The notes beneath the pieces were generated by a model. That model did not search any database. It had not been told where the DNA came from and saw only the letters and a list, made by a program, of their open reading frames with translations. Below are positions 1 to 37,218 of a stretch of 37,218 bases of DNA, in pieces. This DNA comes from Bdellovibrionota bacterium (GTDB lineage: Bacteria; Bdellovibrionota; Bdellovibrionia; Bdellovibrionales; JAMPXM01). The first letter of the stretch is position 1. Each line of letters opens with the position of its first letter. The stretch spans positions 1-37,218 of the forward strand of contig CAUJGS010000100.1 in assembly GCA_963170185.1 (NCBI GenBank), in the 5' to 3' direction. The translations under genes and the position numbers were made by a program.

Positions 1-1269
1 CGCGATCGCTTCGACTGGACAGCGCTTGAAGTGCTGGAAGCCGGAAAACCATGGGATGAAGCCGATGGCGATCTCGCCGAAGCCGTGGATTTTTGCCGTT
101 ACTATGCACGCGACATGCGAAAGCTCACAAAAGGGCAAAAGGTTGGAGGTGTGCCTGGCGAAACAAGCCTCTACCACCACAAGCCTCGCGGCGTTGTCGC
201 GGTCATTGCGCCCTGGAACTTCCCTCTGGCCATCATCTGCGGAATGGTTGCAGGTGCGGCTGTCACCGGTAACACGGTCGTCATGAAACCTGCTGAACAA
301 ACCCCTGTCATCGGCGCGTGGCTGATGCGCGCGATTCGCGAAGCCGGCTTCCCTGCAGGTGTCGTGAACCTCGTGCAAGGTATCGGCGAAGAAATTGGCG
401 ATACACTTACGGGTTCACCGATCACGGCGATGATTGCCTTTACCGGATCAAAAAACGTCGGTCTTCACATCATGAAGCAAGCCGCGATCGTGCAACCTGG
501 GCAACGCCATCTTAAAAAGGTCATGGCGGAACTTGGTGGCAAAAACGCGATCATCATCGATAGCGACGCGGATCTCGACGAAGCCATTGGCGGAGTTCTG
601 TACTCGGCCTTTGGTTTCAGCGGACAAAAATGCTCGGCCGCAAGCCGCGTGATTGTGCTCGACGAGATTTACGAACGCTTCATGCGCCGACTCACGGAGG
701 CGGCAAAAACCGTGAAAGTTCGAGCGGCAAACGAACCGGACGTTTTTGTCGGTCCGGTGATCGACGAAGATGCGCAAAAACGTATTTTAGCCATGATCGA
801 AATGGCAAAAACCGAGGGACGCATCGTCTACCAAGGCGAAGTCCCACAAACGCCCGCAGGTGCCACACCAGGCTACTTCGTGCCGCCGACGATTATCGAA
901 AACGTGAAGCCTGATGCGAGAATCGCGCAAGAAGAGGTCTTTGGACCTGTGCTTGCCGTGATCAAAGCAAAGAATATCGAAGAAGCCATCCAGATCGCCA
1001 ACTCGGTCGAATACGGTCTCACAGGTGGTCTTTACTCGCGAAGCCCCGGAAACATCGAGTACGTGAAGCAGCACTTCGAAGTCGGAAACCTCTATATCAA
1101 CCGCGGATGCACAGGCGCCATGGTCGATCGCCATCCGTTTGGTGGCTTTAAGATGTCAGGTGCGGGTTCAAAAACCGGAGGCCCAGAGTATCTTGTGCAA
1201 TTCATGGAGCCTCGAGTGATCACCGAGAACACACTTCGCCGCGGCTTTGCGCCTGCGGACGATGAGTAG
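1..1269 (+). CDS. L-glutamate gamma-semialdehyde (P5C) dehydrogenase, 3' part
   Basis: The reading frame is open to the window edge, so the N-terminus is missing. The visible 422 residues are an aldehyde dehydrogenase that should oxidise glutamate-gamma-semialdehyde (from proline or arginine breakdown) to glutamate with NAD. The catalytic cysteine is in GQKCSAASR (codon 631-633) and the general-base glutamate in AELGGKN (codon 529-531). The C-terminal blocks NLYINRGCTGAMVDRHPFGG, GSKTGGPEYL and TENTLRRGF are characteristic of the P5C dehydrogenase branch (PutA C-terminal domain, RocA/PruA) rather than of general aldehyde dehydrogenases. Whether this is a stand-alone enzyme or the C-terminal half of a bifunctional proline dehydrogenase cannot be decided because the 5' end lies outside. 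A GTG at 31 is internal to the domain and is not the real start. The GH3-family gene follows after 14 bases, probably on the same transcript. Confidence 0.92.
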   Translation, partial: RDRFDWTALEVLEAGKPWDEADGDLAEAVDFCRYYARDMRKLTKGQKVGGVPGETSLYHHKPRGVVAVIAPWNFPLAIICGMVAGAAVTGNTVVMKPAEQTPVIGAWLMRAIREAGFPAGVVNLVQGIGEEIGDTLTGSPITAMIAFTGSKNVGLHIMKQAAIVQPGQRHLKKVMAELGGKNAIIIDSDADLDEAIGGVLYSAFGFSGQKCSAASRVIVLDEIYERFMRRLTEAAKTVKVRAANEPDVFVGPVIDEDAQKRILAMIEMAKTEGRIVYQGEVPQTPAGATPGYFVPPTIIENVKPDARIAQEEVFGPVLAVIKAKNIEEAIQIANSVEYGLTGGLYSRSPGNIEYVKQHFEVGNLYINRGCTGAMVDRHPFGGFKMSGAGSKTGGPEYLVQFMEPRVITENTLRRGFAPADDE

Positions 1270-1283
1270 GAACGAAAGGCGAG

Positions 1284-3095
1284 ATGTCGGAGAGCGTGAC
1301 CCCAAGCAGTTCTGAGAGCGACGTGTTCAAATCGGCCAAAACAACCGACTTGGGCCTAACTCAAACTCGTCAGCTTCAGGTCCGCACGACATCTCGTTTG
1401 GCGGCTAAGGCTTTCGCCAAAACGCTCGCCAAAAGTGTTTTTCGAAAAGTCACACACTCGGCCTACACGGCTTCGCTTTTAGCCCCGCGCCGAGCTTTCG
1501 CAAAACGCCTCACCAATCCCGAACGCGCCTCAGGCCTGAAGCTAAAATCCATCTTGTCGCGCAACACGGAGACCGAATTCGGACGCGACCATCGTTTCGA
1601 GAGAATCGACTCCATCGCCGAGTTTCAAGCACGCGTGCCGATTCGTAACTTCGACGAACTCGCCCCCTACATCAGTCGTGCCGCCGACGGCCGACCAGGC
1701 GTACTCACGCGAGAAGACGTCGTGGCGTTTGAACGAACCAGCGGGTCATCTAGCTTTTCCAAACTCATTCCCTACACTCGCGGATTTTTAAACGAACTCG
1801 AAACCGCGACCTCCGCATGGCTCGGCGATATGATTCTTCGCCACCCACAGCTTCTTGGTAAGCGCAGCTATTGGTCGCTTTCGCCAGTCGTTCGCCGTGG
1901 CTCACGCGCAACCCATGGTGGAATTCCCATCGGTATGGAGTCGGACCTCGAGTACTTTAACCCGGTGATCCGCGCCATGCTCTCGGCCTTGATGGTCAAA
2001 CCTCGCATGGGCCATGTCGCCACCGATGATCTTGAAACTCGCATGCGCGAGTGGCGACTGGAAACAGCGGCGGCGTTGCTTGAAGCAAAAGACCTAGGCT
2101 TGATCTCGATTTGGTCACCGACATTTTTATTCCCAATTTTTGAAACCATCGACCGCCAATGGGATGCTGTTTTGCCGTTGATCGAAAATCGAAAGCGTCG
2201 CCTCGAACTCGACGCCATTCGAGACACGATGGAGCCAAGCGAAAATGAACAAGCGTTCTACTCGCGCGTTTGGCCCAATCTCTCGGTCTTAAGCAGCTGG
2301 ACCGATGGCCCTTCGCACGACCCCGCGATGCGCCTGGAAGACCTTTTGCCGGTTCATACGGAAATCGAAGGCAAAGGGCTTCTTGCCACCGAAGGTGTCG
2401 TCACGATCCCGTTTTCGGGCTCGCCTGATCCTGTCATCGCTGTCGGGAGCCACTTCCTAGAGTTCATCGATCTCGAACGTCCGCAGGCCCGTCCAAGACT
2501 TCCTCACGAATTGAAAACCGGAGGCCTTTACTCGCCGCTGCTAACGACATCCGGCGGACTCTATCGCTATCACCTTCGTGACATGCTCTACTGCACAGGC
2601 AGAAACCGCGGCACACCGACGTTGCGCTTTCGCGGACGCATCGACAAAACTAGCGATTTGTGTGGCGAGAAGCTGGACGCCGCCCAGGTTGAACGAGCCT
2701 TTGAAATCGCCGCCAGTATCACGGGCTTCCGCCCGGATTTCTTTTTGCTCTCGCCGGAATTCGACGGACCGTTTCGCTACCGCGCGTTTCTTGAAATCGC
2801 GTCCAAAAACGGTGACTCGCGGCCTCGTCACGAGGTGCAGCGTTTTCTTGAAGCCTTCGAGAGAGCGCTTAAGGAAAACCCTCACTATGCCTACGCACTT
2901 GACCTCAAACAGCTTTCACCTATCGAAGGCACCTTGATCGAGCGTGGGATCGAAATTTGGGAAAAACATATGCTGGCTCAAGGTCACCGCCTTGGCGATC
3001 TCAAGCTCGCCAAACTCGATTCGAAATACAACTGGCGTGAGATTTTCGCCGGCGGCACAAAAGCCGATCTCTCGCAGCGCGAGTCTTCGCACTAA
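1284..3095 (+). CDS. GH3 auxin-responsive promoter family protein (acyl-adenylating amidosynthetase-like)
   Basis: A 603-residue protein, the usual length for bacterial GH3 proteins. GH3 enzymes belong to the ANL adenylation superfamily; plant members adenylate a carboxylic acid and conjugate it to an amino acid. Visible features are the phosphate-binding motif ERTSGSSSFSK (about residues 150-160), the family start region NTETEFGRDHRF (about 94-105), the second ATP-site motif LYRYHLRD (about 425-435) and a C-terminal domain containing FRGRIDKTSDLCGEKL. The first 60 or so residues are low in family resemblance and Ser/Thr/Ala rich. The ATG at 1284 is preceded by GAAAGGCGAG and lies 14 bases after the P5C dehydrogenase stop, suggesting cotranscription. 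The substrate cannot be read from sequence. The stop is one base from the convergent stop of the next gene. Confidence 0.85.
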   Translation: MSESVTPSSSESDVFKSAKTTDLGLTQTRQLQVRTTSRLAAKAFAKTLAKSVFRKVTHSAYTASLLAPRRAFAKRLTNPERASGLKLKSILSRNTETEFGRDHRFERIDSIAEFQARVPIRNFDELAPYISRAADGRPGVLTREDVVAFERTSGSSSFSKLIPYTRGFLNELETATSAWLGDMILRHPQLLGKRSYWSLSPVVRRGSRATHGGIPIGMESDLEYFNPVIRAMLSALMVKPRMGHVATDDLETRMREWRLETAAALLEAKDLGLISIWSPTFLFPIFETIDRQWDAVLPLIENRKRRLELDAIRDTMEPSENEQAFYSRVWPNLSVLSSWTDGPSHDPAMRLEDLLPVHTEIEGKGLLATEGVVTIPFSGSPDPVIAVGSHFLEFIDLERPQARPRLPHELKTGGLYSPLLTTSGGLYRYHLRDMLYCTGRNRGTPTLRFRGRIDKTSDLCGEKLDAAQVERAFEIAASITGFRPDFFLLSPEFDGPFRYRAFLEIASKNGDSRPRHEVQRFLEAFERALKENPHYAYALDLKQLSPIEGTLIERGIEIWEKHMLAQGHRLGDLKLAKLDSKYNWREIFAGGTKADLSQRESSH

Positions 3096-3096
3096 T

Positions 3097-4530
3097 CTAG
3101 AAGTCCCAAACTCCGTAGAGTTCGCCCTTGATTCCGTAGTAGAGATTCACCGAACCGTCTTTCACCGTCATAAATCCATAGTTCGTGGCCTGCACGAACT
3201 CGATCTCGTCTTGAACAGGAATCTCGACGGGAGTCGATCCAAATCCGACGGCGAAACCAGCGGCTCCCCAACAAAAAACCTTACCAAGCGCATTTCGCGC
3301 GCACGAGTTATAAACTCCGGCACTAATCTGCCTCACGCCAGCGAGAACCAGAACTTCAACAGGCGAAGGGGAATTTACCGTCGTGCCGTCGCCCAACTGC
3401 CCGTAGCGGTTGTCTCCCCAACAGCTGACCTTACCCGAGTCCAATCGCACGCAGGTGAAGCTCGTACCCGACGAGGTCGTCACCTCAACAGCTCCTGAGA
3501 TTCCTTGAACGTAAACGGGGCTGCGGCTCACGGGCTCCAAGTCGTGTCCAAGCTGACCCGAGCCGTTGTCACCCCAACACACCACCTCGCCACTAGAAAG
3601 CACGGCGCATGCGTGATAGGCGCCGAGGCTGATCTGTGTCGCATCCGCAATTCCAAGAACCTGTTGCGGGCTCGAATAGTTTCTCGCTTCCGTGCCGACA
3701 CCGACAAGACCAAGCGAGTTGTCACCCCAACACCAGACCGTGCCGTCGTTCTTTAGCGCACACGCCGCGTACGAACCCGTCACGACATCTTTCACATCGG
3801 TCAGTCCTGGCACTTCCAAAGCCGCAAGACTGAGCGCCGGCTGATCAGAACCCAGCTGTCCAAGGTTATTGCTTCCCCAGCATTTCACCTTTCGATCGGT
3901 CATCACCGCGCAGCCATAGTACTGCGCATTGGAAACTTTGACGGCGCCGGCCGAGCCCTCGATTTCGACGGTCTCAAACGACCTCGCAGGCGGAACCGGG
4001 TAAAGGCTGAAAAAGAAATTCCCCGAACAGCGCACGGTGCGGTTTGGTTCGACGACCGCACAGCTCATCGCGCCTTCTCGACTGGAATACGAGGTCGCAC
4101 GATACTTCGGACCAACCGTGAGGTCGATCTCGTAGGTGCCGACTTTCCCGTCACCTTGGCTGCGCGCCGTCACGGTGAACGTACGCTTCGCGAAGTTGAA
4201 TCCCGCACGCCCTGAAATCACGCCGGTCGTAGAAGAAATCGAAAGCCCCGTCGGGAGTTCGGGCTCGATCGACCAGCTAAATGGGCCAGAGGCAGACACC
4301 TCGGGGCTCGCCGCCAAAACCGCCGCTGGAACATCCGTCGCAAAATCCGCAGAGTGCAAGAACGTGTACGAAGACTGCGCGTAACTGACGTGAAGGTCGT
4401 CGCCCCCAAGCGTTCCGTTGCTTTCGCTAAGACCGACAAACGCAGGCCCCGAACAGTTTTGATAGCCAAGCAAAATCGCAAACGCAAAAACGACGAGGTT
4501 TACTGGCTTGTACCAGTTTGTTCCTCGCAT
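3097..4530 (-). CDS. Lipoprotein with Ig-like domain and RCC1-type repeats
   Basis: 477 residues from the ATG at 4530, chosen because GAGGA lies just upstream and a lipoprotein signal follows at once (charged start, hydrophobic stretch, then GYQNCS with the presumed lipidated Cys at about residue 26). In-frame starts at 4623 and 4593 would put 20-31 polar residues before the signal and lack a ribosome site. After a short linker comes an immunoglobulin-like putative Ig domain (FSWSIEPELPTGLSI, TTGVISG). The rest holds about five RCC1-type repeats with the pattern C-A-x-x-x-x-G-x-V-x-C-W-G-D-N-x-x-G-Q-L-G, which should fold as a beta propeller. Paired cysteines in each repeat may form disulfides, consistent with an exposed location. 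Likely a surface adhesin or binding protein; the ligand is unknown. Confidence 0.85.
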   Translation of the reverse strand: MRGTNWYKPVNLVVFAFAILLGYQNCSGPAFVGLSESNGTLGGDDLHVSYAQSSYTFLHSADFATDVPAAVLAASPEVSASGPFSWSIEPELPTGLSISSTTGVISGRAGFNFAKRTFTVTARSQGDGKVGTYEIDLTVGPKYRATSYSSREGAMSCAVVEPNRTVRCSGNFFFSLYPVPPARSFETVEIEGSAGAVKVSNAQYYGCAVMTDRKVKCWGSNNLGQLGSDQPALSLAALEVPGLTDVKDVVTGSYAACALKNDGTVWCWGDNSLGLVGVGTEARNYSSPQQVLGIADATQISLGAYHACAVLSSGEVVCWGDNGSGQLGHDLEPVSRSPVYVQGISGAVEVTTSSGTSFTCVRLDSGKVSCWGDNRYGQLGDGTTVNSPSPVEVLVLAGVRQISAGVYNSCARNALGKVFCWGAAGFAVGFGSTPVEIPVQDEIEFVQATNYGFMTVKDGSVNLYYGIKGELYGVWDF

Positions 4531-4861
4531 CTGTCCTCGGCTTGCGCCTCGAACACAGTCGTCATTTTCACCGTTGGTTTTGCTTCCGCTCATATAGGTA
4601 TTTCGGCACATCCGGACATTCACTTAGGTATAGAAAAAGAAGTTTTGAGGACCTATCTTATGAAACGCTTCCAGCAAGAAACGGTCGCCCCGTTCTGAGA
4701 CAGTTACGATTTCACAACTCTTCCAACGCTCGACACTTTAAATGAACTAGGACCTCCGACCAGGCGAGGCCACCGAGGAGTGTTTTCAAAACGAAAACAC
4801 TTAATGGCTGTAAGCCGCTTCAAATTTGACGAATGGGTCGGAACAAGATCAAAACGGCTGC
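4531..4861. other. Divergent intergenic region
   Basis: 331 bases between the start of the RCC1 lipoprotein (-) and the start of the TIGR02147 gene (+). It should carry promoters for both. The clear structural element is the palindrome at 4779-4801. The open frames crossing this stretch show no protein-like composition, and I could not assign -35/-10 boxes with confidence. Confidence 0.6.
4779..4801. promoter_or_regulatory. Palindrome upstream of the TIGR02147 gene
   Basis: Perfect 9-base inverted repeat, AGTGTTTTC then a 5-base spacer AAAAC then GAAAACACT, ending 60 bases before the ATG at 4862. No T-run follows on the + strand, so a terminator is unlikely. The core GTTTTC-AAAA-N-GAAAAC recurs at 6452-6480 after the next gene, which suggests a protein binding site, possibly for the TIGR02147 protein itself. 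That role is inference. Confidence 0.5.
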
Positions 4862-5617
4862 ATGGAAGTTCATCAGTCGATACTCGTGAACCATTTAGCC
4901 AGCCGCAAGCGGAGAAACTCACAGTTCTCGCTTCGCTCGTTTGCCAAGGTCTTGGAGATCAGCCCAGGGCAGCTTTCAAACCTTATGCGTGGGAAGAAGA
5001 ATCTCACCACCAAACAGGCTGTCAAAATCATCGAGAAGCTCAATCTTAGCGAAGAAGAATCCATGGATCTCATCCGTGGCCTTCACCCCAAACTGAAAAA
5101 CATCGCTCATGACATTCAAGACGAACACATCCTGGCCGATGACGAGTTCAAACTGATCTCGAACTGGCATCATTTCGCGATCTTGAGCTTGGCCAACGTT
5201 CGCGGGAACCAGGCTTCACCAAGCTGGATTTCCACTCGCATCGGCATCGATCCGCTCTCCGCGCAGCTGGCTCTCGAACGTCTGCTTCGCCTGAAAATGA
5301 TCGAAATCAAAAATGGAAAATTTCGTCAAATCACGAGACCTCTCAACACGAAAAGCGATATCCCATCGCGAGTCATCCGTGACTACCACCAACAAAACCT
5401 GCGACTTGCATCCGAAAAGCTCGAATCAGTTCCGGTGGACTTGCGAGAGTTCTCGGCCATCACGATGGCCGTCGATCCCAAAAAAATGAGCAAAGCTAAG
5501 AAGATGATCTCGGAGTTTAAACAAAGGCTCTGCAAAGAGCTTGAAACCAAAGACGCAACCGAAGTGTACACGCTTTCCATGCAGCTCTTTCCGCTCACTG
5601 TGCAGGAGGAAAAATGA
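4862..5617 (+). CDS. TIGR02147 family protein (DNA-binding-like regulator)
   Basis: 251 residues from the ATG at 4862. The TTG at 4826 is an in-frame alternative but has no ribosome site, and family members usually begin close to the S-x-R-S-F-A block seen here as FSLRSFAKVLEISPGQLSNL. The N-terminal 70 residues look like a helix-turn-helix (SFAKVLEISPGQLSNLMRGKKNLT). The middle, about 95-160, has a winged-helix-like section (ISNWHHFAILSLANV, LERLLRLKMIEIKNGKF). The C-terminus ends with the family's block of mixed charge and KQRLCKELE. TIGR02147 proteins are abundant in Fibrobacteres and Bdellovibrionota; their function is largely unproven but they resemble transcription factors. The stop overlaps the next start (ATGA), so the secreted protein downstream is translationally coupled and is probably its partner or target. 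Confidence 0.85.
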   Translation: MEVHQSILVNHLASRKRRNSQFSLRSFAKVLEISPGQLSNLMRGKKNLTTKQAVKIIEKLNLSEEESMDLIRGLHPKLKNIAHDIQDEHILADDEFKLISNWHHFAILSLANVRGNQASPSWISTRIGIDPLSAQLALERLLRLKMIEIKNGKFRQITRPLNTKSDIPSRVIRDYHQQNLRLASEKLESVPVDLREFSAITMAVDPKKMSKAKKMISEFKQRLCKELETKDATEVYTLSMQLFPLTVQEEK

Positions 5618-6438
5618 AACTTCTCGCCGCCCTCATACTGGCAATGTCATTGATCATTTCCCTACAAAGTCCCGTCCATGCGGGAAACTCCGTAGGAAAC
5701 GCTGGTGACATCGCAGCGATGGAATTCTCCTGGGTGGCGCGACTTGCCGTCAAACGCCTGAAAGAGGCGGCACTCACAAGCGAACAAATTCGGCAAGTCG
5801 CGGCGATCGAGGCGAAACTCGAAGTCGTCACCATTGTTTCACTTCCAAAGCTCGTTCTTGATGGCAAAGAAGTCGACGCTATCAACTACCCGGAAGAAAA
5901 CCTCATTGAACTCAGTCAAAAGCGTTGGAGCCTTTTTAAAGGCGCGACGGCCATGAGCAGAGTCGGTTTTGCGCTTCACGAATTTCTTTGGGTTGCCGGC
6001 TTCAACGACAAGCAGTTTGATCTCTCAAAAGCTCTTGTCGACAAAATCCGCGATGAACGCTTCGCCGACGTGGCATTTGAAGAAAGTCTTCTAAACTCGC
6101 TTTGGACACTGCAATGGGATCTCCATAACGCAAGCCTTCGCCCGCTCCCATCGGAGAGAAAAAAAGACGATACAAAATCCTACTGCTTCTTTGCCGGAAG
6201 AATTCGCGGTCAGATTTTGACCATGGACCTCTTCATCACACACACCTCCAACGCCAAGGTTTCCAAGAAAAACTCGGAGGCCTTAAAACGCATGGACGAA
6301 GCGTCTCGCAATATCGAACGCCATTGCCAGCAAGATTCAAAAAATCCGGCGATCTTAAATGAACTCAAATACAGCGTCGTAAAAGCCAATGAGGCGATCG
6401 ACGAATTAATCAATGCAATTTCCTCTTCCTCGAAATAG
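5614..6438 (+). CDS. Secreted protein of unknown function, coupled to TIGR02147
   Basis: 274 residues with a clear Sec signal peptide (MKLLAALILAMSLIIS, cleavage expected after PVHA near residue 23). A strong AGGAGG lies just before the ATG, which overlaps the upstream stop by four bases. The mature part is mainly helical and charged. It contains a stretch SRVGFALHEFLWVAGFNDKQFDLSKAL (two pieces, about residues 114-141) with an H-E pair, HEFLW, that could bind a metal, though no HExxH motif is present. Two cysteines occur, SYCFFAG and ERHCQQD, about 105 residues apart at around 190 and 230. I do not recognise the family. Genes that follow a TIGR02147 gene this tightly in Bdellovibrio-type genomes are often small exported proteins, so a periplasmic partner is plausible. 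Confidence 0.8.
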   Translation: MKLLAALILAMSLIISLQSPVHAGNSVGNAGDIAAMEFSWVARLAVKRLKEAALTSEQIRQVAAIEAKLEVVTIVSLPKLVLDGKEVDAINYPEENLIELSQKRWSLFKGATAMSRVGFALHEFLWVAGFNDKQFDLSKALVDKIRDERFADVAFEESLLNSLWTLQWDLHNASLRPLPSERKKDDTKSYCFFAGRIRGQILTMDLFITHTSNAKVSKKNSEALKRMDEASRNIERHCQQDSKNPAILNELKYSVVKANEAIDELINAISSSSK

Positions 6439-6451
6439 CCGCCTTTAAAAA

Positions 6452-6480
6452 GAATCCGTTTTCAAAAAGAAAACGGATTC
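6452..6480. promoter_or_regulatory. 12-base inverted repeat after the TIGR02147 cassette
   Basis: Perfect arms GAATCCGTTTTC and GAAAACGGATTC around a 5-base A spacer, 13 bases past the stop of the secreted-protein gene and about 116 bases before the cytochrome start at 6597. The hairpin would be stable in RNA, but there is no T-run on the + strand, so a canonical terminator is not supported. Its core matches the palindrome at 4779-4801, so it may be an operator for the downstream gene, a terminator of unusual type, or both. Confidence 0.5.
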
Positions 6481-6554
6481 ATGACAAAACCCAAGTGAAT
6501 TCAAGGAAATCCTTGCTCAGAGCTGGTCTTGGACCTGTCTCAAGCTAGCACTTG

Positions 6555-6591
6555 CTCCACCGATTAGGGTTCTTGACCCTTAAAGGTGGAG
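6555..6591 (+). promoter_or_regulatory. RNA hairpin sequestering the ribosome binding site
   Basis: The arms CTCCACC (6555-6561) and GGTGGAG (6585-6591) pair perfectly. Inside them AGGGT (6566-6570) and ACCCT (6576-6580) pair around a TCTTG loop, separated by a symmetric 4-base internal loop. The outer 3' arm is the Shine-Dalgarno sequence (GGTGGAGG, 6585-6592) of the gene starting at 6597. If formed, the hairpin would block initiation, so translation could be controlled by temperature, a ligand, a protein or an antisense RNA. The fold is read by eye and not computed. Confidence 0.55.
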
Positions 6592-6596
6592 GATCA

Positions 6597-7646
6597 ATGA
6601 ATCTCAAACGTCGCCTTTCGTGGATCGTTCTAGCCGTTTTGACCGCCCCGCTATATCTGAACTGTTCACCGGGGTTTGAAGTTCTAAACGGTCTTGAATC
6701 AGGTTCTTCGAACCCGCCGCCAGTTCCAGGGCCAAGCTTAAAGAAAGCACTCTATATCGCTCCGGAACAGCCTTTTGATCGTCTCTCTCAGATCACTCTC
6801 ACCAGCATCATCAACGAAAGAGACTACGAAAACTTTTGGGAGTTCGCGCCCAAACACCCGCTTTACTCACACGGCTCAGACAAACGGCGTTGGATCTACC
6901 TCCCCAGTCAAAGCAAGATCAATAATGCCGACCCAGATGGCTGGACGTTCCCGCCTGGTACCGTGCTTCTAAAAGACTTCTCTCTCGACGGAAGACGCAT
7001 CGAAACGCGAGTGTTTGAAAAAATCCTCGATGCCAATGGGTTCGCGGCGTGGCGATCCTCGGTGTATCTCTGGCGAGCCACGCAAACCGACGCCGATCGC
7101 CTAACTGCTCCCGATTTCTACGCTCTACCGGATCTCGAGAAAAACCTCTATGAGGCCGGTCTGGTTGCCGATCGCTATCGCATCGTGCAAACCAATCAGT
7201 GCACACGCTGCCACACCAATTCACCCGATGTCGCCTTAGGCTTCAATCTCCTACAGCTGTCCAACGCTCAGGAACGGCGAAACGCTCTTGTGTTGTCCGA
7301 TATGGGATTGCTCTCGAACACCGTCACGACATTCGAAACCATTCCCGGCTCCGAAGAACAAAAAATGGCAATCGGTTACATACAGACCAACTGTGCTCCT
7401 TGCCACAATGGAAATGGCCCGGGCCCTCACAACTTTCGCCATCGCTCGACAATGAAGACGACCGACGAAGAGGCCATCATCATTTCCGCAAAAGCGTCCG
7501 CGGGGCTCATCACGCCTGGAAATCCGGCCGCAAGCCGTGTGTTCACAAGATTTTCCGGCGGCACGATGCCACCTGGCACTTTGATCAAGGATCCCGTCGG
7601 AGAAAAGCTTCTCTCCGATTGGATTTCGACATTGGTCTTTGAATAA
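6597..7646 (+). CDS. Diheme c-type cytochrome lipoprotein
   Basis: 349 residues from the ATG at 6597, preceded by GGTGGAGG. An earlier in-frame TTG at 6552 is rejected: it lacks a ribosome site and its first codons form the hairpin. The N-terminus is a lipoprotein signal (KRR, hydrophobic run, YLNCSPG with Cys about residue 23). Two CxxCH heme-attachment motifs are present, CTRCH (about 202-206) and CAPCH (about 266-270). The section between residues 60 and 190, with FAPKHPLYSHGSDKRRWIYL, FPPGTVLLKDF and SVYLWRATQTDADRL, matches my recollection of the SO2930-type diheme cytochrome family. It would be an electron carrier on the periplasmic side of a membrane. It ends directly against the convergent rhomboid gene with no spacer. 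Confidence 0.85.
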   Translation: MNLKRRLSWIVLAVLTAPLYLNCSPGFEVLNGLESGSSNPPPVPGPSLKKALYIAPEQPFDRLSQITLTSIINERDYENFWEFAPKHPLYSHGSDKRRWIYLPSQSKINNADPDGWTFPPGTVLLKDFSLDGRRIETRVFEKILDANGFAAWRSSVYLWRATQTDADRLTAPDFYALPDLEKNLYEAGLVADRYRIVQTNQCTRCHTNSPDVALGFNLLQLSNAQERRNALVLSDMGLLSNTVTTFETIPGSEEQKMAIGYIQTNCAPCHNGNGPGPHNFRHRSTMKTTDEEAIIISAKASAGLITPGNPAASRVFTRFSGGTMPPGTLIKDPVGEKLLSDWISTLVFE

Positions 7647-8633
7647 CTAGGCCGCGAAGCGTGTGCCCGAAGCAGCCGTTCCCGTGACGCCCTGACGAAG
7701 TTCATCAAAGGACTCTGGGCGTGGCTTAAAGACGAAACTTAAGAGAAACCCCATCAACGCTCCACCTAAGTGGGCCGTGTATGCGACGCCCGAAAGCCCG
7801 GGCTGCGAAGCCACCCAGCCACTGAGATCCGGAAGAACAAATCCCGGTATCAGCACCCATGCCGGCAGCCAGGCGACACCATAATAGCCACGCATCGGCA
7901 GCAGCCAGTACACAAATGGCAAACGACGAGACGAGTCGCTTGCCGCCATCGCGATCAAACCAGAGACGGCGGCGCTCGCGCCGACCATCGGCGAAGCGGA
8001 AAGCCCCGACAGCAAAACGTAGGCTAACGCCCCACCGATTCCACTTACCCAAACCGTGGCCGCCGTCGCCTTCCATCCACGCGTGTGCTCGATAAACGTT
8101 CCAAACAAAAGAAGGAACAACATATTCCAGAATAGATGAATCGCACCCGAGTGTGTGATCTGGTAGGTGATCCACTGAAATGGTCCAGAGTGGCCGGCGG
8201 AAAGTCCCATACGATAGGAGGGATGAACCTTTTGAATAAGCCCTAAACGCTCTATCGACTTTTTCCACTTGGAGATCATGATATCGTCGCCAGGTAACTC
8301 TGATGCGGGCTTCCGGCTGACTTGTTCAATGAAGTCCGCACGGCGAAGCGCTAAGTGCCCAAGCAGCTGTCTCGCGTCGGCACTGCCTTTTAAGCTTCGC
8401 TCCGAGAGACTTTGAATACCAGCTGGTTCGTGATCAAGCTTCATCGTCGCCGCAAACAACACGCCGTTGGTTTCTATGAAACCGTCATCTTCCAAAAGAG
8501 TTTCGATCGCCTGATCGGCCGTGAGGTAAGCCGGAAATGTCATAGCGAACATACCGACATTGAGAGCCACCATGATCCAGGTCACAGGGGCTCGGTGAAA
8601 CCAAAGAAGTCCTCTCAAAAGAGGAAAAATCAT
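7647..8633 (-). CDS. Rhomboid family intramembrane serine protease
   Basis: 328 residues from the ATG at 8633, which overlaps the stop of the upstream RDD gene (ATGA). The longer frame to 8807 only runs through that gene. Rhomboids cleave substrates within the membrane. The catalytic Ser is in VGASAAVSG (about residue 220) and the catalytic His in YTAHLGGALMGF (about 288). The family's H-x4-H-x3-N block reads HSGAIHLFWNM (about 161-171). The first membrane helix is followed by a polar insert of about 110 residues (about 40-150) before the conserved core, probably a periplasmic or membrane-flanking domain that may select substrates. Overlap with the RDD/helical-repeat gene suggests that both proteins act together. 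Confidence 0.9.
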   Translation of the reverse strand: MIFPLLRGLLWFHRAPVTWIMVALNVGMFAMTFPAYLTADQAIETLLEDDGFIETNGVLFAATMKLDHEPAGIQSLSERSLKGSADARQLLGHLALRRADFIEQVSRKPASELPGDDIMISKWKKSIERLGLIQKVHPSYRMGLSAGHSGPFQWITYQITHSGAIHLFWNMLFLLLFGTFIEHTRGWKATAATVWVSGIGGALAYVLLSGLSASPMVGASAAVSGLIAMAASDSSRRLPFVYWLLPMRGYYGVAWLPAWVLIPGFVLPDLSGWVASQPGLSGVAYTAHLGGALMGFLLSFVFKPRPESFDELRQGVTGTAASGTRFAA

Positions 8634-10771
8634 CTGCGTCCTCCGGAACGCCGAATCGCCTCGAGAATTTCGAGATCCGAAGAGCGCACAGAGTCCATCT
8701 TCCCTCGTCCGAGATCGCGCGCGCCGGGGAGCAAGCTCGCCGGCAAACGCGAACGTTCCGAAGAATCTAAAATCTCGGCCGCTAGCTTTTTCTTGCCGGC
8801 GCGCCATGCCGCCACGGCGACCCGATTGCGAAGGCCGCGGTCGTTTTCAAATTCAAAACCCGAACCCAGCAAGACGCCGACCTCGGTGGCCGAACGCCAG
8901 TCCCCGCGGCGACTCAAAGTTTCAAAAAGAACACGCCCCCAGTCGCCATAGCGACGGGCGTTGGGAGACTGAAACCATCGTTCACGAAGTTCCGCGATCT
9001 CGGTCTGAGCGTCGCGGTCCTGCTGGGGTTTGCGACTGAGCTCCTCGAGAAGACGGATATTGGCTTCTGTCACAAATAGATCTGTCTGACTCTCCGGGCG
9101 CGCAACCGAGGACGCAAGCTTTCGAAGCAAGCTGATTCCCTTTTCGTGCTCGCTTGAGCGCATCAGGCGGATCGACTCAAAGAGATCTTTTCCCCGGTCT
9201 TCCAATACGTGACTCGACAGACTCGTCAAAAGACTCGTCGTTCCACGGCCGGCGTTGATTCGACACTCGGCGTGTCGCGCGCTTGCCAGCAAAAAGCTCG
9301 GAACCGAGTAATCGCCACTGGCCTCATCCGCCGCGTTTTGCATCATTTCACAAGCACGCATGGCATCTGCCGTACAGCTGGCGTTCTCGCTAAAAGCACC
9401 CTCTTCGTAGAGTTCGCGACTACAGAGCCAAGAAGTCACAACCACTCGACTGCGCTGAGGAAGTGCATCGGCGCTAGCAAAGACCGTGGCCTTCGACTGC
9501 TCCTTCTGCCCAAGACGCCACAGCGCTCGTGCCCGATACTCCACAAGTTTTGCACCGATTGCCAAGTGACGGCCTGGCTCCGAAGACAAGCGGAGAATCA
9601 AATCCGGGTCCGCTTTCATTTGAAAGAGCTCTCGTAAAACCAAAAGACGATACCAGTCGGCGGCCTCCGCACCAGATCGTGCGCGACGGGAATCGTGCGG
9701 CAGCATCGACCGCGCTAAACCTTCGATTTTTTCTGTCAAAGAAGAGTCATCCAGACGCCCGGCATCGGCCGCATCCGTGAACTCATCTTCAGCAGCGGAC
9801 GCGACATGACGGCTTTCATAAGACTCCGAAAGCATGCGGTACCACCCGACAAGGCGACACGCATCGGAATCCGGCTCGAGATCACAAACCTTGGCAAAAT
9901 ACTTTTCAGACTCTTCCGGGTCTTGCTGAAAGCGCGTGAGCCCCTTTGCCAGATACCCCAAGACCCGACCGCCATTGTTCCAAAGCGCGTAGTCGGCCTC
10001 AGTTTCCAAGCAACCGGTGTCGACATAACCAGCTGCCGACAAGCTGAGAGCCACGTGAATCCGAGTCGGTGCGCGATCGGGACGTTCCCACGTCGCTTCG
10101 GCCGCCGTGACGTCTTCACACAAGCGCGGCGCACTTGCGACTTCTTCCACACGCGCTCGCTCACGAAGAAGCACAAACTGCGACGTGAGAACAAGTGTGG
10201 CGAAAAACATCGTCATCGATGTCATCAACGAGCCGGCCGCGAGTTCCGTGAGTTTGGGTGGCGCCGACTGTCGTTTGGTGTTGACCGAGCGCACTTCCGT
10301 ATCCGCTGCGCGATCATGCAGCGGTCTGCGCCTTGGGTTGCTGTACACACCAAAAAACGGAGCCCCAAAAAAGAGAACGCTTCCCCACCACGTCATCGCG
10401 CGAAGAAACGCATTAAAAACTCTGGGCTTATCGCCCGTCCAAACATCGACGACACGAAGACCAAAGATCGCGCGCCCGGGCGTAGTCCCCCAGATGCCGA
10501 CAAAAAACGTTTCCCAAACAACGCCGATAAAGATCGCGACAACAAGGCTTTGCAAAAGTGCGATGTCCGATTCCGCAATGCGATCCAAAAGCCGAGCCTC
10601 GCCAACGGCACGGCGAAACGGCGACATTGCCAGCGCCATAACCGGCGCCAAAAGGACAAAGTCGGCGACGTGCGAAGCCATGCGATCCAGCGGAAGTGCA
10701 ACGTGTGTTTTGCCGCGATTTTCCGAGCCGGATCGGCTGCGCGGCGACTCAAATGGATCGTGAATGACCAT
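8630..10771 (-). CDS. RDD family membrane protein with long helical-repeat domain
   Basis: 713 residues. The first 170 form an RDD domain: LDRMASHVADFVLLAPVM with the conserved R and D, a second helix near residues 80-105, the GTTPGRAIFGLRVVD block and RPLHDRAADTEV. A further membrane segment lies at about 190-210 (SLMTSMTMFFATLVLTSQFV). After that come about 500 soluble residues rich in Ala, Glu and Arg with alternating helices (YLAKGLTRFQQDPEESEKYF, ALWRLGQKEQSKATVFASAD), consistent with degenerate TPR/Sel1-like repeats. RDD domains are of poorly known function, with some members linked to transport. The start at 10771 has only a weak ribosome site. The overlapping rhomboid gene downstream implies stoichiometric synthesis. 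Confidence 0.8.
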   Translation of the reverse strand: MVIHDPFESPRSRSGSENRGKTHVALPLDRMASHVADFVLLAPVMALAMSPFRRAVGEARLLDRIAESDIALLQSLVVAIFIGVVWETFFVGIWGTTPGRAIFGLRVVDVWTGDKPRVFNAFLRAMTWWGSVLFFGAPFFGVYSNPRRRPLHDRAADTEVRSVNTKRQSAPPKLTELAAGSLMTSMTMFFATLVLTSQFVLLRERARVEEVASAPRLCEDVTAAEATWERPDRAPTRIHVALSLSAAGYVDTGCLETEADYALWNNGGRVLGYLAKGLTRFQQDPEESEKYFAKVCDLEPDSDACRLVGWYRMLSESYESRHVASAAEDEFTDAADAGRLDDSSLTEKIEGLARSMLPHDSRRARSGAEAADWYRLLVLRELFQMKADPDLILRLSSEPGRHLAIGAKLVEYRARALWRLGQKEQSKATVFASADALPQRSRVVVTSWLCSRELYEEGAFSENASCTADAMRACEMMQNAADEASGDYSVPSFLLASARHAECRINAGRGTTSLLTSLSSHVLEDRGKDLFESIRLMRSSEHEKGISLLRKLASSVARPESQTDLFVTEANIRLLEELSRKPQQDRDAQTEIAELRERWFQSPNARRYGDWGRVLFETLSRRGDWRSATEVGVLLGSGFEFENDRGLRNRVAVAAWRAGKKKLAAEILDSSERSRLPASLLPGARDLGRGKMDSVRSSDLEILEAIRRSGGRR

Positions 10772-10796
10772 GAGTTCTTATCGGAATTCCCTAGCT

Positions 10797-10835
10797 AAAA
10801 TTGAAAGACCAGGCCCCTTTGCGGGAAGCCTGGTC
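10797..10835 (-). terminator. Rho-independent terminator of the 10870-11583 gene
   Basis: On the - strand the arms GACCAGGC (10828-10835) and GCCTGGTC (10807-10814) enclose an inner CCC/GGG pairing, and the stem is followed by TTTCAATTTT. It lies 35 bases beyond the stop at 10870 and separates this gene from the RDD gene. Confidence 0.8.
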
Positions 10836-10869
10836 CTACGTCGCAATGGTCTTTCTTAAGACCCGCTGA

Positions 10870-11583
10870 CTACTTAGCGGCAGCCGTTGTAGGCACGACC
10901 TTGAAGCCCAATAAACGGCCCTCATGATCCAGCTGAACATCGACCTTCGCGACAGGCATCGAGAAGCCGTTTACCAAATGGTACGACTGATGCTGACCGT
11001 TGTCGGTCTCCTCGCTCTTTACTCGAACGCTCTTTTCGAAGTTCACCGGCATCCACTCGCGATTTTTTTCCATGAAAGAGGCCGTAAATTGGATCGGATT
11101 CAGCTGACCAGATTCGGCGATCTGAATCTCAGAGACTTTCTGAGATTCGTCAATACGCACGGCGTACTTACCTTCTAAAGTTTCGATCGTGAACTTTTCT
11201 AAAGCCGATGGCTTGCGGCCGACAGCCGTGATTTCGCTAAGAGTTTTACCTGCCATCTGTTTCACAAGCTCGTCTTCGCTCACCGAAGTCCCCGTCGGAA
11301 CCGAGGCAATGCCGCGCGAAGGTCGGATCACTTCCGACGTTCCGCTCGAAGCCAGTTCACGCGACTGAATGACTTCTGGATCATGAAGAAGTTTGGAATT
11401 CGCCAATGTGACGACCGTTAGAATCGACAGCAGAGAAACTGGAATCGCGACTTTCGCTTGCTCGAGATCGAGGCGAACTTTTAGCGATTTCAACTTATCC
11501 ATTGGATTGCGGTTCGGCAAACGCTCGGAAATGTCGATCACCTTACGTGGACCATTACCGTCGTTTTGATTATTAGATGTCAT
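10870..11583 (-). CDS. Hypothetical protein with one membrane segment
   Basis: 237 residues from the ATG at 11583, which has GGAGGG four bases upstream; the frame's earlier start at 11601 lies before that ribosome site. The N-terminal 40 residues are polar and basic, followed by a short hydrophobic stretch at about residues 45-63 (VAIPVSLLSILTVVTLANS) that probably anchors it in the inner membrane with the C-terminus outside. The C-terminal 110 residues have a repeated strand pattern (KYAVRIDESQKVSEIQIAES, AKVDVQLDHEGRLLGFKVVP), suggestive of a small beta-rich domain. No family is recognised. It follows the S41 peptidase gene at about 190 bases and has its own terminator. Confidence 0.7.
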   Translation of the reverse strand: MTSNNQNDGNGPRKVIDISERLPNRNPMDKLKSLKVRLDLEQAKVAIPVSLLSILTVVTLANSKLLHDPEVIQSRELASSGTSEVIRPSRGIASVPTGTSVSEDELVKQMAGKTLSEITAVGRKPSALEKFTIETLEGKYAVRIDESQKVSEIQIAESGQLNPIQFTASFMEKNREWMPVNFEKSVRVKSEETDNGQHQSYHLVNGFSMPVAKVDVQLDHEGRLLGFKVVPTTAAAK

Positions 11584-11773
11584 CGAACCCTCCTCCATCA
11601 TTGTACCACTCGCAAGCTAACGAGCGGCCTCACACACACAAGCCAGTGCAACCGATGTTCCGAGATGAGCCACTTGGTCTCTCGTTTAATTCGTCCCTAG
11701 CCTGTGCCAGTGACGCTCAAATCGCGATGCGCTTTTTTGCTCGACAGCTGAACAGGAGATCGACACCAGCGTC

Positions 11774-13084
11774 TCACTTTGAGACGATTCGAAGCGTTCT
11801 TGTCGCTTCAAGTATCCAAGGATCTTTGGGTGATCTCCACGCCTTCAAACTGTCCGTCAGTATCTGATCGGGAGAAACTCCGAGACGCTCAAGCTCCTGG
11901 CCCTTTGCCGAGCGGTAGAGTGCGACAGGTATGGAGACTGTATAATCCGGACTAAGTGCCTGGATCTGAAACCACCTTGCCATCACGACGTGGCCCGCGG
12001 TTCGCCACCCCATCACATAAGAAAGTGGTCGTTCTTTGATGGCCTGAGCAAAGATCTCGGAAACCGAGGCCGTATGCTGGTCCACCACAACCACCACCGG
12101 CCCTTTAAAGCAGGCGGGTTGTGCAAAGGGTTTAAGTTCGATGGCGTTGTACTTTTCCAAAATCTCCAACTGAGGCTCGGCCGCGACATCATTGCGCATG
12201 ACCATCGCGCTTTCGGCACTTTCTTTACCAGCGGCCTCAGACGGAGGACTATCGCGATACAGCCAACCGATCGGCTCGCGTCCGCAACTCACCGTGCTCA
12301 AAACCCGAAGCATCGCCGGAAAACTTCCGCCGCCGTTGCCACGTATGTCGATCACCAGGCGGTCTCCCCGCTTTTGCATTTCAATGATTTCATCTTGAAT
12401 GCGCGTCCATTCGTCGCTTTCAATCGCTTGCGCCAAGAACGAAGGTATTCGCAAGACACGAATGCCTTTCTTTTCCTGGGATTCCACCCAGCGTGGAACC
12501 AAGCTTTCTTGAAAAACCTCCGCTCGGATCAACACATTCACGCGGGTTTCGTCCGGTCGAATAATTTCCCAGAACCCGCTCGCTTCACGCAATTCATCTG
12601 GATCTTGAATCGGGTTGCCATCGACCGCGACAACGAGGTCACCGGCCGTCAGCCCGGATTTTTCGGAGGCCGAGCCCGGCAAAACGCGAGTCACAATGAT
12701 TTCGCCATCGACGATTCTTCCGCGAGCGCCCGTATCGACGGACTCGCCCGTCCACAGCGCCACGGTCTCATTAGGTGCATAGGCTCCAAGATGAGAAATC
12801 CGAATGGCGCTTAAACGTTGATTTAAAATTTCAATCAGAGCCCGCTTTGGACTCATGAATTTACGCATTGAAAGTGCGCGATCCACATCTTGTTCGGATT
12901 CCTCCAAACAGATTTCAACAAACTTGCGAGTCGCGATCTCTTGGCGTTTAACAAAATCCGTCAGCAGCCGACCACAAACATCGCGTTGCGCGCGAAGCAG
13001 GCTCGATTTTTCCACCGCAAAAAAAGAAAGTGACGACACTCCGAGGAGGGTCGTCACAATCATGGCCGCTGTGAGTGTTTTCAC
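11774..13084 (-). CDS. S41 family peptidase (C-terminal processing protease-like) with PDZ
   Basis: 436 residues. An N-terminal signal or anchor (about 4-23) is followed by a helical section, a PDZ domain (about 125-190, ITRVLPGSASEKSGLTAGD-like core) and an S41 peptidase core (about 205-410). The strand LVIDIRGNGGGSF and the nucleophile block HTASVSEIFAQAI are typical; the nucleophile is Ser340. At the place where Prc/CtpA enzymes have the general-base lysine (25 residues later, in FGKG) this protein has TAGH, with His365. S41 enzymes clip C-termini of periplasmic substrates. The GTG start at 13084 is uncertain; an ATG at 13063 is the alternative. It lies 24 bases after the Fis-like gene, so the two may share a transcript. 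Confidence 0.85.
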   Translation of the reverse strand: MKTLTAAMIVTTLLGVSSLSFFAVEKSSLLRAQRDVCGRLLTDFVKRQEIATRKFVEICLEESEQDVDRALSMRKFMSPKRALIEILNQRLSAIRISHLGAYAPNETVALWTGESVDTGARGRIVDGEIIVTRVLPGSASEKSGLTAGDLVVAVDGNPIQDPDELREASGFWEIIRPDETRVNVLIRAEVFQESLVPRWVESQEKKGIRVLRIPSFLAQAIESDEWTRIQDEIIEMQKRGDRLVIDIRGNGGGSFPAMLRVLSTVSCGREPIGWLYRDSPPSEAAGKESAESAMVMRNDVAAEPQLEILEKYNAIELKPFAQPACFKGPVVVVVDQHTASVSEIFAQAIKERPLSYVMGWRTAGHVVMARWFQIQALSPDYTVSIPVALYRSAKGQELERLGVSPDQILTDSLKAWRSPKDPWILEATRTLRIVSK

Positions 13085-13108
13085 AAGTCGTAAGCCAGAA
13101 CAGGAGTC

Positions 13109-13534
13109 TTAAGCCGCTTTTTTCTTGCGGGCTTGAGACGGGTCAAGGTTGTAAGCTTTTACTTTGCGATACAAAGTCGCGCGGCCAATGCCAAGCGCCT
13201 TTGCTGCTTCTGTCAGGTTACCCTTGAAAGCAGAAATCGCATTCTCAATCGCCACACTTTCAAGCTGATCGATTGTCGAAACAGCGCGACGAGCGTCTGA
13301 TCCACCACCGAAGCCTGCTGTGCCAGGGAAAGGAAGAACCTTCGCCATTGGCGAAGAAGCTTCTTGCGAAGAACCAGGAACGAGGCTTGGAACCTCTCCT
13401 GTAGTCTTCTGTTGAGCATCCCACTCGGCAGGTGTCATCACCTTCACCGTGCAGTTGTTCACCATTCCGAACTGATGCGCCTTCTGGATCAAAAGCTGAT
13501 CGTCTGACACTACGATAAACGACGAACGTACCAT
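13109..13534 (-). CDS. Small Fis-type helix-turn-helix regulator
   Basis: 141 residues with CCGGAGG upstream of the ATG at 13534. The C-terminal 50 residues are a Fis/NtrC-type DNA-binding domain: ENAISAFKGNLTEAAKALGI followed by GRATLYRKVKAY, ending in a basic RKKKAA tail. The N-terminal 40 residues (SSFIVVSDDQLLIQKAHQFG) resemble the start of a response-regulator-like fold but lack phosphoacceptor residues. The middle is a flexible Gly/Ser/Pro linker. There is no AAA+ sigma54-activation domain, so this is not an enhancer-binding protein of the usual kind. Likely a DNA-binding protein; targets unknown. It may control the S41 gene 24 bases downstream. Confidence 0.85.
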   Translation of the reverse strand: MVRSSFIVVSDDQLLIQKAHQFGMVNNCTVKVMTPAEWDAQQKTTGEVPSLVPGSSQEASSPMAKVLPFPGTAGFGGGSDARRAVSTIDQLESVAIENAISAFKGNLTEAAKALGIGRATLYRKVKAYNLDPSQARKKKAA

Positions 13535-13891
13535 TTATAGACCTCCGGTTTCCTGTTCCGCGGCTTCGACTGTGCCGCGATCCGTCTCTTTGAGAGGCAA
13601 ATATCGCCTCACAAAGTACCTATCGGCGCTTCGATCTGAGAATCTGAGGGCAAAACAGGAAAAATCTTCCTCTTTTTGAGACACCTTTCTAAGTAGCGAA
13701 ACTCTCAAGGTGTTTCGAAGCGACTGTCTAATTCCAATACAGTCCGGTGAGACGTCTCGATTCAGGACGTTCATCCTCATTGCCCCTCTGGTCTGTTTCT
13801 AGGCTTTTGCCGATTCTTTCTCACGAAACTTGCACCCGGCTCTATATAGACACTGACTATAGACACTTAAAAAAGCAGTCGGGCGGCAGCA
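13535..13891. other. Divergent promoter region between Fis-like and secreted protein genes
   Basis: 357 bases without a credible gene; an 81-codon frame on the - strand ending at 13535 has no protein-like features and contains the downstream ribosome site. Near the + strand gene is a direct repeat of TATAGACACT at 13845-13854 and 13858-13867 (13-base period), ending 24 bases before the ATG at 13892. Promoter boxes could not be assigned confidently. Confidence 0.6.
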
Positions 13892-14656
13892 ATGGCCGCG
13901 AGAACGATGTCCACGAAATCTCGCATCGCAAGTCTCATGGGCTTGGTTCTGCTTCTCGGAGCCAGCTATCACGCTCAAGCCCAGCAAGAACAAGCTCCCC
14001 TTGGATTCAACGTAAAACCCCTTCGCATGAAACCAGGAATGGGCCAGGGAAAAATTCGTATCGCCGACGAGATGAAACGTCGACTCGAAGCCACAATCGT
14101 ACGTAACGGCCTTGCCGTGAGCTTTTCCAACATCGTTTGCGGAGAAATGAAAACCGATGCGTGCTTTGAAAAGACACGCTCCATGGACCCGTCGCTTCAC
14201 CCCATTCGCGCCAGCCTGAATCTGGACAGCTGGGCCGAGTCGAGCACGGAAATCGACCGCGCGCTTTCTGAGTTCACAGCAGACGAAGCCGAACGACTTG
14301 CTCTTAAGAAATCCGCTATTTTAATCCGCCTCGTGGTGGGAAAGCTTCAAGAGCAGATCAATCTGAACCCGACACCCCTTGTTCCAGAGTCTTTACAAAG
14401 CCTCGCTTCGACAACGGGTGTGCGAGCGCTTGAACTTCACCACAACGTCATCCTCTTCCGAGATCGCGTCGTGCTTTCGTCGATTGCCGTCAACCGCACG
14501 GCGCCCGACTACAAAATGCACCGTCCAGTCCTGACACTCCCACCGGTTGAAATCACACTCGACGGCGAGCGCAGTGATATTGGAAAAGCCGTACAATGGG
14601 CCGTGCAGCAATCAATAGAAGAATTCGGCCGACAGCTTCCCGCACGCCTCAAGTAA
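13892..14656 (+). CDS. Secreted hypothetical protein
   Basis: 254 residues with a Sec signal peptide: basic start, hydrophobic LMGLVLLLGASYHAQA, cleavage expected near AQA about residue 31. The start could be 13892 or the ATG at 13907; neither has a strong ribosome site. The mature part has two cysteines in VCGEMKTDACFE that could form a disulfide, an R-rich, helical middle and beta-like ends (VLTLPPVEITLDGE). No family is recognised and no catalytic motif is visible. It stands alone with a bidirectional terminator behind it. Confidence 0.65.
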   Translation: MAARTMSTKSRIASLMGLVLLLGASYHAQAQQEQAPLGFNVKPLRMKPGMGQGKIRIADEMKRRLEATIVRNGLAVSFSNIVCGEMKTDACFEKTRSMDPSLHPIRASLNLDSWAESSTEIDRALSEFTADEAERLALKKSAILIRLVVGKLQEQINLNPTPLVPESLQSLASTTGVRALELHHNVILFRDRVVLSSIAVNRTAPDYKMHRPVLTLPPVEITLDGERSDIGKAVQWAVQQSIEEFGRQLPARLK

Positions 14657-14674
14657 CCAAGCGGCGGAATGCTT

Positions 14675-14715
14675 AAATAAAAAAGGCTGTGGGATCACCA
14701 CAGCCTTTTTGATTT
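14675..14715. terminator. Bidirectional rho-independent terminator
   Basis: Arms GGCTGTGG (14685-14692) and CCACAGCC (14698-14705) around a 5-base loop, with a run of A before and T after, so it can stop transcription both of the + gene ending at 14656 and of the - gene ending at 14732. Confidence 0.85.
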
Positions 14716-14731
14716 TGCGAGTCCCGCTCGA

Positions 14732-15406
14732 CTAGCGACGTCCCGATTTGATTTTGACCTGCATACGAGCGATGAGGTTCACGGCCATTTTCTCGTGAAC
14801 TTTGCACATCTTCAGCTCGTCACGACGGTACGAACGCTGCGACGGAGTCAATGTTCCCGTCTCGAGCTCCATTTCGTAATCAAGCTTCGAAGCACGGATG
14901 CCAACGAGTTCTTTAGTTTGTTGTTTAAAGAGCTTGCTCACGCCTGAGAGCGGAGCGACTTCCAACCATTCTTTCTTGTTCTTGTACCAAGAAACCATGC
15001 GAAGGAAGCGAGCCTTGTTCTTTGCCAATGTGAAGCGTGGGAACTGCTCTTCTGGCAAAGCCAAGATATCGTCGATCATGTCGAGGTCGAGATCGTCTTC
15101 TTCCGAATCGTCACCGAGAAGGCGTTTACCGTCTTGAACCTTGTCCATCATCTGCGCCTTCAAGATATCTTGAAGATCCGCCGCCGCATCTTCCGAATCA
15201 TCGCTCCAAGCAGCGGCACGAGCGCCGCCGGACGAACCCATATCGTCATCTTCGTCGCCGTCGAGGTCACCATCGAGATCCGCGGCTTCAAGACGCGACT
15301 TCTCGAGTTCCTTCGAACGCTTGTCGGAATTCATGTCAGGGTTAACATCGGTTGGAATAGTAGATGTGCCAGCTGCAGAATGAATATCGGGAGTCTGGAT
15401 GCTCAA
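14732..15406 (-). CDS. Hypothetical protein with acidic N-terminal and basic C-terminal half
   Basis: 224 residues starting with TTG at 15406; AAGGAG at an ideal distance supports this start over the ATG at 15334. Residues 40-115 are strongly acidic with runs of Asp and Glu (DLDGDLDGDEDDD, DDSEEDDLDLD), then a mainly helical, basic half, with conserved-looking FTLAKNKARFLRMVSWYKNK and a tail ending in KIKSGRR. No signal peptide or membrane helix is visible, so it is probably cytoplasmic. The charge split resembles nucleic-acid- or ribosome-associated proteins, but no family is recognised. The 279 bases upstream, to 15685, hold only its promoter region. Confidence 0.7.
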   Translation of the reverse strand: MSIQTPDIHSAAGTSTIPTDVNPDMNSDKRSKELEKSRLEAADLDGDLDGDEDDDMGSSGGARAAAWSDDSEDAAADLQDILKAQMMDKVQDGKRLLGDDSEEDDLDLDMIDDILALPEEQFPRFTLAKNKARFLRMVSWYKNKKEWLEVAPLSGVSKLFKQQTKELVGIRASKLDYEMELETGTLTPSQRSYRRDELKMCKVHEKMAVNLIARMQVKIKSGRR

Positions 15407-15685
15407 AACGCTCTCCTTAGAAATCGAGAAATGAACGCCGAATGTCGACCGAATGCTTATAGCACAGACTTGACCACCTTTCTAACCACCGAAAAAATTC
15501 TTATGGCTGCTGCCTGCTTTTCCGCCATCTAGCTGAAATCGCAGGCAAAAAAGGCTTCAAACCCGCGCCTGAAAAGGCTTCCACAGAGTTCGACAGATGC
15601 CGCAGTGCGTGTAAATTCAGCAAGAACTTACCCTTGTTTCACCCATGTTGGAACCGGGCAAAACTGACAGCTAAGCCACGGAATC

Positions 15686-16675
15686 CTATAGGTTTTTGAC
15701 AGCTTCCAGAGCGTAGTAGCTCAAGATCATCGACGCCCCTGCGCGACGAATTCCGATTAAGGACTCCATCATCGCTCGTGGCCCATCGATCCAACCCTTC
15801 TCCGCCGCGGCCATGATCATCGCGTACTCGCCACTCACCTGATAGGCCGCAATCGGAAGCGTCGTCTGACGGCGCAGTTCCGAAATCACATCGAGATACG
15901 CAAGCGCAGGCTTCACCATCAAGATGTCGGCGCCCTCTTTGGCATCAAGCAGGGCTTCGCGCAGCGCCTCGCGACGGTTTCCCGGGTCCATTTGATAGGT
16001 CTTCTTGTCACCGGCCTTGGGAGCCGAATCGAGTGCCTCGCGAAATGGTCCATAAAATGCCGAAGCGTACTTGGCTGTATAAGCCAGAATACTGCGGTCG
16101 CTGTAGCCGTTTTCGTCCAGCGCGCGACGAAGATAGCCGACTCGACCATCCATCATATCACTTGGTGCGATCCAATCGGCGCCCGCTTCCGCCTGGCAAA
16201 GCGCCATTTGCGCCAAGATCGGTAAAGTCTCGTCATTGAGAATCTTGCCATCACGAACGAGGCCATCATGGCCGTCGGTAGAGTACGGATCCATCGCGAC
16301 ATCCGAAATCACCGTGAGTTCGGGAACCGCGTTTTTCAATTCGCGAATCGCACGCGGCAGCAAGCCGTCACGGTTGAAGGACTCTTTGGCGAAGCTGTCT
16401 TTTTTCGCGTCGTCGATTTTAGGAAAAAGAGCGATAGCGGGAATCCCAGCAGCGCGCGCCTCCTTGGCCTTTACAACCAAGCGATCCACCGAGAGCCGCG
16501 CTTGCCCAGGCATGCTTTTAATCGGTTCGGCGATGCCTTTTCCCTCGCAAACAAAAAGAGGGAGGATGAAATTCGACGGCAAGAGGACCGTTTCACGAAC
16601 CATCTGACGAACCGATTCGGTCGAGCGATTGCGGCGTGGTCGAGAGCGAAGAACTGGTTTGACGTCGTATTTCAT
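15686..16675 (-). CDS. hemB: Porphobilinogen synthase (delta-aminolevulinic acid dehydratase)
   Basis: 329 residues from the ATG at 16675, preceded by AAGGGG and overlapping nothing except the ten bases after the gpmA stop. The enzyme joins two 5-aminolevulinate molecules into porphobilinogen, the second step of tetrapyrrole synthesis. The Schiff-base lysine is in ILMVKPALAYLD (Lys255); the second active-site lysine is in YTAKYASAFYGPFR (Lys202). The metal loop reads DVAMDPYSTDGHDG (about 125-138), with Asp and Ala where zinc enzymes have three cysteines. This form is associated with magnesium-dependent, zinc-independent enzymes. The longer frame to 16819 overlaps gpmA and is not used. It lies directly downstream of gpmA and is probably cotranscribed. 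Confidence 0.97.
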   Translation of the reverse strand: MKYDVKPVLRSRPRRNRSTESVRQMVRETVLLPSNFILPLFVCEGKGIAEPIKSMPGQARLSVDRLVVKAKEARAAGIPAIALFPKIDDAKKDSFAKESFNRDGLLPRAIRELKNAVPELTVISDVAMDPYSTDGHDGLVRDGKILNDETLPILAQMALCQAEAGADWIAPSDMMDGRVGYLRRALDENGYSDRSILAYTAKYASAFYGPFREALDSAPKAGDKKTYQMDPGNRREALREALLDAKEGADILMVKPALAYLDVISELRRQTTLPIAAYQVSGEYAMIMAAAEKGWIDGPRAMMESLIGIRRAGASMILSYYALEAVKNL

Positions 16676-16685
16676 CGGTTTCCCC

Positions 16686-17444
16686 TTATTTCTTTTTGCC
16701 CTGAGCAGCGACAGCATGCACAGCTTTTTCAATTTCCGCGGCATCACCAAGATAGCGCTTCGAAACGAATTTGAGGCTTTGGTCCAACGTGATCTCAAGC
16801 GGCACCGCTGTCGGAACATTGAGCTCCAAGATCGCTTCTTCCGACATGTTTTCCAGATGCTTTAAAAGAGCGCGGATTGAGTTACCGTGGGCCGCGATCA
16901 ACACTCGTTTTCCGGCCTTCAATTCTGGAACGATACGTTCGTTCCAATAAGGAAGAACGCGCGTGACCGTGTTGCTTAGCGCTTCGCAATCGGGAAGAAG
17001 CTCGCGCGGTACGTCTTTATATCGACGGTCATGCGATGGGTGATCCGGCGAGTCTGGCGACATTTTCGGTGGCGGTGTCGAGTAGCTACGACGCCAGATT
17101 TTCACCTGCTCTTCACCGTGCTTTTCCGCCGTTTCTGTTTTGTTCAGCCCCGTGAGAGCGCCGTAGTGACGTTCGTTGAGCCGCCAAGACTTCTCTACCG
17201 GAATCCAAGACGAATCGATTTCCGCCAACACCGATTCCAACGTGAGAATCGCGCGCTTCAGAACCGATGAGAATGCGCAATCAAACTCAAGACCTTCGGC
17301 CTTCAACACACGTCCCGCACGCACCGCCTCGGCCTTTCCAAGATCCGACAGACCAACGTCCTTCCAACCGGTGAAGCGATTCTCCATGTTCCAAACGCTC
17401 TCACCGTGCCGCAAGACCACGAGCTTCACCTGTTGTTGACCCAT
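16686..17444 (-). CDS. gpmA: 2,3-bisphosphoglycerate-dependent phosphoglycerate mutase
   Basis: 252 residues from the ATG at 17444, behind GGAGGAG. It interconverts 3- and 2-phosphoglycerate in glycolysis. The phosphorylated histidine is in LRHGESVWN (His13), followed by NRFTGW. The acid residue is in [10 protein letters not shown] (Glu91), and the second catalytic histidine is in [14 protein letters not shown] (His186). Length and motifs match dPGM enzymes closely. The gene is first of a pair with hemB and is divergent from the 230-residue exported protein, with a shared 120-base control region between them. Confidence 0.97.
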
Positions 17445-17564
17445 TGTTAATTCTCCTCCGCGATGCCTCAAAGCGAGACGGCTTTTCCACAATTCGGGTT
17501 TCCCCCCTTCAATTACTATCTTTTGAACTCCGATAAGTCAGCATCCGTGTGGAGAGGAATAGGC

Positions 17565-18257
17565 ATGAAGCAATTCAGAAAAATCGCGCTGTTCACGGTT
17601 TTGGCCATCATCGCCGTTGGGGCCACGACTTTGGCTCTGCAGAATATCTTGAAGTCCGATGGAGGCCTTGGGAGCCTCACCTCGGCTCTCGAGGCGATGA
17701 AGATCAAAAGAATGAAGCCCGGCATGCCTCCCGAGGAAATCAAACGCCAAGCGGACCTCGCGCCGAAGGGAGTTTTGGGTCTTCTTCAAGGCCTCACTTC
17801 GTCGGGCTCACTGACGATGGACCATGTCGCCGCGACACATCCTGGTTCCAAATCCGGATCGGATTCCAAAGAGGTCTACATCTCGGTTCGCGAAAACCCG
17901 AACGCGATTCTCGAACGGCAGACAAATCCTGAAACAGCGGATAGCTCGGGCGTAAAAGGTGTTGTCCAGGATGTCACCCACAACCGCACGATCGAGGTTT
18001 CGCAAACCAAGGACGGCCGCGAGGCGGTCGCGATCGTAAATGATCCAAGCATTCACGACTTCAATGACATCGATCGCATCATGGCGATGAATGTTCCGGA
18101 TGAACTTCGAGCCAAGATTTTAAAGAACTATCAAGAAACTGGCGTCTTGCCGGAAATTCTTGTGCGCGAAAAATCCAAGCGCAAGCCCAGCTCCGATGGC
18201 ACTCAGCCTGAAACAGGTCTTGAGCAAGACGATCCCTACAACAAAAACAACTGGTAG
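17565..18257 (+). CDS. Exported or membrane-anchored hypothetical protein
   Basis: 230 residues from the ATG at 17565, with GGAGAGGA nearby; the frame is open back to 17463 but without a ribosome site. A basic start and hydrophobic helix (about residues 8-26, ALFTVLAIIAVGATTLALQ) suggest an uncleaved anchor or signal peptide. The rest is hydrophilic. It contains MKPGMPPEEIKRQADLAPKG and a C-terminal section, IMAMNVPDELRAKILKNYQE then TGVLPEIL, which looks helical, and ends in a charged, disordered tail. No family is recognised. Confidence 0.65.
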   Translation: MKQFRKIALFTVLAIIAVGATTLALQNILKSDGGLGSLTSALEAMKIKRMKPGMPPEEIKRQADLAPKGVLGLLQGLTSSGSLTMDHVAATHPGSKSGSDSKEVYISVRENPNAILERQTNPETADSSGVKGVVQDVTHNRTIEVSQTKDGREAVAIVNDPSIHDFNDIDRIMAMNVPDELRAKILKNYQETGVLPEILVREKSKRKPSSDGTQPETGLEQDDPYNKNNW

Positions 18258-18277
18258 CGCCCGAAGCGTTATCGACG

Positions 18278-18871
18278 TTAGCGGTTGCGACGACGCTTGC
18301 CGCGGCCACCACGACCGCCACCTTCGCGCTGCGGCTGCTGGCCAGGGTCTCGAGGTTGCGGCCCGGAGCCGCCCCCTGGCGATCTTTGCTCGGCACGCGG
18401 TTGGTCTCCGCCTCGAGGCTGCGGGCCAGCACCTCGGGGTCCACGGTCTTCGCGTGGTCTGCGTTCTTCTCGGGGTTCGCGTGACTCGGCCGAACTGTCA
18501 CGAATAACCGTTTCGTCCTCGATGCGATCACCGACAGCTTTTGCGAGCTTCGATTTTCGACCACCGATAAGTCCCTGCTGCTTGGCAATCTGTTCGCTCA
18601 TGTCGACCGTGACGTCACCCAGACACTGCATCTGACAAGCAAGACGCCTGCGATCGATGAACCACCCCGTCCCGATAAGCGAAAGCTCCTCGCCCGCCGG
18701 AGGAAACACGTTGTTTTCGCCATCGACGATCTTCACACGACATTCGGCGCAAGACGGTACACCTCGGCAAACCGACTTCACGTAAATGCCGTTATCCTCT
18801 GCGAGATGCATGACACTTTGGCCGGGCTTGATTTCAAACTCCACGTTTTGTGGAACGAATTTGACCTTCAC
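18278..18871 (-). CDS. 2Fe-2S ferredoxin with Arg/Gly-rich C-terminal tail
   Basis: 197 residues starting with GTG one base after the tyrS stop. Residues 1-95 are a 2Fe-2S ferredoxin with cysteines in VCRGVPSCAECRVKI (Cys35, 41, 44) and RRLACQMQC (Cys79, plus an extra Cys83). The C-x5-C-x2-C spacing is the adrenodoxin-like type rather than the plant C-x4-C-x2-C type. Residues about 125-197 are a low-complexity tail rich in Arg, Gly, Pro and Gln (REERRPREDRGPRG; GGGRGGRGKRRRNR), unlike any usual ferredoxin part and resembling RGG-type RNA-binding tails. Electron transfer is expected; the tail suggests binding to RNA, membrane or a partner. It is the last gene of the rny-tyrS run. Confidence 0.85.
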   Translation of the reverse strand: MKVKFVPQNVEFEIKPGQSVMHLAEDNGIYVKSVCRGVPSCAECRVKIVDGENNVFPPAGEELSLIGTGWFIDRRRLACQMQCLGDVTVDMSEQIAKQQGLIGGRKSKLAKAVGDRIEDETVIRDSSAESREPREERRPREDRGPRGAGPQPRGGDQPRAEQRSPGGGSGPQPRDPGQQPQREGGGRGGRGKRRRNR

Positions 18872-18872
18872 G

Positions 18873-20132
18873 TCACTTCACCTTCAGTTTCAAGAACTTC
18901 TTTTTTCCGGCTTTGACGACAAGGTCTTGCCCCGCCTTCACCGTGAACTTCGTCGTCAGATCGAGCTTCAGTTCGCGAACCTTTTCGCCCGCTATTTCAA
19001 GCCCACCGCCTTCGATCAATCGACGCGCTTCCGACGTCGAAGCGGCCATGCCCCAGTCTTTCAAAAGTGCCGCGATATCGCTTACGCCCTGAAGGGCCGA
19101 AACCGCGATCTCTTTTTCCGGCATATCATCCGGCACACCTTTGTTCACAAAAATGCGGTCGAACTCCTCGACCGCGGCTTTGCCCGCCGCCTCGCCATGA
19201 AAACGCGAGACGACCATCTGCCCCAGGCGCACTTTGTAGTCGCGTGGGTTCACCGAGCCAGCAGCCATTGCTTTTTTCATGGTCTCGATCTCGGCCAAAG
19301 GGACATCGGTAAGAAGCTCGTAGTAGCGAAGCATCAGCTGATCGGAAACACGCATGGTTTTTCCGAACATGTCGCGCGGCGAATCGTCGAAACCAATATA
19401 GTTGTCTAACGACTTCGACATCTTGTTCACGCCATCAAGGCCTTCCAAGATCGGCGTCGTCATCACGATTTGCGAATCTTGCCCGTAAGACTTTTGCAGA
19501 TCGCGACCAACCAAGAGGTTGAACAACTGATCTGTTCCGCCAAGCTCGACATCGGCTTTCATCGCAACCGAGTCATAACCTTGCATCAACGGGTACAAGA
19601 ACTCGTGAATCGCGATCGCAGTTCCACCCTTGTAGCGCTTGGAAAAGTCATCGCGCTCAAGCATACGTGCGACCGTATATTGTGCGGTGATTTTCACGAA
19701 CTCAACCGGCGTCAATTTATCTAACCAGGAAGAGTTGTGAACGATCTTCGTGCGCTCGGGATCTAAGATCTTAAAAATCTGTTTTTCGTAAGTTTTCGAA
19801 TTCGCCTGAACCTCTTCACGAGTCAAAGGCGGACGCGCTTCGTTTTTGCCGGTCGGATCACCGATCATGCCAGTGAAGTCACCGATCAAGAATTGCACTT
19901 CGTGTCCGAAGTCTTGAAAGGCTTTAAGCTTATTGATGACGACCGAATGACCCAAATGAAGATCCGGACGAGTTGGATCGGCACCTAGTTTCACAACCAA
20001 CGGTTTTCCATTGGCGTAGGATTTCTCGAGTTTCTTTAAAAGCTCCTGCTCTGAGATCAAATCGACAAGCCCGCGCTTGAGCGCGGAAAGCTGTTCGAGA
20101 GGTGTCGCGCGTTTTAAATCCGCTTTTGACAT
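18873..20132 (-). CDS. tyrS: Tyrosyl-tRNA synthetase
   Basis: 419 residues from the ATG at 20132, with GAGGAG upstream. It charges tRNA-Tyr. The class I signature HLGH is at residues 59-62 (in PDLHLGHS) and KMSKS at 237-241. The tyrosine/ATP pocket shows GADPTRPD and [10 protein letters not shown]. An S4-type RNA-binding domain occupies the last 65 or so residues ([18 protein letters not shown]). It starts 16 bases after rny and is followed at one base by the ferredoxin gene, so all three probably share a transcript. Confidence 0.97.
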
Positions 20133-20148
20133 GTAATCTCCTCGCACC

Positions 20149-21726
20149 CTATCGCGCGTGTTCGACAACGCGAACTTCGCGCACAACCGTCACCTGCACT
20201 TGCCCGGGGTGACTGATCTCTCGTTCGATCTTGCGAGCGATATCGTATGACAACATCTGTGCCTGATCGTCCGTCACGCGCGACGCTTCAACCAAAACTC
20301 GGATCTCTTTTCCAGCCTGAACCGCAAATGTACGGATGACGCCGTCAAACGAGTTCCCGATTGATTCGAGATCTTCCATACGACGAACGTAGTTGTCGAT
20401 CGACTGGCGGCGTGCGCCGGGGCGCGAGTTCGAAATCGCATTGGCCGCCTGAACGATAAACGCCAAAACCGATTGCGGCTTTTCTTCGTTGTGATGTGCA
20501 CGGATTGCGTGAACAACCGACTCATGCTCACCGTACTTCTTGGCGAAGTCCGCGCCGACAAATGCGTGCGAACCTTCGACCGTGTGCTCGATGCCTTTTC
20601 CGATATCGTGCAAAAGCCCCGCACGACGAGCGCGCTTGACATCTTCGCCAAGCTCCGAAGCCATCATCCCCGCCAAGAAGCCGACTTCCAACGAGTGTTC
20701 AAGCACGTTCTGAGTCAGTGTATGACGGAACTTCAGTCCGCCGAGAACTTTAACAACTTCTGGGTGAAGTCCATGAAGCCCAAGTTCAAAAACCGCTTTT
20801 TCACCGTCGTCTTTGATAGATTTGAAGAGATCTTTTTTCACCTTCTCGATCACTTCTTCGATTCGAGCAGGGTGAACACGACCATCTTCCATGAGTTTTT
20901 CAAGGGCCTTGCGTGCAACCTCGCGACGAACCGGATCAAAAGACGAAATGACTACCGCCTCCGGAGTTTCGTCGACGATCAAGTCCACGCCGCAAGCCGC
21001 TTCAAGCGCGCGGATATTGCGCCCTTCACGACCGATGATCTTCCCCTTCATGTCTTCATTCGGAAGATTGATGACCGTGACCGTGCGTTCAGCAGTGTAC
21101 TCGCTCGCGTAGCGTGCGATCGCGACGGCGATTGTTCGTCGAGCACGCTCTTCCGCCTCTTGCAAAGCTTTGTCTTCGATCTCTTGTGCTTTGCGAGCGG
21201 CTTCGATACGCGCCTCTTCGGTCAACGCCTCGATCATTTCCTTTTTAGCCTCGGCCTGAGTGAGCTGCGAAACCTGCTCGAGGCGCGCTTTCAACGCATC
21301 TGCCTGGTTTTGCGCTTCCCTTTCGAGATCGGAAAGTTTCTTCTCGGCGATCTTCACCTTCTCGTCACGACCAGCAATCTCTTGCAAACGTGCCTGAAGC
21401 TCTTGTTCTTTCGACTGCGCCTCTTTGTCGAGACGCTGTTCGCGATCGACGAGGTTCTTTTCTTCTTTTTGAAGCTTCTCTTTTTGTTTTTGAATATCCG
21501 TCTCGGCGGTCTTGCGGGCACGCGCTTCAAAGTCCTTGGCGCGCGACTTGGCGTCTCGGTCAATTCGCGAAGCTTCGGAACGCGCCTTCTGCACGATGCG
21601 TTCAGCTTCGTCCGCCGCCGACTTTTTCGCCTTTTCGTCCATGGCATTGCGATAGAGAAGCATCGCCACCGCACCGAAAGCGAGACCCGCCACCAGCGCT
21701 ACAATCGTCAATACGACTTCATTCAT
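20149..21726 (-). CDS. rny: Ribonuclease Y
   Basis: 525 residues from the ATG at 21726; a GTG at 21735 is an alternative. RNase Y is a membrane-anchored endoribonuclease that initiates mRNA decay. Seen in order: an N-terminal membrane helix (about 4-24), a long charged coiled coil (about 30-195), a KH domain with IIGREGRN (about 231-237), and an HD domain with [11 protein letters not shown] (His373, Asp374). The length matches the family norm. The start overlaps the end of the cyclo-ligase gene by eight bases, which indicates translational coupling. Confidence 0.97.
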
Positions 21727-22396
21727 TTCCCACACCCTTCACCGGAGTGATCCACTCTCGGTCCGTCAAAACCGCGTCGAGTTTCACATCGTGCATTTCG
21801 CACGGAAGCTCCTCGACGACCTGCTCATGAAATCCAATTCCAATTTTAATTAACGGCCTAAGGCCATGCGCCTTACGCTTTGTATCTGTCTCCGCAAGGA
21901 AACGATCGTAATAACCGCGCCCGCGCCCAAGACGACCGCCCGAGCGGTCAAAGCCGAGGCCTGGCACCAGCGCACCCACCACAGCCACATCCGAGTCCGC
22001 AGAAACAAGCCGCCAGTCATTCGAAATATCCGGAGTTTCGATACCAAAAGGCCCGACTTCGAAACGACCACTTCCGCTTACGGCGCGATAAAAGCTCATG
22101 CTGTCGGCCGCACTTTGCACAACCGGGTAAGCAAACTGAACCGCCGACGATTCGGCCGCCAAACCATTTAAAGAAAGTGGGAGACGCGCTTCCGTAGAAA
22201 AACCGCGATAAGAAAGCCAAACGCCAGGGTACCTGGAGAGCCCTATTTCTAGCGCTTGCGCCAATTGCGACTCCGACGCTTCACGCCCCTCATGGGTTTC
22301 GCGCGACTTGAGCGTCGTCTTTAAGACATTGCGATATTCCGCTTTAGACGCTGCCGACTCTGTTCCCAAAGCCCGCGCGTTTTGCGAGTGGTTCAC
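21719..22396 (-). CDS. 5-formyltetrahydrofolate cyclo-ligase
   Basis: 225 residues from a GTG at 22396 with AAGGGAG upstream. It converts 5-formyl-THF to 5,10-methenyl-THF using ATP. The family motif is GFDRSGGRLGRGRGYYDRFL (about 150-169), with a further GIGFHEQVVEELP block. The first 40 residues are longer and more polar than in many members. The gene follows the zapA-like gene at 29 bases, a classic bacterial order, but here without room for a 6S RNA between them. It overlaps rny by eight bases. Confidence 0.92.
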   Translation of the reverse strand: MNHSQNARALGTESAASKAEYRNVLKTTLKSRETHEGREASESQLAQALEIGLSRYPGVWLSYRGFSTEARLPLSLNGLAAESSAVQFAYPVVQSAADSMSFYRAVSGSGRFEVGPFGIETPDISNDWRLVSADSDVAVVGALVPGLGFDRSGGRLGRGRGYYDRFLAETDTKRKAHGLRPLIKIGIGFHEQVVEELPCEMHDVKLDAVLTDREWITPVKGVGNE

Positions 22397-22425
22397 GTTT
22401 ACTCCCTTCGGCCGCCATAAATGGC

Positions 22426-22899
22426 TTAAGCCGTCGGGCTGGATTTCTCCAAATCGTCGATCACACGAGAGATCTTGGCCTCGAGATTATCTGTGAGCTC
22501 GCGCGCTTGGCGCTTCAGAAGAAGGAGCTCTTCGGCCATGTTAAGCGCGGCCAAAATCGCCGCATTTTGAATCGAACCCGTTTTCGTAAGAGGAAGCGCC
22601 TGACAGACTTTTTCGTCCACCATGCGTACGAGTTCGCTAACTGTTTCTTCGTCGTGTGAAGACTTGAGTCTGAGGGGCACGCCCGCAATCAAAACTTGCT
22701 GCGAACCTTGACCACTCGCACGCGCCGTCGCGGCGAGATCGGCCTCAGGCCCAGGAGTCGCTCGAACCTTTCCACCCTTCTCGTTCCACTTCGAAGCCAG
22801 CGACTTTGCGAGGTCTGCCTTCAAAGCATCAGACTTCGCCGCTTCCGGCTTTCTGGTATCGAGAGTTGGGGGTGTGGGCATTGAGCTCTGTCCAGCCAT
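22426..22899 (-). CDS. zapA: ZapA-like cell division protein with N-terminal extension
   Basis: The ZapA domain fills the C-terminal 95 residues: VLIAGVPLRLKSSHDEETVS, a helix VRMVDEKVCQALP, then a long coiled-coil helix (NAAILAALNMAEELLLLKRQ). ZapA tetramers bundle FtsZ filaments at midcell. Most ZapA proteins are about 100 residues; this one has some 60 extra residues in front, polar and Lys/Ala rich. The start is uncertain: ATG at 22899 or 22881, or TTG at 22920; none has a good ribosome site. I use 22899. It precedes the cyclo-ligase gene and follows ftsY after about 112 bases. Confidence 0.8.
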   Translation of the reverse strand: MAGQSSMPTPPTLDTRKPEAAKSDALKADLAKSLASKWNEKGGKVRATPGPEADLAATARASGQGSQQVLIAGVPLRLKSSHDEETVSELVRMVDEKVCQALPLTKTGSIQNAAILAALNMAEELLLLKRQARELTDNLEAKISRVIDDLEKSSPTA

Positions 22900-23011
22900 C
22901 GCGATCAAGAGTATTCTCAATTACGAAAAAAAACGAGTGATTTCACGGCTCGATCGAGATTTGTCCCGCCCATTGCTGTGCCGCAACGACCACCGTTTCC
23001 GGCGCGGACGA

Positions 23012-24244
23012 TCACCCCAAAATCGACTCGACAAACTCTCGTGCGGCGAATGGGCGGAGATCGCCGATCTTTTCACCGACACCGATGAGCTTAATCGGAA
23101 GCCCCACCTCGTGAGAAATTCCCACCGCAACGCCGCCTTTTGCCGAGCCATCAAGCTTTGTAAGCACAACGCCATCCACCGTCAGAGCCCCGTGAAACTC
23201 TTTGGCCTGGATCAAAGCATTCTGCCCGCTGTTGGCGTCGAGCACCAAAAGTGTTTCATGCGGCGCCGACGGATCGAGTTTCGCAAGTACGCGCTTCATT
23301 TTTTTGAGCTCTTCCATCAGGTTTTTCTGTGTGTGCAATCGACCAGCCGTGTCGACAATCACGATGTCAAAACCCTGGGCACGTCCCTTTTCAAGAGCCT
23401 GATAAGCCACGGCACTCGGCTCGGTCACACCTGGTGGATCAAAAATCTCAACAAGTGGCCCCGCTCCAGCACCGCTTCCCCCCGCTTCCGGATTCAAACC
23501 CGCCGCACGATCCGTCCAAGTTTTTAACTGTTCACCCGCTGCCGCACGAAACGTATCCCCCGCCGCGACGAGAACTCTTAGACCACGCCCAGCAAGCTTC
23601 GCCGCGAGCTTTCCGATCGTCGTGGTTTTGCCCGCACCGTTTACGCCAACAACCATCAAGACCGCGGGCTTTGCATCAAATAGTTTCAGGCGCTCGACAC
23701 CATCGCTCGCCGTCTGGGCGATCGCCGTCTCGCTGCTGAGACTTGCGCCGCCCTGAGCATTTTTCTCCAAGATTTCGCCGATTTTTTTTGAAAGCTCACG
23801 GCGAACAGCTTCAAAACCTGTCTCGCCACTCGCTTTCAGTGTGTCGAAAACATGGTCCAACAAGTCCTGAACCGTTTTAGGACCCAAGTCCGCCGTGTAG
23901 AGAATCTCTTCAAGCTCCTCGCGCTCGGTTTCCGAAAGCGTTTGCCTGCCACCTAAGAGCGACTGAATTCGCCCAAAAAGCGAAGCTCGCGTCTTGGTCA
24001 GAGCACTTGAAACAGAAGCCGGTGCCGACGCCGCCCGCGCGACCTTGTCGGTCAGACCATCCGACTTAGGCGCTTCAAGCTCTTTGGCTGTTTGCTTCTC
24101 GAGAGCGCGTTTACGCTTCTCTTCTTTTTGGCCTTCGAGGTACCAGAAGAAAACACCAATTCCTATCGCCGTCGTAATGGCAAAAAGTCCAAATGCGAGC
24201 CAAATTCCGAGTCCACCGGTCAACACAGATTCTTCGTTGTACAT
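23012..24244 (-). CDS. ftsY: Signal recognition particle receptor FtsY
   Basis: 410 residues. FtsY docks ribosome-SRP complexes at the membrane and hydrolyses GTP. It begins with a membrane helix (about 11-36, GLGIWLAFGLFAITTAIGIG) followed by a charged linker, then the N domain (about 85-170) and the G domain. The GTPase motifs are VVGVNGAGKTTTIGKL (about 198-213), GDTFRAAAGEQL, VDTAGRLHTQKNL and TKLDGSAKGG. Between the GDTFRAAA block and the VAYQALE helix there is a Gly/Ala-rich insert of roughly 16 residues (about 250-266, EAGGSGAGAG) absent from typical family members. The C-terminus (IGVGEKIGDLRPF) is standard. Confidence 0.96.
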   Translation of the reverse strand: MYNEESVLTGGLGIWLAFGLFAITTAIGIGVFFWYLEGQKEEKRKRALEKQTAKELEAPKSDGLTDKVARAASAPASVSSALTKTRASLFGRIQSLLGGRQTLSETEREELEEILYTADLGPKTVQDLLDHVFDTLKASGETGFEAVRRELSKKIGEILEKNAQGGASLSSETAIAQTASDGVERLKLFDAKPAVLMVVGVNGAGKTTTIGKLAAKLAGRGLRVLVAAGDTFRAAAGEQLKTWTDRAAGLNPEAGGSGAGAGPLVEIFDPPGVTEPSAVAYQALEKGRAQGFDIVIVDTAGRLHTQKNLMEELKKMKRVLAKLDPSAPHETLLVLDANSGQNALIQAKEFHGALTVDGVVLTKLDGSAKGGVAVGISHEVGLPIKLIGVGEKIGDLRPFAAREFVESILG

Positions 24245-24322
24245 AGCGCTGCTTCTACCCCAGGAAGAAGACAGAGGTCCAGACGAGACCTCCTCAAGCT
24301 GGCAAGATTCGATACGATTCCC

Positions 24323-24357
24323 TCAAAAAGCAAAAAGGCCCCTATTCGGGACCTTTT
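24323..24357 (-). terminator. Rho-independent terminator of smc
   Basis: On the - strand AAAAGG-T-CCC pairs with GGG-G-CCTTTT (24333-24357, one mismatch) around a 5-base loop, followed by TTTTTGCTTTTT. It lies about 40 bases past the smc stop and separates smc from ftsY. Confidence 0.8.
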
Positions 24358-24398
24358 CTAGACTCTTACATTAAGACTCTTACAAGGATCGTTGCTCT

Positions 24399-27300
24399 TT
24401 AAGCTTCGGAAGAAGCTTCTTCCGCCGGCTCCTCAGCCGCCGCGCGCTCGATCGCAGGGGCTTTGATCGCCGACTGCGGACCACCACCCTGGCGATTGAG
24501 ATCGACCGATACCATCTTCGAGACCCCACGCTCTTCCATCGTGACGCCGTAGAGGCGACTTGCGACTTCCATCGTGAACTTGTTGTGAGTAACGACGATG
24601 ATCTGCGAGCGCTTCGACATCTCTTTTACGAGATCGTTGAAGCGGTAAACGTTCGCATCATCAAGTGGAGCGTCGACCTCATCCAACAAACAGTACGGAG
24701 ATGGGCGAACAAGGAAGATCGAGAAGATCAACGAGACCGCAGTCAGCGCCTTTTCTCCACCCGAAAGCAGCGTCATGTTCTGAAGCTTCTTTCCCGGCGG
24801 CTTTGCGATGATGTCGATACCCATGTCGCCCTTCTCTGGATCTTCCACGAGAATGAGCTGCGCTTCGCCCCCGCCAAAGAGAACAGGGAAAACCTTCGTG
24901 AAGCGTTCGTTGACCTGATCAAACGTTTCGCGGAAACGCTTCGCACAGACACGGTTGATGCGGTCGATGACTTTCTTGAGCATCTCTTTAGCTTCAACCA
25001 AGTCGGATTGCTGCTTTGAGAGGAACTCGTAGCGTTCTTTCACCTTGTCGTACTCTTCGATTGCCGACAGGTTCACGTCGCCAATTTTAGAGAGCTTCTC
25101 GCGAAGCTCCTTGAGCTTCACTTCAGCTTCTTTCAGCTCCTCAGCCGTCGCCACGCGTTCGCGATAGCGCTCGGCGACCTCGGAAAGCTCGAGAACGTAA
25201 CGTTCGCGAACTTGTTCGGTGAGGTACGACTCTTTCAAGCGGCACTGCTCGCTTGTCAGACGCGCTTCGTTCATCTTCGCCTGAAGCTGGTTACGGTTTG
25301 AAAGGTAGCTAGCGAGACCACGTTGGATTTCGAGGTAACGATTGTTCATTTGTTCGAACTCATCGCGACCGCGAGATACATCCGCACGTGCTTCTTCCAA
25401 ACGACGAATCATTTCGTCGAGCTGGATCTTTCGTTCTTCCAAAACAACCGAGCTTGTCGAAATCACTTCGTGCGATTTTTCACTTTCAAACGACATGCGC
25501 GAAAGCTGTTGCTCGGTTTCAGCAAGCTGATTCGAAAGCAGCGTCACCTGGCGATCCAGGCCATCGCGTTCCATGGTTTTTGTGGCACTTGATGTTTGCA
25601 GGTTCGCAACTTCATCTTGAAGCGAACCAACACCACCGCGCGCAACCTCAAGGTCTTGCGTGAGAACTTCGATACGCGATTCAAGCTCGACTTTGCGCTC
25701 AAGCAGATCCGTGAGCTTCATTTCAAGCTCTTCGAGTTCCGAGCGACGAGTTTCGATCTGTGTCGTCAGCGAGTGAACATCGCGTTCTTGACGCGAAATC
25801 GCTTGCTCACAGTTTGAAAGCTCTTGCTCGGCGCGCTCCATATCTTTCTTCAAAGACGTGAGCAGGATCTCTTTTTCCGTCGAACGCTTTTCGACTTGCC
25901 CCAAGTCTTCGTCAAGTGTGCGCAGGTTATCTTCCATGCGCTTGAGTGTCGCTTGTGCGAGCGCGAGCTTTCCGCTCCACTCGTCTTTCTTTTGCGAGAA
26001 CTCTTTGATTTCACGACGGCGCTGAAGAAGGCCGCTATCCGCCGACTCCGCCGTTCCGCCCGTGATCACGCCATCCGCAGTAACGGTGTCACCCTCAACC
26101 GTAACGAACGTCCAGTCAGGAGCGTTTCTACGAAGCTCAACCGCGTCCGCAATTGAATCAACAACGGCGACATTGCGGAGCAGGCGGCGAATTGTACCTT
26201 GGAACTTTTCAGGAGCACGAACAACGTCCGACAAAATCGCACGAACGCGCGTGCGATCGGGTTCAGCCGTTGTTGTTTCAACAACCTGAAGACCACCCGC
26301 CACGAAACTCGAGCGACCAGACTTTTGTTCTTTTAGGAAGTTAACAGCGCCAACAGCCGAATCCGGTGTTGGCGAAAGCAGCATCTGAAGCCTTGGGCCA
26401 AGGGCCGCTTCCATCGCAAGCTCAAACTCAGCCGGGACTTCGACGACTTCCGCAATCGGGTGAAATTCGGCAGCCTCGTCGCGGTCTTCTTCTGGAAGAT
26501 TGTCGAGACGCTGTTTTTGCCAGAACATGACCGACTTCACACCGGCTTCGAAACCTTCGAAGTTCGATGCGAGGTTCTCAAGACCGTAGAGCTTACCAGT
26601 GACGTCTGCGAGTTCTTGTTTGAAGTTTTCAACTTCTTCGCGGCGCTCGCCGATTTGTTTTTTCAGCAAATCACGATTGGCCTGCATGGTCTCAACGTCT
26701 TTTGCGAGATCCAGTTGCTCTTGACGGTTTTTCTCAAGCTCGTTCCACACCTTTTTACGGCGCGTTTCGAACTCCATTTTTTTCGTCAGAAGCTCTTCCA
26801 AGATCGCGCGCGCATCGGTTTCGCGCTCTTCGATTCCCGTGATCGCATCCGACAAAGCCGCCACACGACCTTGAATCTGCGCCTCACCTTGCGTGACCGT
26901 GATGAACTCACGGCGAGATTCCGTTAGCTCCGTATCGACCTCATCGATACGTGAAGCCGCCGTCTCCCAGCGTTCTTTTTTCTCCGTGTATTCTGTCGTA
27001 AGGCGCTCGGCCTCTGCGCGAACCGTTTCGAGTTGGCCTTTGAGCTTCTCGACTTCGCTCGAGAGTGCCACTTGGCGAGCACGGTGCTCTTCCAAAAGCC
27101 CACCCGTCATCTCTTTATTGCGGCGAGCTGCTTCGATCTCAAAGCGAAGCTCCTGAATCTGCGACTCCGCCGTCGAAACCTGAAGCTGAAGCTCTTGCGC
27201 TTCGCGCGCGAGGTCTTCAACAGCCATCTGCTTTTCGCTCACAGCCGCCTTCAATGTCTCAACTTCGATTTCCTGCGTTCCAGCTTCAGCCTGAGCCGAA

Positions 27301-28076
27301 GCCTCCAAAGCCTCTGCTTCCGCAAGTTCACGAGCTGCTGCCTCGGACTTTTCGCGAAGTTCGAGGTATTGGCGAGACGAGAGCCAGAGATCGAGATCGT
27401 CTGCTTCGCGCTTTAGGCCACGGAAACGCTCGGCACGCTGAGCTTGACGCTCGAGCGAGTCGATCTGGCGTTTGAGTTCGGCCACGATATCGTGAAGACG
27501 AATCAAGTTCTGTTCTGTCGAAAGAAGTTTACGCTGCGACTCGCGCTTACGCGCTTTGAACTTCGTGATGCCGGCCGCTTCTTCAATGAGATGGCGACGG
27601 TCTTCTGGCTTAGAAGTAACAAGCTGACCGATCGCGTTTTGCTGAATGATCGAGAAACCCTTTGCACCGGCACCGGTGTCCATAAAGATCTCTTGGATAT
27701 CGCGCAAACGAGACGGCTCTTTGTTGATGAAGTACTCGGTCTCGCCACCACGATGTAGGCGGCGCGTGACCATGATTTCAGAATGTTTCAGATATTGAAC
27801 CGGAAACGGTCCGCCATCGTTTTCAAGCGTGAGACTCACTTCGCACATGCCCATCGGCGCATAGCCTTCTGAGCCTGCGAAGATAACGTCTTCCATGGAG
27901 GAACCACGAAGATGTTTCGCGGACATTTCGCCCATCGCCCACATCAGAGCGTCGACGATGTTCGACTTCCCGCAACCGTTGGGTCCAACGATGCCAGTAA
28001 TACCTGAATCAAAGTGGATAACCGTGCGATCTTTGAAAGATTTGAAGCCGACGATTTCCAGTTTTTTAATCCGCAC
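24399..28076 (-). CDS. smc: Chromosome segregation protein SMC
   Basis: 1225 residues from the GTG at 28076, chosen because GAGGGGG lies a few bases upstream and the protein then begins with the family's RIKKLEIVGFKSF; a TTG at 28109 would add 11 atypical residues. SMC forms the ring-shaped condensin that organises and segregates the chromosome. Seen: Walker A GPNGCGKSNIVDALMWAMGE near residue 30, two very long coiled coils, a hinge around 500-660 containing GVITGGTAESAD-type sequence, the signature motif TLLSGGEKALTA and Walker B YCLLDEVDAPLDDANV near the end. The final 35 residues are Ala/Glu rich. It has its own terminator. Confidence 0.97.
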   Translation of the reverse strand: MRIKKLEIVGFKSFKDRTVIHFDSGITGIVGPNGCGKSNIVDALMWAMGEMSAKHLRGSSMEDVIFAGSEGYAPMGMCEVSLTLENDGGPFPVQYLKHSEIMVTRRLHRGGETEYFINKEPSRLRDIQEIFMDTGAGAKGFSIIQQNAIGQLVTSKPEDRRHLIEEAAGITKFKARKRESQRKLLSTEQNLIRLHDIVAELKRQIDSLERQAQRAERFRGLKREADDLDLWLSSRQYLELREKSEAAARELAEAEALEASAQAEAGTQEIEVETLKAAVSEKQMAVEDLAREAQELQLQVSTAESQIQELRFEIEAARRNKEMTGGLLEEHRARQVALSSEVEKLKGQLETVRAEAERLTTEYTEKKERWETAASRIDEVDTELTESRREFITVTQGEAQIQGRVAALSDAITGIEERETDARAILEELLTKKMEFETRRKKVWNELEKNRQEQLDLAKDVETMQANRDLLKKQIGERREEVENFKQELADVTGKLYGLENLASNFEGFEAGVKSVMFWQKQRLDNLPEEDRDEAAEFHPIAEVVEVPAEFELAMEAALGPRLQMLLSPTPDSAVGAVNFLKEQKSGRSSFVAGGLQVVETTTAEPDRTRVRAILSDVVRAPEKFQGTIRRLLRNVAVVDSIADAVELRRNAPDWTFVTVEGDTVTADGVITGGTAESADSGLLQRRREIKEFSQKKDEWSGKLALAQATLKRMEDNLRTLDEDLGQVEKRSTEKEILLTSLKKDMERAEQELSNCEQAISRQERDVHSLTTQIETRRSELEELEMKLTDLLERKVELESRIEVLTQDLEVARGGVGSLQDEVANLQTSSATKTMERDGLDRQVTLLSNQLAETEQQLSRMSFESEKSHEVISTSSVVLEERKIQLDEMIRRLEEARADVSRGRDEFEQMNNRYLEIQRGLASYLSNRNQLQAKMNEARLTSEQCRLKESYLTEQVRERYVLELSEVAERYRERVATAEELKEAEVKLKELREKLSKIGDVNLSAIEEYDKVKERYEFLSKQQSDLVEAKEMLKKVIDRINRVCAKRFRETFDQVNERFTKVFPVLFGGGEAQLILVEDPEKGDMGIDIIAKPPGKKLQNMTLLSGGEKALTAVSLIFSIFLVRPSPYCLLDEVDAPLDDANVYRFNDLVKEMSKRSQIIVVTHNKFTMEVASRLYGVTMEERGVSKMVSVDLNRQGGGPQSAIKAPAIERAAAEEPAEEASSEA

Positions 28077-28124
28077 GGATGCCCCCTCGCCCCATGGATC
28101 TAGCGCCAAACGCGCGCCTTAGCC

Positions 28125-28141
28125 TATCGTGAGTCACGATA
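28125..28141. promoter_or_regulatory. 17-base palindrome upstream of smc
   Basis: TATCGTGA and TCACGATA flank a single G, a perfect 8+1+8 inverted repeat, 49 bases before the smc start codon. The short centre and perfect symmetry fit a homodimeric repressor site better than an RNA hairpin. The binding protein is unknown. A small hairpin (AACCAA, 4-base loop, TTGGTT) follows at 28147-28162. Confidence 0.5.
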
Positions 28142-28180
28142 ACCTCAACCAAAGTCTTGGTTGCTCAACGCACCCCGGTC

Positions 28181-28206
28181 AACAAGGTACCGCCTTGTTT
28201 TTTGAT
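28181..28206 (+). terminator. Possible + strand terminator in the smc leader
   Basis: AACAAGG (28181-28187) pairs with CCTTGTT (28193-28199) around TACCG, followed by a T-run to about 28203. It has the form of a rho-independent terminator on the + strand, although no + strand gene precedes it. It may stop antisense transcription from within smc or be incidental. Confidence 0.4.
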
Positions 28207-28226
28207 TTGCGTCGCGTTATGCCGCC

Positions 28227-28256
28227 GAAAAAAGCAGGGAGGCCTACAGGCCTCCC
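28227..28256 (-). terminator. Terminator of the envelope-complex operon
   Basis: On the - strand GGGAGGCCT and AGGCCTCCC (28237-28256) form a perfect stem with a minimal loop, followed by TGCTTTTTTC. It lies about 40 bases beyond the stop of the VWA gene and ends the seven-gene - strand run. Confidence 0.85.
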
Positions 28257-28295
28257 ACTTTTCGAGCATTCAAATGGTCAATATTGTCCGGTGAT

Positions 28296-29537
28296 TTACT
28301 TCGTCACCAGGCCAGCCCGCAGCGACTGCGCCGTGACCGGAGTGAACTTCACCTTGAGGTCGATCACGCCGTTCACCTTTGAAAGGTCCTGCGTGATGAT
28401 GACGTTGTTTCGAGCGTCATCGTAAATCCAGCCCTCGCCAAGCTTTTGATCGACGTCGTTGAGCTTCACTTCGATGGTTCCCCACTCAGGGATCGCATCG
28501 AGTTCCACGCGAGGACGCGCCAGAGTTCGTTCACGAACATAGCGTCCAAGATCCGACATCGCGTCGCCGTAGTTCTTGTCGCGTAAGCCCATCCAACGAC
28601 CGCCGAGGTCACGGATGAAGTTTTGGATATTGATCGGCTCCGTAGGACCGCGGCTCGCATAACGAATCGCCGGATCACGTTCTTTTTCCGCATCTGTGCT
28701 GCGCGCAAGAACTCCGAGCGCCGTCACGTGATCGCGGTAGTCAGGCCCGATCGTTCCACGCAAGAACTCCTGAAGCTCACCACCGGAAAGATCAAACGAC
28801 GTTCCGTCCGCATTCTTGATCGAAGCCTCGGAGTCCGTGATGAAGATCAAAACCAAGTGAGCGTCGTTTCGACGAAAGCCCTTGTTAGAACCTTCGGCCA
28901 TTGGAGAGCTCAAAGCCATCTTCACCGGAGAGAAAATCTCTTCGATGTTCGGCCCGCCGGTTTTTTCTTCTTTCCACTTTTCATTGTAAGCTTCAGTCCC
29001 GATTTTCATCGAAGCGCGAAGCACTTGCAGCCAACCTGGTTCGCGACCAAGCTTAAAGCCTTCTTTTGCCAAATACTCGTCGTAGTTGGCGCGGCTAGAA
29101 ACGAAGCGACCAAATTCTTCCGGCATGGGTTTGCCATCGGGACGCTTCAAGCGTCGGAGTTCACCCGGTCCGTGATCTTTGGTCATCTCTTTGAAAGTGA
29201 TCGAATCCCAAACCGAAACGGCTGCGATGTGAAAGTCGATTCCGGAGTTTGTTGCCAGGCCCGTCGTAAAACGGTCGATGTTGCGGCTCAAATCGTTTTG
29301 CTCGTCGAGCATCGAGTCCGAGTTGTCGATGACCATGAGGATGTCGACCTTTGGGCTCACGCTCAGCACCTGCGGCTTTGACTCAGTCGCAGCCTCACCG
29401 TACTTCACCGGAGGCGCCATCAAGCGCGGGTTTTCTGGCGAACATGCTAAGCCCGCAAGCGCAATCGCCGAAGCGAGAACGCAAAGTTTCACGTGTTCTA
29501 TTTTCGTCTGCATCAGAGACTTCAGTTCCGTCATCAT
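28296..29537 (-). CDS. von Willebrand factor A domain lipoprotein
   Basis: 413 residues; the ATG at 29537 overlaps the upstream stop and has AAGGA upstream. The signal region ends in a lipobox GLAC with lipidated Cys about residue 32. A VWA domain follows: VDILMVIDNSDSML carries the metal-binding MIDAS motif D-x-S-x-S (Asp71, Ser73, Ser75), and HLVLIFITDSEAS supplies the later acidic position. The C-terminal 90 residues look beta-rich (WGTIEVKLNDVDQKLGEGWI, VIDLKVKFTP). VWA domains bind protein ligands or polymers through the metal. Last gene of the seven-gene run; it may be the exposed or adhesive component. Confidence 0.85.
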   Translation of the reverse strand: MMTELKSLMQTKIEHVKLCVLASAIALAGLACSPENPRLMAPPVKYGEAATESKPQVLSVSPKVDILMVIDNSDSMLDEQNDLSRNIDRFTTGLATNSGIDFHIAAVSVWDSITFKEMTKDHGPGELRRLKRPDGKPMPEEFGRFVSSRANYDEYLAKEGFKLGREPGWLQVLRASMKIGTEAYNEKWKEEKTGGPNIEEIFSPVKMALSSPMAEGSNKGFRRNDAHLVLIFITDSEASIKNADGTSFDLSGGELQEFLRGTIGPDYRDHVTALGVLARSTDAEKERDPAIRYASRGPTEPINIQNFIRDLGGRWMGLRDKNYGDAMSDLGRYVRERTLARPRVELDAIPEWGTIEVKLNDVDQKLGEGWIYDDARNNVIITQDLSKVNGVIDLKVKFTPVTAQSLRAGLVTK

Positions 29538-30499
29538 GACTTCGGTCCTTTACCGCCATCTTGTGCACCAGCACTTGTGGCACTTGGTGCTCCCGGACAG
29601 CCGTTGGCTTCAACATGGTAGTTGTCCAATTCATCCAACCAAACGTCTTCCGTATCATCCGGGAAAACGAGTGTATTGGCATCGCGCTTGACAGCCGTCG
29701 AAGGCGTTTTTGCGTCCGCAAGATGCACCTTCGAGTACATGCGGCTCACGGCTTCGACTTCCATCAAGTGAAACTTGCGCAAGACTTCGCCGATGTCTTT
29801 CACATCGCGCTCCGCGAGCGCCTTCAGGCGTGCACGGACTGTCGCCATGTGTTTGTCGCTTCCGGGCTTCATCGAGGCCTGAAACGACGTGCGAAGCTTT
29901 TTATCCCGGTAGATCATGCGCGGAAGGTTGGCGAGATCCTCACCAGCTGTCTGGCGAGACACGTCGCCTGCATCAAACGAGCGAGAAAGAAACTTTTCCG
30001 CCGCTGGCGAGTTGCCGGTTTTAGCCAGCACCTTAAGCGCGTCGTATCGCGGCTGAATATCTGCTTTAAAACGCTTCATGACTCGGAAGAGTTCGTCGTA
30101 GTTACAAAGACGAAGTTGTACGATTCCAGAAAGCAAATACGGCTCACCGCCGATTTCGTATTTTACTGGCGGAGCTGTCAGAGTCTTTACCAGACTCAGA
30201 GCTTGATCGTGCTCTTTCACGTGAACCAAAGCCCACGCACGCTCTTCCAAAGATTCCGACCAATAATCGCTAGTCGCCGGAATTTTCGAATAGAGGTTGA
30301 TCGAACGACGGTAGTCCTTCTTCTCAAAAGCTACTCGTGCATCGCGAAGAACCTGTTTGTCCGTGGGTTGAGCCGAGGTCTTTGTCGCAGACGTCTTAGC
30401 TCCAGCCTTAGCATCAGCTACCGACGCCGTCAGACCCATCGTAACGAGGCCTGCCGTCAAAAGACCAATTGCTGAAAAAAATCCGCGCGACTGGTTCAT
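29534..30499 (-). CDS. Exported TPR-like protein (GltC-like)
   Basis: 321 residues with a Sec signal peptide (about 1-30, ending ASVADA). Residues 50-130 look like two or three TPR units (ARVAFEKKDYRRSINLYSKI, ERAWALVHVKEHDQALSLVK). The C-terminal part carries a short beta-like block NTLVFPDDTEDVWLDELDNY, then a Gly/Ser-rich tail containing a single cysteine. The ATG overlaps the preceding stop and its own stop overlaps the VWA start. By context and architecture it resembles periplasmic GltC-type proteins that sit next to the outer-membrane barrels in Myxococcus, but this is not proven by sequence. Confidence 0.75.
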   Translation of the reverse strand: MNQSRGFFSAIGLLTAGLVTMGLTASVADAKAGAKTSATKTSAQPTDKQVLRDARVAFEKKDYRRSINLYSKIPATSDYWSESLEERAWALVHVKEHDQALSLVKTLTAPPVKYEIGGEPYLLSGIVQLRLCNYDELFRVMKRFKADIQPRYDALKVLAKTGNSPAAEKFLSRSFDAGDVSRQTAGEDLANLPRMIYRDKKLRTSFQASMKPGSDKHMATVRARLKALAERDVKDIGEVLRKFHLMEVEAVSRMYSKVHLADAKTPSTAVKRDANTLVFPDDTEDVWLDELDNYHVEANGCPGAPSATSAGAQDGGKGPKS

Positions 30500-31230
30500 A
30501 ACAAGAGTCCGATTCCGATCGTACCGATCATCATGCCGACGTCGCGTGTTCCTGTATAAACTTTGTCCTGATACGCCTGATGGCGGATTTCGATGCGCGA
30601 ACTAAAGTTCTGCGTCCACCAGAAACCAACTCCGCCACCTGCTGTCCAAGTTGCGCTCGAGCCAGATTTGAGTTCCATCTGACCGTATCCACCAGTGAGG
30701 TAGATATCGAACTGCACAACTGAGAGGTCGAAGAAGTTTAGTTTACCGTACATAGGATAGTAAGACAGCATCCCCATCATCGACGATTTAGGAAGGTCGA
30801 TTTCTGGAATCGTGTAATCCAGCTGTCCAGCTTGTTGTGCCGAGCGAGCCGCATCAAACTGCGACTGACCTTCACGAGAAAGCTGGTTTGCGTACTGAGC
30901 GTAACGGAAACCAAGCGAAATGCGTGGTGTGAAGTGGAAGTCCACCGCCCCCATCAAAGGCTGTGAGTTCAAGTAAGAGTTCCCACCTGCAACGCCGCCG
31001 TAAGCGACGCCAAGTTCAAGACGCATGTCGCGGTCAACCGCGCGCTTTTGAACGATGCGAATCTGTTGCTTCGTGTTCAGCGCGCGAGCGCGTTTCAAGA
31101 TACCTTCGTTCGCTCCAAGAGAATCGAAGTCCGACTTTGCCATCGCGGTTGTCGACACCAGTGTCGCCGCCAACGCCATTCCGAAAGCTACTCCGAGGCC
31201 AAGAATCTTTGTTCCGATATTCGTTTTCAT
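30496..31230 (-). CDS. Outer-membrane beta-barrel protein (OMP_myx-like)
   Basis: 244 residues from the ATG at 31230, behind GAGG; a TTG at 31242 is an in-frame alternative. A signal peptide (about 1-31, ending TTAMA) precedes a helical stretch with KQQIRIVQKRAVDR, followed by alternating amphipathic strands rich in Gly and aromatic residues (MRLELGVAYGGVAGGNSYLN, FHFTPRISLGFRYAQYANQ, FDIYLTGGYGQMELKSG) and ending on hydrophobic IGIGLLL. This matches the TIGR04565-type outer-membrane barrel domain found in delta-proteobacterial envelope systems. Overlaps the next gene by four bases. Confidence 0.8.
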   Translation of the reverse strand: MKTNIGTKILGLGVAFGMALAATLVSTTAMAKSDFDSLGANEGILKRARALNTKQQIRIVQKRAVDRDMRLELGVAYGGVAGGNSYLNSQPLMGAVDFHFTPRISLGFRYAQYANQLSREGQSQFDAARSAQQAGQLDYTIPEIDLPKSSMMGMLSYYPMYGKLNFFDLSVVQFDIYLTGGYGQMELKSGSSATWTAGGGVGFWWTQNFSSRIEIRHQAYQDKVYTGTRDVGMMIGTIGIGLLL

Positions 31231-31238
31231 GACCAACC

Positions 31239-32339
31239 TCAAGCCTTCTTGGCGCCTGCAGCTGCAGCCGGTTTAGGATTCGTTTTTGCCGCTGGTGCCG
31301 TCGTCTTTGCCGGAGCTTTCGGCGCCGCCGGAGCAACACAAGCCTCAGGTTTGTTCGACGCTGTTTGTGGTTTTTCGTAAGCGATTTTGGTTAGAATCAG
31401 CTTCTCGCCCGAAACACCACCACTCGACCCATAAGCCTTCATCAGCATGCGCGTGCGCAAGTGCGTAGCACCTTCAACGCGTTTTCCGTCGCGATCCAAT
31501 TGCGCGCCGACGTCGTTGTTTTTCGCATCGAACACGAAGCTAAAGCGCCAGATCCCGTTTCCAAGATGCTTAGGCGTCGACTCATGACGAACATAAGTTG
31601 CACCGTTGGCTTCGTAACCGCTCTCAGTGCGATTTGTACCTTGAAAATAAACATCCAAACGCGGGCTAAAACCGTCGTAGCTAGCCGGGTCGGCAACGTC
31701 GACAGTGAAAGGAACCATTTGTCCTTGTGCGATTTCTGTTGGAAGCGCACTCATGTTGACGATCATCGGGGTTTTACCAGTGCGACGAACCGCAAACGAG
31801 AACTCTTGAACACGGTTGATCGAACGGAAGAGCTGCTCGACCGATGGATCTTGCGCACGTACGTCCGCAAGCTCAAGACGGTAATTGACCTGACGTTCCG
31901 AACGATCCGAAGGAATGAAGTCTTTAGGAGCCGACCAAGTCACGATGTAGCTACCGGCTTCATTTGGCACTTTTTGAAGAGCAACGCCCGCGACGTCTTG
32001 CGGAAGACCATTGATACGAAGCTCATAAGAATCGACTGGGAAGAACACGCGAACACGAACCTTGAACGAGTTCGTCTCACCGGCGATGAAGGTTGCATCG
32101 CGCTCAGGTTCGATCACATACGAGCGATCGATAACGGCTTGTGTCCGTGCTTTTTCTTGATGTGGTGGAACCGCCGCGTTGAGATCCGCATACTCCGATG
32201 TCGGATCTGAGCTAACTCCACCGCATCCAACTAGGCCAGCAAGTAAACTCAAGCCAGCAAGTGTAAGGACCAGCGACTTTTTCTGATGTGTACGGTCCAG
32301 AAGACTCGTAACTCGTGCTGCCTCGGAAATCGTTCTCAT
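31239..32339 (-). CDS. Lipoprotein with beta-sandwich-like body, operon component
   Basis: 366 residues from the ATG at 32339 (GTG at 32348 is possible). The lipobox is LAGLVGC with the lipidated Cys about residue 39. The body, about 70-320, is beta-rich with extended strands (FKVRVRVFFPVDSYELRING, GIWRFSFVFDAKNNDVGA) like one or two Ig-like or fibronectin-like domains. The C-terminal 50 residues are a Lys/Ala/Pro tail (APKAPAKTTAPAAKTNPKPA), typical of a peptidoglycan- or envelope-spanning spacer. No family is recognised. It lies between the AgmX/PglI protein and the barrel protein and is probably a periplasmic bridge between them. Confidence 0.75.
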   Translation of the reverse strand: MRTISEAARVTSLLDRTHQKKSLVLTLAGLSLLAGLVGCGGVSSDPTSEYADLNAAVPPHQEKARTQAVIDRSYVIEPERDATFIAGETNSFKVRVRVFFPVDSYELRINGLPQDVAGVALQKVPNEAGSYIVTWSAPKDFIPSDRSERQVNYRLELADVRAQDPSVEQLFRSINRVQEFSFAVRRTGKTPMIVNMSALPTEIAQGQMVPFTVDVADPASYDGFSPRLDVYFQGTNRTESGYEANGATYVRHESTPKHLGNGIWRFSFVFDAKNNDVGAQLDRDGKRVEGATHLRTRMLMKAYGSSGGVSGEKLILTKIAYEKPQTASNKPEACVAPAAPKAPAKTTAPAAKTNPKPAAAAGAKKA

Positions 32340-32393
32340 AGCGGACACCCATCCATGTTTCCTGGGCGCCGCTCCTATTTGCGAGGCCCGGGG

Positions 32394-33767
32394 TTAGTTA
32401 ACGCCGACTACGTCGGTGGACGAGACTCTTCGGAAGCTAAACGGATACTGAACTTGTACGTTCACTCCCGCTACCGGCCGTGGGAACTTGAAACCTTTCA
32501 AGCGCCCTACGATACAGCCTTCCAGCTGTCTCGACTCCACAGAAGAGTGCTGGACTCGTGCCGTCGATACTTGGCCGCCAGCTCCAATTACGAAGCTCAC
32601 CGCGACCCGACCCTTTAGAGAAGGTTCAACTTGGAGCCCTTTTTCGTAACAATAGCGAATTTGCCCCATGTTGCGGCTGATGACTTCTTCAACCTGTTCA
32701 CGCGTTAAACCGCCCTGGATGAACGATTCGCCATCGAGAGGCAATACGTAGCCACCAGACGAACCAAGCATAGAACGATTTCCATAGCCCTCACGACCGC
32801 CGCCGCGGCCTTTGGTGCCGTACCCACCAGCCGAACCAGCGCGCGCACCAGAGCCGTTAGAGGCCGCAATCAGGCCTTTGCCAAAAAGGGCACCAGCAAC
32901 GCCGCCAGTTCCGCTAGAACCAACACCGCCGCCGCCCGTTCCGCGATCACCGCCACGAGCCAAAGAAGAACCATTGAGATTCAAACCGCCACCAGATTGA
33001 AGCTTCTTAGAAACTCCACCGAGAGCACCAAGCGCTCCCATGCTTTCTAGTTTCGGCTCTGTCTTAGGAATACGAGCTGTGGCTTTGCGATTCATCGTAG
33101 GCTTAACAGGGGCACGCTTTGTCACCACACGTGGCGGCTGGCGTTTTACGATTTCACGCTTCACGATTGCGTTCACCTTAGGTTGAACGACTTTTTGAAC
33201 CGGAGGGCGAGTCATCGGCTGCACAACAGGAGGTGGCTCCACCTTCGCGATTTTTTCCAGTTCAACTGGACGAATCGTTGTGACGACTTCTTCTTTTTTC
33301 GTTTCTTCTACCAAAAAATGACCAAGAACCAGCGCAATCAAGATCAAAGCAGTTTGAACACCGCCGATCCACTTTCCAGCCATGATGAGATCGCGACGAT
33401 CGTCTTCGGTTTTAAGCTCATAGCTAGGAGCCAATTTCATCGAAGAGATATCCACGACCGTGATCTGACCCAAAATCCCTACACGGTAGGGTTTTGAGCG
33501 AAGTTCCGCGATCGTCGATTCCTGCAAAACATCAAACTCCACACCTTCCGTGCGAAGCTCGTTTACGTTAAGCGATGGTTCAATGCGACGACGGTCGTGA
33601 CGGTAGACAAGCGTCACTTTCGATCGTGTCGAGAGCGTTTCGCCTTCCTCGTTCACAAGATTAAAGACCCGAACCAACTCGCCCTGTGCGTTCACAAGAG
33701 CTACCTGTTCGCGCTTTTCTGGCTCATTTTTCCCTGTCTGCTTCTTTTCAACACTTGCTTGTGTCAT
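32394..33767 (-). CDS. AgmX/PglI C-terminal domain protein (GltG/GltJ-like)
   Basis: 457 residues from the ATG at 33767 (33785 is an alternative), one base after the preceding stop. Cytoplasmic domain, about 1-130; one membrane helix, about 133-153 (WIGGVQTALILIALVLGHFL); then a Pro/Val/Lys-rich periplasmic spacer (about 165-225), a Gly-rich region (about 245-350) and a C-terminal domain (about 355-450) with two conserved cysteines in IRYCYEKGL and LEGCIVGRL, and GRVAVSFVIGAGGQV. This TonB-like AgmX/PglI domain is known from the Myxococcus gliding complex, where such proteins reach through the periplasm. The same layout suggests force or signal transmission from the inner membrane to outer-membrane partners encoded downstream. 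Confidence 0.88.
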   Translation of the reverse strand: MTQASVEKKQTGKNEPEKREQVALVNAQGELVRVFNLVNEEGETLSTRSKVTLVYRHDRRRIEPSLNVNELRTEGVEFDVLQESTIAELRSKPYRVGILGQITVVDISSMKLAPSYELKTEDDRRDLIMAGKWIGGVQTALILIALVLGHFLVEETKKEEVVTTIRPVELEKIAKVEPPPVVQPMTRPPVQKVVQPKVNAIVKREIVKRQPPRVVTKRAPVKPTMNRKATARIPKTEPKLESMGALGALGGVSKKLQSGGGLNLNGSSLARGGDRGTGGGGVGSSGTGGVAGALFGKGLIAASNGSGARAGSAGGYGTKGRGGGREGYGNRSMLGSSGGYVLPLDGESFIQGGLTREQVEEVISRNMGQIRYCYEKGLQVEPSLKGRVAVSFVIGAGGQVSTARVQHSSVESRQLEGCIVGRLKGFKFPRPVAGVNVQVQYPFSFRRVSSTDVVGVN

Positions 33768-33768
33768 A

Positions 33769-34089
33769 TCAATCTCTCTCTTCATCTTGCTTCATTCGGT
33801 CACGAAACTGTGTACGGAGACCCAAAAGCTCTTCGATGGGTTTTTCGTTTTCCACACGCGCTGTCGCCTCACCAGGAACCTGGTACTGACCACCTACGCG
33901 TGAGCCCGAAAAACTCATCTGAGTAGAAAGGCGCTTCGCCGTTTCTTTTGTCATCGTCTGCGAGCTCGCACGGACCTGGCGCGCCTGACTGTCTCGACGG
34001 CTCGAAGCTTTCGCTACCGAACTCGTCGCCACCATCGCAGCGAGCGTCATCAAGTAAACCGTCACGACAAGAATCATCTTCCCATTCAT
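33769..34089 (-). CDS. Small exported protein of the operon
   Basis: 106 residues. The ATG overlaps the upstream TPR gene's stop by four bases and the stop lies one base before the next start. A signal peptide (MILVVTVYLMTLAAMVATSSVAKA, in two stretches, about 5-28) precedes a polar, Arg/Ser/Gln-rich body ending in charged MKQDEERD. No family is recognised. Its placement and complete overlap with neighbours argue that it is a real operon member, perhaps a small periplasmic adaptor. Confidence 0.7.
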   Translation of the reverse strand: MNGKMILVVTVYLMTLAAMVATSSVAKASSRRDSQARQVRASSQTMTKETAKRLSTQMSFSGSRVGGQYQVPGEATARVENEKPIEELLGLRTQFRDRMKQDEERD

Positions 34090-37000
34090 GGCTTCACTCC
34101 CATCCGGCTCATACGCGAATCCAAGTACGCAACCATCGTGTCCGATCCCGCTTTTGCTTCGAGATCTCTCAAACGACGGATGTTTTCGATATCAAACGGA
34201 TCTTCTTTCACCGAGCGGCGAGCACGGTCGATCGTTGCCACACGAACCGCTTGCTGATCGCTATCCATGGCCGAAACAACACGTTTCGCGGCTTCGGACT
34301 GACCAACGGCGTTCAGCGCCTGCACCAGCTTCTGACCTTCTTTTGCCAGGAACTGACGTTTTGCTCCGACCGTCTTTTCGATCGCAAGACCAAAACTCTC
34401 AGCCGGATTCGTGCGCCAGAACTTTTGAACCTTGTCAGTGATACGAACCGCTTTTACTTCAAACGGCTGAACCTGCTTTTGTACAAGGATCTGGTAACGC
34501 TTGAGATCGGACTCTTTAAGACCCTTAGGAGCCGGCAGCGCCAAGATCTCTTCTTTCAAACGACGGTTCTCGTTCGCCACAGCTTGCAGAGACAAAGCCT
34601 GAAGCCAAGCATCGCCAGTTTTGATCATGCTGTTTGCAAATTGATCGGCCTGGTTCAAGGCCTGTACGCGAGTCTGAATAGCGCGACTCAAAGCGCGGTC
34701 ACCGGCACCAACAGGCAACTTCGATGTCGCAAGCTTTTGCGCCCACGAAGAGATCTTTCCAATTTCACGCGCTCGAACAAGGACCGAACCTTCTTCTGTC
34801 TTCGCAACACCTTTCACGGCCAAGAGACGATCCGCAAGACGGCTTGACGGCTGACGTGCGTAAACTTCAAGGCCGAGACTTGCTACCAGCCCCGGTTGGC
34901 TACGGAATTCGCCCAAGTGAGCCATGAATTCGCGCTCCGAGTAGTTCGACAATTTCACAAGGTTCACACGTGCTGCCAAGACCGCTTTGCGATCCTTCGA
35001 GAGACGAATGAACTGACGAAGGTGCGGCTTTGCATCGCGACCCGCCAATTCAGCCAAGAGAGACAAGCGAAGCTCTCGTTCGGCCTGAGAAAGCCCCGTG
35101 TGCTTCATCTGACGAGCTGTCACATAGGCTGTCGGGAAATCGAGTTGCATTTCCGCAACCCAGAGGCGTTTAGCCATCGCGTCTTCACGCTGCTTTTCGC
35201 TCGCACCTTTGAAGTTGATAACAGCGACCGCTGCCGCACTTGCCTCTTCAAAGTTTCTTGTCTTTTCAGCCAAGACGAAACGGTTTTGATAGGTAAGAAG
35301 CACTTCTTCGTTCGAAGCGCCTTTGAGGTTTAACCTCTTTAAGCGCTCGAGATTCTCTTCCATCTCCGCATTGCGGCCCGTGCCCGCAGCTTTCGCCGCG
35401 ATATTGAGTCTCGCTCGGCGAGCAACACCCAGGTACTCGGTCGAAGCTTGTGGGTAGAGCTTCGCAAGCTCTTCGCCCATCGCTTCCAGGCGCGAGTCAT
35501 TTTTTTGAAGTGCAACCGCATCCAAGGCGAGGTCAGCCGCTTGGCGGCAGAAGCTAGGAGAGTTCTTTTCACGGCAGTTTTCGTCGCGAGCCGCAAGTTC
35601 AAAGAACATATCGGCCGCTTTCGCCGTTTCGCCACGTGTGTAAGTGACGTGTGCGATCTGATAGCGAACCTCCAATGATTTAGCACCTTTTGGATTCAGC
35701 GCCAGGTAGTGACGATACGCCGACTCACGGGCGTTAAGGTCTTTGGTTTCTTCCGCAAGTTCGATTTCCGAAAGAAGACTTCCCTCAAAAACCGAAACAA
35801 GGTTCTTATCCCAAGTGTCTTGCTTGGTCGAAGTCATGATCTTCGACGATTCCACCGAAGCCGTGCGATACAGCTTCATCGCATCACCACGGTGCTTAGG
35901 ACCTAGGCTACGCGCCACGGTCGCACCCCAGAATGCCATCTCAGAGTCGTTAGCGAAGATCGAAACGTACGACTTGTACATCTCAAGAAGATTCGAAGTC
36001 AGTTTGGTTTCTTCGTTCTTGTTCCAATCGAGAACAAGTTTACGGAAACGCTTTTGAAGAAGCTCACACTCGGCAAGTGGATCACATCCACCCTTCTTCC
36101 ATTGCTCGATCGCCGTGCGGTAGTCCGTCACAGCGCGAGCTTTGTCGCCCATGCCGAAACGAAGGCTTGCAACGCGAACCAGAGCTTCTGTTTTTTCGCG
36201 ATTCGAAAGACCCTGCGCGCGAGTCGCCAACACCGTCCACACGTCAATCGCCGAACGGCGCTGACCAAGACGCTCAGCCTCATCAGCGAGTGTCATCAGA
36301 ATGTCTTTACGAGCCACTTCGGGGCTCAATGCCCAAAGCTGTTCGATGTCTTTACGATCAAACCCTGTGCGGGCGTAAAACACCGTCAGGTCGCGAGCGA
36401 TATCTTCTTGGAAAGACGCATCTGGTTTTCCAGCTTGCGAGCTTACCGAAGACTCCAAAGTCAAAAGGCTTGGCGACTTTAAAATCATCAAAAGACGCTC
36501 TTTACCAGCTTGCGACTGACCAAGATTCAATTGCGACCAAGCGATGCGGTAGTGAATCCAGCCTTTTCGAGGTGTCGCAGGGTTTTTAAGAGCCAGTTCA
36601 AACCCACGTTTCGCAGGGGCAAAACGCTTTTCGCGAAACGCGATTTCCGCAAGACCGGCTTGCGACTGACCTAAAACTGCTTGAGAGAAGTGTTTTGACC
36701 CCAAAGACAGAATGCGACGATACATCGCCTCGGCTTTGCGATTGTCCTGATTCATTTCATAGAGATGGGCCAGGTGAAAGAGGATGCGGCTTTGATTCGC
36801 ACCCGAACTCTCACGAAGCGCCATTTCGTAGTAGGAGATCGCTTTTTTGCGATCATCCGCCGAACGCGCGCAGAAGGCTTTTAGTTCGGCTTCGTTTTCT
36901 TTCGTAAAACGAGTTTGGTCGAAACATCCGCGCTCAACCTCTTCCATCGACATCAAACGAGCACGTTCCGAAAACAAGTCCGCAAGACGCAAAAGCGCTG

Positions 37001-37208
37001 GTACTCGTGTGCCATCACCTTTTGGCGTTTGCTCGATCACATCCTCGAGCTTTTGAATGAGAAACCCGTGGGTCTCAACATCCATCTTTTCTGCACCCTG
37101 ACCAGGAACCGCGGCGTGCGCCAACACCGAGGCAAGCGGGCTTGTGCAAAGCACCGTCAAAGCCAAAACCCCCGAGACCGAAAGGTCCAGGAGGGATTTC
37201 TTCAACAT
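34086..37208 (-). CDS. Large exported TPR-like repeat protein (first gene of the operon in view)
   Basis: 1040 residues, complete, with the ATG ten bases from the window edge so its promoter is outside. A signal peptide (about 1-33, ending AHAAV) is followed by helical repeats of TPR/superhelical type over almost the whole length (LFHLAHLYEMNQDNRKAEAM, YRRILSLG; LAEIAFREKRFAPAKRGFEL; IAHVTYTRGETAKAADMFFE). Residues 95-120 include a cysteine pair in ERGCFDQ and KAFCARS. It should be a periplasmic scaffold. Large TPR proteins are a component of the Glt gliding machinery in Myxococcus. It overlaps the small exported protein gene by four bases. Confidence 0.82.
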   Translation of the reverse strand: MLKKSLLDLSVSGVLALTVLCTSPLASVLAHAAVPGQGAEKMDVETHGFLIQKLEDVIEQTPKGDGTRVPALLRLADLFSERARLMSMEEVERGCFDQTRFTKENEAELKAFCARSADDRKKAISYYEMALRESSGANQSRILFHLAHLYEMNQDNRKAEAMYRRILSLGSKHFSQAVLGQSQAGLAEIAFREKRFAPAKRGFELALKNPATPRKGWIHYRIAWSQLNLGQSQAGKERLLMILKSPSLLTLESSVSSQAGKPDASFQEDIARDLTVFYARTGFDRKDIEQLWALSPEVARKDILMTLADEAERLGQRRSAIDVWTVLATRAQGLSNREKTEALVRVASLRFGMGDKARAVTDYRTAIEQWKKGGCDPLAECELLQKRFRKLVLDWNKNEETKLTSNLLEMYKSYVSIFANDSEMAFWGATVARSLGPKHRGDAMKLYRTASVESSKIMTSTKQDTWDKNLVSVFEGSLLSEIELAEETKDLNARESAYRHYLALNPKGAKSLEVRYQIAHVTYTRGETAKAADMFFELAARDENCREKNSPSFCRQAADLALDAVALQKNDSRLEAMGEELAKLYPQASTEYLGVARRARLNIAAKAAGTGRNAEMEENLERLKRLNLKGASNEEVLLTYQNRFVLAEKTRNFEEASAAAVAVINFKGASEKQREDAMAKRLWVAEMQLDFPTAYVTARQMKHTGLSQAERELRLSLLAELAGRDAKPHLRQFIRLSKDRKAVLAARVNLVKLSNYSEREFMAHLGEFRSQPGLVASLGLEVYARQPSSRLADRLLAVKGVAKTEEGSVLVRAREIGKISSWAQKLATSKLPVGAGDRALSRAIQTRVQALNQADQFANSMIKTGDAWLQALSLQAVANENRRLKEEILALPAPKGLKESDLKRYQILVQKQVQPFEVKAVRITDKVQKFWRTNPAESFGLAIEKTVGAKRQFLAKEGQKLVQALNAVGQSEAAKRVVSAMDSDQQAVRVATIDRARRSVKEDPFDIENIRRLRDLEAKAGSDTMVAYLDSRMSRMGVKP

Positions 37209-37218
37209 CGTGTTGAGT

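Follow-up and report, generated by a model that had tools for sequence, protein, structure and literature searches.

In Myxococcus, the Glt complex transmits the force of the AglRQS motor to the VWA adhesin CglB (PMC13104615), and one of its proteins, GltF, is also named CglF (PMC4488436). In Bdellovibrio bacteriovorus, four tonB/agl operons have been published, namely Bd0412-0420, Bd0828-0838, Bd1473-1483 and Bd2368-2377, the first of which is upregulated 4-7-fold 30 min into predation but shows no such rise during host-independent growth (PMC2797640). Levels of the Bd0411-Bd0421 proteins are highest at 45 min-1 h, and the authors speculate on movement inside the bdelloplast; in strain HD100, the Bd2368-2377 proteins increase when prey is left and not when it is entered (PMC12546842). 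According to Luciano et al., GltH, GltI, GltJ and GltK are absent from B. bacteriovorus (PMC3169522), and these four were likewise not recognised among the genes of the operon analysed here. This operon belongs to a type already described in B. bacteriovorus and is not a new system.

The window, meaning the whole stretch of DNA analysed here (37,218 nt), is an entire contig (C100) of an uncultured member of the Bdellovibrionota. The ORF listing contains seven tightly packed minus-strand ORFs at 28296-37208 (Table 1). Four of their junctions are 4-base overlaps. At the two others, 1 base and about 54 bases separate the genes if ATG starts inside ORFs 3 and 4 are used; with the longest ORFs, one of these junctions overlaps by 17 bases and the other leaves 45 bases between the genes. 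The block ends in a terminator-like hairpin with a folding z of -3.6 relative to shuffles, past which an SMC gene lies downstream on the same strand. Over the whole region, terminator-like sites were not enriched (19 compared with 18 in shuffles). The first-pass annotation, made from the sequence alone, had described seven genes packed with 4-base overlaps or gaps of 1-54 bases and closed by one terminator, and the ORF map and the hairpin bear this out.

Table 1. Features of the operon on contig C100 (the window) and on the adjoining contig C108.
Feature	Contig	Positions	Strand	Length or evidence
AglR/AglQ/AglS-like genes (locus L052)	C108	10893-11609, 11613-12098, 12110-12682		TolQ/TolR-family profiles
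Contig-end overlap C100/C108	C100	37078-37218	-	exact 141-base match
ORF 1 in transcription order (operon gene 4), large exported TPR protein	C100	34086-37208	-	1040 aa; TPR_2 at Pfam cut-off
ORF 2 (operon gene 5), small exported GltF/CglF-like protein	C100	33769-34089	-	106 aa; CglF profile E = 0.08
ORF 3 (operon gene 6), GltG-like putative inner-membrane force transducer	C100	32394-33785	-	463 aa; NCBIfam GltG and AgmX/PglI domain
ORF 4 (operon gene 7), lipoprotein with two tandem Ig-like domains	C100	31239-32348	-	369 aa; lipid Cys, predicted fold
ORF 5 (operon gene 8), outer-membrane beta-barrel, Myxococcus OMP_myx_plus type	C100	30496-31242	-	248 aa; TIGR04565 93.1 bits, cut-off 60
ORF 6 (operon gene 9), GltC-like exported TPR protein	C100	29534-30499	-	321 aa; NCBIfam GltC E = 4.3e-14
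ORF 7 (operon gene 10), VWA/MIDAS lipoprotein	C100	28296-29537	-	413 aa; lipid Cys, MIDAS motif, predicted fold
Terminator-like hairpin, operon end	C100	28256-28237	-	8 pairs, 7 G-C, T-tract; 40 bases past last stop

The start of ORF 1 lies only 10 bases from the end of the contig, which cuts the operon. A search with ORF 1 showed that its first 43 residues recur with 100% identity on contig C108. The sequence of the contig-end overlap is present at only two places in the genome, C100 and C108, as expected of an assembly-graph junction. Directly upstream on C108, and on the same strand, we identified ORFs of 238, 161 and 190 aa with spacings of 3, 11 and about 35 bases, which match the TolQ/ExbB and TolR/ExbD families in profile searches. 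The first of these is one of ten MotA/ExbB matches in the genome, and the motor residues D62 of AglS and T143, T150 and T184 of AglR are invariant where aligned. In two congeneric genomes (L053 and L054), all ten genes are uninterrupted and, as here, follow a PPDK-like gene and precede SMC. The operon therefore comprises ten genes, of which genes 4-10 are in the window and genes 1-3 on C108. A nearby motor gene, which the first-pass annotation had named as support for its reading, is thus provided by the AglR/Q/S-like genes that adjoin via the contig overlap.

The product of gene 4 would correspond to the periplasmic TPR protein of the GltD type. Its homologues occur in 34 of 40 related genomes, and the family HMM also matches the TPR protein beside gltC in Myxococcales G1-type loci. 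The CglF profile, which matches ORF 2 weakly, reaches 2e-6 in the paralogue on contig C51. The gene 6 protein is laid out as a cytoplasmic N-terminal domain, a hydrophobic segment near residues 141-160, a Pro/Gly-rich spacer and an AgmX/PglI C-terminal domain (99.9 bits, cut-off 40). It matches the NCBIfam GltG profile with E = 2.5e-33 (115.5 bits, profile positions 419-647 of 650; equivalog cut-off 650). This match covers the C-terminal part only, and FHA was not recognised in the N-terminal domain. The plasmid collection contained no match to this GltG. The GltC match of gene 9 (52.2 bits) is far under the equivalog cut-off of 450, and an HMM of gene 9 homologues matches gltC in Myxococcales G1-type loci.

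Both lipoproteins are marked by conserved residues. In gene 7, the lipid cysteine C42 is invariant in 44 aligned sequences. Its AlphaFold model (mean pLDDT 84) aligns over residues 74-326 with tandem Ig/cadherin folds, the best match having Z 8.7 with a high rmsd and hence indicating fold class only. In gene 10, the lipid cysteine C32, the MIDAS residues D71-x-S73-x-S75 and D235 are invariant in 45 sequences; Pfam VWA matches 23 and the CglD profile 42 of these 45 relatives. The gene 10 model (pLDDT 86) matches an integrin I-domain with Z 13.8 and rmsd 3.2 over 189 residues, and its alignments to integrin beta heads continue past the I domain and cover as many as 270 residues. Ig-like and integrin matches represent common folds and were taken as evidence of fold only. 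A PDB sequence search with the two lipoproteins returned no match. The parts named in the first-pass annotation, namely an inner-membrane protein with an AgmX/PglI domain, two TPR proteins, two lipoproteins, a small exported protein and a barrel, are thus recovered from profiles and conserved residues.

With Bd0875 and its relatives, and with CglB and CglD of Myxococcus, the gene 10 product shares a lipoprotein architecture with a VWA domain and an intact MIDAS motif. It has the VWA fold, the DxSxS motif and the lipid anchor of MIDAS-family adhesins in the broad sense. Unlike Bd0875 and CglD, it is encoded inside a motor operon, and its local profile matches to them are far below cut-off; against the Bdellovibrio MIDAS-family adhesin profile NF052240 (Bd0875) it scores 26.5 bits, compared with a cut-off of 700. 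The gene 10 product is a candidate integrin-like adhesin that would be exposed at the cell surface.

We compared gene order across 80 named loci from GTDB genomes, annotated with HMMs built from relatives; the surveyed loci belong to the Bdellovibrionota. On one strand, the order across C108 and C100 is AglR-AglQ-AglS-TPR-GltF-GltG-lipoprotein-barrel-GltC-VWA. Among the 47 loci chosen for having both the AglR and the VWA ends, this order was kept in all 47 and none was reordered, while the proteins have diverged to about 15-40% identity. All ten genes were detected by HMM in 35 loci, the most frequent gap being the fast-evolving lipoprotein. Gene order is thus conserved beyond chance, and the synteny across the phylum, which the first-pass annotation had proposed to compare, is very strong. 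One locus labelled Streptomyces clusters within the Bdellovibrionota loci and is probably mislabelled. The VWA lipoprotein family as a whole, counted beyond operon members alone, is present in 187 of 242 genomes of the phylum.

Further clusters of related genes are found in the same genome on contigs C51, C40, C66 and C134. The C51 cluster is a second paralogue with the same ten-gene order. The C66 cluster is much closer to Glt: its GltG bears FHA and scores 228.6 bits versus 115.5 for that of the window, and its GltC scores 169.9 versus 52.2 bits. The GltG profile also located Myxococcales loci (L181-L184) in which an FHA-bearing gltG is grouped with gltC and a gene for a large TPR protein; C66 and locus L190 share this grouping and include barrels and AglRQS as well. 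The M. xanthus Agl/Glt system, Bd0828-0838 and C66 share with the window operon the AglRQS motor, the GltG C-terminal domain, GltC, GltF, the large TPR protein and a Myxococcus-type barrel. An FHA-bearing GltG, in contrast, is present in those three and not in the window operon, and whereas M. xanthus has two barrels (GltA/B) and L190 two OMP matches, the window operon has the one TIGR04565 barrel. Compared with the Glt and C66 clusters, the window type adds the Ig-domain and MIDAS lipoproteins; no VWA match was found in the C66 or L190 clusters. MglB was not found in the genome with PF03259, and an MglA-sized small GTPase is present.

Because C66 has far better GltG and GltC scores, the window operon represents a paralogous branch and not the Glt orthologue; orthology to Glt was rejected on this basis and on the rooted tree, which separates the two. 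The resemblance to Glt proposed in the first-pass annotation therefore holds for the kinds of parts (GltG, AgmX/PglI, barrel, GltC, CglF in C51, and the motor) and does not extend to orthology. Profile searches against the Glt/Agl families, which that annotation had suggested, gave the matches to GltG, GltC (4e-14) and TIGR04565 (93 bits). By these comparisons, the operon and the Myxococcus gliding machine are cousins.

To place the operon among the four published ones, we used genome G039, which we take to be B. bacteriovorus HD100 since its four cluster positions agree. Copies of GltG occur in G039 at 392 kb (-), 785 kb (+), 1396 kb (-) and 2277 kb (-), in agreement with the four published operons. 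The 785 kb copy carries an FHA-type GltG, and AglS is the last gene in its counterpart L190; this cluster is assigned to the Bd0828-0838 type because Bd0838 being AglS requires AglS to be last. A seven-protein tree, rooted on C66- and C40-type clusters, places the window and the 388-399 kb operon (L193) in one 13-row set (SH-aLRT 98); a separate 12-row set (SH-aLRT 100) unites the C51 cluster and the 2.27 Mb operon (L194). A larger tree without that root shows the same split. All ten proteins of the window operon score higher against the 388-399 kb operon than against the 2.27 Mb operon.

Because the rooted tree, the larger tree and all ten scores agree, we infer that the window operon corresponds to Bd0411-Bd0420 and its last gene to Bd0411; the Bd numbers were derived by gene counting. 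The Bd0411-Bd0421 region, delimited as Bd0412-Bd0420 in PMC2797640, has the same ten genes, order, strand and tree clade, and its GltG is about 38% identical to that of the window. Bd2368-Bd2377 and C51 also have the ten-gene order of the window and form the separate clade. Two other assignments were rejected. Bd0828-0838 was first favoured by position in strain kdesi and fell once the four HD100 clusters were placed. Bd1483 was dismissed as the direct counterpart of gene 10; in L189, which by our own matching is the Bd1473-1483 cluster, the VWA gene sits two genes ahead of the motor.

We consider it fairly probable that the operon encodes an AglRQS-powered, Glt-type trans-envelope force transmitter that ends in an integrin-like MIDAS lipoprotein and is used on or inside prey. 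In such a machine, the AglR/AglQ/AglS stator of the inner membrane would use the proton gradient to push or pull GltG, the Pro/Gly spacer of which would span the cell wall. The AgmX/PglI domain would pass the force to the large TPR protein, GltC and the small GltF, and the TPR proteins together with GltF would drive an outer-membrane platform formed by the barrel and the Ig-domain lipoprotein. This platform may display or move the MIDAS lipoprotein, which would grip a surface as CglB does in Myxococcus focal adhesions. Since induction of the Bdellovibrio counterpart follows directly on entry into prey, the machine would most likely move or anchor the predator against structures of the prey envelope, rather than serve ordinary surface gliding. 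The uncultured organism may itself be predatory, and the timing seen in B. bacteriovorus may not carry over to it. We met no mutant of Bd0411-Bd0420 in the literature cited here.

A machine for surface gliding proper, as Glt is in Myxococcus, seems unlikely to us. It would account for parts of the same kinds together with a motor, and B. bacteriovorus does glide, with published gliding candidates in related operons (PMC3169522; bd1480, PMC9140294). However, within this genome it is C66, with its FHA-bearing GltG and 170-bit GltC, that comes closest to Glt, and the counterpart of C66, Bd0828-0838, is the best gliding candidate according to Luciano et al. (PMC3169522). A transposon mutant of Bd0838 (AglS) is defective in prey attachment, killing and rounding (PMC6561027), and expression of the window operon's orthologue goes up once prey has been entered but does not do so during host-independent growth (PMC2797640). 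The first-pass annotation had left a choice between a variant machine for gliding and one for prey contact; the published timing of the counterpart favours prey contact or a role inside prey, and the surface-gliding half is disfavoured.

Slightly less likely still is energised transport of the TonB or Nfs kind, in which the machine would drive uptake through, or polymer movement at, the outer membrane without moving the cell. AglR/Q/S are TolQ/TolR/ExbB/ExbD-family proteins, the GltG C-terminus is TonB-like, and Lambert et al. term these operons tonB-like and suggest secretion or uptake (PMC2797640); the related Nfs machine of Myxococcus moves spore-coat polymer (PMC3858216). The TonB_C match of GltG (19.2 bits), however, is under the cut-off of 24.6, no TonB-dependent receptor or transporter is encoded in the operon or, specifically, among the seven genes of the window, and the lone barrel is a small one of the Myxococcus type. 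In 47 loci, a set selected for containing it, the MIDAS lipoprotein comes last, and this is easier to reconcile with adhesion than with uptake. That the tight packing merely reflects chance in a compact genome, the proteins not forming one machine, is close to refuted by an order unchanged in those loci despite the divergence of their proteins and by the parallel paralogous operon of the same order in this genome.

Returning to the force transmitter used on or inside prey, a more specific version can be offered only tentatively. A Glt-type motor may have been turned into a prey-side traction machine with its own adhesin and Ig lipoprotein, the window copy possibly serving establishment inside prey and the second copy exit, apart from the true gliding cluster. 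Taken alone, the window is ordinary, a known operon in an uncultured relative. The analysis sets the canonical Glt cluster apart from two other conserved ten-gene operons, and in each of these it singles out the MIDAS lipoprotein as the one candidate adhesin and the lipoprotein with Ig-like domains as the one putative platform lipoprotein.

In the genome that contains the window, the VWA/MIDAS lipoprotein family is represented by eight matches, distributed over the window's own contig (C100), C51, which carries the paralogous operon, C65, C26 and others, and several of these members are located outside motor operons. At the thresholds applied, neither the operon TPR protein nor the VWA family had a match in G020, a small complete genome from the same order (2.7 Mb, one contig), so both may be dispensable in some complete genomes of this order. 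The source genome also contains an additional AglRQS, FHA-GltG, GltC and barrel cluster on contig C134, which is divergent in gene order and is adjoined by a second AglR/AglS-like pair. An MglA-like small GTPase gene was identified on contig C25, and no MglB-type (Robl_LC7) match was found in this genome.

Within the window, the Rhomboid-domain and RDD-family ORFs share about 180 bases, and therefore the start of one of them was probably placed too early.

Coordinates of the features discussed
Feature	Location	Position	Strand	Length
RCC1-type repeats and Ig-like domain protein	window	3097-4623	-	508 aa
Rhomboid-domain ORF	window	7647-8807	-	
RDD-family ORF	window	8630-10771	-	
MglA-like small GTPase gene	C25, locus L153	1306-1896		196 aa
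AglRQS, FHA-GltG, GltC and barrel cluster	C134, locus L050	1468-14321		
AglQ-like gene	C108, locus L052	11613-12098		

A metagenome-assembled contig titled Streptomyces griseus (CALQIT020000024.1) bears the Bdellovibrionota operon, which falls within Bdellovibrionota in the tree; this contig is probably mislabelled or part of a mixed bin.

Comparison of the AglQ-like protein with 72 relatives showed that the predicted proton-carrying aspartate of the membrane helix is replaced by serine in 26 of these relatives. The C51 copy of AglQ in the window's own genome has this serine at a position where AglQ of the congener G004 keeps the aspartate, and at least six changes at this position were mapped on the tree. 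A change of the AglS aspartate was never observed. One aspartate per Q/S pair may suffice for some of these AglRQS-type motors.
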